From a gamma proteobacterium symbiont of Ctena orbiculata (GTDB lineage: Bacteria; Pseudomonadota; Gammaproteobacteria; Chromatiales; Chromatiaceae), in assembly GCA_003094535.1 (NCBI GenBank), contig NATV01000129.1, forward strand, positions 1 through 50,742: DNA of 50,742 bases, in the 5' to 3' direction. Under the pieces are notes generated by a model. That model made no database searches and was not told the DNA's origin. It saw nothing but the letters and a program-made list of their open reading frames with translations. A program made the translations under genes and the position numbers. Of the stretch, positions 1-50,742 are shown piece after piece (the stretch's first letter is position 1; every line of letters begins with the position of its first letter).

Positions 1-366
1 ATCCGCCACGGTCTCGAAGGCGATGCCGGTTACCCCTGACTTGAGCAGGCGCCGGGTCAAGCCCTCGTCCGCCGCCAGGTGGAGAAAGCAGAACAGCAGC
101 TGCCCTTCCCTCAGCATCTCAGGCTCGTTGCCATAGGGCTCTTTGACCTTGACCACCAGTTCAGCCTGATCATACAGGGTCTGTGCATCGGCGACGGTCT
201 CCACCCCCACCTCCAGGTAGCGCTGATCCGGATAACCACTCGCCTCGCCTGCGCCCTGCTCCAGGATCACCTGATGCCCCGTCTTGACCAGCTCGCCACA
301 GGCCTCGGGCACCAAACCAACCCTGCCCTCGAGGGGTTTTATCTCTCTCGGTACACCGATTTTCAT
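1..366 (-). CDS. ald: Alanine dehydrogenase, N-terminal part (runs off the window)
   Basis: This gene reads leftwards and is cut by the window edge, so only the first 122 residues are seen. The protein begins MKIGVPREIKPLEGRVGLVP, the typical opening of alanine dehydrogenase and the related transhydrogenase alpha subunit, followed by a segment VVKVKEP and a LLFCFLHLA stretch that also fit the family. The enzyme oxidatively deaminates L-alanine to pyruvate with NAD+ in the cytoplasm. The ATG at 366 has a purine-rich GAGAGAAG about six bases upstream. It is divergent from trxB, with 173 bases between the starts. A transhydrogenase alpha subunit is the main alternative and would be settled by the missing C-terminus. 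Confidence 0.85.
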   Translation of the reverse strand, partial: MKIGVPREIKPLEGRVGLVPEACGELVKTGHQVILEQGAGEASGYPDQRYLEVGVETVADAQTLYDQAELVVKVKEPYGNEPEMLREGQLLFCFLHLAADEGLTRRLLKSGVTGIAFETVAD

Positions 367-533
367 TGACAACTTCTCTCGATTCTTTACCCCAGGGGGA
401 TGATTCCGTAGTATTCCCGCATTCCCGATTTAAGACTAGGATGCGGGTCACCGATTGGGGACGCGCCAGCCCAAGTCCATCTATAGATACGGTCTGCCAG
501 GCTTTCAGCCATGGTAGAGCAGAGCTGGAGTAA

Positions 534-1505
<972 letters not shown>

Positions 1506-1518
1506 GAGAAAAGAAATC

Positions 1519-1546
1519 CGCAAATGAACGCTAATGAACGCAAATG
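1519..1546. repeat. Short repeat of the CGCAAATGAACGC family
   Basis: Just after trxB the sequence contains CGCAAATGAACG, then CTAATGAACGCAAATG, a near-tandem doubling of the word AATGAACGC. The same word occurs in both arms of the inverted repeat at 24923-25131. This indicates a small dispersed repeat family in this genome. The annotated start codon of the lipocalin gene lies inside it. Confidence 0.5.
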
Positions 1547-2121
1547 TTTTTAGTGTTGCGGTGGGTGTCAGCCTAGGGCGCAAATTTGTTCTATTGGCTG
1601 TTGCCATCTCGCTGGTTGGCTGCACGCAACTGCCACGGGGAATTCAGCCCGTCGATGAATTTGATATCGACAGATATCTTGGTACCTGGTATGAAATAGC
1701 GCGCCTGGACCACCGTTTCGAAAGAGGGCTGGACAAGGTCACGGCAAACTATGCATTGCGAAACGATGGCGGCATCGATGTCATCAATAGAGGATTCTCA
1801 AGCGGGGATCAGACATGGAAGGAGGCCCAAGGCAAGGCTTACTTTGTCGGTGACTCTGCGACAGGTCACTTGAAGGTATCGTTTTTCGGTCCTTTTTACA
1901 GCTCCTATGTCGTATTCGAATTGGATAAGACCGATTATGAATATGCGTTTGTCTGCGGCTACAGCCGGGACTATCTTTGGCTTCTGGCAAGGAGGCCCAG
2001 CGTCGACGAAGAAATAATCGAGCGTTTTCTCAAACGCTCAAGATCACTGGACTTTGACACCGACGAGATCATCTTTGTTTCTCAAGACCCAACCGCTGAA
2101 GCTTTACAATACGACCAGTAA
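1534..2121 (+). CDS. blc: Outer-membrane lipocalin (Blc-like lipoprotein)
   Basis: The protein has a lipoprotein signal: RK at 16-17, a hydrophobic stretch, and the lipobox LVGC with Cys30 as the lipidated residue. The lipocalin signature GTWYEIARLDHRFERGL follows at 50-66, and the C-terminal part (FFGPFYSSYVVFELD, YLWLLARRP) matches bacterial lipocalin Blc. Blc-type proteins bind lysophospholipids or fatty acids and sit in the outer membrane. The ATG at 1534 lies within a short repeat and has no clear ribosome site; the in-frame GTG at 1561 is an alternative that still leaves a full signal peptide. Function is by family; the exact ligand is unknown. Confidence 0.9.
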   Translation: MNANVFSVAVGVSLGRKFVLLAVAISLVGCTQLPRGIQPVDEFDIDRYLGTWYEIARLDHRFERGLDKVTANYALRNDGGIDVINRGFSSGDQTWKEAQGKAYFVGDSATGHLKVSFFGPFYSSYVVFELDKTDYEYAFVCGYSRDYLWLLARRPSVDEEIIERFLKRSRSLDFDTDEIIFVSQDPTAEALQYDQ

Positions 2122-2231
2122 GATCACTTACCTCAACTGACAGGTCGTTCAGACCGGATAAGATCACAAATCACAGCTGCAGGAAGTGATTTCTTAGTGA
2201 TTGGCGGACGTCGCGATTGAGGTTTTTAACG

Positions 2232-2248
2232 ATGTGAAAATTTCACAT
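2232..2248. promoter_or_regulatory. Operator-like palindrome in the lipocalin-yjbQ gap
   Basis: The arms ATGTGAAA and TTTCACAT are perfectly complementary around one central base. The core resembles a CRP half-site pair (TGTGA and TCACA), but the spacing is five bases rather than the usual six. No start codon follows at promoter distance, so a regulatory role is uncertain. Confidence 0.25.
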
Positions 2249-2639
2249 ATAGAAAGATACATTTGTCACTTACCGATTATCAAGCAACGCCTATAGTTAA
2301 ATCACAAGGAGGTTGTTTCAATCAGGACCACTGATATATGGAGATGAATTGGGTATCTTCGGGTAGAAAATAAAATCGGAATCCACAATAAAAAGAATAA
2401 TCAAACTACTCAGCACAGGGACGTGCTGATTATCTTTCAGACTAGAATCCAAAATCCCGCCGCCGCCACCTTCCTGGCCAGTTAAATTTGCTGATGAGGA
2501 AGGTTCATCGCGCAGCCTCGGTTACACCTTGTTTGTCGCTGCAGATAATAGAGGAGGACAGCTTCCTGGCTGAAATGGAAGAACCCTGTATCCATGGAGA
2601 TCAACTGTCTTGGATGAATAACAATGAGATATGGCAACC

Positions 2640-2670
2640 AAAAAGCCCCTCGTTCTAATCCGGGGGCTTT
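2640..2670 (-). terminator. Rho-independent terminator of the yjbQ gene
   Basis: Read on the minus strand, AAAGCCCC pairs with GGGGCTTT around a 13-base loop, and the stem runs into a TTTTT tract (2644-2640). It lies 44 bases beyond the stop codon of the minus-strand yjbQ gene. Confidence 0.8.
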
Positions 2671-2713
2671 GATTGATTGGACCATTTCATCCTATTGTGC
2701 CGCATGTTTTTGC

Positions 2714-3121
2714 CTAACTGACCGAGATTAGGGTAACCACTACCCGCCGATCCCGCCTCGGACCGTCGAATTCGCAGAAGAAGATATTCTGCCAGCGGGA
2801 GAGGCCCAGTTTGCCGTCGATGATCGGCACGGTCTCGGATGGGCCCACCAGACCCGCCTTCAGATGACTGTCCCCATTGCCGTCCTGGGCATCGTGCAAC
2901 CAGACACCCCGGGGGATCATTTTACGCAGTAGGTCGATCACATCGGTCTGCACGCTCTGATCCCAGTTTTCCTGGATCATGATCGCCGCCGTGGCCCCTT
3001 GGGCGTAGGCATTGACCAGGCCTTGTTCGATCCCGCTCTGGTTTACCAGACGCTCGACCTGGTCGGTTATATCCACGAGGATCTCCCGGCTGTGGGTCTC
3101 TAAATGTATCGTCTCACGCAT
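2714..3121 (-). CDS. yjbQ: YjbQ/UPF0047 family protein
   Basis: The 135-residue protein matches the UPF0047/YjbQ family in length and in its C-terminal signature: GNGDSHLKAGLVGPSE at about 83-98, then IIDGKLGLSRWQNIFFCEFD, with the end carrying RRVVVTLI. Family members form trimers with a conserved metal- or phosphate-binding His/Asp/Glu set and some have been described as secondary thiamine-phosphate synthases. The gene is alone on its strand and ends at a strong terminator. The start ATG is preceded by a modest AGG. The biochemical role in this organism is not shown by context. Confidence 0.88.
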   Translation of the reverse strand: MRETIHLETHSREILVDITDQVERLVNQSGIEQGLVNAYAQGATAAIMIQENWDQSVQTDVIDLLRKMIPRGVWLHDAQDGNGDSHLKAGLVGPSETVPIIDGKLGLSRWQNIFFCEFDGPRRDRRVVVTLISVS

Positions 3122-3284
3122 ACCTGGAACTCACTCTTGGGCCATAGGACGCCAGCCATAACTGAACCGCCAACGGATTTACAATCCCGCCACCTGACCC
3201 ATCATCGCAGTACAAAACCCGATATTTCAACCATATAAGGCAGTTTCATTATGCCTCCCCATGGCAATTTACAGGCTATTTTAC

Positions 3285-3312
3285 AACACGCCAATTTGGC
3301 ATGTTTTTTTTG
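3285..3312 (+). terminator. Orphan terminator-like hairpin with a T tract
   Basis: AACACGCC and GGCATGTT form an eight-pair stem with one mismatch around the loop AATTT, directly followed by eight T residues. This is a good plus-strand intrinsic terminator, yet no plus-strand gene ends nearby; the lipocalin stops 1.16 kb upstream. It may end a small RNA or an antisense transcript. Because it is also a near-palindrome about 150 bases before the sigma-54 site, it could instead be an activator-binding site. Confidence 0.45.
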
Positions 3313-3456
3313 TTTAGATAACAGGCGTTTACATCCGTCCGCTTAAAAAAGCACGACAGATTGTCAGGTTCAAGGGATCAAAGGCGCCTGTTTTGACATC
3401 CTTCCATAGGCACTTTTTCCAAAACAATCAATAGGATATCGAATTGGCGCAAGCAA

Positions 3457-3472
3457 TGGCACAGGGATTGCT
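3457..3472 (+). promoter_or_regulatory. Sigma-54 (RpoN) promoter candidate for the redox operon
   Basis: TGGCAC followed by six bases and TGCT gives GG at 3458-3459 and GC at 3470-3471, exactly the GG-N10-GC spacing of -24/-12 promoters, with TGGCAC and TTGCT both matching consensus. Transcription would begin near 3483, leaving a leader of about 160 bases before the first Tat protein gene. An enhancer-binding activator would be required; none is encoded in this window. Confidence 0.55.
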
Positions 3473-3644
3473 GCTGGCTAATAGTTGCGCTTGCAGGGGC
3501 CAACTTAGATCTGCAGTAAAAAAATATCGCGATTGCAGGATTCCGAATTCGTTGACGTGGTAAAGCTTCACCGGCGCCGACCACCGCGCCGGGCGGTATG
3601 AACGCATGCATCGACGATTCTGATCCAGGCCAAGGGGGATTGAA

Positions 3645-3980
3645 ATGAAGAGACGATGGTTCATACCGCTACCCAAGTGGTTGTTCGGTGGCGATGCCAA
3701 GCCAGGGCAGGGTCGGCCCAACGGCAGTGACGAGCCAGATGCCAAGCGCCGGCGTTTTTTCACCCGCGCCGCCGTCAGTGCGGTGAGTGTGACCGGTACT
3801 GCCGGTCTGGCCAAGGCGGTGGTGGACAACCTCCCGCAACCCGACCTGAAACAGCGCTACAACAAAGATGCCGTCAACGGTGAAGAGGAGCTCCTGTCCC
3901 GTGAATATGTGCTCATGACCGAGCGTGAAAAGCAGATCATGGTGCAGACACTCATCGAAAACTACGACGAAAAATCCTGA
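3645..3980 (+). CDS. Small Tat-signal protein of the NrfD-type redox operon
   Basis: The 111-residue protein carries a twin-arginine motif RRRFFTR at 35-41 followed by a hydrophobic AAVSAVSVTGTAGLAKAVV stretch, so it is likely exported folded or anchored by its signal. It has no cysteine, so it binds no iron-sulfur cluster or c-type haem. Its C-terminal segment at 88-110 (Y-x-L-M-T-E-x-E-K-Q then L, Y, E) is clearly related to residues 59-81 of the ferredoxin encoded next. A strong AGGGGG ribosome site precedes the ATG, and the next gene starts 53 bases after the stop. I do not recognise a named family; an accessory subunit or chaperone for the complex is inference. Confidence 0.8.
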   Translation: MKRRWFIPLPKWLFGGDAKPGQGRPNGSDEPDAKRRRFFTRAAVSAVSVTGTAGLAKAVVDNLPQPDLKQRYNKDAVNGEEELLSREYVLMTEREKQIMVQTLIENYDEKS

Positions 3981-4033
3981 TCATCGGGTGATCGTTCCAT
4001 TCTATTCGATAGCCACTTGATCAGAGGACAACC

Positions 4034-5062
4034 ATGCCCAATCAAGAAAAGAGCAAAGAAAAAGATAGCAAACTCACCACCCGCCGGGATTTTCTGCGCG
4101 GCGCGGGCAACTACACGGTGGCATCACTCTCCGGAGCGGCGATGCTGCTGTCCAATCCCAAACCGGCAAAAGCGAATGTCACATGGGCGGAACACTTCCA
4201 GAAAAACTACCGACTGATGACCGAAGAGGAGAAGCAGGAGGCCATCGAACGCCTTGAAACCCGGTACTCCGAGGAGTACGGCCAAAAAGTCACAGTAGAC
4301 GGTACACCCTCCATAGATGGTGTTCTATTTGGTTATGCGCTGAATATTCAAAAGTGCATCGGTTGTCGGCGATGCGTTAAGGCCTGCGTGGCTGAGAACA
4401 ACCAGTCCCGCGGTGATGAACAGCAGATCGAATGGATTCGGGTTTTACGCATGGAAAAGGGGAATTTTTCCGCGGAGGACAGGGATCAGCATGGCTATCC
4501 GGAATCTTTTGGCGTTCAGGTCGGCGGTAACGCCTATAAACCTGCGGGGGTGGTGCTGGAGGGCCAACACTACTATGAGCCCGACCAGGTACCGGAAAAG
4601 GATGCCTTCTACTTCCCCATGCAATGCATGCAGTGTGAGAAGCCCCCATGCGTGAAGGTCTGTCCGGTACGCACAACCTATCGCGATCCGGACGGCATTG
4701 TCGTCGTCGACTACAACTGGTGCATCGGCTGTCGCATGTGCATCGGTGCCTGTCCCTACTGGGCAAGGCGATTCAACTGGGGCGAACCCAATCTACCGAA
4801 GGAGGAGTTGAATCCCCACACCCACTATCTCGGCAACCGCCCGCGTATGAAAGGGGTTGTGGAGAAGTGCACATACTGCGTGCAACGCACCCGCAAGGGG
4901 CGTTGGACTGCATGCGTCGAGGTCTGTCCCGTCGGCGCACGCAAATTCGGCAATCTACTGGATCCTAACAGTGAAATCCGCAAGGTCCTCGCCAAAAAGA
5001 AGGTGTTTCGCCTGCGGGCCGATCTCAACACCTATCCGAAGTTTTTCTATTTCATGGATTAA
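4034..5062 (+). CDS. Tat-exported four-cluster ferredoxin subunit (NrfC/HybA/DsrO-like)
   Basis: The 342-residue protein has a Tat signal TTRRDFLRG at 15-23. Sixteen cysteines form four 4Fe-4S sites: C108-C111-C114-C118, C198-C201-C206-C210, C230-C233-C236-C240, and C279-C282-C294-C298. This is the layout of the iron-sulfur subunits that pair with NrfD/PsrC-type membrane proteins. It should pass electrons in the periplasm between the membrane subunit and a cytochrome or catalytic partner. Residues 59-81 repeat the segment found at the end of the preceding Tat protein. No molybdopterin subunit is encoded nearby, which is unusual for such ferredoxins outside Nrf-, Qrc- and Dsr-like complexes. 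AGAGGA precedes the ATG. The stop touches the next open frame. Confidence 0.93.
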   Translation: MPNQEKSKEKDSKLTTRRDFLRGAGNYTVASLSGAAMLLSNPKPAKANVTWAEHFQKNYRLMTEEEKQEAIERLETRYSEEYGQKVTVDGTPSIDGVLFGYALNIQKCIGCRRCVKACVAENNQSRGDEQQIEWIRVLRMEKGNFSAEDRDQHGYPESFGVQVGGNAYKPAGVVLEGQHYYEPDQVPEKDAFYFPMQCMQCEKPPCVKVCPVRTTYRDPDGIVVVDYNWCIGCRMCIGACPYWARRFNWGEPNLPKEELNPHTHYLGNRPRMKGVVEKCTYCVQRTRKGRWTACVEVCPVGARKFGNLLDPNSEIRKVLAKKKVFRLRADLNTYPKFFYFMD

Positions 5063-5073
5063 TGGGAGATCTC

Positions 5074-6330
5074 ATGATGCGTTTTACTCAATTCGTGGTC
5101 GATTTCCTGCGGGCGGGATTCACCGGCGGCATCCTGTACTGGTGCTGGATGCTTTTCCTCGCATTCTTCATCATGCTCTGGGGCTACGGCGAGTATGTGC
5201 AGATCGCCAACGGCATGATCGTCACCAATCTCAATGATCAGGTCAGCTGGGGATTCTACCTGGCCAATTTCGTCTTCATGGTCGGCGTGGCCGCGGCCGC
5301 GGTCACCGTGGTGTTTCCCGCCTATGTCTACAAGCACAAGGAGCTGCACCGAATCGTCATCCTCGGTGAGATGCTCGCCATTGCCGCCGTGGTGATGTGC
5401 CTGTTGTTCGTGATTGCGCACATGGGAAGACCGGACCGGCTATGGCATATCCTTCCCGTGATCGGCATCTTCAACTGGCCCCATGCAATGTTGACATGGG
5501 ATGTGATCGTACTCAGCGGCTATCTGCTGCTCAACATCATCGGCGGTTTCTACTACCTGTATAAAAAATATGCCGGCACCGAAGTCAACAAGACGTTCTA
5601 TCTTACGATTGTCTATATCGCCATCGTCTGGGCGCTGAGTATCCATACGGTTACCGCTTTCCTGATCAATACCATGCCGGCGCGTCCGATGTGGTTCCAC
5701 TCGGTCATGCCGATCAAGTTCATTACCACCGCCTTTGCCGCCGGTCCTTCACTGATTATCATCGTATTCCTTCTGGTGCGTCGATTCACCCCAATGAAGA
5801 TCGCCGATGAAGCCTTCCACCTGCTCTCCCAAATCGTAGTCTGGTGCCTCGGTATCGCCCTGTTTCTGACCATGTCTGAAATCGTGACCGAGCTCTACCC
5901 GGCCACCGAACACTCCCTGGGCCTGCAATATCTGATGTTTGGACATAACGGCCTCAACTCCCTGGTGCCCTATTTCTGGACCGCACTCACCCTGATGGTG
6001 GTGTCATTCGTGCTGTTGCTGATACCCAGACTCAGAAAGAACCTGACCCTGCTGCCCTTCATCTGCGCAGCCGCTTTTATCGGCATTTGGATCGAAAAGG
6101 GTATGGGCCTGATGCTGCCCGGCGTTATCCCGACGCCGATCGGCGAGTTCGCGGAGTATACACCGAGCCATATCGAACTCATGGTTGTCGGCGGAGTATG
6201 GGCGATCGGTTTTTTCTTGCTCACCTTCATGCTTAAAGGCGCGGTCGCCGTACTTTTGGGCGAGGTTAGTTATCAGCCGCGGGCCGGCAAGCAACCTGTT
6301 TCAAGTGAACAGGGAGAAGCGACAATCTAA
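5074..6330 (+). CDS. nrfD: NrfD/PsrC-type membrane subunit
   Basis: The protein is a multi-helix membrane protein with about ten hydrophobic segments and the character of the NrfD/PsrC/HybB family: an acidic, aromatic-rich N-terminus, conserved WHSVMPIKFI-like loops, and GHNGLNSLVPYFW. Family members exchange electrons with the quinone pool, passing them to or from a periplasmic ferredoxin. I place the start at 5074 because GGGAG lies five bases upstream (eight before the second ATG at 5077); a frame-extending ATG at 5062 overlaps the previous stop but has no ribosome site. It directly follows its predicted ferredoxin partner. The gene symbol is the family name, not a claim of nitrite reduction. 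Confidence 0.9.
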   Translation: MMRFTQFVVDFLRAGFTGGILYWCWMLFLAFFIMLWGYGEYVQIANGMIVTNLNDQVSWGFYLANFVFMVGVAAAAVTVVFPAYVYKHKELHRIVILGEMLAIAAVVMCLLFVIAHMGRPDRLWHILPVIGIFNWPHAMLTWDVIVLSGYLLLNIIGGFYYLYKKYAGTEVNKTFYLTIVYIAIVWALSIHTVTAFLINTMPARPMWFHSVMPIKFITTAFAAGPSLIIIVFLLVRRFTPMKIADEAFHLLSQIVVWCLGIALFLTMSEIVTELYPATEHSLGLQYLMFGHNGLNSLVPYFWTALTLMVVSFVLLLIPRLRKNLTLLPFICAAAFIGIWIEKGMGLMLPGVIPTPIGEFAEYTPSHIELMVVGGVWAIGFFLLTFMLKGAVAVLLGEVSYQPRAGKQPVSSEQGEATI

Positions 6331-6376
6331 GTTCATGACTCATGGAATGTACAGACAAAATCGATTTGGAGAAAAA

Positions 6377-7189
6377 ATGATGACAAGCTATCGAAACTAT
6401 CTGTCAATCATGGGTTTGTGTTTGCTCGCGATCTTGTCGATCAAACCTGCGCTGGGCGCCGAGTTGCCGCAAAACAGCGAGTGTTTTGAAAGCAGGGACG
6501 GTATGTCTCAGGTTAATGTCCATGACACAGCAACGGGTGTGGTGAATGTGAAATGCTCACCCGATACCGGAGGCGTGCTGTGGTGGGGAGATCCTTTCGA
6601 AGGCACCATCCCCATGGGGGATATGGAAGTTGAAGCAGACTACTGGCACGAAGAGGCCGTGGTGAAACCCCGTGAACCGCAGATAGACAGGAACAAAATG
6701 CTGACAATATGCGGCATGGCCTGCCACAACGGCGTCTACGTTCCGATCCCATACAACAAGGATCCCCGCCCGTTGAAGATGCATCTGGACATCATCCCGG
6801 ATGCCATGAATCTTAAACATGGCAAAGGGAGCGTTTGGTGTCTGGATTGTCACCACTTGGTCGATCGCACCAAGCTGATCGACAACTTCGGTTATTCAGT
6901 CAGCTTCAACCAACCGCAGAAGCTCTGCGGCAAGTGCCACGGTCAGGTCTATCGTTCCTGGCGCGACGGTATCCACGGAAAACGCATCGGGATGTGGGAC
7001 AAGGGCGGTAAAAAACGCTGGTGGGTCTGCACTGAATGCCACAATCCGCACGATGTTGAACAGGGCGATAGAAACTCCGGTTACGCCCAGTTGGCCCCGG
7101 AACCTGCACCCAACCTGCCTAAGGGGATGACTAATGCGGACCATGAAAGGATGCATCATGGTCCAAGCAAAAGTGAATCACTGCATTAA
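6377..7189 (+). CDS. Exported multihaem cytochrome c (three CXXCH plus one CX3CH)
   Basis: The 270-residue protein starts at the ATG pair 6377/6380 behind GGAG; the open frame extends upstream into the NrfD gene but without a start signal. A signal peptide spans about 1-28 (cut after ALGA). Haem motifs are CLDCH at 155-159, CGKCH at 184-188 and CTECH at 218-222, plus CGMACH at 112-117, where three rather than two residues separate the cysteines. Extra histidines (HH at 159-160, H200, H225) could be second ligands. It is probably the periplasmic electron partner of the ferredoxin-NrfD module, like NrfB or the Cbc-type cytochromes of metal reducers. The two extra cysteines C36 and C60 may form a disulfide. 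The gene begins 46 bases after nrfD. Confidence 0.88.
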   Translation: MMTSYRNYLSIMGLCLLAILSIKPALGAELPQNSECFESRDGMSQVNVHDTATGVVNVKCSPDTGGVLWWGDPFEGTIPMGDMEVEADYWHEEAVVKPREPQIDRNKMLTICGMACHNGVYVPIPYNKDPRPLKMHLDIIPDAMNLKHGKGSVWCLDCHHLVDRTKLIDNFGYSVSFNQPQKLCGKCHGQVYRSWRDGIHGKRIGMWDKGGKKRWWVCTECHNPHDVEQGDRNSGYAQLAPEPAPNLPKGMTNADHERMHHGPSKSESLH

Positions 7190-7267
7190 GGTTGGCTGCT
7201 AAAACGATAACCATGTACTGACGCTGGCCAGGATACCGGGATACTTGTCCATGTTCCGTAATTTACA

Positions 7268-8050
7268 ATGAAAACCAAACTGGTCGATGGGGAAAGAGGC
7301 GTGACAACAAGTTTCCAGAATAGAGAAAAGACCAGGCGACAGGCATTCGAGTCGATCTGGGAAAGCCAGATCGATGCGGTGTTTGCCGATGTCGCAGCGG
7401 TCTATGACAGAGCCAACGATTTTGCCAGTCTCGGTACCCTGAAAGGTCTGCGTCGTAAGTTCATTGCGACGATTGACGTATCCCCCGGGCAACGGGTCCT
7501 CGATGTCTGCGCCGGAACCAACGTGATCGGCATCGATTTGCTGAAAAAGGAGCCGGACCTTGATATCCACGCCGTCGATCGCAGTGACGCCATGCAGAAA
7601 GTCGGCAAAGACCGTGCTTCACAGCAGGGCTTTGAAATCAAGGGGCGCATCTGCGATGTGCACCAACTGCCGTTCCCCGACAACCATTTCGATATCGTCA
7701 CCCTGCAGTACGCGACACGCCACTTGCGCGTGATTGATGTTTTCTCGGAGATCAATCGGGTGCTCAAACCGGGGGGACACTTCTATCACTTCGACATGCT
7801 CAGGCCGGCCAACAAAATCATCGAAGAGGCATATTGCCTCTATTTGAAAGGGTGTCTCAAAACGATCTCCTGGGCCATCAATTGTGGTCCCGAAGCGAGA
7901 ACCTGCTGTGACTACTTCATCGATGCCATACGTCTCTTCTACTCCACGGATGAACTCTCTCGCCTGCTCTCAGAATTGGGTTTTTCCGATGTCGACGGCA
8001 GATCACTGCTGGGCGGTACGGTTGCGATCCATAAGGCGTGCAAGGTTTAG
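7268..8050 (+). CDS. UbiE/COQ5-like SAM-dependent methyltransferase
   Basis: The 260-residue protein shows class I methyltransferase motifs: motif I VLDVCAGTN at about 78-86, an acidic residue at the end of strand 2 (IHAVDRSD), LPFPDNHFDIVTLQYATRH as motif II, and RVLKPGGHFYHFDML as motif III. This set is typical of the UbiE-related family that methylates quinone precursors. The N-terminal FADVAAVYDRANDFASLG resembles the YDxxN segment of UbiE. It lies 78 bases after the cytochrome gene and ten before the next short frame, so it is probably cotranscribed. The ATG at 7268 lacks a ribosome site; a GTG at 7301 behind GGGGAA is an alternative. The substrate is unknown. Confidence 0.85.
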   Translation: MKTKLVDGERGVTTSFQNREKTRRQAFESIWESQIDAVFADVAAVYDRANDFASLGTLKGLRRKFIATIDVSPGQRVLDVCAGTNVIGIDLLKKEPDLDIHAVDRSDAMQKVGKDRASQQGFEIKGRICDVHQLPFPDNHFDIVTLQYATRHLRVIDVFSEINRVLKPGGHFYHFDMLRPANKIIEEAYCLYLKGCLKTISWAINCGPEARTCCDYFIDAIRLFYSTDELSRLLSELGFSDVDGRSLLGGTVAIHKACKV

Positions 8051-8059
8051 GAGAAGTTG

Positions 8060-8092
8060 ATGACAGATGCGCAGATAGATTATGAGAAATGA
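8060..8092 (+). CDS. Possible ten-codon leader or coupling ORF before cytochrome c
   Basis: A GGAGAAG ribosome site at 8050-8056 sits correctly before an ATG at 8060 that opens only MTDAQIDYEK before a TGA at 8090-8092. It overlaps the start region of the following cytochrome gene (ATG at 8082 or 8097). It could couple translation of the cytochrome to upstream ribosomes, or be the remnant of an older start. Nothing shows that the peptide itself matters. Confidence 0.3.
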   Translation: MTDAQIDYEK

Positions 8093-8423
8093 CATTATGA
8101 CGATTGATAACAGATTGTTTGCTTTCATTTGCATCATTGCAATCACGCTGTCACCGGTTTCGGCAGTGGCATTGGATGCGCCTGCCCTCTACCACGAACG
8201 CACCTGCATTGCCTGTCATGGAAGCAACGGCAGAGAACCGGCAATGGATGAATATCCAAAATTAGCCGGACAGTCTGAAGAGTATCTGCTGACTCAGATG
8301 AAGGACATTAAAAGCGGATCGCGTTCGAATGCGCACTCGATTGCGATGAAAAATGTTATGCATCTGATCAGCGACGAGGAGATGTCAGTATTGGCGAAGT
8401 GGCTGGCAAAGCTGCCTGAATAA
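8082..8423 (+). CDS. Small monohaem cytochrome c (class I, c553-like)
   Basis: The 113-residue precursor has a signal peptide ending near SAVA at 27-30, one haem site CIACH at 42-46, and a methionine-rich MKNVM segment near 88 that should give the distal ligand. YPKLAGQ and the SDEEM-x-LAKWLA ending match the c4/c553 type. It is expected to shuttle electrons in the periplasm. It is clearly paralogous to the cytochrome at 9367-9702 (shared YPK-AGQ, GSRSN, SDEEM, WLAK). A second ATG at 8097 is preceded by GAGAAAT and may be the real start. Its position after the NrfD-type operon suggests it accepts or donates electrons for that complex. Confidence 0.9.
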   Translation: MRNDIMTIDNRLFAFICIIAITLSPVSAVALDAPALYHERTCIACHGSNGREPAMDEYPKLAGQSEEYLLTQMKDIKSGSRSNAHSIAMKNVMHLISDEEMSVLAKWLAKLPE

Positions 8424-8463
8424 ATTGAGCACCGACTGTCAAGTGAGGAGGTTCGCACAGACA

Positions 8464-8919
8464 TCAACGCCAGGCGGCATCAGCCAGAGAGCTGACCTGT
8501 TCGTAATAGGCATCACGATCCATGCCAAGCACAGTGGCGCCGAAGATTTCCGCGTCGTTTGCGGTGGCGAGATCGCCGTAATTGACCAGTACCAACTGAT
8601 AGAGAATAAGCGCGGGTAGATCGGCGTGTCGATTTTCGAAATAACTGTGCAACAAGATAGTGTAGCCATCATCAGGATTGTCGGAAACAGCTTCAGTCTT
8701 GGCGAACATCCCTGGTTCAATTTCTCCGGACACAAATCTGACCTGTACCGGATAGCGAACCGACTTACGATCGCCAAGCATGCTGAGCACGGTTTGGTAA
8801 TCAATGTTGTTACCATAACGGTTTCGAATCTCTTTTGCCTTTTCAAGGGCATGCAGCGAGACCGCACCGTGAATGACCTTACCTGCTCTTTTCTTGACCT
8901 TGGGTGTTTGATCTGTCAT
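8464..8919 (-). CDS. Hypothetical protein, 151 residues
   Basis: This minus-strand gene lies between two paralogous cytochrome genes, reading against them. I take the ATG at 8919, giving MTDQTPKVKKRAGKV; the open frame reaches 9030, but that extension would overlap the divergent gene at 8956. The protein is soluble in appearance, with a basic N-terminus, a charged helix around ALEKAKEIRNRYG, and an acidic C-terminal half. There is no signal peptide, no cysteine motif and no family I recognise. Coding-like composition and a clean length support a real gene. A role linked to the cytochromes is only suggested by position. Confidence 0.6.
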   Translation of the reverse strand: MTDQTPKVKKRAGKVIHGAVSLHALEKAKEIRNRYGNNIDYQTVLSMLGDRKSVRYPVQVRFVSGEIEPGMFAKTEAVSDNPDDGYTILLHSYFENRHADLPALILYQLVLVNYGDLATANDAEIFGATVLGMDRDAYYEQVSSLADAAWR

Positions 8920-8955
8920 GACAATTTTACTCGTTTTAACGGCCGGGGATAGACA

Positions 8956-9327
8956 ATGTCTGACTATAAACTGAAGTTTAGCGAAGATCCTATTGAGGAA
9001 TCCAGGCAACGCACCATGGATGAGATCCATCAGTTTATCGGGATGATGGACGGGCGGCCACTCGCGGTGGTGACGCTTAACGATGAACAGAGCGCGCTTT
9101 GGGATTCCGAGGGAGACATCGATTACCAGGATCAGTTTGGACGGCAGATTGTCAATCAGGTTTCAGATGGCATCACTGAAACCCTGCTCATCCGCAACCA
9201 CCAGGGTTTTCCGCTGGCGTTGGCGGCATTGAACGCAAGTGATGGCTGGCAGGGAATAGGTATAGACAGACGTTTGCGCTTTGAGGTCGCGAGGATGTTT
9301 CAGAATGATGAAACTGAATTCATGTAA
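8956..9327 (+). CDS. Hypothetical protein, 123 residues
   Basis: The gene starts 36 bases from the divergent hypothetical gene and ends 39 bases before a cytochrome c gene on the same strand, so it probably shares the cytochrome transcript. The protein is acidic, cytoplasmic in appearance, lacks cysteine, and contains a central DIDYQDQFGRQIVNQVSDG segment. GGGGATAG lies before the ATG. I recognise no domain. The short divergent spacer (8920-8955) must hold both ribosome sites and any promoters. Confidence 0.65.
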   Translation: MSDYKLKFSEDPIEESRQRTMDEIHQFIGMMDGRPLAVVTLNDEQSALWDSEGDIDYQDQFGRQIVNQVSDGITETLLIRNHQGFPLALAALNASDGWQGIGIDRRLRFEVARMFQNDETEFM

Positions 9328-9366
9328 ACAAACATCTTCGTACAGCATTCACCGCCGGGAGGTCTC

Positions 9367-9702
9367 ATGATGAACATTTCGATTTGCAGGGCACTGTCTC
9401 TTGTTGGACTCATTGCAAGCTTCCTAATCTCCACCGCCTATGCCCAAAATAGCGATGATGACACCGCCAGTCTCTATCTCGCCAAGGCTTGTGCGGGATG
9501 TCATGGCGTGGACGGCCGTTCACCTGTGAAACCCTACTACCCGAAGGTTGCAGGACAAAACGAAGCCTACCTCTACAATCAACTGCGTGACTTGAAAAAC
9601 GGCAGCCGCAGTAACAGCCAATCGAATATCATGAAAGGCATCATGACGGCTGTCAGTGATGAGGAGATGCGTGCAATCGCCGCATGGCTTGCAAAACAGT
9701 AG
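9367..9702 (+). CDS. Small monohaem cytochrome c, paralogue of the one at 8082
   Basis: The 111-residue precursor has a signal peptide cut after AYA at 24-26, one haem site CAGCH at 42-46, and IMKGIM near 88 for the methionine ligand. The pattern YPKVAGQNEAYL, GSRSNSQSN and SDEEM-AIAAWLAK closely follows that of the neighbouring cytochrome, so the two arose by duplication. A strong GGGAGG ribosome site precedes two in-frame ATGs (9367, 9370). It converges on nudB. As a c553-like protein it should carry single electrons in the periplasm. Confidence 0.92.
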   Translation: MMNISICRALSLVGLIASFLISTAYAQNSDDDTASLYLAKACAGCHGVDGRSPVKPYYPKVAGQNEAYLYNQLRDLKNGSRSNSQSNIMKGIMTAVSDEEMRAIAAWLAKQ

Positions 9703-9758
9703 ACAACTCAGATTCCAATGACAAAGGTGGAACAACAGCCACCATCGTGGCCTCCCCG

Positions 9759-10196
9759 TCAGCCACCAAATAGATAGCGAATCGCCTTGCGGTTGGTCCA
9801 GGAGGTGGCCAATCGGATGGCTTGCGCATAAGGAACCCAACGATATTCCGCATGCTCCTTTGCGTGCAGCCTGGGCTGCCGTCTGTATTGCAGTCTTACC
9901 GCAAACCAGTGTTCGGTATTGGCATGCACATGGGCACCGTAGCGGGAACGCCAGGCGGGGAGGATTGGAAATGTCTCCCGACAAGAGAGATCGACCAGGC
10001 TCCCTCCAGCAAGAATCCCGGTCTCCTCGTAGAGTTCCCTACGCGCGGCCTGGACCGCAGACTCACCCCACTCCAGGCTGCCGGTCACCGACTGCCAGAA
10101 GTCCCTGGGGCGGGTTCGACGCAGCATCAATACCTCACCCGCCGTGGTATAGACAACGACCAGGACCGATTCGGGCCTCTTACTTGCTTTCTTCAC
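9759..10196 (-). CDS. nudB: Dihydroneopterin triphosphate diphosphatase (Nudix)
   Basis: The 145-residue protein contains a complete Nudix box: [20 protein letters not shown] with TGI following, at about 39-61. The N-terminal [22 protein letters not shown] matches NudB/NtpA, which removes pyrophosphate from dihydroneopterin triphosphate in folate synthesis. The gene overlaps the end of aspS by 17 bases, the same adjacency seen in many gammaproteobacteria. In many of these the next genes are yebC and ruvCAB; here nudB instead abuts the convergent cytochrome gene. Confidence 0.88.
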
Positions 10197-11967
10197 TGAC
10201 CGGTTTACGCACCCGGATCGAGAGCTCCCGCAACTGGTCCGCGCCCACTTCCGAGGGTGCGGAGGTGAGCGGGCAGGCGGCGGTCTGGGTCTTGGGAAAG
10301 GCCATCACTTCGCGGATCGAGGCGGAACCGGTCAACAGCATGACCAGCCGGTCGAGACCGAAGGCCAGGCCGCCATGGGGAGGACAACCGAATCGCAGTG
10401 CGCTCAGAAGGAAGCCGAACTTCTCTTCCGCCTCCTCTTCGCCGATCTCCAACAGCCTGAAGATCTTCTGCTGCACCTCCTGCTGGTGGATACGGATCGA
10501 GCCGCCACCCAGCTCAACGCCGTTCATAACCATATCGTAGGCGCGTGATTTACAGGCCCCGGGATCACTCTCGAGCAGCTCGAGCTGATCCAGTTTCGGC
10601 GAGGTAAAGGGGTGGTGCAGGGGTGCCCAGCGGTCGTGCTGCTCGTCCCACTCGAACATCGGGAAATCGACCACCCAGAGCGGTTGCCACTCTCCCTGCA
10701 GCAGTTCCAGATCATGCCCCAGCTTGACCCGCAGTGCGCCCAGGGCTTCATTGACCACATGGCTCTTGTCGGCACCGAAGAAGATCAGGTCACCGTCTTT
10801 GGCATCGGTTCGCTGCATGATCGCCTCGACCACCTGGTCCGGGAGAAACTTGAGGATCGGCGATTGCAGACCCTCGGCCCCCCTGGCGATCTCGTTGACC
10901 TTGATGTAGGCCAGTCCCTTGGCGCCGTAGATGGCGACGAACTTGGTGTACTCGTCGATCTGTTTACGGCTGAGCGAACTGCCGCCGGGTACCTTCAACG
11001 CCGCAACACGGCCATTGGGATCCTTCGCCGGCGCGGAAAAGACCTTGAATTCCACCTCCTTCATCAGGTCGCGTAGATCCACCAGTTCAAGGGGGACGCG
11101 CAGGTCGGGGCGATCCGAGCCGAACCGCTCCATCGCCTCGTCATAGCTCATACGGGGAAAGGGATTGGGCAGATCCACATCCAGTATCTCCTTGTAGAGC
11201 TGACGAATCATCTCCTCATTGATCTCGATGATCTCGTTCTCGTCGAGAAAGGAGGTCTCGATATCGAGCTGGGTGAATTCGGGCTGCCTGTCGGCACGCA
11301 GGTCCTCGTCGCGAAAACAGCGAACGATCTGGTAGTAGCGATCCATGCAGGACATCATCAACAGCTGCTTGAACAGCTGCGGAGACTGGGGCAGTGCGAA
11401 AAAGGATCCCGGATGAGTACGGCTCGGTACCAGATAGTCCCGGGCACCTTCCGGGGTCGCCTTGGTTAGCATCGGTGTTTCTATATCGAGAAAACCATTG
11501 TCATCAAGGAAACGGCGCAGTACCTGGGTCACCCGCGCCCGGACACGGATCTTTTCCAGCATCTCAGGACGACGCAGGTCGACATAACGGTAGCGCAGGC
11601 GAATCTCCTCGGAGGCCTTCTCGTGCTCATCGAGCTGAAACGGCGGCGTATCGGCACGATTCAGCACCTCCAGCTCCAATCCCAGGATCTCGATCTCGCC
11701 GGTGGGCAGGTCGGGGTTGACCGTGCCCTCGGGCCTGGGCCTGACGCGGCCCTTGATACGCAGGACGTACTCATTGCGTACCTGCTCCGCAATGCTGAAA
11801 ATCTCAGGCAGATCAGGATCGTAGACTACCTGCACCAGGCCTTCCCGATCCCGCAGGTCGATAAATATGACGCCGCCGTGATCGCGTCGACGGTGCACCC
11901 AACCACAAAGTTCCACTTCCTGGCCGATATGAGAGCTGTTGATCTGTCCACAATAGTGACTGCGCAT
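10180..11967 (-). CDS. aspS: Aspartyl-tRNA synthetase
   Basis: This is a full-length 595-residue bacterial-type class II enzyme. An OB-fold anticodon domain occupies about 1-100, followed by motif 2 [20 protein letters not shown], an inserted GAD domain in the middle, and motif 3 GLDRLVMLL near the C-terminus. It charges tRNA-Asp. His30 in RRRDHGG and Gly81 match the residues that make the Pseudomonas aeruginosa enzyme non-discriminating, while Escherichia coli has Leu at the first position, so this enzyme may also make Asp-tRNA-Asn. It lies in a conserved block with FmdB-type and DUF502 genes upstream and nudB downstream. Confidence 0.97.
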
Positions 11968-12027
11968 GGAAATTTCCTGTGAGAATCCGCTGATAGCAAT
12001 CCGGCAACGGGCTAAAAAGCGGGAATG

Positions 12028-12660
12028 TTACGGCTTGACCTCTGCCTCTGCAAGCCCATCGGCATCGGCCGGATTGACCGCCCCCATGGAGAGCAGCATC
12101 TTGAGTCCGTCGTCGACGCTCATATCCAGCTCCCTTATATCCTCCTTCGGTACCAGGACGAAATAACCGCCGGTGGGATTGGGCGTGGTCGGTACATAGA
12201 CGTTGACCACATCCCTTCCGGTGGCCTGCTGCACCGCGCCACTCTCTTCACTGGTCAGAAAGGCTAGGGTCCAGAGCCCGCGTCGCGGGAACTCCACCAG
12301 GATCACCTTGCGAAACGACCGGCCCTTGTCGGCAAACATGGTTTCGACCATCTGCTTGACCGCGGAGTAGACCGATCTGACCAGCGGTATCCGGGCCAGC
12401 AGCCTCTCCCACATGCTCACCACCTTGCGACCGAAGAGATTGGCGGCGACCAAACCGGTGAGGAGCAGGATCAACAGGGAGAGCAGGACACCCAGTCCCG
12501 GTATGTGAAAGCCGAACAGATTATCCGGACGGTAGGCCTCAGGCAGCAGCAGCAGGCTGTTGTCCATCCAGCCGACGAGCAGATTGATGACAAGAAATGT
12601 AGCCCCCAGGGGCAGCCACACCAGGAGACCGGCCACGAGATAGCGGCGGAGAAAACTCAT
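12028..12660 (-). CDS. DUF502 family inner-membrane protein
   Basis: The 210-residue protein has two N-terminal membrane helices (about 8-30 and 54-76), then the DUF502 signature RIPLVRSVYSAVKQMVETM near 104-122 and VILVEFPRRGLWTLAFLT. The C-terminal part PTTPNPTGGYFVLVPKEDIRELDMSVDDGLKMLLSMG is also typical. Function is unknown in bacteria. It lies 60 bases before aspS and 21 bases after the FmdB-type gene, in a conserved gammaproteobacterial cluster. Confidence 0.9.
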   Translation of the reverse strand: MSFLRRYLVAGLLVWLPLGATFLVINLLVGWMDNSLLLLPEAYRPDNLFGFHIPGLGVLLSLLILLLTGLVAANLFGRKVVSMWERLLARIPLVRSVYSAVKQMVETMFADKGRSFRKVILVEFPRRGLWTLAFLTSEESGAVQQATGRDVVNVYVPTTPNPTGGYFVLVPKEDIRELDMSVDDGLKMLLSMGAVNPADADGLAEAEVKP

Positions 12661-12681
12661 CTCATTGTATCCCGCAGCGCC

Positions 12682-12966
12682 TTAGTGGCAGCCGCAGGAG
12701 CCGCCGCTGCAACTGGACGCTTTTTTCCCTGTATCGGCGGATTTGCCTTCGCTAGCGCCGTTGTCGTGGATGTTTTTCTTGCCCCCTTTCTTGAAATCGG
12801 TTTCGTACCAACCGCTGCCCTTGAGGCGGAAGGCGGCGGCCGAGATGATCTTTTTCAGCGCATCCTGCTTGCATTCCGGACATTCGGAAAGGGCCGGTTC
12901 GCTCATCTTTTGGATGGCTTCCAGCTCATGATCACAGGCCTCACAGCGATACTCGTAGATAGGCAT
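12682..12966 (-). CDS. FmdB-type zinc-ribbon protein
   Basis: The 94-residue protein begins MPIYEYRCEACDHELEAIQ and has a CxxC pair at residues 8-11 and 34-37 (CEAC, CPEC), the standard FmdB/CxxC_CxxC_SSSS zinc ribbon. The middle (ISAAAFRLKGSGWYETDFK) is the family signature. The C-terminus is a low-complexity tail ending SSCSGGSCGCH, rich in serine, glycine, cysteine and histidine, which could bind metal. Family members are small putative regulators. It is the first gene of the block leading to aspS. Confidence 0.9.
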   Translation of the reverse strand: MPIYEYRCEACDHELEAIQKMSEPALSECPECKQDALKKIISAAAFRLKGSGWYETDFKKGGKKNIHDNGASEGKSADTGKKASSCSGGSCGCH

Positions 12967-13218
12967 GACAGGCTCCTCAAAATTCGATTCGCAGCGGCAG
13001 CGATGTCTGGCGCGCCTCTGAAACGGGGAATCCTACCACATTGGGGATGGGAAACGACATTTCACGGCATGAAACAGCCACGGTGCCACCCAATAGGCTT
13101 TGCCTTCACGGCTGAACAGGCATTGAACCCAGGGCCGGATAACCATTCAGAGCGCGTCGTACCCGATGCAGGAGAACCGCCGCGATGGGTCACCGCACAA
13201 TCACCACATACGCTGCAA

Positions 13219-13836
13219 TCACTCGCTGTCCCGCTCCTGTTTCTCTCTGCGTAGACGCAGCATCTCACCCTGGCGCCGGGTGATGTGGCGGATCAAGGCA
13301 TCCTGGTCACTGCTGCGAATGAGGTTGAAATTGATCCTGGTATGGTAGGGATAGGCGGTGTCACTGCCCGTGGTTTCTTCGATGCCAACCACATCGCCGT
13401 AGGCGATGATCCCGGTATAGGAGGGCAACAGCAGCAGCTTGAGCTCAACCAGCTCTCCCACCTCCAGCATTTCCGTGATGTCCATGGCCAATCCACCGGC
13501 ACTGAGGTTGACCGTGCTGGAGGGACGATTCAGCAGTTCATTCTCATCCGCCAGGAAACTCTGACCCAGCAGATTGATCTTCTCATCCAACGCCTTGAGG
13601 TAGTCGGCAATATCCGGATCGCGCTGCTCGATACGGTGCAGGGGTGCCGAGAGGTGCTGGCTGATAGTCTGCAGCCTGGTCATTACGGTGAATCTGTCAG
13701 TCCCCTGCAGCTGTTCATCGATACTCGATGGCAGCTCGTTTCGGGTTATCACCCGATAGCTGACCTGGATCGAATCATCGATACGGAAAAATTCTCTGCG
13801 TTCATCCCGGGAGATTCCCTTTTCGTCATTGCTCAT
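13219..13836 (-). CDS. PilZ-domain protein of the stator operon
   Basis: The 205-residue protein starts at the ATG at 13836, which overlaps the pomB stop by one base (TGATG). The N-terminal part contains RREFFR and the C-terminal half contains NLSAGG with LVELKLLLLPSYTG, fitting the RxxxR and (D/N)xSxxG motifs that bind cyclic di-GMP. The central region is predicted helical. Being cotranscribed with pomAB, it may act as a c-di-GMP-responsive regulator of the flagellar motor, as YcgR does, although its domain order differs. Two c-di-GMP enzymes are encoded elsewhere in the window. Confidence 0.85.
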   Translation of the reverse strand: MSNDEKGISRDERREFFRIDDSIQVSYRVITRNELPSSIDEQLQGTDRFTVMTRLQTISQHLSAPLHRIEQRDPDIADYLKALDEKINLLGQSFLADENELLNRPSSTVNLSAGGLAMDITEMLEVGELVELKLLLLPSYTGIIAYGDVVGIEETTGSDTAYPYHTRINFNLIRSSDQDALIRHITRRQGEMLRLRREKQERDSE

Positions 13837-14753
13837 CAATCAACACTCCTCTCCGCCTCAGGCTGGTGTTCACTGGCCTTGATCACCTGGCCGCTATCCG
13901 CATCCTCACCACGCTGAATTACCAGCTCAACACGCCTGTTTTGCGCCCTGTTCTCACTCGAATCGTTGGCAACCAGCGGCTGAGAGTCGGCATACCCCTG
14001 GATCAGAAAGCGGTTTTCGTCAATCGCGGCGTTACTCAGCATAGCATGCACAACGGTCACCGCCCTGGCTGAAGAGAGTTCCCAATTTGAACGGAAACGG
14101 CGTGTTGAAATCGGCACATTATCGGTATGTCCGGCCACGATAATCTTGCCAGGCGTGGAGGCGATCACATCGGTTATCTTGGAAATCACTTCGAAGAAAT
14201 CGGGATTGAGATTGGCACGCCCCGAAGGGAACGAGCCCTTTTCCTGAATACGAATGATGATTTTCGTATCCTCCATCTCAACATCCAGCAATCCAGCCGT
14301 TATTTCGCCTTCCAGCATCGCCTCAAGCTCCTCAGCCTGCTCCTCGACCTCTTTCTCGAGCTGCGCCTGCATCGCCGCCTTTGCCGCATCGATATCGAGC
14401 TCTGAATCGATCTGCGCTTCGCTCCGCTGTTGCTGCTCCTCGCTCTGCAGAAACTCCTTCTCGATATCCGCTGTCGTCTGACGTAGTTCATCCAACGGCG
14501 TCGGTTCCGGCTTGCCCGGACTGAACTCCTGCATGATGACGCTGGTACCCTTAACCACGTCCATCACCGGTATTTCGCGCTGCACGCCGAAGGCATCCTT
14601 CATCGACTCGGCCATTTTTTTGAATCGTTGGGCATCGACCTCTGCGAATGAGAGTAGGAGTACGAAAAAGCACATCAGCAGCGACATCAGATCGGCAAAG
14701 GTCGCCAGCCAGGGCGGTAGACCGTCAGGACACTTCGGGCATTCGTCGGCCAT
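13836..14753 (-). CDS. pomB: Flagellar stator subunit PomB/MotB
   Basis: The 305-residue protein has a short cytoplasmic N-terminus with two CP motifs, one transmembrane helix at about 17-38 containing the ion-binding Asp21 in ATFADLMSLLMCFFVLL, a plug and helical linker rich in Glu and Gln, and a C-terminal OmpA-like peptidoglycan-binding domain (VAGHTDNVPISTRRFRSN, GYADSQPL, NRRVELVI). The N-terminus resembles PomB more than proton-type MotB. It anchors the stator to the cell wall. It follows pomA by four bases and overlaps the PilZ gene. Confidence 0.93.
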   Translation of the reverse strand: MADECPKCPDGLPPWLATFADLMSLLMCFFVLLLSFAEVDAQRFKKMAESMKDAFGVQREIPVMDVVKGTSVIMQEFSPGKPEPTPLDELRQTTADIEKEFLQSEEQQQRSEAQIDSELDIDAAKAAMQAQLEKEVEEQAEELEAMLEGEITAGLLDVEMEDTKIIIRIQEKGSFPSGRANLNPDFFEVISKITDVIASTPGKIIVAGHTDNVPISTRRFRSNWELSSARAVTVVHAMLSNAAIDENRFLIQGYADSQPLVANDSSENRAQNRRVELVIQRGEDADSGQVIKASEHQPEAERSVD

Positions 14754-14757
14754 CTGA

Positions 14758-15516
14758 TCAGGCTTCCTGAACCGGACGTTTGCCGGTCGGGAGATAGGTG
14801 CTCAGCAGTTGCTCCAGCACCCGTGGATTCATACCTTCCTGGATGCCGGATATGGTTTCGATGATCAGGGATTTGTTGGTCTTCTCCATGGAACTGGCCC
14901 TGGCCAGTTTGTCGGAAATGGGTTGTGCGAAGGCATTCGCGATGACAGCGCCATAGAGCGTCGTCAGCAGGGCCACCGCCATGGCGGGGCCGATGCTCGC
15001 CGGATCCGACATATTGGCCAGCATCTGCACCAGACCAACCAGGGTACCGATCATACCCATCGCCGGGGCCATGGTGGCCATGTTTTTGAACATCCGTTGA
15101 CCCACTTCATGACGCTGGATCGTCAGGTCGATATCCTTTGTCAACAGCTTGTTGACCAACACCGGATCGTGGCCGTCCACGCACAAGCCGATACCCTGCT
15201 TGAGAAAGGTATTGCCGATCTCCTGGCCCTCCAGCGCCAGCAGGCCGTTTTTACGCGCGATGTCAGCCAGCTCCACCGCCTCATCTATCAGTTTCTTCGG
15301 ATCATCCGTCTTATAGAAAAAGGCCTTCATGCCAATGCTGAAGGAGCCAAGGAAATCACCCAGGGAGACCTGCATCAGGGTCACCATGAAGGTTCCACCA
15401 ACCACGATCAACAGTGAAGGGACATTGACGAACAGCATGACATCGCCACCGGATGCGATCGCTCCGATAATAATGCCGAATCCACCCAATAGACCAACCA
15501 GAGTAGCAATATCCAC
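14758..15516 (-). CDS. pomA: Flagellar stator subunit PomA/MotA
   Basis: The 252-residue protein begins MDIATLVGLLGGFGIIIGAI, typical of sodium-type PomA, and has four membrane helices. The last two hold MATMAPAMGMIGTLVGLVQML and AVALLTTLYGAVIANAFAQPI, the stator signature. The cytoplasmic loop carries charged residues that contact FliG. It forms the ion channel with PomB. It is the first gene of a pomA-pomB-PilZ operon and is preceded by a flagellar sigma-28-like promoter about 110 bases upstream. Sodium dependence is inferred from similarity to PomA. Confidence 0.94.
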   Translation of the reverse strand: MDIATLVGLLGGFGIIIGAIASGGDVMLFVNVPSLLIVVGGTFMVTLMQVSLGDFLGSFSIGMKAFFYKTDDPKKLIDEAVELADIARKNGLLALEGQEIGNTFLKQGIGLCVDGHDPVLVNKLLTKDIDLTIQRHEVGQRMFKNMATMAPAMGMIGTLVGLVQMLANMSDPASIGPAMAVALLTTLYGAVIANAFAQPISDKLARASSMEKTNKSLIIETISGIQEGMNPRVLEQLLSTYLPTGKRPVQEA

Positions 15517-15627
15517 TGATTATTTCTCCGAATCCCCGTATTGTTTTTTGATTCGTTACTAATCCACTCGAGATCAACCCGTCCCGGGCGATCGTATGAA
15601 TTAAGAAAGGACTCCAATCTGTTTGTT

Positions 15628-15654
15628 TTAGCGGTAGGAATAGGCCAAACTTTA
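15628..15654 (-). promoter_or_regulatory. Sigma-28 (FliA) promoter candidate for pomAB
   Basis: On the minus strand TAAAGTTT (15654-15647) is followed after exactly 11 bases by ACCGCTAA (15635-15628). The consensus is TAAAGTTT-N11-GCCGATAA, so the first half matches fully and the second at six of eight positions. Transcription would start near 15620, about 105 bases before pomA, which suits a late flagellar gene. Confidence 0.6.
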
Positions 15655-15772
15655 ATTCCTCAAGGGGTGGAGAAAAATCGGCTTTATGGGCCCGAAAACG
15701 GTGAATATTGGCTGCTGAAACGGCATTCTTTGGGTCAAATTGTCAACTTCATGAAACCTTTTTGCGATCACT

Positions 15773-16621
15773 ATGGCAGAGAGAAACAACATTCTGATTA
15801 CCGGCTGCTCCAGTGGAATTGGCCGCTGCGTAGCCGCTGGGCTTAAGGATCGCGGTTACCGGGTCATCACCAGTGCCCGCAAGGAGGAGGATGTCAGAGA
15901 ACTGCAGCGCCAGGGATTTGAATCTCTGATCCTGGATCTTGCGCAAAGCAGCTCCATTGATCAGGCGGTGAAAGCGCTGTCGGAACTTACCGATGGCCGC
16001 CTCTACGGCCTCTTCAACAATGGCGCCTATGGTCAGCCGGGGGCGGTTGAAGATCTCAGCCGCAAGGTACTACGGCAGCAGTTTGAAACCAATCTCTTCG
16101 GCTGGCATGAGCTTACATGCCGGGTTATACCGTTGATGCGCAGACAGGGTGAGGGACGCATCATCCAGAACAGCTCCATCCTGGGCTTCATCACCCTGCC
16201 CTATCGAGGTGCCTACGTGGCCAGCAAATATGCCCTGGAGGGATTGAGCGACACCCTGCGCCTGGAACTGGCCGGCAGCGGAATCCATGTCTCGCTGATC
16301 GAACCCGGCCCCATCGAGAGCCGGTTTCGGGAGAATGCCCATGCCATGTTCAACAGACATATCGACAGTGACCGTTCCGTGCATCGGGAATACTACAAGG
16401 CGATGGTCAATAGACTCGAAAAACAAGGGCACGCCACTCCCTTTACCCTGCCACCGGAAGCGGTGCTGAAGCGAGTCATCCACGCCCTGGAGAGCCACAA
16501 TCCGAAACCACGCTACCATGTCACCTTTCCCACCCGCCTCTTCGCGGTGTTGCGTCGCCTACTCAGCAGCCGCGCCATGGACCGAGCCCTGCTCAGGGTC
16601 AGCGGCGGAGGCAAACGCTGA
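15773..16621 (+). CDS. Short-chain dehydrogenase/reductase, YbbO-like
   Basis: The 282-residue protein has the SDR cofactor motif TGCSSGIG at 10-17, NNGAYG near 83-88, the catalytic Ser in NSSILG and YVASK near 147-151, and EPGPIESRF after it. The overall sequence, including KPRYHVTFPTRLFAVLRRLL at the end, closely follows Escherichia coli YbbO, an NADP-dependent aldehyde reductase. It stands alone, with a likely terminator 30 bases after the stop. The start ATG has a weak ribosome site. The substrate is not shown by context. Confidence 0.88.
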   Translation: MAERNNILITGCSSGIGRCVAAGLKDRGYRVITSARKEEDVRELQRQGFESLILDLAQSSSIDQAVKALSELTDGRLYGLFNNGAYGQPGAVEDLSRKVLRQQFETNLFGWHELTCRVIPLMRRQGEGRIIQNSSILGFITLPYRGAYVASKYALEGLSDTLRLELAGSGIHVSLIEPGPIESRFRENAHAMFNRHIDSDRSVHREYYKAMVNRLEKQGHATPFTLPPEAVLKRVIHALESHNPKPRYHVTFPTRLFAVLRRLLSSRAMDRALLRVSGGGKR

Positions 16622-16650
16622 TCACTCCATCAGAGATTCCAGGTTGAAGC

Positions 16651-16684
16651 GGCAAGGGGTTCTGTGACATCATCCTTGCCCCTT
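16651..16684 (+). terminator. Probable terminator after the YbbO-like gene
   Basis: GGCAAGG (16651-16657) pairs with CCTTGCC (16674-16680) around a 16-base loop, and CCTTTT follows. The T tract is short, so efficiency is uncertain. Its presence argues that the next gene starts at 16712 rather than at the GTG at 16664 inside the hairpin. Confidence 0.45.
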
Positions 16685-16711
16685 TTGCAACCATGTTGTC
16701 CGATAGCCGCT

Positions 16712-17350
16712 ATGTCGAATGAGATCCCAACCCCCATTGAGATCAATTTGCATCAAAAATCCCGTTTCTTGGCACTGCGATTTTCCGACGGCATGCGCTT
16801 TGAACTCCCCTGCGAGTATCTGCGCGTCTTCTCCACGGCGGCAGAGGTCAAGGCGAGCGACGTTCCTGTTACCGGCAAGGAGTCTGTCAACATCACGAAA
16901 ATCGAACCCCAGGGACAGTACGCAGTACGACTCGTTTTCGACGACGGACACGATACCGGAATCTACTCCTGGGAGAGCCTTTACAGGTTGGGTATGGAAC
17001 AGGAAAAAAACTGGGCCGACTACCTGGCAAGGCTTGAAGCCATTGGCTACAAACGCAAAGAGGCGGAAGAGCAAGCGCGCAGGATCAAGCTCTACTATTT
17101 CTCATGGCTGGCGAATAAAACCGGCAGGGAGAGTGAAGAGCTGGTGTTGCCGCCATCCGTGACGACCGTATCGGAGCTCCTGAATCTACTCAGGAAACGT
17201 CGGTATCAAATCGCCCAGGTCTTCGATGAATCACTATTGAGGCCTACCGTCAACAAGCAGTTTGCGGAGTTTTTCACCCGCCTGGAAGATGGGGACGAGG
17301 TAGCATTGGTACCCAATCGCCCGACACCGCCTGCTACGCCAGATATCTAG
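16712..17350 (+). CDS. DUF971 protein with a MoaD/ThiS-like C-terminal domain
   Basis: From the ATG at 16712 the protein has 212 residues. The first half (EINLHQKSRFLALRFSDG, LPCEYLRVFS, VRLVFDDGHDTGIYSWESLYRLG) is a DUF971 domain, the fold at the N-terminus of gamma-butyrobetaine hydroxylase. The C-terminal 75 residues (VSELLNLLRKR, VNKQFAEFFTRLEDGDEVALVP) look like a MoaD/ThiS beta-grasp domain, but the end is PTPPATPDI and lacks the diglycine needed for thiocarboxylation. A GTG at 16664 would add 16 residues but lies in a hairpin. The gene converges on gspC. The combined role is unknown. Confidence 0.8.
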   Translation: MSNEIPTPIEINLHQKSRFLALRFSDGMRFELPCEYLRVFSTAAEVKASDVPVTGKESVNITKIEPQGQYAVRLVFDDGHDTGIYSWESLYRLGMEQEKNWADYLARLEAIGYKRKEAEEQARRIKLYYFSWLANKTGRESEELVLPPSVTTVSELLNLLRKRRYQIAQVFDESLLRPTVNKQFAEFFTRLEDGDEVALVPNRPTPPATPDI

Positions 17351-17385
17351 TTCCGCCTGCCGGTCGCGCCGTATCGAGCATGATC

Positions 17386-18336
17386 TCAGTTCAGATCGAA
17401 GTTTAGTACCTGCGGTTTGCCATTACGCACGATCTCGACTTGTACGCTTGTCACATCCTTCAATTTCTCTATCAGCTTCATCGCCTCCTGATCATTGGAA
17501 AGGGCGATGCCATTTACCGAGGTGACCAGGTCCGAGGGCCGTACCCCCAGTTGATTGTAGAGTTCGCGATTCTTTTGCGGCAGTATTCGATACCCTTTCA
17601 TACCATCCCTGGATTTAACCGGTACAAAACGCACATACTCAAATATCTTAAGCGGCTCATTCCGCAACAAGTTACTGTATTTGCTGAGATTTCTACTTGG
17701 TCTCTGTTCTGCGACGCTGGGGCCCGTACTCAACCTGGTTGCGCCTTTGGAGGAAGCCGATCTTTTTCTGGCCGCTGGAGCTGATCTTTTCGAGACCTTG
17801 GGAAAGCGCAATGTTTCCGACTGCCCATTTCTCAACAGCACCACACGATCGTTGAATACCGCCTGCAAGGTAACGCCAGACATCACAGCGTTGCCGACCT
17901 TATAATATTTTTGTACGTTTCCGGAGGTACCGATTATCGCCTCCCCCTTATCGGCTTCATCAGCGACGAATACCCCGTGCAGGGTCAGATTGAGTCGGGT
18001 TTCGGGTGCCTTGGTATCGATTTTCTTGACCGCTTTAGCGGCCCCTGCGACCCCGAAAAGATGAAGATTAGCCACGCCGTCGAGCCGGTTGGTTGCACGC
18101 CTGTTGCTTACGGCAGGTGTCGTTTTAGCCCCCTGTGTCTGCGTCTGCTGTTGAATCTCCGGCGCCGGAATCAGACTCCAGGTGAGTTCTGCCGCACGCC
18201 AGCTGATCAGCAGCAGCAACAACAACGCCACCGCGACCGGAAGTTGCTTGGAAAGCAGCTTCTCCAGCCACTTCGGCGCTGTTTTTTCTGACATCCAGCC
18301 GTTTAAATAGGCTTGGGCCTGTGTCGCGATATTCAT
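17386..18336 (-). CDS. gspC: Type II secretion protein GspC, without neighbouring gsp genes
   Basis: The 316-residue protein has one N-terminal membrane helix at about 32-50, a periplasmic homology region (RLNLTLHGVFVADEADKGEAIIG, YKVGNAVMSGVTLQAVFNDRVVLLRNG) and a C-terminal PDZ domain (GYRILPQKNRELYNQLGVRPSDLVTSVNGIAL). This is the GspC/PulC layout, linking the inner-membrane platform to the GspD secretin. GspC normally sits directly before gspD. Here it follows dedD, in the place where cvpA and purF usually lie, and the next gene is convergent. The start is 20 bases after the dedD stop, so it is probably the last gene of the accD-folC-dedD transcript. Confidence 0.88.
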   Translation of the reverse strand: MNIATQAQAYLNGWMSEKTAPKWLEKLLSKQLPVAVALLLLLLISWRAAELTWSLIPAPEIQQQTQTQGAKTTPAVSNRRATNRLDGVANLHLFGVAGAAKAVKKIDTKAPETRLNLTLHGVFVADEADKGEAIIGTSGNVQKYYKVGNAVMSGVTLQAVFNDRVVLLRNGQSETLRFPKVSKRSAPAARKRSASSKGATRLSTGPSVAEQRPSRNLSKYSNLLRNEPLKIFEYVRFVPVKSRDGMKGYRILPQKNRELYNQLGVRPSDLVTSVNGIALSNDQEAMKLIEKLKDVTSVQVEIVRNGKPQVLNFDLN

Positions 18337-18356
18337 CTAACTCCCCGCAAACCCGT

Positions 18357-18962
18357 CTACTGCACCGGATATTGCATAAGCTTGGGATTCAATTTGAATC
18401 TCTTATTTATCTTAGCAGCCATTTTTTCAGCCAATCTGTGATCCACCTCCGGTCCGACCCGGATACGGTAGTGCTGTTTACCGTTCAGCTTCACCTTTTC
18501 CATCTGTGCCGGAAGATCGGCCTCACGTAGCTGTTCGACCAGCTTTTTCGCATTATTCTCATTGGTGAGGCTGGCAACCTGGATCACCCATGCCGTGGGA
18601 GAGGGTCTTGCAGGTGAACTCCGGGGCGCATGCTTGGGCTCTGCCGCAGGAGGCGTACTCTCCTTGACGGGGGCCGGTTTCGGTTCTGGGGTCGGTTCGG
18701 GGGTTGGTTCGGATGCGGGTTTGGAGTCAGGTTTAACTGCTGGGGTAGCCACCTGGTGCTGCTCGATCTTCCTATCCTGTTGACTCCCCGCTTCCGGCAG
18801 GGGCCTTCTGACCGCGGGTTTGGCCGGTATTTTGTAGTCCGAGACAGAGGTCCGTTCAACCGGCTCTTCGATCAGCATAGGCACGAATATCACCACCAAT
18901 GCGACAAGCACCGCGCCACCCAACAGTCGCTGTTTTAATCTCTCCTCCAGTGCCATATCCAC
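18357..18962 (-). CDS. dedD: SPOR-domain cell-division protein DedD
   Basis: The 201-residue protein has a short cytoplasmic part, one membrane helix at about 13-31 (LLGGAVLVALVVIFVPMLI), a long linker rich in Pro, Glu and Lys with PEPTPEP repeats, and a C-terminal SPOR domain at about 123-200 (AWVIQVASLTNENNAKKLVEQLR, YRIRVGPEVD). SPOR domains bind denuded glycan strands at the division septum. The position after folC is the classic one for dedD. The frame opens with GTG at 18962; an ATG two codons later is an alternative. Confidence 0.92.
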   Translation of the reverse strand: MDMALEERLKQRLLGGAVLVALVVIFVPMLIEEPVERTSVSDYKIPAKPAVRRPLPEAGSQQDRKIEQHQVATPAVKPDSKPASEPTPEPTPEPKPAPVKESTPPAAEPKHAPRSSPARPSPTAWVIQVASLTNENNAKKLVEQLREADLPAQMEKVKLNGKQHYRIRVGPEVDHRLAEKMAAKINKRFKLNPKLMQYPVQ

Positions 18963-19058
18963 TATTCCAGCTTACGATTCAGTGACAAGCTGAACACAAT
19001 GCGACGGTTCAGTCCTTGTCTGTTGATCCAAGTATATCAGTTCAATCCCCGATCTCCC

Positions 19059-20327
19059 TCATGCCAAATCCAAATAGTGCATAGCCTCTCCCACAATCCG
19101 GAAAGAGCCGAAGACAAGCATCAGATCTTCCGGCCCTGCCTGCTCACGACAGGCACGGTAGGCCTCGGCAAACCCGTGGTAGCAGCTGACAGGCTGCTTC
19201 ACCTCAGCCCGCCTCAGGGCCACGGCAAGTTGCTCCGCCTTGCGTCCCCGCCAACCATCCAGATCGATCAGGTGCCAACCGGCCAGGTATGGACCGATCA
19301 AGTCGACCGCATCGGCTGCATCCTTATCTTCCAGCATCCCGAACAGGGCATATACACTTCCCTGCCAATGCAACTGCCGCAAGGCCTCGCCGAGGCTTTC
19401 CAGGGATTGCCTGTTATGGGCCACATCCAGGAGCATCGCGGGTTTTCCAGCCACGAACTGCAGCCGGCCCGGCAGCCTGACCTGCTGCAAACCCCGGGCG
19501 ATCGCATCCGGATGGAGCGGCAAGCTCTCTTGCAGCAGATGGCAGACCATGACCACCGCGCTGGCATTCTGAAGCTGCTTGCCACCCGTTAAACCCGGTT
19601 CTGGAAGCTCCAGCACCTCGCCATTCGGTCCCTGCCACTGCCAACCCTGCCGAGTGGAGCGGTAGTCGAATTCCCGCCTCGAGAGATAGGTATCGGCATC
19701 CAGCTGTTCGGCATGTACGAGAACCGACTGCGGCATGGCCCGATCACCCAGGACAACGGGCTGGTGGCTGCGTATGATGCCCGCCTTCTCCCTGCCGATG
19801 GTTTCAATATCATCGCCGAGCCAGTCGGTATGATCCAGATCTACCGTGGTGATCAGGGCAATGTCCGCATCGATGATATTCACCGCATCGAGACGGCCAC
19901 CCAACCCCACTTCAAGAATGATCAGTTCCGGTTTCTCTTCAGTGAAACAGATCAATGCGGCCAGGGTGGCGAACTCGAAATAGCTTAGGCTTATCCGCTC
20001 CCTGGCCTGATCGATGATCTCGAAGGCACGGCACAGCTGCCGATCTGAGACGGGTTTGCCATTGAGGCGAATGCGTTCGTTGTAACGGACCAGGTGGGGT
20101 GAGGTAAAGCACCCCACAGTGATCCCGGCCTGGCAGTAGATCGATTCCAGCATCGCCACGGAGGAGCCCTTGCCGTTGGTGCCGGCAACGGTCACCACCC
20201 TACTCTGAACGCCTTCCGGCCTCAGCCTGCGCCATACGGTGGCAACCCGCTGCAGTCCAAGGTCAATCTCTGTCGGGTGGTAGCTAGCCTGCCAACCGAG
20301 CCACTGTTCCAAACTCTCAAAGCGCAC
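19059..20327 (-). CDS. folC: Dihydrofolate synthase / folylpolyglutamate synthase
   Basis: The P-loop motif TVAGTNGKGSSVAML near the N-terminus, SPHLVRYNERIRLNG, LEVGLGGRLDAVN and DHTDWLGD are the FolC signatures, and DVAHN with LVFGSFRIVGEA close the protein. The enzyme adds glutamate to dihydropteroate and to folates. The frame is open to 20375, but the GTG at 20327 has GGAG eight bases upstream and gives 422 residues, the usual length, so I choose it. It follows accD, as in other gammaproteobacteria, and is followed by dedD. Confidence 0.94.
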   Translation of the reverse strand: MRFESLEQWLGWQASYHPTEIDLGLQRVATVWRRLRPEGVQSRVVTVAGTNGKGSSVAMLESIYCQAGITVGCFTSPHLVRYNERIRLNGKPVSDRQLCRAFEIIDQARERISLSYFEFATLAALICFTEEKPELIILEVGLGGRLDAVNIIDADIALITTVDLDHTDWLGDDIETIGREKAGIIRSHQPVVLGDRAMPQSVLVHAEQLDADTYLSRREFDYRSTRQGWQWQGPNGEVLELPEPGLTGGKQLQNASAVVMVCHLLQESLPLHPDAIARGLQQVRLPGRLQFVAGKPAMLLDVAHNRQSLESLGEALRQLHWQGSVYALFGMLEDKDAADAVDLIGPYLAGWHLIDLDGWRGRKAEQLAVALRRAEVKQPVSCYHGFAEAYRACREQAGPEDLMLVFGSFRIVGEAMHYLDLA

Positions 20328-20468
20328 CGACGTGACTCCATTGGCCGGTATCGCCAAGCCCTCGTCGAGGCACAAAATAGATAAATATAGTATTCGAAAT
20401 CAACAGCTTTTTTTGATGGCCAAGGCAGGACCGAAACAGCCTGAATGGCCGCCGGCCGCATGGAGCGA

Positions 20469-21329
20469 TCAGGCCTTGGGTCTGTTCATCATGATCGTGA
20501 GCAGATCGGCAATACGATCTCGCATATCACGCCGGTCAATGATCATATCGATGGCACCATGATCGAGTAAAAACTCGCTACGTTGAAAACCTTCGGGCAG
20601 TTTCTCGCGCACCGTCTGTTCGATTACCCTGGGCCCGGCAAAACCAATCAAGGCGTTGGGCTCCGCCACATTGATGTCACCCAGCATCGCCAGACTGGCG
20701 GAGACACCACCCATGGTGGGATCAGTCATCACCGAGATGAAGGGGAGACCGCGCTTCTGCAGCCGCTCCAAGGCGGCACTTGTTTTCGCCATCTGCATCA
20801 AGGAAAAGAGTGACTCTTGCATCCGCGCCCCGCCACTGGCGGAAAAACAGATCAAAGGGGTATGCCGCTCCAAGGCCATGTTGACGGCGCGCACAAAGCG
20901 TTCGCCCACGACCGATCCCATTGAGCCGCCCATGAAACTGAACTCAAAGGCGGCTACCACCAGATCTATTCCCTTCAGCTGGCCGCGCATCGCGACCAGC
21001 GCCTCTTTCTCTCCCGATCCCTTCTGTGCCTGGCTGAGACGCTCCTTGTACTTTTTGCTGTCTTTGAATTTCAGCGGATCAACCGATTCCAGGCTTGCCC
21101 CGATCTCCTCCTGGGGTTCCGGATCGAGAAAGGTCTCAAGGCGCCGCCTGGCGCCGATGCGGTTGTGATGGTTGCATTTGGGGCAGACATCCAGATTCCT
21201 TTCCATCTCCGCACGGTAGAGTATGGCGCTGCAACCCGGACATTTGGCCCATAGGCCCTCGGGAACCGCACGCTTGTGTCCTGCATCCGTGCGGATGCGG
21301 CTCGGCATCAGTTTTTCGAACCAACTCAT
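20469..21329 (-). CDS. accD: Acetyl-CoA carboxylase, carboxyltransferase beta subunit
   Basis: The 286-residue protein has the AccD zinc finger C30-C33-C49-C52 (CPGC, CPKC) and the carboxyltransferase fold with [26 protein letters not shown] and [20 protein letters not shown]. With AccA it moves the carboxyl group from biotin to acetyl-CoA, making malonyl-CoA for fatty acid synthesis. It lies 75 bases after trpA and before folC in the conserved trpA-accD-folC order. Confidence 0.97.
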
Positions 21330-21404
21330 AGGATGTACTTGACCTTTGTTATCTCGTTATTCGCAGCGGAAACCCGGGCTTCCGGCGTACAAAAAACAAC
21401 CGCT

Positions 21405-22214
21405 TCACTCTGCCCTATCCATTGCCAATCTCATGGATGAGATGACCTCTCTCAATGATGCACCTATCTTTTCCGGTGCTTCGGCCAGAGCCTCGACACG
21501 GGAAACCAGCGCACTACCGACGACGACCGCGTCGGCAAGCCTGGAGACTGCGGCGGCCGTCTCCGCATCCTTGATGCCGAATCCGACGCCCACGGGCAGT
21601 TCGGTTACCGCACGAATCTCATCCAGCTTCTCATCCAGGGAGTGCAGATCCAAATGGCTTGCACCTGTCACCCCTTTTATGGAGACATAGTAGACGAAGC
21701 CACCTGCCAAGTCACAGATCCGCTGAATGCGCTCTGTCGTGCTGGTGGGCGCAACAAGGTAGATCTGATCGATGGCTTTGGCCTGCAGCAACCGCTGCAG
21801 ATCACCGCCCTCCTCGGGGGGAATATCGACCACCAGTATACCATCCACGCCCGCCTCTGCCGCCTTGTCAGCGAACTGCTCATATCCCATCACTTCAATG
21901 GGATTGAGGTAACCCATCAATAGCACCGGTGTGTCGGTATCCAACTGTCTGAACTGGGCCACCATCTCCAATACATCGCGCAGGCTGACATGGTACTCAA
22001 GGGCACGTTCACTGGCCCGCTGTATCACCGGCCCGTCGGCCATGGGATCGGAAAAGGGTACCCCCAACTCGATCAGGTCGGCACCGGCGGAGACCAGATC
22101 GTGCATCAGATCAACGGTAATCTCCGGGATCGGATCACCGGCGGTGATGAAAGGGATCAGCGCCTTTCTGCCCTCGGCCCTGAGCTGGGAAAACTTCCTC
22201 GCTATCCGACTCAT
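21405..22214 (-). CDS. trpA: Tryptophan synthase alpha subunit
   Basis: The 269-residue protein has the TrpA signature [19 protein letters not shown], supplying the catalytic Glu and Asp, plus [17 protein letters not shown] and GVGFGIKD. It cleaves indole-3-glycerol phosphate to indole and glyceraldehyde 3-phosphate. The start overlaps the trpB stop by four bases, so translation is probably coupled. Confidence 0.97.
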
Positions 22215-23425
22215 AGCTGGATCCCCTCCCGCGCCGCGACCGTGTGCATGTCCTTGTCACCCCGCCCCGAGAGGTTGACCAGGATGATCTGCTCCGGACT
22301 CATGGTAGCGGCAAGCTTCGCCGCGTAGGCGAGGGCGTGGCTCGATTCAAGCGCCGGAATGATACCCTCTATGCGAGTCAGATCATGGAACGCGGCCAGA
22401 GCCTGATCATCGGTTACCGCGACATAGTTCGCCCTGCCGCTGTCTTTCAGCCAGGCATGCTCCGGTCCGACACCCGGGTAGTCGAGCCCGGCGGAGATGG
22501 AGTGGGTCTCGATTATCTGCCCATCCGCATCTTCCATGAGGTAGGTTCGGTTTCCATGCAGCACACCCGGCCTCCCGGCACAGAGCGGTGCCGCGTGGTT
22601 TCCGGTTTCCAGGCCATCCCCCGCGGCCTCGACACCATAGATGGCGATCTCCGGATCATCCAGGTAGGGATAGAAGAGGCCGATGGCGTTTGAACCGCCG
22701 CCGACGCAAGCGACCAGTGCGTCCGGCTGCCGCCCCGCTTGTTGCACCATCTGGCTGCGGGCCTCTCTGCCGATAACCGACTGGAAATCGCGTACCATTG
22801 CCGGATAGGGGTGGGGTCCGGCGACCGTGCCGATGATGTAGAAGGTGTTGTCCACATTGGTCACCCAATCGCGCATCGCTTCGTTGAGGGCGTCCTTGAG
22901 GGTTTTGGAGCCCGACTCAACCGCCCTCACCTCGGCTCCCAGCAGCCGCATGCGATAGACGTTCGCCTCCTGCCGGGCGATATCGACAGCCCCCATATAG
23001 ACAACGCACTCCAAACCGAGCCGGGCAGCCACGGTGGCGCTGGCAACCCCATGCTGACCGGCGCCGGTTTCGGCGATGATACGGGTCTTGCCCATGTATC
23101 TTGCGAGAAGCGCCTGGCCCACGGTGTTGTTGACCTTGTGGGCGCCGGTATGATTCAGGTCTTCCCGCTTCAGATAGATCTGGGCGCCGCCCAGCTGCTC
23201 GCTCCAACGTTGGGCATGGTAGATGGGAGAGGGCCGTCCGACGTAATGCACGAGATCCTGGTCCAACTCCTCGAGAAACGCCTGGTCTTTCATGAAGTGT
23301 TCGTAGGCTTGTTGCAACTCCTGCAGCGGCGCCATCAGGGTTTCAGAGACAAAGAGTCCGCCATACGGACCAAAATGCCCTCGATTGTCGGGTAGGGACC
23401 CGATGATTTGCTCAGTTGTCTCCAC
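22211..23425 (-). CDS. trpB: Tryptophan synthase beta subunit
   Basis: TrpB joins indole and serine using pyridoxal phosphate. The protein contains [12 protein letters not shown] near the start, the PLP lysine in [24 protein letters not shown], and the phosphate-binding [10 protein letters not shown]. The frame is open to 23452, but the GTG at 23425 has GGGAG six bases upstream and gives 404 residues, so I choose it; it still overlaps trpF by 14 bases. It is followed by trpA with a four-base overlap. Confidence 0.96.
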
Positions 23426-24035
23426 GCTTGACTCCCGCAATAAATGCCTCAATTTTTGCCGCGTCTTTTATACCCTTAGAACGTTCGACACCACCGCTCA
23501 CATCCACTGCATAGGGATGCACCTGCGCTATCGCCTGGGCCACATTTTGCGCATCGAGTCCACCCGCCAGGATTATCCTCGAAGCCAGGGATCCGGGGAT
23601 TCGGCCCCAATCGAAACGCTTACCGGTACCGCCAGGCAGGCCTGCCTGATAGCTGTCCAGGAGCAGACCGGAAGCACTGCCATAGCGCCGTTCCGTCTCT
23701 GCCAGGTCTATCCCCTCCCGCATGCGGATCGCCTTGATCCACGGCCTGGCATAGCCCGAACAATCCTCACCGCTCTCGTCACCGTGAAACTGCAGCAGAT
23801 CGATCGGTACTTCCCGAATCGTCCTCTCTATCGCCGCCCGCTCCTCGTTGACAAAAAGTCCGACCACAGTAACGAACGGCGGCAGGCCCTGCACAATGGC
23901 CCTGGCCTGCTGCAGGGTAACGGCGCGCGGACTGGGAGGATAGAATACCAGTCCAATGGCATCTGCACCGAGGCGGACCGCATCGGCAGCGTCTTCAGCC
24001 CGGGTGATGCCACATATTTTGATACGCGTTCTCAT
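23412..24035 (-). CDS. trpF: Phosphoribosylanthranilate isomerase
   Basis: The protein begins [16 protein letters not shown], the standard TrpF start with the catalytic cysteine in KICG, and contains [18 protein letters not shown] and AVDVSGGVE, all typical. It catalyses the third step of tryptophan synthesis. An upstream in-frame start at 24062 would add nine residues not seen in the family; neither start has a strong ribosome site. It lies 89 bases after truA and overlaps trpB. Confidence 0.95.
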
Positions 24036-24124
24036 AAGCTGCTGAAAGATACAGTAAGCCACACCCCGAGGCCAGTTTTGCGCAATAGCGGAGGGGTACC
24101 TGCCTCGACGTCAATCAGCCAGGC

Positions 24125-24898
24125 TCAAAATCCCAATTCCGGAGGATCGGGAATTGCGAACTCCGACGGATAGTCAACCTTGGTCAAATAGAGGCCTTGG
24201 GGCGGTGCCGTGACGCCGCCCAGGGTGCGATCGCGCAGTTCCAGCACCTCCCGGGTCCATGATTCCTCCTGTTCCCCCTTGCCGATGGCGATCAGCACGC
24301 CGGCAATGTTGCGCACCATATGATGGAGAAAGGCATTGGCATGGACCTCGATTGAGATCAGTTCACCCTCTCTTTCGACATCCAGGCTGTAAATAGTTCT
24401 ATTCGGGTGTTTGGCTTGACACCCCATCGCCCTGTAGGAAGAGAAGTCGTGATTGCCCAGCAGCGCCTGCGCCGCCCGGTGCATCCGTGATTCGTCCAGG
24501 GGCTGGTGAATCCAGACCGCGCGATTGCGCCACTGCGCGGAGCGATAGCGCCGATTCAGGATCAGGTATCGATAGCGCCTCCCCACGGCGGAAAAGCGTG
24601 CGTGAAAGCTGTCTGGGACCTGTTGCGCCCAGCTGATACTGATATCCGCAGGCAGATTGACATTGCTGCCCAGCACCCATGAGCGCTCCGACCTTTGTGC
24701 ATCGGTTTCAAAATGGACCACTTGCCCGGAGGCATGCACGCCGCAGTCGGTACGACCCGCGCAGTGTACCGTCACAGCATGATCGGCCACCCTGGAGAGC
24801 GCCTGCTGCAACAACTCCTGGACGCTTCTTACGTCACCCTGGAACTGCCAGCCGTGAAATTCACTGCCATCGTATTCCACACCCAGAGCTATCTTCAT
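24125..24898 (-). CDS. truA: tRNA pseudouridine synthase A
   Basis: The 257-residue protein starts MKIALGVEYDGSEFHGWQ and contains the catalytic aspartate in CAGRTDCGVHASGQVV at about 47-62, then FSSYRAMGCQAKHPNRTI and NAFLHHMVRNIAG. It makes pseudouridine at positions 38-40 of the tRNA anticodon arm. It lies between fimV and trpF, the usual order. Any promoter of its own would fall close to the inverted-repeat element at 24923-25131. Confidence 0.96.
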   Translation of the reverse strand: MKIALGVEYDGSEFHGWQFQGDVRSVQELLQQALSRVADHAVTVHCAGRTDCGVHASGQVVHFETDAQRSERSWVLGSNVNLPADISISWAQQVPDSFHARFSAVGRRYRYLILNRRYRSAQWRNRAVWIHQPLDESRMHRAAQALLGNHDFSSYRAMGCQAKHPNRTIYSLDVEREGELISIEVHANAFLHHMVRNIAGVLIAIGKGEQEESWTREVLELRDRTLGGVTAPPQGLYLTKVDYPSEFAIPDPPELGF

Positions 24899-24922
24899 CT
24901 AATACCCTGATACAAAATAATT

Positions 24923-25131
24923 AACCGCAAATGAACGCCAATCACCGCGAAAAGTCGCAAATAGTAAGAGAATGTATTCTGTCACCACGCAAATAAATAT
25001 CTGTAGCCTTTATAACCTCCTCTATGGGATCTCAAATCGAATCGCGCTGGAGTTACAAATCATTAAATCGACACTATCCTGATTGTAAACATTTCGCGTT
25101 TATTGGCGGTGATTGGCTTTCATTTGCGGTT
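24923..25131. repeat. Inverted-repeat element between fimV and truA
   Basis: The left arm begins AACCGCAAATGAACGCCAAT at 24923 and the right arm, read in reverse complement from 25131, begins AACCGCAAATGAAAGCCAAT; the first 25 bases differ at one position. The arms enclose about 150 AT-rich bases without a gene. The same core word occurs after trxB at 1519. The form is that of a small non-coding mobile element or a dispersed palindromic repeat. No target-site duplication is evident. Confidence 0.6.
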
Positions 25132-25177
25132 TGTTCTTTTGTTATGTAGTTCCCAAATGATCTGACTTAAGGGCAAT

Positions 25178-25209
25178 AAAAAAGGGTGCACTGGTTCGTG
25201 CACCCCTTA
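25178..25209 (-). terminator. Rho-independent terminator of fimV
   Basis: GGGTGCAC (25184-25191) and GTGCACCC (25198-25205) form a perfect eight-pair stem with the loop TGGTTC, and on the minus strand the stem runs into six T residues. It lies 22 bases beyond the fimV stop. Confidence 0.88.
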
Positions 25210-25230
25210 TGGTATTGGAGAATTCCTAAC

Positions 25231-27936
25231 TCAGGAACCGAGACTGTTCAGCAGCTCCTGGGCCTCTTTCTGCTGAGTGTCGCTACCTTCGCTGGAGACC
25301 TCCTCGAGGATGCTCTTGGCGCCTTCAATGTCGCCCATGTCGATATAGGCCCGGGCCAGATCCAGCTTGGTGGTGATCTCATCGGTGGAGTCGAGGTCCA
25401 GATTTTCACTATGGCTCTGCAACAGACTCAATTCATCCGCTTCCGGTTCTTCGCTGTCCAGATCCGAGGAGAGCCCTTCCAACTCCCTCTCGATACTCTC
25501 CAGATCCAGATTGTCCAAGGTCTCTGAATCCTCGAGTTCGATGGCATCCGAGGTGCCGGCAGCGGTTACATCAGCGGAAACATCCGAATCCTGCTCGATA
25601 TCCGCCAGATCGAAGGGCTGCTGCGCCTCTTCGACATTTGAATCCATATCGAGATCACTGAGGTCGATATCCAAGGCATCTTCCTCCTGAGGCGGAGTAG
25701 TCTCGCCCGACTCCATCTTGTTGAGGAATTCCGAATCCATGGAGAGATTGGCTTCAAGGCTTTCGGAATCCATCTCGTCGATACTCTCCAGACCACTGAG
25801 GTCCATGGAATCGATCTCGACGTCGGACGACGCCTGAGGCTCCTGGGTCTGGGCCTGGGCCTCCTCTTGATGGTCGACAACCGGTTCTGAGGCGATATCC
25901 AGTCCAAGGTCGCCGAGGGTGTCGTCACCCGATACCACGCCACCTGTAGCCACGCCGGCAGCACCGGCAAACAGGGCAAGTGACGGATCAAGCTCTTTGC
26001 CCATCGCGGCGATTTTGGTCCAGGTATCCGGCTCCCTATCCTCCAGCCCCCCGTCGTGCAACTCCTGGGCCAGGGCGTTGAACTCCTGCGACTTTTTCGC
26101 CGAGAAGTAGATTTCAGCAAGCTTGTGCTTCAGCTCCTCGCGTTCCGGATTCTTTTCCATCGCCTGTTTGATCAACTCTTCGGCCTGTTGATAACGGCCG
26201 TAGGCGATATAGACGTCGGCCTCGGAGAGAGGATCGACTTCACCGGTCTCATCCTGCAGTGCATCGATATCACTGGGAGAGAAATCACTCATGAACGAGG
26301 TTTCGTCGGTCGGTGCGGTGAGCGAACTCGAATCATCCTTGCTGGTGGTAACGACGCCGCTGTCCGGTGATACCAGAATACTCTCGGCAAACTCCGCCTC
26401 GGCCTCTTTACGACGGCGCATGATCATCCATAACAGGCCGATCAATAGGACAGCGACACCACCGACGATGGAGAGCAGGGTGCTGTTTTCCTTGACGCCA
26501 TCGAAGTAACTCACCTTTTTCGGCGGTATCGGGGCAACCGGGGGTCTAGCCGGCGTCGGTTCGACCTTGGCGATCTTTGGTGCCGTCTCAACTGCAGGCG
26601 GCTCAACGACAGGTGGCGCCTCGGTAACCGCGGGCTCCGCCTGCTGGGCCGCTTCGATCTTGGCTTCGATATCGACCTCTTCGATGACCGTACCGGGTGG
26701 AACCGGAACCACAGGCTCCTCAGCCACGGCCGGCGGCGCTGCTTCTACCTCGGGCGGCGCCATTTCAGGTTCAGCTTCCGCTTCAGGCTCAGCCGGCGCC
26801 GGTGCGGGCTCAACCGCCTCCATCTCTTCCATTTTCTCCGCGGCGATCTCCTGCGCGGTTTGGATCTCGGCCAGCTCATCGCTCTTCAGGGTCAACAACC
26901 GCTGTATATCCTGGATCTGTTTTTCCAGATCCTGCACTCGATTCCGCAGTGCTTCATTCTCTTGCAGGGCCCCTTCGTTTGACTCCCGGACCAGCATGAT
27001 CTCTTCCTGCAGGCGCCTGACTTCACTGTCGGATTCAGCCATGCCTTCGCGTTCGGCGGCTTCACCCTCGCCAGGCTTGGCGGATATCAGACGCAGGCGA
27101 TCTTCCTCTTTGGCCTCGACCCTCTCCTGAGTCTTGGTGGTCGTGGGAGCCGCGGGCACGCCGCGATCTGCTTTCCATGACCTTGTCTGGGCAAGGAATT
27201 CCTCCCGTGCTTCCTGCTTGGTAAGCGAGGTAACACCCGCATCCTCAGGCAACCTCAGTATCTTGCCGACCTTGAGATTGTTGACGTTGTTGTTGATGAA
27301 GGCGGATGGATTATGACGCTGCAGCGCCATCATCACCTGTTCCACCGACTCATCCGCACGCTGCATCCCCTTGGCAATGGTCCAGAGGTTGTCATTGGGC
27401 TGTACCGGACCATACTCCCTGGTCCCGGGCTCACTGCTCACCGAAGAGGTCACTGCCACGGGGCGAGACCTGCCAACCTGGGTTGTGGAAGGCGTGATCG
27501 TGGTAGCAGGCGCGGTAACGGGCTGAGGCGCCCGTTTGAGGGTTACAGGCGGATCGAGCAGTACCGTGTATTCGCGTACCAGTCTGCCCTTTGGCCAATT
27601 CACCTCAATCAAAAAGTTAAGGAAAGGCTCGCGAATGGCATCTTTGCTTGAAATGGTGATCACCGGCTTGCCGGCGGGCGTCAACATCGGGGTAAATGTC
27701 AAGCCGGTCAATAGGTAAGGCCTCTCCATGCCCGCCTTCTCAAAGGCCTCGCGTGAGGCGAGCGCAACACGAACGTCCTGCAGTTCTTCCTGGGAGACCG
27801 AAAGCAGATCGATATCGGCTTTGAAGGCTTGGTTGAGTGCAGACTGGGGATGTATTTCACCCAATCCGAGGGCCAAGACACCGACGGGTGATAGGGCTGT
27901 TGCCACAGCCACTGCCAGAGACAGCTTACGAATCAT
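25231..27936 (-). CDS. fimV: FimV-type peptidoglycan-binding polar hub protein
   Basis: The start is the ATG at 27936, directly behind AGGAGGAAGC; ten more codons are open upstream. The 901-residue protein has a signal peptide, the FimV N-terminal domain (LGLGEIHPQSALNQAFKADIDL) and a LysM-like region (PNDNLWTIAKGMQR to VGKILRLPED). A coiled coil and a Pro/Glu/Ala-rich stretch follow, then one membrane helix (LLSIVGGVAVLLIGLLWMIM). The cytoplasmic part is very acidic with TPR-like repeats and ends in the conserved FimV C-terminal domain (TKLDLARAYIDMGDIEGAKSIL). FimV organises the cell pole and supports type IV pili and c-di-GMP signalling. The position before truA is the usual one. Confidence 0.93.
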   Translation of the reverse strand: MIRKLSLAVAVATALSPVGVLALGLGEIHPQSALNQAFKADIDLLSVSQEELQDVRVALASREAFEKAGMERPYLLTGLTFTPMLTPAGKPVITISSKDAIREPFLNFLIEVNWPKGRLVREYTVLLDPPVTLKRAPQPVTAPATTITPSTTQVGRSRPVAVTSSVSSEPGTREYGPVQPNDNLWTIAKGMQRADESVEQVMMALQRHNPSAFINNNVNNLKVGKILRLPEDAGVTSLTKQEAREEFLAQTRSWKADRGVPAAPTTTKTQERVEAKEEDRLRLISAKPGEGEAAEREGMAESDSEVRRLQEEIMLVRESNEGALQENEALRNRVQDLEKQIQDIQRLLTLKSDELAEIQTAQEIAAEKMEEMEAVEPAPAPAEPEAEAEPEMAPPEVEAAPPAVAEEPVVPVPPGTVIEEVDIEAKIEAAQQAEPAVTEAPPVVEPPAVETAPKIAKVEPTPARPPVAPIPPKKVSYFDGVKENSTLLSIVGGVAVLLIGLLWMIMRRRKEAEAEFAESILVSPDSGVVTTSKDDSSSLTAPTDETSFMSDFSPSDIDALQDETGEVDPLSEADVYIAYGRYQQAEELIKQAMEKNPEREELKHKLAEIYFSAKKSQEFNALAQELHDGGLEDREPDTWTKIAAMGKELDPSLALFAGAAGVATGGVVSGDDTLGDLGLDIASEPVVDHQEEAQAQTQEPQASSDVEIDSMDLSGLESIDEMDSESLEANLSMDSEFLNKMESGETTPPQEEDALDIDLSDLDMDSNVEEAQQPFDLADIEQDSDVSADVTAAGTSDAIELEDSETLDNLDLESIERELEGLSSDLDSEEPEADELSLLQSHSENLDLDSTDEITTKLDLARAYIDMGDIEGAKSILEEVSSEGSDTQQKEAQELLNSLGS

Positions 27937-28325
27937 GCTTCCTCCTTGCCAGAGAACATAACCCACCGGTCAAACTCAGTCCGAATACAGTGTTCAAGAA
28001 GGTCCGCCGAACAGTCCCGATAGGTTTAGAATAAACTTAATAATTAGTCGCTAACTATAGCTGATAAATAATCTTTTTACCAAAACTTCAATGATCTTCA
28101 CACTATTTTCTGCGTAACCATACCGTCGTTAGCGTGCGACTACCCAAAGTGAGAAATAGGTCGAATTTTTCACCCTGAAAAAAACACCCCTACAAACCAA
28201 TTGCCGATTCCATCATCATCAACCAATCCCCTGATTCGTCGACCTGAAACAGAAAACCCCGTCGTCAGACGATCGCCTCCACGACGGGGTTGAACACTGG
28301 TTGGCGCAAATACTCCGGTTGAGGC
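27937..28325. other. Intergenic region between asd and fimV
   Basis: Nearly 390 bases lie between the asd stop and the fimV start. The asd-proximal end carries the terminator at 28253-28291. The rest is AT-rich and presumably holds the fimV promoter; I could not single out a convincing -35/-10 pair, and I see no gene. Confidence 0.45.
28253..28291 (-). terminator. Rho-independent terminator of asd
   Basis: AACCCCGTCGT (28255-28265) pairs perfectly with ACGACGGGGTT (28281-28291) around a 15-base loop, and on the minus strand the stem is followed by TTTTC. The stop codon of asd lies 35 bases upstream. Confidence 0.85.
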
Positions 28326-29441
28326 TCAAGCCTCAAGCAGAATTCTCAACATGCGCCGCAAAGGTTCAGCTGCTCCCCATAGCAGTTGATCGCCTACGGT
28401 AAAGGCATTCAGATACTCGTCACCCAGGTTCATCTTTCTCAGCCGCCCGATCGGGACAGTCAAGGTTCCTGTAACCTGGGATGGGTTCAATTCCTGTATC
28501 GTGATATCCCGATCATTGGGGATAACCTTTACCCAGTTATTGGCACTTGCCAATATCGACTCCACTTCGTCTATCGGCACATCACTGCGTAACTTTATGG
28601 TTAATGCCTGACTATGACAGCGCATTGAACCGATACGCACGCAGGTGCCATCGATAGGTACGGGTTTGTCGCTGCGGCCGAGTATCTTGTTGGTCTCGAC
28701 AAATCCCTTCCACTCCTCCTTGCTCTGACCGTTTTCCAATGCCACGTCGATCCAGGGAATGAGGCTTCCGGCCAGGGCGGCACCAAAATTATCCGTGGGG
28801 AAAGATTCGCTGCGCATCGTTTGCGCCACATCCCTGTCGATATCGAGGATCGCGGAAGCAGGATCAGCCAGGGCGCCACTCACCGATGCCTCGAGCGCTC
28901 CCATTTGACTGAGCAGTTCCCGCATGTTGCGTGCCCCGGCACCGGATGCCGCCTGATAGGTCATGGATGTCGTCCATTCCACGAGGTCTTGCTGAAACAA
29001 CCCGCCGAGTGCCATCAGCATCAGACTCACGGTGCAGTTGCCACCGATGAAATCTCTCTTGCCGTTGACCAGACCGTCACGAATTACAGGCTCGTTGACC
29101 GGATCGAGGACAATCACCGTATGGTCTTTCATGCGCAGACTGGATGCGGCATCGATCCAATAACCCCGCCAACCCGCGCTGCGCAACTTATCATAGACCT
29201 GATTGGTATAGCTGCCACCCTGGCAGGTCAGGATCGCGTCCATCTCCATCAAGGCATCGATATCGGTGGCGTCTCTCAGCGGTGCGCGCCCCCTGCCGAT
29301 ATCGGGGCCAGGTTGGCCAACCTGAGAGGTGGTGAAGAATACCGGCTCTTCGATGCCCGCAAAATCATTCTCCTCCAGCATGCGCCCCATCAACACGGAA
29401 CCAACCATGCCTCGCCAACCAACAATACCTACTCGTTTCAT
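28326..29441 (-). CDS. asd: Aspartate-semialdehyde dehydrogenase
   Basis: From the ATG at 29441 the protein has 371 residues and begins [21 protein letters not shown], the gammaproteobacterial Asd form with its NADP-binding glycine motif. The catalytic cysteine is in [17 protein letters not shown] near 135, and the substrate-binding arginine and histidine are in [14 protein letters not shown]. It makes aspartate semialdehyde for lysine, threonine, methionine and diaminopimelate. The frame is open to 29492, but the extra 17 residues are not part of the family. It lies 137 bases after leuB. Confidence 0.95.
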
Positions 29442-29578
29442 CTCTATACCATTTATAAGAATATCTGCGCGGTTAACCTGAAATTCATCCAAAGTGATGC
29501 AAAATCCAGGTCTGCATCGGGGTAAAAACGGCTTATATTACATCTAAAAAGCCAGGATTCACCAGGTAAAAAATAAAA

Positions 29579-30655
29579 TCAACTCAATGCCGAAACCACG
29601 GCATCACCCATCGCATCACAACTCACTTCAGTCATGCCATCGGACATGATGTCGGCTGTGCGCAAACCGTTATCCAAAACCCTATCCACGGCACTCTCAA
29701 TCCGCTCCGCCATTGCCGCCTCGTCGAGGCTATATCGCAACATCATCGCCACGGAAAGAATCGTCGCCAACGGATTGGCTGTCCCCGTGCCCGCTATATC
29801 CGGCGCCGACCCGTGAATCGGTTCGTACATGCCCTTGCCCCGATCATCCAGCGAAGCGGAGGGTAGCATGCCGATAGAGCCTGTCAGCATGGCCGCACAA
29901 TCGGATAGAATATCGCCAAACATATTGGTCGTCACCATCACATCGAACTGCTTGGGCCATTTCACCAGCTGCATTGCCGCGTTGTCCACATACATGTGAG
30001 TCAGTTCAACATCCGGGAAGTCCGCACCGATCGCGGTCACCACCTCACGCCAAAGTTCGGTCGTCTCGAGCACATTGGCCTTATCCACCGAACAGACCCT
30101 GCTTCCCCGTTTTCTCGCGATGTCGAAGGCGACCCTCGCGATACGGTCGATTTCCGACTCGGAATAGACCAGGGTGTTAAAACCCTGACGCTCGCCGCTA
30201 TCCAGTTCACGTATCCCACGGGGCTGGCCGAAGTAGATGCCACCGGTGAGTTCACGCACGATCATGATATCGAGGCCTGCCACGAGATCCGCCTTCAGAC
30301 TCGACGCGCCGGCCAGCTGGGGATAGAGAATCGCAGGACGGAGATTGGCAAACAGATTCAACTCGGACCTCAGTCCCAGCAATCCCTTCTCGGGTCGAAT
30401 CGAGATATCCAATGGCTCCCACTTGGGACCGCCCACGGCGCCAAGCAGGATCGCATCCGCCTGCCTTGCCAGGTCGAGGGTGGCATCGGGCAAGGGACCC
30501 CCGGTGGCATCGATCGCGGCGCCGCCCACCAGCGCCTCGTCGAATTCGATCGCCAGGCCGAAATCGTCTCTCAGCGCAGCCAGCACCTTGACCGCCTCTG
30601 TGACAATCTCAGGACCAATGCCGTCACCCGGCAGTATCAGTATGGTTTTGCTCAT
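29579..30655 (-). CDS. leuB: 3-isopropylmalate dehydrogenase
   Basis: The 358-residue protein begins [18 protein letters not shown] and carries the family signature around [13 protein letters not shown], with the substrate residues in [14 protein letters not shown] and [11 protein letters not shown]. It oxidises and decarboxylates 3-isopropylmalate with NAD+, the third step of leucine synthesis. It follows leuD by 112 bases and precedes asd, the standard leuCDB-asd order. Confidence 0.97.
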
Positions 30656-30767
30656 TCTCTATCACCCACTAGGATTCATGATTGGCGGGAATTTACCCGA
30701 TTTACTCTATGTAATATCAATAGATTGTATCCACTGTCTAATACGCAAAATCAGCATTGGAATCGGC

Positions 30768-31412
30768 TCAGGATCGATTACCGAAGAGCCAGGGGGCCTC
30801 GACCCGCCTGCGCGCCTCATAGGCCCTGATCTCATCTATGCGCTGCAGCGTCAGACCGATATCATCCAATCCATTCAACAGACAGTGCATACGAAAGGCA
30901 TCGACTTCGAAGTTGCGTTGCCAACCACCGGCGGTCAGCAGTTGTTGAGAGAGGTCCACCCTCATCTCCAGCGCCTTGTCCACAGTCGCCATTCGAAATA
31001 AATCGTCGATTACTTTATCTTCCAATACAATGGGTAATATTCCATTCTTAAAGCAATTATTAAAGAAAATATCGGCAAAACTCGGGGCCAGAATCACCCT
31101 AAATCCATAGTCAGCAAGGGCCCATGGCGCATGCTCCCGGGATGAGCCGCAGCCAAAATTCTCCCTCGCCAGGAGAATCTGCGCACCCCGATACCGGGGA
31201 TCGTTGAGCACGAAATCGGGATTGACGGCCCTATTGCTGTTGTCCATACCCGGTTCGCCATGATCGAGATAGCGCCACTCATCAAAGAGATTGGGGCCAA
31301 AGCCGGAGCGTTTGATCGACTTCAGAAACTGCTTCGGAATAATGGCATCCGTATCCACGTTGGATCTATCCAACGGACATACGACGCCGTTAAAGGTTTT
31401 GAATTTTTCCAC
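30768..31412 (-). CDS. leuD: 3-isopropylmalate dehydratase small subunit
   Basis: The start is the GTG at 31412, eight bases after a perfect AGGAGG; an upstream GTG would make leuD start right at the leuC stop. The 214-residue protein begins [31 protein letters not shown] and contains [15 protein letters not shown], the hallmark of the aconitase swivel domain. With LeuC it isomerises 2- to 3-isopropylmalate. Confidence 0.96.
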
Positions 31413-31442
31413 TGTTGCTTCCTCCTGTTGCGGCGGCTGCAC

Positions 31443-32864
31443 TCAACCTTTGTCGAGATCGGCAAGATCGACGAAACGGCCTGTCACTGCAGCGGCGGCA
31501 GCCATTGCGGGACTCACCAGATGGGTCCGCCCACCCTGCCCCTGCCTGCCTTCGAAATTGCGATTCGAGGTAGAGGCACAGCGCTCACCCGGCTCCAGGC
31601 GGTCGGCATTCATGGCAAGGCACATGGAACAGCCCGGTTGCCGCCATTCAAAACCGGCATCGATGAAAATCTCATCGAGCCCTTCGGCCTCTGCCTGGGC
31701 CTTGACCAGGCCGGAGCCCGGCACCACCAACGCCTGCTTGACGTTGCCAGCGACCTTGCGTCCCTTGGCAATACCCGCGGCAGCACGCAGATCCTCTATT
31801 CTCGAGTTGGTGCAGGAACCGATGAAAATCCTGTCGAGCGGGATCTCGGTGATCGGCGTACCCGCCTCTAGGCCCATGTAGTCAAGGGCACGCTGCATCC
31901 CTTCCGCTTTGACGCTGTCGTTTTCCTCTCCCGGATCGGGGACGAGTTGATCCACGGCCACCACCATCTCGGGTGATGTACCCCAGGTCACCTGCGGCCT
32001 GATGGTCGTGGCATCCAATGTCACCACGCGATCGAACTGCGCACCCTGGTCGCTGTGCAAGGTCCTCCAGTAGGCAACCGCCTGTTCCCATAACCCGCCC
32101 TCGGGTGCGTAGGGCCGCCCTTTGACATACTCGATGGTCTTGTCGTCAACGGCGATAAAGCCTGCCCGTGCGCCCGCCTCGATGGCCATGTTACAGAGGG
32201 TGAGACGGCCCTCGATGGAGAGGGCTTCGATCGCCGATCCCGCAAATTCGATCGCATAGCCGGTTCCGCCGGCGGTACCGATCTCACCGATGATCGCCAA
32301 TACAAGATCCTTTGCCGTCACCCCCCTGCCCGGCTCACCCTCGACCCGGATCTGCATCGCCTTCGACTTTTTCTGTATCAGGCATTGGGTGGCAAGCACA
32401 TGCTCGACCTCGGAGGTCCCGATGCCGAAGGCCAGTGCACCCACCGCGCCGTGGGTAGAGGTATGGGAATCACCGCAGACCACCGTCATACCCGGCAGGG
32501 TCGCACCCTGCTCGGGACCGATCACATGGACTATGCCCTGGCGCGGATCGAGCATCTGGAACTCGGTGATGCCGAAGTCGCGGCAGTTGGCATCCAGGGT
32601 CTCGACCTGGGTTCTGGAGATGGGATCCCGGATCGCCTCCACACCCCCCTCCCGGGGCGTCGTCGGTACATTATGATCCGGCGTCGCCAGATTGGCATCG
32701 ACGCGCCAGGGCTTGCGCCCCGCAAGACGCAGACCTTCGAACGCCTGCGGCGAAGTGACTTCGTGCACCAGGTGTCTGTCGATGTAGATCAGCGCGGTAC
32801 CATCCGCCTCGGTACGCACCAGGTGGGATTCCCACAATTTGTCATAAAGGGTCTTGGCACTCAT
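31443..32864 (-). CDS. leuC: 3-isopropylmalate dehydratase large subunit
   Basis: The 473-residue protein begins with [13 protein letters not shown] and contains [29 protein letters not shown]. The iron-sulfur cysteines are in IGSCTNSR and in GCSMCLAMN, with [14 protein letters not shown] near the end. It is the 4Fe-4S subunit of isopropylmalate isomerase. It is the first gene of leuCDB and is divergent from a LysR gene, with 105 bases between the starts. Confidence 0.97.
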
Positions 32865-32969
32865 CTATAGCCTCATCCGGGATCGATTGAATGATGAAAA
32901 ACATAGGGGAGTATGCTACATAATACAAATTCATATTTTTCATTTTTTCCATTCTTATTAGGAATAGAT
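32865..32969. promoter_or_regulatory. Divergent leuC / LysR control region
   Basis: This AT-rich 105-base gap lies between the divergent starts of leuC and a LysR-type regulator, the usual place for LysR binding and for both promoters. A GTAT-N8-ATAC pair spans about 32911-32926, but I see no strong palindrome. Control of leuCDB by the neighbouring regulator is inference from arrangement. Confidence 0.4.
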
Positions 32970-33845
32970 ATGGAATTAAACACCCTTCGCGCCTTTGTCC
33001 AGGTGGCCCGCGACGGCTCGTTTTCCCAGGCGGCAGAACACCTCTTTCTGACACAACCCGCAATCAGCAAACGCATCGCCTCGCTGGAGAACGAGCTCGA
33101 CACCCGGCTGTTCGACCGCATGGGAAGGCAGGTCTTCCTCACCGAGGCGGGCCGGCATCTGCTGCCGAGAGCGGAGCATATCATTGATCAGATGAGCGAT
33201 ATCCGCCGCGAACTCGCCAACCTCAGCGGCAGGGTCGCGGGACGATTGGCAATGGCCACCAGCCACCATATCGGCCTCCACCAGCTGCCGGCGGTTTTGC
33301 GAAGTTATAGCGATACCAATCCCCAGGTGGAACTGGACATCCGCTTTATGGAGTCGGAGCGGGCCTGCCAGGCGGTGGAACAAGGGGAGCTGGAACTGGC
33401 CGTGGTCACCCTGCCCTTGAATCCGGTGGATGCCCTTCAAAGCAAGACGATCTGGCACGATCCGTTGCTGGTAGTGGTCGGCCTGGACCATCCCCTGGCG
33501 AAGCTGGAGACGGTGAGTCTCCCGGAGCTGGTGAGCTATCCTGCGGTGCTACCCACCCGGGGCACCTACACCCGAACGCTGATTGAGCAGCGGATCAACC
33601 GGCATCATCTGCAGGTCAACTGCACCCTCTCCACCGACTACCTGGAGACCTTGAAGATGATGGCGACCATTGGCCTGGGATGGAGTCTTCTGCCGGATAT
33701 CCTGCTGGACGATCAACTGGTCCCACTGCAGGTCACCGAGCTCAAGCTGAGTCGCTCCCTCGGCATTGTCAGCCACCGTAAACGCACCCTCTCCAATGCG
33801 GCACGGGTGATGAGGGAGCTGCTGCTCTTTTACGCAAACCGATAG
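32970..33845 (+). CDS. LysR-type regulator divergent from leuCDB
   Basis: The ATG at 32970 is preceded by TTAGGA, giving a 291-residue protein that opens MELNTLRAFVQVARDGSFSQAAEHLFLTQ with the LysR winged helix (AISKRIASLENELDTRLFDR). The ligand-binding domain follows (GRLAMATSHHIGLHQLPAVLRSY, GELELAVVTLP, GLGWSLLPDILL). It likely controls the adjacent leuCDB operon in response to a leucine-pathway metabolite. It ends two bases from the end of the convergent ndk gene. Confidence 0.92.
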   Translation: MELNTLRAFVQVARDGSFSQAAEHLFLTQPAISKRIASLENELDTRLFDRMGRQVFLTEAGRHLLPRAEHIIDQMSDIRRELANLSGRVAGRLAMATSHHIGLHQLPAVLRSYSDTNPQVELDIRFMESERACQAVEQGELELAVVTLPLNPVDALQSKTIWHDPLLVVVGLDHPLAKLETVSLPELVSYPAVLPTRGTYTRTLIEQRINRHHLQVNCTLSTDYLETLKMMATIGLGWSLLPDILLDDQLVPLQVTELKLSRSLGIVSHRKRTLSNAARVMRELLLFYANR

Positions 33846-33847
33846 GC

Positions 33848-34276
33848 TCAGCGGGTGCGTTTGCAGACACCCTCGGGGAAAAAGAAATTGATTTCAGCCT
33901 TGGCGGTATCCGGTCCATCCGATCCGTGCACCGCATTCTCATCCACGGTCTGGGCAAAATCGGCGCGAATGGTGCCGGCGGCTGCCTCCTGCGGATTGGT
34001 GGCACCCATGACCTCGCGGTTGCGTGCAATCGCGTTTTCACCCTCCAGCACCTGCACCATCACCGGACCGGAGGTCATGAAATCGACCAGGTCATTATAG
34101 AAGGGGCGCTCCTTGTGCACGGCGTAGAACTCGCCTGCCTGTTCGCGACTCAGGTGGAGCATGCGCGAGGCCACGATGCGCAGATCCGCCTCCTCGAAAC
34201 GGCTGTAGATCTTGCCGATCAGGTTTTTTGCAACGGCATCCGGCTTGATGATGGAGAAGGTCTGTTCGATGGCCAT
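33848..34276 (-). CDS. ndk: Nucleoside diphosphate kinase
   Basis: The 142-residue protein starts [18 protein letters not shown] and carries the phosphohistidine in NAVHGSDG near the C-terminus, both invariant in Ndk. It balances nucleoside triphosphate pools. A palindrome lies about 50 bases upstream. It converges tightly on the LysR gene, with only two bases between the stops. Confidence 0.97.
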
Positions 34277-34328
34277 GTTGGAACTCCCGAGTCACTTTTT
34301 GGCGATGGATTGATGAATAAGCAAGTGG

Positions 34329-34343
34329 TGTTGCAGTGCAACA
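34329..34343. promoter_or_regulatory. Palindrome upstream of ndk
   Basis: TGTTGCA and TGCAACA are perfect seven-base arms around one central base, 53 bases upstream of the ndk start. The spacing suits an operator near the ndk promoter. I cannot name the regulator. Confidence 0.3.
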
Positions 34344-34450
34344 AGCGCGCAACTTACTGGCCAGCTCGATTGCTGTCAAGGGATTGGCTACGATATGGAT
34401 AGGTGGTTGGCCAGTTTACTCACCCCGAATCAGGGACTTTCTGTAGTTTT

Positions 34451-34564
34451 GAGTTTTGAGTTGATGTTTTCTGAACAAAATACTTTTTTGCGGCAGAGGG
34501 CGAGACGTATGGCTAAAGAGTCCGGTTGTGGACTCTGCAACTAAATACTCACAACTCAAAACTC
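34451..34564. repeat. Short inverted repeat overlapping the MFS stop codon
   Basis: GAGTTTTGAGTTG at 34451-34463 is repeated as its exact reverse complement at 34552-34564. The right arm includes the last codons and the TGA of the MFS gene. Inside lies a hairpin, AGAGTCC and GGACTCT around GGTTGT (34517-34536). No T tract follows, so it is not a classical terminator; a small insertion element is possible. Confidence 0.4.
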
Positions 34565-35725
34565 TTCAGCATTGATCCAGCGCCATGCGATGAAGACCGC
34601 CACCAGCGCATAGGCCGCAGCGATCCAGAAGGTTGCTGCGGCACCGACGCCACTCCAGAGATAGCCGCTGAGGAGACTGCCGAAGGCCCCTCCCGCGCCA
34701 AAGCTGATACTGCTGTAGAGTGCCTGCCCCCTGCCCTGATGGCGGCCGATAAAGTAGTGGTGGACCAGATGGATGGCGGCGGCATGGAAGGTGCCGAAGG
34801 TGGCGGCGTGCATCACTTGGGCCAGCAGCACGAGAAACAGATTCTCCGGTGCGGAGCCGACCAGAATCCAGCGCACCACGGCGATCCCCAGGCTGACGAT
34901 CAATACCCTGCGCGCACCCCAGCGATGCAACATCCTGTGCATCAGGAGAAAGAGCCCGACCTCGGCGATCACTCCCAGGGCCCAGAGTTGGCCGATGACA
35001 CTGCTCGAATAACCCACCTCCTCCATGAATATGGAGTAGAAGGCGTAGTAGGCGCTATGGCTGGCCTGCATCAGGAAACAGACCAGCAAAAAGGCGATGA
35101 CATCACTGCGTTTCAACACCTGCATGATCGAGCCCTGATCCTGTTCGGGGATCACCGCCTCTTTCTCCGCCACCACCATGCTGTTAACGAAGATGCCGAA
35201 AAAGAGCGCCAGAACAAAATAGGGGATCACCTTGACTCCCCATCGGTCGAGCATGAATCCCAAGGCGATTACGGTGAGAATAAAACCGATCGAACCCCAG
35301 AGGCGGATCAGGCTGTAGCGGCGGATCTGCTCCCGCAGGTAGCTCATGGTGATCGCCTCGAATTGAGGCAGCGATGCGTTCCAGAAGAAACTGAACAGCA
35401 TCATCACCAGGGCAAAGGACCAGAATCCCCCGGCAATGAAGACCCCCAGAAAACAGAACAGCGAGAGCAGCGATGCAAGGCGCACGATGGGCATGCGGTG
35501 GCCGGTGTGATCGCCGATCCATCCCCAGATGTTGGGGGCGATCAGTTTGGTGATCATGATCACCGCCATCAGCTCGCCGATCTCCACCGGGGTGAAGTCA
35601 CGCGCCTGCAGGTAGAGCCCCCAGAAAGGGATCAGGGCGCCGAGGGATGCGAAGTAGAAAAAGTAGAAACCGGAGAGACGCCAGTAGGGCATCCGCACCG
35701 TTGCCGCAGGATTAGTCTGATCCAA
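34556..35725 (-). CDS. MFS transporter of the HcaT/LacY-like type
   Basis: The 389-residue protein has twelve predicted membrane helices and the major-facilitator loop [16 protein letters not shown] between helices 2 and 3. The [29 protein letters not shown] start and LRLWGSIGF-like segment resemble the HcaT (phenylpropionate permease) and nucleoside-symporter branch. The cargo cannot be told from sequence. The start overlaps the aroC stop by 14 bases, so it is probably cotranscribed. Its stop codon lies in a short inverted repeat. Confidence 0.88.
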
Positions 35726-36806
35726 GATCGGTCAGGCCCGAATCGACATCCATATTCTGTCCGCGGTGGCGCAGCAGGTGATCCATCACCACGATCGCCA
35801 TCATCGCCTCCGCGATCGGCGTGGCGCGGATCCCGACGCAGGGGTCGTGTCGCCCCGTGGTCACCACCTCCACCGACCCGCCCTGGCGATTCACCGTTCT
35901 TCCCGGGAGCCGCAGACTCGAGGTGGGTTTCAGCGCTATCGATGCCAGCAGATCCTGACCGCTGGAGATTCCCCCCAGTACCCCGCCGGCATGATTGCTG
36001 AGAAAACCCTCGGGGGTCATCTCGTCCCGATGCTCCGTCCCCTTCTGCTCGACGCAGTGGAAGCCGGCACCCAGTTCGACTCCCTTCACCGCGTTGATGC
36101 TCATCAGGGCGTGGGCAAGATCGGCATCCAGGCGATCGAAGATCGGCTCGCCCAGCCCCGCGGGCATGCCGCTGGCGACAACGTTGATGCGGGCGCCGAT
36201 GGAGTTCCCCTCCTTGCGCAGGGCGTCCATGTAGGCCTCCATCTCCGCCACCTTATCGGCATCGGAAGAGAAGAAGGGATTCCGCTCCACCTGATCCCAA
36301 TCAAGCTTTTCCACCTTGATCGGCCCGAGCTGGGCCAGGTAGCCGCGGATCCGAATGCCGCAGCGTTCACGCAGGTATTTCTTGGCGATCCCCCCGGCGG
36401 CGACTCGCATCGCGGTCTCGCGGGCAGAGGAGCGTCCACCGCCACGGTAGTCCCGAATCCCATATTTCTGGTTGTAGGTATAGTCGGCGTGCCCAGGACG
36501 GAATCGGTCCATGATCTCGGAGTAGTCCTTTGACCGCTGATCGGTGTTGCGAATGATCATGCCGATGGGGGTTCCCGTGGTCTTTCCCTCGAAGACCCCG
36601 GAGAGTATCTCCACCTCGTCCGCCTCTCGGCGCTGGGTGGTATGGCGGGAGGTGCCCGGTTTACGGCGATCCAGATCGGGCTGCAGATCACCGGCGGAGA
36701 GCGCCAGTCCAGGCGGACAGCCATCCACGATACAACCAATGGCCGGTCCATGGGACTCACCGAAGGAGGTCACGGTAAACAGCTTGCCGATGGTATTGCC
36801 AGACAT
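35712..36806 (-). CDS. aroC: Chorismate synthase
   Basis: The 364-residue protein carries the three AroC signatures: [18 protein letters not shown] near the N-terminus, [24 protein letters not shown] in the middle and [21 protein letters not shown] near the end. It makes chorismate from EPSP with reduced FMN, feeding the trp genes encoded elsewhere in this window. It lies ten bases after tolC and overlaps the MFS gene. Confidence 0.98.
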
Positions 36807-36816
36807 GGGGTATACC

Positions 36817-38139
36817 CTAGCGTTCCAGCCAGCCGTTGACCCGCTGCAGGTCCGACTCGCTCAGGGTGCCGGCAGCGGACTTCAGGGTGAGCCCGTTGAT
36901 GATGTAGCTGTAGCGGGAGTTGAGATAGTCACGCTGGGAAGAGAAGAGGTTTCGCTGCACATTGAGCACATCGACGATGGTCCGGGTACCCACCTCGTAG
37001 CCCGCCTGGGTCGACTCCAGGGCGCTTTGCGCCGATACTGTCGCCGCCTTTAGCGCCTCCACCTGGCTGATGGTGGAGAGCACGCCGCGATAGGCGTCCC
37101 TCACCTGGCGGTTCACGGCGCGGCGGGTCTGATCCAGGCCCTGCTGGGTTGCACGGAAATTCGCCTGTGCCTGGCGGGTCTGCGCACTGACCGCGCCGCC
37201 GGTGTAGATCGGCACCTCCAGGGAGAGCCCGACCGAGCCGGTATCGGCCTCGGTGGCGGTATCGGAATCGCTCCGATTCATGGTGTAGCCACCCACCAGA
37301 TCCAGGGTCGGATAGTGGCCCGAGCGGCTGACTTCGATCTCCTGTTTCAGACTCTCGAGGTTGGCGCGGGCGGCGATGATGCTGTAGTTCTGCTGTTGCG
37401 CGGTATCGGACCACTCCTGAAGAACGTTGGGTACCGGCGGATTGAGGGCCAGCTCCTGCCCCAGCTTGGCCAGGTCGCTCTCCGGCTGGGGACCGATGAT
37501 TTCAAACAGCGCTTCCCAGGCATTGTCAAGGCTGTTCTCCGCGGCGATCTCCGAGGCCCTTGCGGCGTCATATGCCGCCTGTGCCTCGTGCACGTCGGTA
37601 ATGGCGATCAATCCCACGTCGAATCGCTGCTGCGCCTGCTCGAGTTGGCGTCCGGTGGCCTCGCGTTCCGCCTTGGCCACGCGCAAATCGTCCTCGGCCG
37701 CGAGGATGTTGAAATAGGTGGTGGTGCTGCGCACCATCAGATCGATCTCCGCCGCCGCGTACTCGGCCTCGGCCTGGGCGATGGTGCTGTCCGCCTGCTC
37801 CAGCTGCAGCAGCCGGTCCCGGCGATAGATCGGCTGGGTCAGATTCAAGGCCATGGCACGTTCATTATCGGTGCTTTCCGTGTCGACGCTGGCACCCTGC
37901 AGGGTCTTGAGATCCCTGCGCACCACATCGTAGGTGGCGCCCAATCCCACCGTCGGCAGCAGCTGGGAGCGGGCCAGGCTCTTGGACTCGCGGGCCGCAC
38001 TCAACTGCTCCTTGGCGGCCTGCAGTTGAGGGTCGTTTTGCAGCGCCAACTGATAGACGGTCATCAGGTCCTCTGCCTGGGCCGACAACACGGGAATCAG
38101 CGTCAACAGAATCGGGATCAATCGCTTCATCGATTTCAT
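36817..38139 (-). CDS. tolC: TolC-family outer-membrane efflux protein
   Basis: The 440-residue protein has a signal peptide cut after AQA near 22 and the repeated outer-membrane efflux (OEP) domains, with [22 protein letters not shown] at the start and a related [36 protein letters not shown] in the second half. The length and the [17 protein letters not shown] and VLNVQRNLF segments fit TolC itself. It forms the trimeric exit duct for tripartite pumps and type I secretion. No pump genes are adjacent. Confidence 0.93.
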
Positions 38140-38240
38140 TCTTATTCCATCGCCATAAAGGCAGTCAAACTACTGAAAAATACCGGGAGACTTTACCATA
38201 GATCGCCAGCCCGGCCTGTAACAAATATCAACCGCACCCC

Positions 38241-39080
38241 CTATTCCGCCTTGGGCATGGGAGGCACAAGAAGCTGGGGATCGATACGGGCGTTGCGCAG
38301 GTTCATGCGCCAATCGAGATGGGCCCCGGTTACCCGGCCGGTGGCGCCGATCTCGGCGATCGGGTCACCCTGTTTCACCCGATCCCCCTCCTTGACCAGG
38401 ATCTTGTGCAGATGCAGGAAGGAGGACGATAGCTGATGACCGTGATCGATGATCAAGGTTCCCCCGGAAAAGAACATGTCGGGGTGGGCAAGGGTTACCA
38501 CGCCATCCGCCGGCGCCACCACCGGGCTACCCACCGGTGCGGCGATGTCGATGCCGAAATGGGGGCGCCTGGGCTCGCCGTTGAGGATACGCTGGCTGCC
38601 GTATACTCCTGATATAATTCCCTTGGCCGGCCAGATGAAGCCTGACATGAAATCGCTGCGGTCATCGTCGCGCCTGCGCGCCTTTTTCACCAGCGCGGTC
38701 TCCCTTTTGATGCGTTCCCAGTCCCGCTTGGGCGGCGTGACCTTGCTCGGTGGGAGACCGTCGATCTTCTGGATCTGGTACTCCCGCTTGCCGATCGTGA
38801 ATTGTTGTTTTTCGATCTGCCGCCCGCCCCTGCTCACCACCAGGGTGTGGCGCAGCTCATCGTCCCTGCCGAATCCGAGCAGAAAGATCCCCTCGGGCGA
38901 GACCCTGATCGGTCGTTTATCGAAGCTGACCCGATCACCCGGCTCGGTCTTGCCGATCAACATCCCCCCCTGGACCATCTCACCATCCAGGCTTACGCCC
39001 GCGACAGAGAGTGGCGGCAGGCAGATGAACAGCAGTAAAAGGTGTATCACTCTCCAGGCACCGGAGGGTATGCATTTCAT
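38241..39080 (-). CDS. Exported M23-family peptidoglycan endopeptidase
   Basis: From the ATG at 39080 (GGGG eight bases before; the frame is open to 39095) the protein has 279 residues. A signal peptide covers about 1-27. A beta-rich domain follows, then a Lys/Arg-rich linker, then an M23 domain with HFGID (first zinc ligands) and HLHK plus the later TGAHLDWRM. These are the metal ligands of lysostaphin-type endopeptidases, so it should be catalytically active. It has no LysM domain. It is followed after 101 bases by tolC. Confidence 0.92.
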   Translation of the reverse strand: MKCIPSGAWRVIHLLLLFICLPPLSVAGVSLDGEMVQGGMLIGKTEPGDRVSFDKRPIRVSPEGIFLLGFGRDDELRHTLVVSRGGRQIEKQQFTIGKREYQIQKIDGLPPSKVTPPKRDWERIKRETALVKKARRRDDDRSDFMSGFIWPAKGIISGVYGSQRILNGEPRRPHFGIDIAAPVGSPVVAPADGVVTLAHPDMFFSGGTLIIDHGHQLSSSFLHLHKILVKEGDRVKQGDPIAEIGATGRVTGAHLDWRMNLRNARIDPQLLVPPMPKAE

Positions 39081-39229
39081 AGTAACCCCACTCATTTAAC
39101 AGGTGACGTTGGGTCGATCTAACTCACTCCAATCCCCAATCAGATTCCGCTGCATCCGCGACAAGACATCCGAATCTGCAGCAACCTAACACAGCAGCCC
39201 CCACCAGCCAACCGGCCTGCTCTAAAGGA

Positions 39230-39258
39230 TTGACAGATAAGGGAACTGGTTGTAGAGT
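39230..39258 (+). promoter_or_regulatory. Sigma-70 promoter of the tRNA-Leu gene
   Basis: A perfect TTGACA (39230-39235) is followed after 17 bases by TAGAGT (39253-39258), with a GC-rich sequence after it as in stringently controlled stable-RNA promoters. The mature tRNA begins about 33 bases beyond the expected start site. Confidence 0.7.
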
Positions 39259-39297
39259 TCGCGATCTCTACGCCGGCCGCACCGGCACGCCACATCC

Positions 39298-39384
39298 GCC
39301 GAGGTGGTGAAATTGGTAGACACGCTAGCTTCAGGTGCTAGTGGGGGCAACCCCGTGGAGGTTCAAGTCCTCTCCTCGGCACCA
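39298..39384 (+). tRNA. tRNA-Leu (anticodon CAG)
   Basis: The 87-base sequence folds as a class II tRNA. The acceptor stem is GCCGAGG with CCTCGGC, followed by A and an encoded CCA. The anticodon stem is CTAGC/GCTAG around the loop TTCAGGT, placing CAG at 39332-39334. A variable arm (GGGG-CAA-CCCC) and a T-loop TTCAAGT are present. It reads CUG. A terminator follows within 25 bases, so it is a single-gene transcript. Confidence 0.97.
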
Positions 39385-39407
39385 TATCTTAGGATAATCG
39401 AACCGAG

Positions 39408-39436
39408 AAAAGCACTGCCGGTCAGTGCTTTTTTTA
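39408..39436 (+). terminator. Rho-independent terminator of tRNA-Leu
   Basis: AAAGCACTG pairs with CAGTGCTTT around the loop CCGGT, and the stem runs into seven or more T residues. It also lies just beyond the stop of the convergent minus-strand gene at 39445, and its A-rich left flank could serve that gene too. Confidence 0.9.
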
Positions 39437-39444
39437 TTTAGTCA

Positions 39445-40305
39445 TCAGCGAAAAAAGAGCCGGAACGCATCCCAACCACTGACCTCCGGCGGTTCGATAT
39501 TGTTCATGCGGAAATAGGGACTGAGGGTATGTTCCAGCTTTCCCGTTGTCTCAAGAAACAGTGGTTCCCATCTCTCATCGAAGGTCATAAACATCGCATT
39601 CGGGGGCCTCTCGGGCAGTTTTATACCTGCCTCGGCCACCGATTGACGGAATGCCCGGTAACCTTTTTTAGAGAGGGGCAGAATCACCAGCAATTGATGG
39701 GGCTTGCTGATGATTCTTCTGACCGTCTCGATTTCCCAATTCAGGCCGGCACTGGTGCCCGCGCGGATGATGACCAGCCGCGCCGATCGAATCAGTTGAG
39801 TGACGCGCTGCTGCCACTGTTCGTCGGGCACATAGAGTCGGGCGGCACCGGTTCCAGGCAGGCGAACGCCGGGTCGACCCACCGCTATGTAGGGACCGAC
39901 ACGCTCCATGACATAGGCCAGCTGGGATTGAAAGGTCGGCCCCCAACTGCTGGTGGAAAGCCCCATGTTTCTGTTGCCGAACATTGCACCGACCGCGGAG
40001 AAAAAACCGCCCAGGGTGAAATCATCCGCCTGGTCGTTAAATGAGCGCAGATAGAGAATGGGTGCACGGTGATCGTTGGCCAGAACCTCCTCCACCCGTG
40101 GTGTGAGATGGCGCTTGCCATAGACAACCAACATGGCGCCGCCGCCGAACATCCCCAGGCACAACAGGATCAGGAGATAGTCTCCCTCGCCATACTCCTG
40201 GGCAATCATCGCGGGAATGATCGAGGACACGAACAGCGTGAATCCGATAATCGTCGACAGGCGACCGAGCCACCTGTTTTGACGAGGTTGCCAGGCATCC
40301 TTCAT
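39445..40305 (-). CDS. Two-helix membrane protein with a large soluble domain, unknown function
   Basis: The 286-residue protein has two N-terminal membrane helices (about 15-37 and 42-62) and a soluble part of about 220 residues. Recognisable segments are RAPILYLRSFNDQ near 80, VGPYIAVGRPGVRLPGTGAARLYV near 135 and SARLVIIRAGTSAGLNWEIETVRR near 175. This set recurs in a bacterial family I remember as uncharacterised; the alternating strand-helix pattern hints at a Rossmann- or TIR-like fold. A GGGGGG run precedes the ATG. No neighbour explains it. Confidence 0.75.
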   Translation of the reverse strand: MKDAWQPRQNRWLGRLSTIIGFTLFVSSIIPAMIAQEYGEGDYLLILLCLGMFGGGAMLVVYGKRHLTPRVEEVLANDHRAPILYLRSFNDQADDFTLGGFFSAVGAMFGNRNMGLSTSSWGPTFQSQLAYVMERVGPYIAVGRPGVRLPGTGAARLYVPDEQWQQRVTQLIRSARLVIIRAGTSAGLNWEIETVRRIISKPHQLLVILPLSKKGYRAFRQSVAEAGIKLPERPPNAMFMTFDERWEPLFLETTGKLEHTLSPYFRMNNIEPPEVSGWDAFRLFFR

Positions 40306-40409
40306 TGCGGCGATCCCCCCAACAACTTCTCAACCCATCTATCTTAATTATCAGTCAGGGCTGTCAGATCTTCCACCTTTCACTTGCATCGATCACAGGG
40401 TGCATGCAA

Positions 40410-40943
40410 TCAGTCAGCGAACTCCAGCGATTCGCGTATCCGTTCGAGCGCGGCAATGGCGCATGCTCCGTCGATACTATCCCGTTCCGATTTTCCCGGT
40501 GGCGCCCCCGAAACACCGATGCCGCCGACAATCTCACCGCCCGCCTCGATCGGCAGACCGCCTCCCACCAGCAGGGCCCCGGGGTTGTTCGCCACTTGAG
40601 CGGGGATGCGGCGTTCCTCGAGCATGCCCGCGAGTTGTGCCGTCGATTGGCGAAAACTGTTGGCTGTCCACGCCTTGCGCAGTGCGGTTTCCGGGGTATG
40701 GGGGCCGGCAAAGCGGTCGCGCAATTGAGCTTGAACGTTTCCGCCACGATCGACAACCGCCACCGCAATGGAGTAGCCTCGTTTGCGGCAGGTTTCGATT
40801 GCCCCCCATGCGGCTTTTGATGCCAACTCCAATGAGAGGCTTCTAAATCGATACAGGCTGTTCTCCTCTACCGGACCGGCAACCAGCGGTGTTGAGAGAA
40901 CCATTAAGGCGAGAGTCAGCAAGCGACCGGTTCTGAGTAACAT
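40410..40943 (-). CDS. Exported GlcG/HbpS-family protein
   Basis: The 177-residue protein has a signal peptide cut near LVAG at 20-23 and then the GlcG/HbpS domain: SLELASKAAWGAIETCRKRGYSIAVAVVDRGGNVQAQLRD, ALRKAWTANSF, and GGGLPIEAGGEIVGGIGVSGA. Some members (HbpS) bind haem and sense redox stress; others are of unknown role. Export and the neighbouring truncated haemoglobin make a haem-related function plausible here. GGAG precedes the start. Confidence 0.85.
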   Translation of the reverse strand: MLLRTGRLLTLALMVLSTPLVAGPVEENSLYRFRSLSLELASKAAWGAIETCRKRGYSIAVAVVDRGGNVQAQLRDRFAGPHTPETALRKAWTANSFRQSTAQLAGMLEERRIPAQVANNPGALLVGGGLPIEAGGEIVGGIGVSGAPPGKSERDSIDGACAIAALERIRESLEFAD

Positions 40944-41068
40944 ATCGGCTCCGTCTCATAGATTGATTCACGGTGACTCCAAGGGTGCGGCTGCACTACA
41001 GATCCCGACTCAAGCCACAGGCCCGGAGTCACCATGTTGTTGATGAAGTGGTTGATTACACCATGCGC

Positions 41069-41536
41069 TCAAGATTTTTCCACAATATCTGTCTTGGTCG
41101 TGTCGAAAAACTCCAAGACCTCGCGACTCTCCTGTGCCGGCACTTTGAACTTATGCAGGGTATTTTTTAAGGCGCCGATCAGGATCTCCCAGTCTTTCTC
41201 ATCGATTTGCATGCCCTCATGGGAGAGCTTCATCTCGCGCCCCCTGTAGTAGAGGGATCCGCCCGCCTTGGCAACGATAAAATCGACAATCAGCTGTTTC
41301 TCCCGTGCAATGCCGTCTTTGCCTCGATGTGCCCAGAAGCGACCGAGTTTCTCATCCGCGGCAATCTGCACCACCACGTCATCCACCACGGCGCTGATGG
41401 CGTTATAACCACCCAGCCGTTCATAGAGAGAGGCCTGAGATTGATCCTCACCGGCGGCGACTATCGATGGTGATGCAATCACCAGCAGAAGTGGAAACAG
41501 ACTGTTGATGGCAAACTTGTGAAAACAGATATTCAT
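41069..41536 (-). CDS. Exported truncated haemoglobin (group 1-like)
   Basis: The ATG at 41536 lies seven bases after GGAG and gives 155 residues. A signal peptide spans about 1-28 (SIVAA). The globin part begins SLYERLGGYNAISAVVDDVV, continues FWAHRGKDGIAREKQLIVDFI, and has the proximal histidine at H106 in MKLSHEGMQI, followed by a DWEILIGALKNTL helix. Truncated haemoglobins usually act in the cytoplasm on nitric oxide or oxygen; a secretion signal is uncommon. It lies 125 bases upstream of the GlcG/HbpS gene on the same strand. Confidence 0.88.
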   Translation of the reverse strand: MNICFHKFAINSLFPLLLVIASPSIVAAGEDQSQASLYERLGGYNAISAVVDDVVVQIAADEKLGRFWAHRGKDGIAREKQLIVDFIVAKAGGSLYYRGREMKLSHEGMQIDEKDWEILIGALKNTLHKFKVPAQESREVLEFFDTTKTDIVEKS

Positions 41537-41672
41537 GACACTACTCCTAAACACTAAAAGAATGTTTCGCTGCGACGCGTTCTGTCGGTCGCAACACCAG
41601 GGTAGGTATTTGCCGATTGAATTAGAAATTTTAATAAAGAATGTGTTTTATTTGGTTTTTTTATAAATCAAC

Positions 41673-42614
41673 TCAAACAGTCTCAACCTGTTGCGCCGAA
41701 ACCCTGCCGCTTTGCCCGGAAACCAGTACGGGTACCGTGTCCCGGATATAGTCGAGAAAAGAGGTCACATGTTCCGGTTGTGTACTGTCGCTGTTCCAGA
41801 TCCATACAAAACTGAAACAGGCAGGTTCATCCCTCTCGATAAAGAGCGGATAGCCGGCCTTGTAATCGGTTGAGATCTTGGCCTTCGGCAGAATGCCTGC
41901 GCCGATACCAAGCGAGGCCCACTCCTCGATCACCTTGTAACTCAGGGCCTGACCGGGATAGGCGTGTAACTCAACACCCTGTGACTTGAGCAGTGCCGTC
42001 AGGGCGCCATTCAGTCCGCAACCTCCACCGGTGAGGATAACCGGGGTGGCGGGCAGATCGGCGATCTTGTATGAGAGATGATTCGTCGCCTGGCCATCAT
42101 CGGCGGCAGGCAGGTAGTGGAGAGGATCCCGGTAAAAGAGACAACTATGATCCGTCTCGTTCTCGGCAGTCGTGGGTACGATCTGAATATCGATCTGCCC
42201 TCTACCAAGGCGCTCGTCGAGTTCATCGATAAAGCACTCCTTGAAGAAGATAGTGACATCCGGGTTGGCTTGCCGAAAGGGTTCCAGGACACGGTCCAGC
42301 AGGCGCATGTCCACCAGGGGGGAGAAACCGAGACGCAGGATCTTGTGCACCGGGTTGTGGTAGGCGTCGGCCGCCTTGGTCAGTTCATCAAGACTCCGCA
42401 ACACCTCGTTGATGCGCGGCAGCATATACTCTCCGAAGGGGGTCAGATCCACCCTGCGGGTTGTCCGCTCGAACAGCCTTCCCCCCAGCTCATCCTCGAG
42501 TTGCGAGATAGCGTTGGAGAGGGTGGGTTGGGTCGCGTAGCAAAGTTCGGCGGCCCGGCTGAACGACTGGGTTTCGGCAACGCGGGCGGCAAACTGGAGC
42601 TGTTTCAGGTTCAT
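41673..42614 (-). CDS. LysR-type regulator divergent from the peroxidase genes
   Basis: The 313-residue protein has an N-terminal LysR helix-turn-helix (MNLKQLQFAARVAETQSFSRAAELCYATQ, LSNAISQLEDELGGRLFER) and a ligand-binding domain that contains a GGGCGLNGALTALL segment resembling the region around the redox cysteine of OxyR, though only one cysteine is present there. It is divergent from a small membrane protein and a dihaem peroxidase, and a strong palindrome sits 26 bases upstream of its start. It likely controls those genes. Confidence 0.9.
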   Translation of the reverse strand: MNLKQLQFAARVAETQSFSRAAELCYATQPTLSNAISQLEDELGGRLFERTTRRVDLTPFGEYMLPRINEVLRSLDELTKAADAYHNPVHKILRLGFSPLVDMRLLDRVLEPFRQANPDVTIFFKECFIDELDERLGRGQIDIQIVPTTAENETDHSCLFYRDPLHYLPAADDGQATNHLSYKIADLPATPVILTGGGCGLNGALTALLKSQGVELHAYPGQALSYKVIEEWASLGIGAGILPKAKISTDYKAGYPLFIERDEPACFSFVWIWNSDSTQPEHVTSFLDYIRDTVPVLVSGQSGRVSAQQVETV

Positions 42615-42639
42615 GGTTTAATTTATTCGTATATCAAAT

Positions 42640-42663
42640 AAATTCTATTCATAAATAGAATTT
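42640..42663. promoter_or_regulatory. Perfect palindrome, probable LysR operator
   Basis: AAATTCTATT and AATAGAATTT are perfect ten-base arms around CATA, in the 112-base gap between the divergent LysR gene and the DUF2892-like gene. Size, AT-rich symmetry and position fit the recognition site of a LysR regulator acting on its own and the divergent promoter. Confidence 0.6.
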
Positions 42664-42726
42664 CTCAATTATTCACCCTGAGCATATGCTCTTCATCGAA
42701 ACATTTCAACATCATGGAGAATATCG

Positions 42727-42906
42727 ATGAGTGCTCAACGCATGCTCTTTTTTAACGTCGCCGCTCTGCTCTTCGCCGGCATCGTATTGTCCGGCTGGGA
42801 CCAAGTGCACTGGCTTCTCTATCTGCCCGCCGGGATGTTGGTCTTTGCCGGTTTGACCGGTATCTGTCCTGGCTTGATGCTCTATCGGAAACTTGGATTA
42901 AAATAG
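42727..42906 (+). CDS. Small membrane protein, DUF2892-like (59 residues)
   Basis: ATG at 42727 follows GGAG by seven bases and opens 59 codons to TAG. The protein has two membrane helices: one from MLFFNVAALLFAGIVLSG and one from LYLPAGMLVFAGLTGICPG. It ends YRKLGLK. The LTGICP with a nearby LG matches the DUF2892 pattern (TGxCPxxxLLG) of small inner-membrane proteins often encoded beside rhodanese or redox genes. It is followed 42 bases later by the peroxidase gene and probably shares its transcript. Confidence 0.7.
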   Translation: MSAQRMLFFNVAALLFAGIVLSGWDQVHWLLYLPAGMLVFAGLTGICPGLMLYRKLGLK

Positions 42907-42948
42907 GGATTGAGTTGAGAAACAAGCACCGCCGTTGATCGGAGAGTA

Positions 42949-44256
42949 ATGATGAATACGGGAATAATTGAACTTCTTGCATTCGGCTTGGTTGCGATTA
43001 TCGCCGGGTTCTTTCTCCTCATTAGCATGGTACGCGAACTTGCACCCAAGCAGCGGAGAAAATGGCTGCTGGGAATCGGCCTGGGAACCGGCATCATTGC
43101 GTTCAGTTTGAAGATAGGCCTGATCGTGCTCTTTTCCCTCTATCCAGGGCCCATGTTGTCACTCTTTCCAGAGCGTCAATACGAATATGCTCCACGCTCT
43201 CTCCCCGATGGCAGGCGGTATGACTCGAGCATGGTGAAAACCCCCTATACCTGGCAGGCACTGCCCTCCTCCGCGCCATCGCCAGGGGACAATCCGCTGA
43301 CGGCAGAGAAGACAAGGCTTGGAAAAATGCTTTTCTTCGATACCCGGTTATCGGCGGACGGCACCCTGTCATGTGCATCCTGCCATGAGATCTCCAACGA
43401 TAAAGGGGGGGGTGACGGTTTGCGTGCGTCTATCGGTATCAACGGCCAACAGGGGACGAGAAACGCCCCCACAGTACTCAACGCGGCCTTCCAGAAGGTG
43501 TTGTTCTGGGACGGGCGCGCCGCTTCCCTGGAGGATCAGGCCAAGGGACCGCTGATCAATCCCATCGAGATGGGCATGCCCTCACTGGATCAGGTGGTAG
43601 AAACCGTGAGCGGCATACCAGCGTACATCGAGGCATTCGCCGCGGCATTTCCCGGTCAGCCGTCGATCACTATCGACAACATCGCCAAGGCCATCGCCGC
43701 CTACGAACGCACCCTGATAACCCCGGATTCACCCTATGACCGTTTCGTCAGGGGCGATCGCAGCGCACTCACCGCGCAACAGATCCGCGGCATGGCGCTG
43801 TTCGAATCAACCGGCTGCGTCCTCTGCCACTCCGGACCCAACTTCAGCGCTGCAAGCATCTTCGTTGATGACATTCCCTTTAGACTGTTTCCCTCTGTGC
43901 CCGATACCGAGTACGACCGGCAATACGGCTTTACGGATGACCGAGGGGCTGCGCCCGACAAGAGCGGCTCAAAATCCGGTATCTGGCGCATTCCCTCGCT
44001 GCGCAATGTCAATCGAACCGGCCCCTATTTCCATAACGGATCGGTAGCCTCGCTGGAGGAGGCGGTGCGCATCATGGCGCGTGTTCAACTCAACAAATCC
44101 CTGAGCAACAGCGCACTCGATGATCGATCCATTCAATGGCTGTCCGGAGATCAGCGGCTGGCGGTTGCCACCCACCAGGCACTGAGCGATAGCGAGGTTG
44201 ATGAGATTGTAGCCTTTCTCAAAGCCTTGGATGGTGAACTGCCGCCTCTCCATTGA
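42949..44256 (+). CDS. Membrane-anchored dihaem cytochrome c peroxidase-like protein
   Basis: The 435-residue protein has two N-terminal membrane helices (about 5-27 and 40-62) and then the MauG/CcpA fold with haem sites CASCH at 142-146 and CVLCH at 290-294. GTRNAPTVLNAAF, LFWDGRAASLEDQA and the FHNGSVASLEEAV near the end are typical peroxidase segments. It should reduce hydrogen peroxide, or another substrate, in the periplasm using electrons from a c-type cytochrome. Classical CcpA is soluble, so the two-helix anchor is notable. GGAGAG precedes the ATG pair 42949/42952. Its end overlaps the convergent diguanylate cyclase gene by 38 bases. Confidence 0.92.
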   Translation: MMNTGIIELLAFGLVAIIAGFFLLISMVRELAPKQRRKWLLGIGLGTGIIAFSLKIGLIVLFSLYPGPMLSLFPERQYEYAPRSLPDGRRYDSSMVKTPYTWQALPSSAPSPGDNPLTAEKTRLGKMLFFDTRLSADGTLSCASCHEISNDKGGGDGLRASIGINGQQGTRNAPTVLNAAFQKVLFWDGRAASLEDQAKGPLINPIEMGMPSLDQVVETVSGIPAYIEAFAAAFPGQPSITIDNIAKAIAAYERTLITPDSPYDRFVRGDRSALTAQQIRGMALFESTGCVLCHSGPNFSAASIFVDDIPFRLFPSVPDTEYDRQYGFTDDRGAAPDKSGSKSGIWRIPSLRNVNRTGPYFHNGSVASLEEAVRIMARVQLNKSLSNSALDDRSIQWLSGDQRLAVATHQALSDSEVDEIVAFLKALDGELPPLH

Positions 44257-45358
44257 CCACCACCCGGTTTCTGCCACCCTGTTTCGCTGTATAGAGCGCG
44301 CTGTCGGCTCGGATCAATGGATCGTCTGCGGCGTCGCCATTCTGCACTTCCGTGACACCGGCGGAGACCGTAATCACAACCTGATCCGGAACCTCTTTCC
44401 AATGGGTGCGGGCAATGCGGTTGCGAATGCGTTCTACCAGGGCAATCGCCTCGCTCAGGCTAGTGGCCGCCATGACGAGGATGAACTCCTCACCCCCATA
44501 GCGCACCAATTTGTCCGATTCACGGAACTCACTTCCGATCTGATCGACTATCGCCTTCAACACATCATCACCAACGGCATGTCCAAAGTTGTCATTAATC
44601 CGCTTGAAGTGGTCAATATCGATCATCGCCACGGAACAGGGAATCCCTTTACGCGAATAGAGGTTGAACTGCTCATCCAGGAGAGTACTGAGCATCCAGC
44701 GATTGTAGACACCGGTCAAGGCATCGTAGATTGCCTTCTCCTCGAAGGCGCGACTCAGCTTGAAGATGCGTGAGCGTGTCGCATATCCGTAATAGCCGAG
44801 GGCGATGGTGCGCAACAGGATCAGTGAAAAACTGACTGCCACCAACAAGTACTCGAGCAAGGTACCCTCCAGGAGGGTGAGCCTGCCACTGTTGAGAAAG
44901 AGTGTGAGGGCAATGACGAAAGTAGTGAGCAACCAGACGATGAGTGCTTCGGAGAAATGGATACGCAGGGTGCCGAATGCGAATATGATAAATACGATCG
45001 CAAGAAAGAAGGGGGATATTTCAGGTGCCAGATAGATCCCGAGCGACTGCACACAGATGGCATAGATCATCTGCCAGAGGGTCATGTGCCGGTTCCTGCA
45101 GCGATCACTTATGCCACTCCAGTGCAACAGGCTGAACAGCACAACATGACCCAGGCCGGCGAGGCCATAATAGAACGGCGCGGCGCATTCAACGGTGCCG
45201 GCGACGCAGAAGAGAAAGAGCAGAATGGTATCGATCAGGTAGCTGACACCGACCGCGCAAACCATCGCAACGCGAAAAAGACGCCGCTTTTTTTGCTGAG
45301 GAACGTGATTAAGTCCTTTGATCGCATCCACCCAGATATCATCAGGATCGAAGCTCAT
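44219..45358 (-). CDS. Membrane-bound diguanylate cyclase
   Basis: The 379-residue protein has six or seven N-terminal membrane helices (about 28-190), then a GGDEF domain at about 205-370. The active site reads RYGGEEF with GGEEF at 288-292, and an inhibitory site RESD lies at 279-282, five residues before it. DIDHFKRINDNFGHAVGDDVL supplies the metal- and guanine-binding residues. It should make cyclic di-GMP from two GTP and be subject to product inhibition. The membrane part is not a family I recognise, so the signal is unknown. The 3' end overlaps the convergent peroxidase gene. Confidence 0.93.
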   Translation of the reverse strand: MSFDPDDIWVDAIKGLNHVPQQKKRRLFRVAMVCAVGVSYLIDTILLFLFCVAGTVECAAPFYYGLAGLGHVVLFSLLHWSGISDRCRNRHMTLWQMIYAICVQSLGIYLAPEISPFFLAIVFIIFAFGTLRIHFSEALIVWLLTTFVIALTLFLNSGRLTLLEGTLLEYLLVAVSFSLILLRTIALGYYGYATRSRIFKLSRAFEEKAIYDALTGVYNRWMLSTLLDEQFNLYSRKGIPCSVAMIDIDHFKRINDNFGHAVGDDVLKAIVDQIGSEFRESDKLVRYGGEEFILVMAATSLSEAIALVERIRNRIARTHWKEVPDQVVITVSAGVTEVQNGDAADDPLIRADSALYTAKQGGRNRVVVNGEAAVHHPRL

Positions 45359-45833
45359 GTAATTGTTGCAGTGTTTTAAGCTATATGCGGTAAAGGAATT
45401 AACGAAAACAAGTAGTGAAACCCCGGTTTGGCGGGTGATATGGTACCCCTCCGATAGTTAGCGGTCGTCAGCGCGGATACTTAAACAAAGAGAGAGTGGA
45501 TCGTCGAAAATGTAAAAGAGTGTGACCAATCGGAATCAACTCTCCTATTTCCGGCACCCCAGGGTTTAGGTGAAATATAATATTTGATATCAAATAGTTA
45601 AATATCAATACCTGGTATTGCCTTGGATAGGCGAAGACGCTTGAACAAGGCTGATCTATGCTTGTCAATGAAGTATGCAGCCATAATCTTTTTGCATTGG
45701 AATCCCCCTGCGTTGACATCATCAGCCCAGCTGACGTAGGGTCAATTTGGTATAACTGTGCAGCTGCCTGCCTGGCCCCCTGAATCGGGTGCCGCAGGGT
45801 AAAAAACATCTCAGTTTAGCGTCGAGACTTGAC
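45359..45833. other. AT-rich intergenic region with two palindromes
   Basis: About 475 bases separate the divergent diguanylate cyclase and M48 peptidase genes. The region is AT-rich and contains palindromes at 45581-45596 and 45606-45620. A 113-codon minus-strand frame (45468-45809) crosses these and resembles no protein I know, so I leave it out. Confidence 0.45.
45581..45620. promoter_or_regulatory. Two adjacent operator-like palindromes
   Basis: TATTTGATATCAAATA (45581-45596) is a perfect 16-base palindrome. Ten bases later CAATACC and GGTATTG (45606-45620) form perfect arms around one base. Two symmetric sites a little over two helical turns apart (centre to centre about 24 bases) suggest cooperative regulator binding, some 210-250 bases before the M48 gene. 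Confidence 0.4.
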
Positions 45834-47375
45834 ATGAACAGGTTACTGATTGCCATCGCACTATCCCTCTCCCTGGTCACCGGTTGCGCGGTGAATCCGG
45901 TTACCGGAAAGAATCAACTGAGCCTCGTCTCCGAAGCACAGGAGATGGAAATAGGCAGAAAAAACTATGCCCCGCTGCGCCAATCCCAGGGGGGTGACTA
46001 CACGGTGGACAAGGCGTTAACCAGCTATGTCAGCGAAATAGGGCAAAAGCTGGCTGTGGTCAGCGATCGCAAGCTCCCGTATGAATTCAAGGTCCTGAAT
46101 AACTCTGTACCCAATGCCTGGGCACTGCCCGGGGGTAAGATCTCAATCAACCGCGGCCTCTTGACGGAGTTGCAGAGCGAGGCGGAACTGGCCGCTGTCC
46201 TGGGCCATGAAATCGTTCATGCCGCGGCAAAACATACCGCCAGCAGCATGTCCCGCGGGATGTTGATTCAGGGTGCCGTGATGGCCACGGTCATCGGCAC
46301 CCAGGGGAAGGATTACGCCCAGCTCGCGCAGCTGGGTGCCGGCGTCGGCGCCCAGCTGATCACCCAGAAATATGGCCGTGACGCGGAACGGGAATCCGAT
46401 CTTTACGGCATGAGGTACATGTCCAAGGCGGGATATGATCCCCAAGGGGCCGTTGATCTGCAACGCACCTTCGTGCGCCTGTCGGAAGGCAAGAACCAGG
46501 ATTGGCTCAGTGGCCTCTTCGCCAGCCACCCCCCCTCCATGGAACGGGTAGAAAACAACGTCAAGACGGCCGCCGAGCTGCCAAAAGGCGGCATCATCGG
46601 CAAGGAGCGCTTCAAGGCCAAGATCGCTCATATCAAGCGCACCAAACCGGCTTATGAGGCCTATGAGGAGGGCCGTGAGGCACTGCAGAAGGGCAATCTC
46701 AAAAAGGCCAGGAAATTGGCGGACAAGGCGATAGGCCTGGAGCCGCGCGAAGGCCATTTCCACGCCCTGCTGGGCGATATCGAAGAGAAAAGCAAGCGCC
46801 CTGCCACCGCCAAGCGGCACTACGACAAAGCGATAACGCTGAATGACAGCTTTTTCTACTACTTCCTGAAACGCGGCCTGGTCAACAAGAGGCTCAAGAA
46901 CACCGATGCCGCCAAACATGACTTGGAGAGAAGTGTTCAACTGCTGCCTACAGCCAACGCCTATAACTCCCTAGGCAATCTGGCACGGGCGGAAGGCAAC
47001 CTGAAATCGGCCAAGTCCTACTTTCGCAGGGCCGCCTCTAAAGACACTACGGAAGGCAAAGCCGCCTACAGCGCCTTGATGGAACTCGATCTCTCCGAAA
47101 ATCCGCAAAACTACGTAAAACTGAGAACCGGTCTGGATAACAAGGGCAGAGTCAAGGCGGAGTTATACAATCCAACCCCGAGCGACATTAAGAATATCGT
47201 CATCGCAGTACATTTTCGGGACGCCAGCGGGAAGATTCGGAAAATCAAGCGGATCTATAAATCTACCCTCTCCGCCGGAAAAAAGCGTTTGATCGACCTG
47301 CAACTGAGCGATATCCCGAAACAGCAACTCTCAAAGGCAAAGTTCGGCATCATTGGCGCCAAACTTGCCAAATAG
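45834..47375 (+). CDS. M48-family periplasmic metallopeptidase lipoprotein with TPRs
   Basis: From the ATG at 45834 (the frame is open to 45789) the protein has 513 residues. A lipoprotein signal ends in LVTGC with Cys18. The zinc site HEIVH lies at 125-129, with the third ligand in ERESDLYGMRYM. TPR-like repeats fill about 270-430, and a C-terminal beta-rich domain ends the protein. The front half resembles LoiP/YggG- and BepA-type proteases that degrade misassembled outer-membrane proteins; the TPR part recalls BepA. The ribosome site is weak. Confidence 0.9.
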   Translation: MNRLLIAIALSLSLVTGCAVNPVTGKNQLSLVSEAQEMEIGRKNYAPLRQSQGGDYTVDKALTSYVSEIGQKLAVVSDRKLPYEFKVLNNSVPNAWALPGGKISINRGLLTELQSEAELAAVLGHEIVHAAAKHTASSMSRGMLIQGAVMATVIGTQGKDYAQLAQLGAGVGAQLITQKYGRDAERESDLYGMRYMSKAGYDPQGAVDLQRTFVRLSEGKNQDWLSGLFASHPPSMERVENNVKTAAELPKGGIIGKERFKAKIAHIKRTKPAYEAYEEGREALQKGNLKKARKLADKAIGLEPREGHFHALLGDIEEKSKRPATAKRHYDKAITLNDSFFYYFLKRGLVNKRLKNTDAAKHDLERSVQLLPTANAYNSLGNLARAEGNLKSAKSYFRRAASKDTTEGKAAYSALMELDLSENPQNYVKLRTGLDNKGRVKAELYNPTPSDIKNIVIAVHFRDASGKIRKIKRIYKSTLSAGKKRLIDLQLSDIPKQQLSKAKFGIIGAKLAK

Positions 47376-47525
47376 GTTGAATTAGCCCTAGCCGAACTCA
47401 TTTATTGTTTTTTTCTTCTCTGTTGAATCCGGGACCAGACTTGGTTCGTATTCATGCTTGAGGCCTTCATCAAGCAGGCTGACCAATCTGACTGATCAAT
47501 TCATAGTCCATCAGAGGAGATATCC

Positions 47526-47783
47526 ATGAACAAGACAACCAAGACCGCAATCGTAGCCGGAGCGATCACCACGGCATTGGCAATGGGACCGGTAAATGCA
47601 GCGCCTTCAGCCGGCACAGAAAAGTGTTACGGCGTCGCCAAAGCGGGGAAAAACGACTGTAAGGCCGGTCCAGGCACCAGCTGTGCAGGCACCTCGAAAA
47701 CGGATGGCCAGGGCAATGCCTGGATGCTGGTACTCAAAGGTACCTGTGAAAAGATAGTCGGTGGCAGCCTGGCGGAGAGATAG
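47526..47783 (+). CDS. DUF2282 protein, BufA1-type bufferin precursor (orphan)
   Basis: The 85-residue protein has a signal peptide (about 1-26, ending NAA) and the DUF2282 core: [29 protein letters not shown] and GTCEKIVGG, with cysteines at 34, 45, 53 and 74. In this family the cysteines are modified by a DUF692/MNIO enzyme, giving peptides that bind copper. The partner genes (DUF692 and DUF2063) normally lie next to it, but neither neighbour here belongs to those families. GAGGAG precedes the ATG. Two hairpins follow the stop. Either the enzyme is encoded elsewhere or this copy is unmodified. Confidence 0.88.
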
Positions 47784-47802
47784 TCGGCCGGGAAGCGTTT
47801 GT

Positions 47803-47864
47803 CGGATGACGCTACCCCATCCGATCGTACCGCCCCGATCCCAGCGATGGCCCGGGGCGGTACG
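47803..47864 (+). terminator. Strong hairpins after the bufferin-like gene
   Basis: CGGATG/CATCCG (47803-47808 with 47818-47823) is followed by a perfect 11-pair stem CGTACCGCCCC/GGGGCGGTACG (47826-47836 with 47854-47864). No T tract follows, so these may stabilise the 3' end or act as an inefficient terminator rather than a classical one. Confidence 0.45.
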
Positions 47865-47993
47865 CTGACGAACCAAGCGAAAACCGAGGAACCCTCTTCT
47901 TCTTTGCCGAGATTTCACGGCAATGTCATATTCATGGCGTAGAGTCGCTATTCGAGATATTTCGCCTTCGTCATCAAATCCAGGGTAGCAGAT

Positions 47994-49805
47994 GTGAGCG
48001 GGAACTCCGCTAAGGCCATTCTAAAGGCGTTAAAAGAGAATAGACTGATCAGCCTGTTCCAACCTATCGTTTCGGTGCAGAAACTCGATATCCTCGGCTA
48101 TGAGGCGCTGGTCAGGGGACCTTCCGACAAGGCATGGCACTCTCCGCAAATGCTCTTCTCCCTGGCGGAAAAATATGGCATCGGTAGCAAAGTCGAGATC
48201 TCCAGCCTCTACGCCCATATCAAACGTCATCATAAACTGGGATTGAGAGGCAAGCTGTTCCTCAATCTCTCCTCGAGGTGCCTGTCGAGCAGCGAGTTCG
48301 ATGTCGCTGATCTGGTGAACGAGATCGGTAAAACCGAGATCACTCCCGATAAGGTTATTATCGAGATCACGGAACGCCATCCTGTTCATGACTTTGTGCC
48401 GATGATCTCGATCCTGCAGGAGCTGCGGCACCACGGCTTGAAGATTGCCATCGACGATCTGGGCGCGGGCTACTCCAGCCTGAGGCAGTGGTCTGAGATT
48501 CGACCCGACTTTGTAAAGATCGACGGCCATTTCGTGGAGAACATCCACGAGGACTCCGTCAAACGCCAGTTTGTCCGCTCGATCTGCGAAATCGCAAACA
48601 ATATCGGTAGCAGTGTTATCGCTGAAGGCATAGAGACGGAAGAGGAGCTGGATACCATACGATCCCTTGAGGTCGACTATCTTCAGGGCTATCTGGTAGC
48701 CAGACCGCAACGCAAACCGATACGGCACATCCCCAACCGACTCAAACAGTTCAGTCAAAACACACCCTATCTGGTGAACGAACAGCAGGTACGCGCTCTC
48801 GGTAAACCCACTTTGACGGTCTCTCCCTCACTCACCGTGAAAGCCTTGTCGGAGGCGTTCTACAAGGACAAATCGCTACGTGTGGCGGTGGTTCTGGAGA
48901 ATCGAAAACCCTTGGGCATCATTACCAGAAACAGTCTGCAACAACTCTTCTCCAGTCATTATGGACGCGACCTCTATGGGCGCAAACCGGTAACACTGAT
49001 CATGAACGAGGAGGCGATAACCGTTAACGAGGAGACCAAGATAGAGCGTCTTAGCAATCAAATCACCACCAACAACGATTCGCTCCCCGACGAGTACTTT
49101 GTAATCGTTGACAAAAAGGAGCGCTACACCGGGATAGGTTCGTTGATCGACCTTCTGCGCTCGGTTACCGATTTCAGGATCACTGCCGCCAAGCATGCCA
49201 ATCCTCTTACCCTGCTTCCCGGCAATCTACGCATCAATCAGCATATCGACAGTCTCCTTTCAGCCAAGGAGTCTTTTGTACTCGCCTATTGTGATGTCGA
49301 TAATTTCAAACCGTTCAACGACACCTACGGCTATGCCCGCGGCGATGACGTGATCCGTGAAATCGGGCAACTCCTGACCCGCTTCTCTCAACAGGACCAG
49401 GACTTCGTCGGACATATCGGGGGAGACGACTTCATCGTGATATTCCGCAGCATTGACTGGGAGACGCGGTGCCGTGATCTGCTCGATCATTTTCAGGAAT
49501 CCGCCATCCGTTTCTACGACGATCAGCACAAGAAAACACTCGGAATAACATCGATTGATCGCACGGGTAAGCAGCAGTTCTTCGATATCATCTCACTCTC
49601 CATTGGAGTGGTTCAGGTCAACTACAAACATTTCACTTCTCATAAAGAAGTAGCCTCCATCTCAAGCGAAGTGAAGAAGCAGGCGAAACGGATCCAGGGC
49701 AATTCACTCTTCATCGACAGGCGTTGCTACGAGAATGTCTTCGTGGCCCTGGATAAAAGTCCCGAGATGCCGACGAATGTGGTTCCCATCAATCCCAAAA
49801 AGTAG
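47994..49805 (+). CDS. EAL-CBS-GGDEF cyclic-di-GMP protein
   Basis: The start is a GTG behind AGGG; no ATG lies before residue 53. The 603-residue protein has no membrane helix. An EAL domain (about 10-245) keeps the catalytic set: E37 in EALVR, N91, E124, D154-D155 in IDDLGAGY, K175, E211 and Q231, so phosphodiesterase activity is expected. A pair of CBS domains spans about 265-390, suggesting nucleotide control. A GGDEF domain (about 405-570) reads GGDDF at 476-480, with D434 in CDVDNF kept. It may lack cyclase activity and act as a sensor instead. The next gene follows after 18 bases. Confidence 0.92.
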   Translation: MSGNSAKAILKALKENRLISLFQPIVSVQKLDILGYEALVRGPSDKAWHSPQMLFSLAEKYGIGSKVEISSLYAHIKRHHKLGLRGKLFLNLSSRCLSSSEFDVADLVNEIGKTEITPDKVIIEITERHPVHDFVPMISILQELRHHGLKIAIDDLGAGYSSLRQWSEIRPDFVKIDGHFVENIHEDSVKRQFVRSICEIANNIGSSVIAEGIETEEELDTIRSLEVDYLQGYLVARPQRKPIRHIPNRLKQFSQNTPYLVNEQQVRALGKPTLTVSPSLTVKALSEAFYKDKSLRVAVVLENRKPLGIITRNSLQQLFSSHYGRDLYGRKPVTLIMNEEAITVNEETKIERLSNQITTNNDSLPDEYFVIVDKKERYTGIGSLIDLLRSVTDFRITAAKHANPLTLLPGNLRINQHIDSLLSAKESFVLAYCDVDNFKPFNDTYGYARGDDVIREIGQLLTRFSQQDQDFVGHIGGDDFIVIFRSIDWETRCRDLLDHFQESAIRFYDDQHKKTLGITSIDRTGKQQFFDIISLSIGVVQVNYKHFTSHKEVASISSEVKKQAKRIQGNSLFIDRRCYENVFVALDKSPEMPTNVVPINPKK

Positions 49806-49823
49806 CTGGTTCGCGGAGTTGGA

Positions 49824-50711
49824 ATGATTCCCGAAACCAATCTGGAGTCAAATCCCTCAACACCGATGATCGAGAATCAGTTGGCAGACTATTTCGAGGC
49901 CTGTCGTCAGCGGATTCCAAACTTCGTCAACAGACACTATTCTCTGCGCGGCGCCATCGATCTCAACAGCAAGGCCTTGGGGTCAGATATCCTGGTCGCC
50001 CCTTTTAACTTCCTCATGGGTTTTCCCAATTTTCTTCTTCGTCTGCTTGCCTTGGTCATCGAACTGTTTGGCGGACACCGCGCGGCACGGCGTATGCTGA
50101 CCTTCCACCTCGGTCTCCCCACACGGGTTCAGCAGGAATTGGCTCATCGTCTAAGAAGAGACTTCCTCGTCTTGTGCCGTCACCCGAACGCTGCCGACCA
50201 GGGATTGCAGCAACTGGTCCGCAAAGCCGCGGAAGAACCCATGCAGATCTATCTCCAGACAAGGAACGTTGCGGCCGACGTCACCGCGGGCACCCTGGCA
50301 GCCATTCTTGGCCTTACCCTGTTGAGCCAGTTCACTCCCGGATCCATATCCGCCGGGACTGTAATCGCCCATCTTGTCGCCAAGCAACAGGCGGCTTCGG
50401 ATTTCATTCTCGGAGAGACCCTGGGGCGTCTCTACTACACCCTCTTTCCGGTGAGCCCGTCACTGGGAATCATTGCGACAACCATCGTCCTGGTGATGGT
50501 GACAATCGCCTTGGTAGCGGCATTTTCCGGCATGGTTCACGATCCTGTTCAAAGAGTGACAGGTATCCATCAACGCCGTCTCAACAGGCTCCTCGATGCG
50601 ATAGAGAGCAATACCGCTCAATCGATCACCAGGGGATATCGTCCCAAGGATACCTTCGTCGGCAGGATCTATGATTTTATTGATTGGATTAAAGGGCTGC
50701 TTTCGTTCTAA
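49824..50711 (+). CDS. Membrane protein of unknown function, downstream of the EAL-CBS-GGDEF gene
   Basis: The 295-residue protein has hydrophobic segments at about 58-84 (LVAPFNFLMGFPNFLLRLLALVIELFGG, interrupted), 153-170 (AGTLAAILGLTLLSQFTP) and 213-237 (GIIATTIVLVMVTIALVAAFSGMVHD), with charged, helical stretches between. The C-terminus is basic and amphipathic (RIYDFIDWIKGLLSF). It recalls proteins labelled DUF6635, but I am not certain. It starts 18 bases after the EAL-CBS-GGDEF stop, with GGAGTTGG as ribosome site, so the two are probably cotranscribed and may work together. Confidence 0.75.
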   Translation: MIPETNLESNPSTPMIENQLADYFEACRQRIPNFVNRHYSLRGAIDLNSKALGSDILVAPFNFLMGFPNFLLRLLALVIELFGGHRAARRMLTFHLGLPTRVQQELAHRLRRDFLVLCRHPNAADQGLQQLVRKAAEEPMQIYLQTRNVAADVTAGTLAAILGLTLLSQFTPGSISAGTVIAHLVAKQQAASDFILGETLGRLYYTLFPVSPSLGIIATTIVLVMVTIALVAAFSGMVHDPVQRVTGIHQRRLNRLLDAIESNTAQSITRGYRPKDTFVGRIYDFIDWIKGLLSF

Positions 50712-50742
50712 GCGTGTATCTACCCGCAAGCCGGCAAGGATG

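Follow-up and report, generated by a model that had tools for sequence, protein, structure and literature searches.

A DsrOP-related gene module with a tetrahaem cytochrome c in a Ctena orbiculata symbiont, a candidate quinol:cytochrome c oxidoreductase

In the usual view, respiratory electrons arrive at cytochrome c by way of either the bc1 complex or the alternative complex III. According to published descriptions, an uncharacterised locus of cable bacteria combines a small protein, a DsrO-like FeS subunit, a DsrP-like NrfD subunit and a tetrahaem cytochrome, and was put in print as 'pACIII' in 2025 (PMC11976967) and as 'TMH1-DsrOhPh-tetrahaem' in 2026 (PMC13047784), whereby the two accounts propose quinone-to-periplasm electron flow or a function as alternative complex III (PMC13047784; PMC11976967). 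In the same 2026 description, DsrOhPh-tetrahaem relatives occur in Gamma- and Betaproteobacteria, apart from the canonical dsrMKJOP, and DsrPh and MccD do not cluster together (PMC13047784). The window analysed here, the whole stretch of 50,742 nucleotides, encodes a set that is alike by these descriptions; the earlier remark of the first-pass annotation that this exact set was not recognised has thus been overtaken by the cable-bacteria reports.

All four open reading frames proposed in that annotation are present on the forward strand within 3645-7189: a small Tat-signal protein of 111 aa (3645..3980), a DsrO/NrfC-like FeS subunit of 342 aa with a Tat signal (4034..5062), an NrfD/DsrP-like quinone-reactive membrane subunit of 422 aa (5062..6330) and an exported tetrahaem cytochrome c of 270 aa (6377..7189). 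The FeS subunit has Fer4 matches and 16 cysteines in four motifs of four (C108-118, C198-210, C230-240 and C279-298), in agreement with the predicted Tat-exported ferredoxin with four cluster sites. The cytochrome, predicted to carry up to four haems, matches Cytochrome_C7 at 27 bits and does contain four haem-binding sites, CGMACH (6710..6727, forward strand), CLDCH, CGKCH and CTECH, behind an N-terminal CFESR...NVKCS stretch; its first site is of the CX3CH type in 52 of 71 relatives and CXXCH in the other 19. The most likely start of its gene is the ATG at 6377 rather than the listed TTG at 6185. AlphaFold modelled the cytochrome poorly (pLDDT 58.4), Foldseek gave no fold match with this model, and there was no match to the DsrJ model at E 0.001.

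The small protein is free of cysteine, as had been noted, and has no Pfam or NCBIfam match at E 0.001; its AlphaFold model (pLDDT 63.7) was too poor for use. However, its description as a Tat subunit foreign to the known complexes was incomplete, because the 'YVLMTEREK' stretch in its C-terminal part is similar to the N-terminus of the mature FeS protein. A small Tat gene lies upstream of the core three in 46 of 80 relatives; none was found at the module of the cultured Sulfurisoma sediminicola BSN1 (L079). The wide spread of the small Tat protein and its likeness to the FeS N-terminus are new here. TMH1 was called unique to cable bacteria in the published text (PMC13047784), in contrast to the spread of the small Tat gene, a possible counterpart, found in this work.

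Conservation of the module was followed in the best 80 of 174 relatives; the module occurs in Gammaproteobacteria, in Betaproteobacteria and in records that bear the title Deltaproteobacteria. The FeS, NrfD and cytochrome genes occur in the same order and on the same strand within 4.5 kb in every one of the 71 relatives with contigs that extend over the module, while the nine without the cytochrome all stop inside the module, and the set is therefore not a chance arrangement. In one relative, the NrfD subunit and the cytochrome are fused in a single 701-residue frame, which, together with the invariable core order, points to one complex. This supports the view of the locus as a conserved NrfD-type redox module that includes a tetrahaem cytochrome. 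The fusion is new here, as is a sister module with the gene order cytochrome-FeS-NrfD, followed by an octahaem cytochrome in two loci (L130 and L131). The absence of a catalytic molybdopterin subunit was also confirmed: no such frame was found anywhere in the window, and a molybdopterin-enzyme gene is not a constant companion of the orthologues, being near 7 of 80 loci (in 30 of the 80 the cytochrome is present and each flank covers 5 kb).

The membrane subunit is an NrfD-like protein, as claimed (PF03916 at 118 bits), with 11 hydrophobic segments in a simple scan. The label NrfD/PsrC-like was right as to the type and incomplete as to the kinship, since both the profile and the tree place the subunit close to reductive DsrP. 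It scored 357.2 bits against the DsrP model, thus passing the cut-off of 350, but far below the cut-off of the NrfD model (18.5 vs 347.6 bits). In the tree, from which four partial sister-module sequences (L098-L101) were excluded, the module type forms a branch (97/96) separate from the DsrP branch (100/100), similar to the published position of the cable-bacteria NrfD apart from canonical reductive DsrP. Three NrfD-type genes are present in the genome at separate places, and only one of them is in the module cluster. No FeS tree was used, as a length filter on the HMM pieces had removed all sister-module and DsrO relatives; by profile, the FeS subunit is below the DsrO cut-off (184.1 vs 200 bits).

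The mapped quinone-site and channel positions of the NrfD subunit are His120, Ala142, Tyr154 and Lys346. His120 is kept in 72 of 72 sequences of the module type and aligns with His139 of ActC from the solved alternative complex III (6f0k_C), whereas the position is occupied by Asp in 5 of 5 fetched reductive DsrP, in the oxidative DsrP of this genome and in 18 of 18 sister modules, and by Asp (four) or Glu (one) in five QrcD. The observation of His, as in ActC, at an NrfD quinone-site position where these DsrP and sister modules have Asp is new here. In the published data, SoeC of the sulphite dehydrogenase also has His at the equivalent position, and QrcD with the same Asp changed to Ala still had about two thirds of the activity; therefore, His120 does not fix the direction of electron flow and may matter less than assumed. 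A quinone-pocket Ser is stated in the literature to occur in all quinone-binding NrfD-like subunits, but the window protein and 17 others of the 72 rows have Ala; the reported change S138A abolishes Qrc activity, while the HybB counterpart tolerates the change. QrcD Asp70 was not placed reliably in the alignment and was left out of the comparison.

Judged from these profiles and the tree, the module is kin of reductive DsrOP without DsrM, K and J. The channel-gate Lys is shared with 5 of 5 fetched DsrP; in contrast to the module, DsrMKJOP has the DsrM, K and J genes beside OP (the five tier-3 relatives fetched all show the order M-K-J-O-P), a DsrJ-type cytochrome and Asp in the quinone site. 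With the alternative complex III (ActABCDEF), the module shares the proposed reaction and the His in the quinone site. Otherwise the two differ: the alternative complex III has the molybdopterin-enzyme-like ActB and two NrfD subunits against no such part and one NrfD in the module, its gate is Arg instead of Lys, a cluster motif with four Cys in the module has Thr in the three ActB chains shown, and the sequence kinship is weak. A search for the ActB Tat extension TIGR04519 gave 0 of 18, a result equally blank in the control genomes.

With a slightly better than even chance in our estimation, the module is a quinol:cytochrome c oxidoreductase bound to the membrane and built from all four gene products. 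The NrfD subunit would bind quinol near His120, on its periplasmic face, and the electrons would travel along the four [4Fe-4S] clusters of the FeS subunit until they reach the tetrahaem cytochrome. Soluble monohaem cytochromes c, for example those with genes downstream, would take over next and might in turn feed oxidases or nitrogen-oxide reductases. The protons would be either released outside or moved via the NrfD channel with its putative Lys346 gate, and the small Tat protein may act as an anchoring or capping subunit sharing a short segment with the FeS N-terminus. A more far-reaching version is tentative: besides bc1 and the alternative complex III, the module might represent a third quinol:cytochrome c oxidoreductase of independent origin, a relative of reductive DsrP with Asp exchanged for His in the quinone site, distributed over Gamma- and Betaproteobacteria and the records titled Deltaproteobacteria, with a duplicated FeS N-terminal segment as the fourth subunit and often working in parallel to bc1.

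The opposite direction, in which a Qrc-like cytochrome c:quinone reductase would feed the quinone pool from periplasmic oxidations, appears unlikely, although QrcABCD likewise joins a related FeS and NrfD pair to a multihaem cytochrome and is described as an electrogenic cytochrome c3:menaquinone reductase (PMC6303296; PMC13059093). The QrcC and QrcD models match the module weakly, far below their cut-offs (157.1 of 400 and 40.5 of 570 bits), and the molybdopterin-enzyme-like QrcB has no counterpart in the window. Several residues of the quinone site and proton path also differ: QrcD Tyr150 is kept as Tyr154 (Tyr in 72 of 72), but Val or Ile stands in place of Tyr110 and His in place of Asp120. 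In the FeS subunit, Met235 lies where the QrcC motif CRYC has its Tyr, taken to be Tyr113. Moreover, quinone reduction from typical monohaem cytochromes c is uphill, which counts against such a reverse flow. NrfBCD and MccCD likewise link an FeS and NrfD pair to quinone and pass electrons to a cytochrome, although both module subunits score far under the NrfC (107.5 vs 377.6 bits) and NrfD cut-offs. By the same logic, the module could be the dedicated donor of one periplasmic reductase encoded elsewhere, as NrfBCD is for NrfA and MccCD for MccA. Two observations fit with this: the octahaem cytochrome behind the sister module, and records of Azonexus and Propionivibrio in which the module comes after a molybdopterin enzyme that has an FeS relative of its own. 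Yet it seems rather improbable: no reductase family was recognised by eye among the recurring neighbour clusters, and NosZ occurs in 25 of 50 module genomes.

That the pair serves the Dsr sulphur pathway is suggested by the match to the DsrP model and is, nevertheless, disfavoured to the point of being hardly credible. The dsr operon of this genome, O and P included, is on a different contig (DsrM, K and J on C107), and neither the window nor any of the 80 loci gave a match at E 1e-5 to these DsrM, K and J as queries. DsrA was over the cut-off in 21 of 50 module genomes, and 5 of 16 hosts in a published survey are given as lacking sulphur metabolism (BMC Genomics 2026). Equally remote is a Psr- or Soe-like enzyme completed by a molybdopterin subunit encoded elsewhere. 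It would agree with the molybdopterin-enzyme genes near seven loci, but none was seen at the other 73 within the flanks covered, and since another FeS or NrfD relative shares the locus in six of the seven, those genes may serve other complexes.

Returning to the quinol:cytochrome c oxidoreductase, a replacement of bc1 as a rule was rejected, the bc1 Rieske protein being over the cut-off in 34 of 50 module genomes; 11 of the other 16 exceed the cut-off with a cytochrome b-type match, which is strong in three (119-127 bits), and a cytochrome b was found in the genome of this symbiont. Because most of the module genomes examined thus also have bc1, and this one a cytochrome b, the need for a second quinol:cytochrome c enzyme is unexplained. 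A tie to N2O reduction was likewise rejected by the NosZ count, which was taken among module genomes and includes ten weak matches (31-46 bits); neither of the acceptor or pathway markers, NosZ and DsrA, co-occurs throughout. If the proposed function is true, sulphur-oxidising symbionts, the Rhodocyclaceae with their relatives and, by published reports, cable bacteria would possess a compact third route to cytochrome c. The energy-yield calculation for these bacteria would then change, and a candidate for the complex III found missing in cable bacteria would gain strength. The mapped residues offer point mutations with clear predictions. Caution is due with the current DsrP family model, which accepts the module NrfD, yet gives only 59 bits to the DsrP encoded in the rDsr operon of this genome; the DsrJ of the genome reached 68.5 bits at a cut-off of 100.

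A promoter and terminator scan gave no excess over shuffled sequences. A UbiE-like methyltransferase paralogue is encoded at 7268..8050 (forward strand), possibly in one transcription unit with the module; 12 of 71 loci have such a gene behind the cytochrome gene. Further along the same strand are two monohaem cytochromes c (8082..8423 and 9367..9702), both candidate electron acceptors; such cytochromes are downstream in 16 of 71 loci, all in gammaproteobacterial records near the lineage of this symbiont.

The four consecutive plus-strand genes at 3645–7189 encode, in this order, a small Tat-signal protein of 111 residues, a Tat FeS protein of 342 residues with Pfam Fer4 domains, an NrfD protein of 422 residues (Pfam NrfD, 118 bits) and a tetrahaem cytochrome of 270 residues (a weak Pfam Cytochrome_C7 match). 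The gene set described in the first-pass annotation is real, its Fer4, NrfD and tetrahaem motifs being readable in the window. The small Tat protein gave zero Pfam or NCBIfam matches at E 0.001; the NrfD protein lies above the NCBIfam DsrP cut-off (357 vs. 350 bits) and the FeS protein slightly below that of DsrO (184 vs. 200). The exact combination, which that annotation did not recognize, is already in print for cable bacteria, where it is named pACIII (EMBO Rep 2025; PMC11976967) and TMH1-DsrOhPh-tetrahaem (BMC Genomics 2026; PMC13047784). The latter paper also records relatives of the DsrOhPh-tetrahaem set among Gamma- and Betaproteobacteria. It suggests an electron flow from quinone to periplasm, finds its model most like MccACD or possibly alternative complex III, and leaves the function open. 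DsrOP homologues apart from dsrMKJ had an earlier account in Microb Genom 2024 (PMC10926707). In the library searched, the names pACIII and DsrOhPh came up in the first two papers alone, and no further one appeared among the literature matches listed. The observation is real, and the module is of a known but uncharacterised kind.

The FeS protein shares 96% identity with its counterpart in a lucinid-symbiont gammaproteobacterium. A scan of genome_contigs for proteins related to it yielded 174, and the best 80 of these were kept as loci. Of the 80, 77 include NrfD and 71 the cytochrome, the nine cytochrome-less loci all stopping inside the module, and the FeS–NrfD–cytochrome order, strand and spacing were alike in 71/71. 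Record titles among the relatives include Thiodiazotropha, Sedimenticola, Acidiferrobacteraceae, Rhodocyclaceae, Sulfurisoma, 'Ca. Nitricoxidireducens' and Deltaproteobacteria. A Mo-enzyme-like frame was present in 7 of the 80 loci, of which 30 offer the cytochrome and 5 kb on each flank; this agrees with the first-pass reading of a module with no catalytic molybdopterin subunit. DsrM, DsrK and DsrJ of the same genome, used as queries, matched nothing at E 1e-5, neither in the window nor in any of the 80 loci. In two loci from Azonexus and Propionivibrio records (L047:3811–11042 and L062), the module comes after a Mo enzyme that has an FeS relative of its own. A single open frame in genome G654 (L127:670–2775, minus strand) holds both NrfD and the tetrahaem cytochrome, a single case and possibly an assembly error. 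A small protein family without a Pfam match (one member being L051:7287–7631, minus strand) is present in 15 fetched loci.

The small Tat gene immediately precedes the FeS gene in 46 of the best 80 loci; the 34 without it are, by title, mostly Betaproteobacteria and other Gammaproteobacteria. Its profile also picks up the N-terminus of FeS proteins (lowest E 5e-8), and a profile–profile comparison excluding the signal region gave a probability of 95% and a single-template E of 3.7e-8 over 25 columns; the window's own pair scored 55 against a maximum of 51 in 2000 shuffles. The phylum to which G028 belongs was sampled with 297 genomes, and 13 of them matched at E 1e-5. Twelve of the 13 are precisely those that carry a module-type NrfD (≥624 bits), each with an adjoining FeS gene; at least 7 of these genomes had supplied query rows, leaving four or five independent matches. 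The thirteenth was weak and inside a 504-residue frame. The 369 genomes of the class sample yielded eight matches: three strong, two weak beside an FeS gene, one to an FeS N-terminus and two weak and unexplained. A strong cytochrome match was present in 8/369 class genomes, so the small gene is optional in the class; two of the five class genomes with it stop short of the cytochrome. This family, with its likeness to the FeS N-terminus, is a new addition of the present analysis.

Also new is a sister module, a second architecture with the order cytochrome–FeS–NrfD, which was traced from four weak cytochrome matches (80–105 bits) and 18 fetched NrfD matches (464–484 bits). The order held in 4/4 cases of the class sample and 17/18 of the phylum sample, the eighteenth meeting the locus edge, and the small Tat gene was absent from the sister-module stretches fetched. 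Five fetched NrfD matches of 368–394 bits were canonical dsrMKJOP (5/5). The NrfD tree splits into three groups: the module type, or type A (24 rows, 97/96), the sister module, or type B (18 rows, 83/89), and DsrP (5 rows, 100/100). Two sequences lie outside all three on long branches, namely L161, a divergent relative, and the oxidative DsrP of the genome. In L130:21–1412 (minus strand) and L131:2719–4125 (plus strand), an octahaem cytochrome gene is immediately 3' of the sister-module NrfD gene. The first cluster motif of the sister-module FeS protein reads CxGYRxC, minus one Cys, in four class-sample loci (L098, L099, L100, L101).

Published quinone-site residues were mapped via five fetched QrcD proteins and an alignment to the solved ActC, which reproduces the printed numbering of R. 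marinus ActC (His139, Ser164, Arg395); the Tyr110-Asp120-Ser138-Tyr150 spacing is present in all five QrcD, one having Glu for Asp. At the Asp120 (QrcD)/His139 (ActC) position, His occupies 72/72 type A rows, these being the window and the 71 of 77 NrfD frames longer than 380 residues. Elsewhere the residue is Asp in type B (18/18), reductive DsrP (5/5) and oxidative DsrP (1/1), and in QrcD Asp in four and Glu in one. The quinone-pocket Ser position carries Ser in 54 and Ala in 18 of the 72 rows, the window among the latter, and the channel-gate position is Lys in all 72, as it is in type B, reductive DsrP and, in a review, DsrP1. The FeS partner differs from QrcC, which has CRYC where the module has Met in CIGCRMC (80/81 rows), the QrcC Tyr being equated with Tyr113 from its description in print and not from numbering; 27 intermediate-score FeS entries, duplicates kept, had Tyr in 21 and Met in 6. 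This putative quinone-site signature, read from alignments, is a further new addition.

Of the 71 cytochromes, 52 have CX3CH as the first haem site and 19 have CXXCH; those of L034 and L058 are incomplete. His148, His200 and His225 are invariant in 40 aligned rows and His256 almost so, and these four could be the distal haem ligands; Cys36 and Cys60, N-terminal of the haems, are likewise invariant. Solved structures gave no convincing match to the cytochrome (best E 0.086), and its predicted model was poor and returned no match in a fold search.

The periplasmic FeS and haem exit, the ActC/NrfD-like His and the downstream soluble cytochromes c, seen in 16/71 loci and as two monohaem genes in the window, argue for electron transfer from quinol to cytochrome c, the best reading of the module and one we favor with reserve. 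The reverse flow, from cytochrome to quinone, appears unlikely. Among 50 module genomes chosen from the 80 loci, whose assemblies are likely incomplete, bc1 Rieske was above cut-off in 34, DsrA in 21 and NosZ in 25, which argues that the module is neither a simple bc1 substitute nor the servant of one such pathway alone, be it Dsr or N2O reduction. A cytochrome b is present in the window's genome. Service to a single reductase would fit the octahaem gene beside the sister-module NrfD in L130 and L131, but NosZ in only half of the module genomes speaks against it, and we consider it slightly less probable than reverse flow.

Downstream of the cytochrome gene, the UbiE-like methyltransferase paralogue encoded at 7268–8050 scores 122 bits against PF01209, compared with 312 bits for the canonical UbiE elsewhere in the genome. 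It follows the cytochrome gene in 12/71 loci, one being an Acidiferrobacteraceae record, and is a possible quinone-modifying partner of the module. Of the genome's two other NrfD genes, one sits on contig C107 in an rDsr operon and the other on C125 in a SoeABC-like cluster, assignments that come chiefly from gene order and sequence letters. DsrO of C107 is above its model cut-off (309 bits), and its DsrJ and DsrP match their own models below the cut-offs. This DsrP (L085:7725–8912) has only 59 bits to NCBIfam DsrP, whereas the window NrfD passes the model, so automatic annotation may mislabel the two. ORFs 8464–9030 (minus strand) and 8956–9327 (plus strand) have look-alike clusters, matched by eye and with members lacking a Pfam match, in 9 and 14 fetched loci. 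Finally, the frame at 42949–44256 carries two CXXCH motifs and by eye looks related to cytochrome c peroxidase or MauG.
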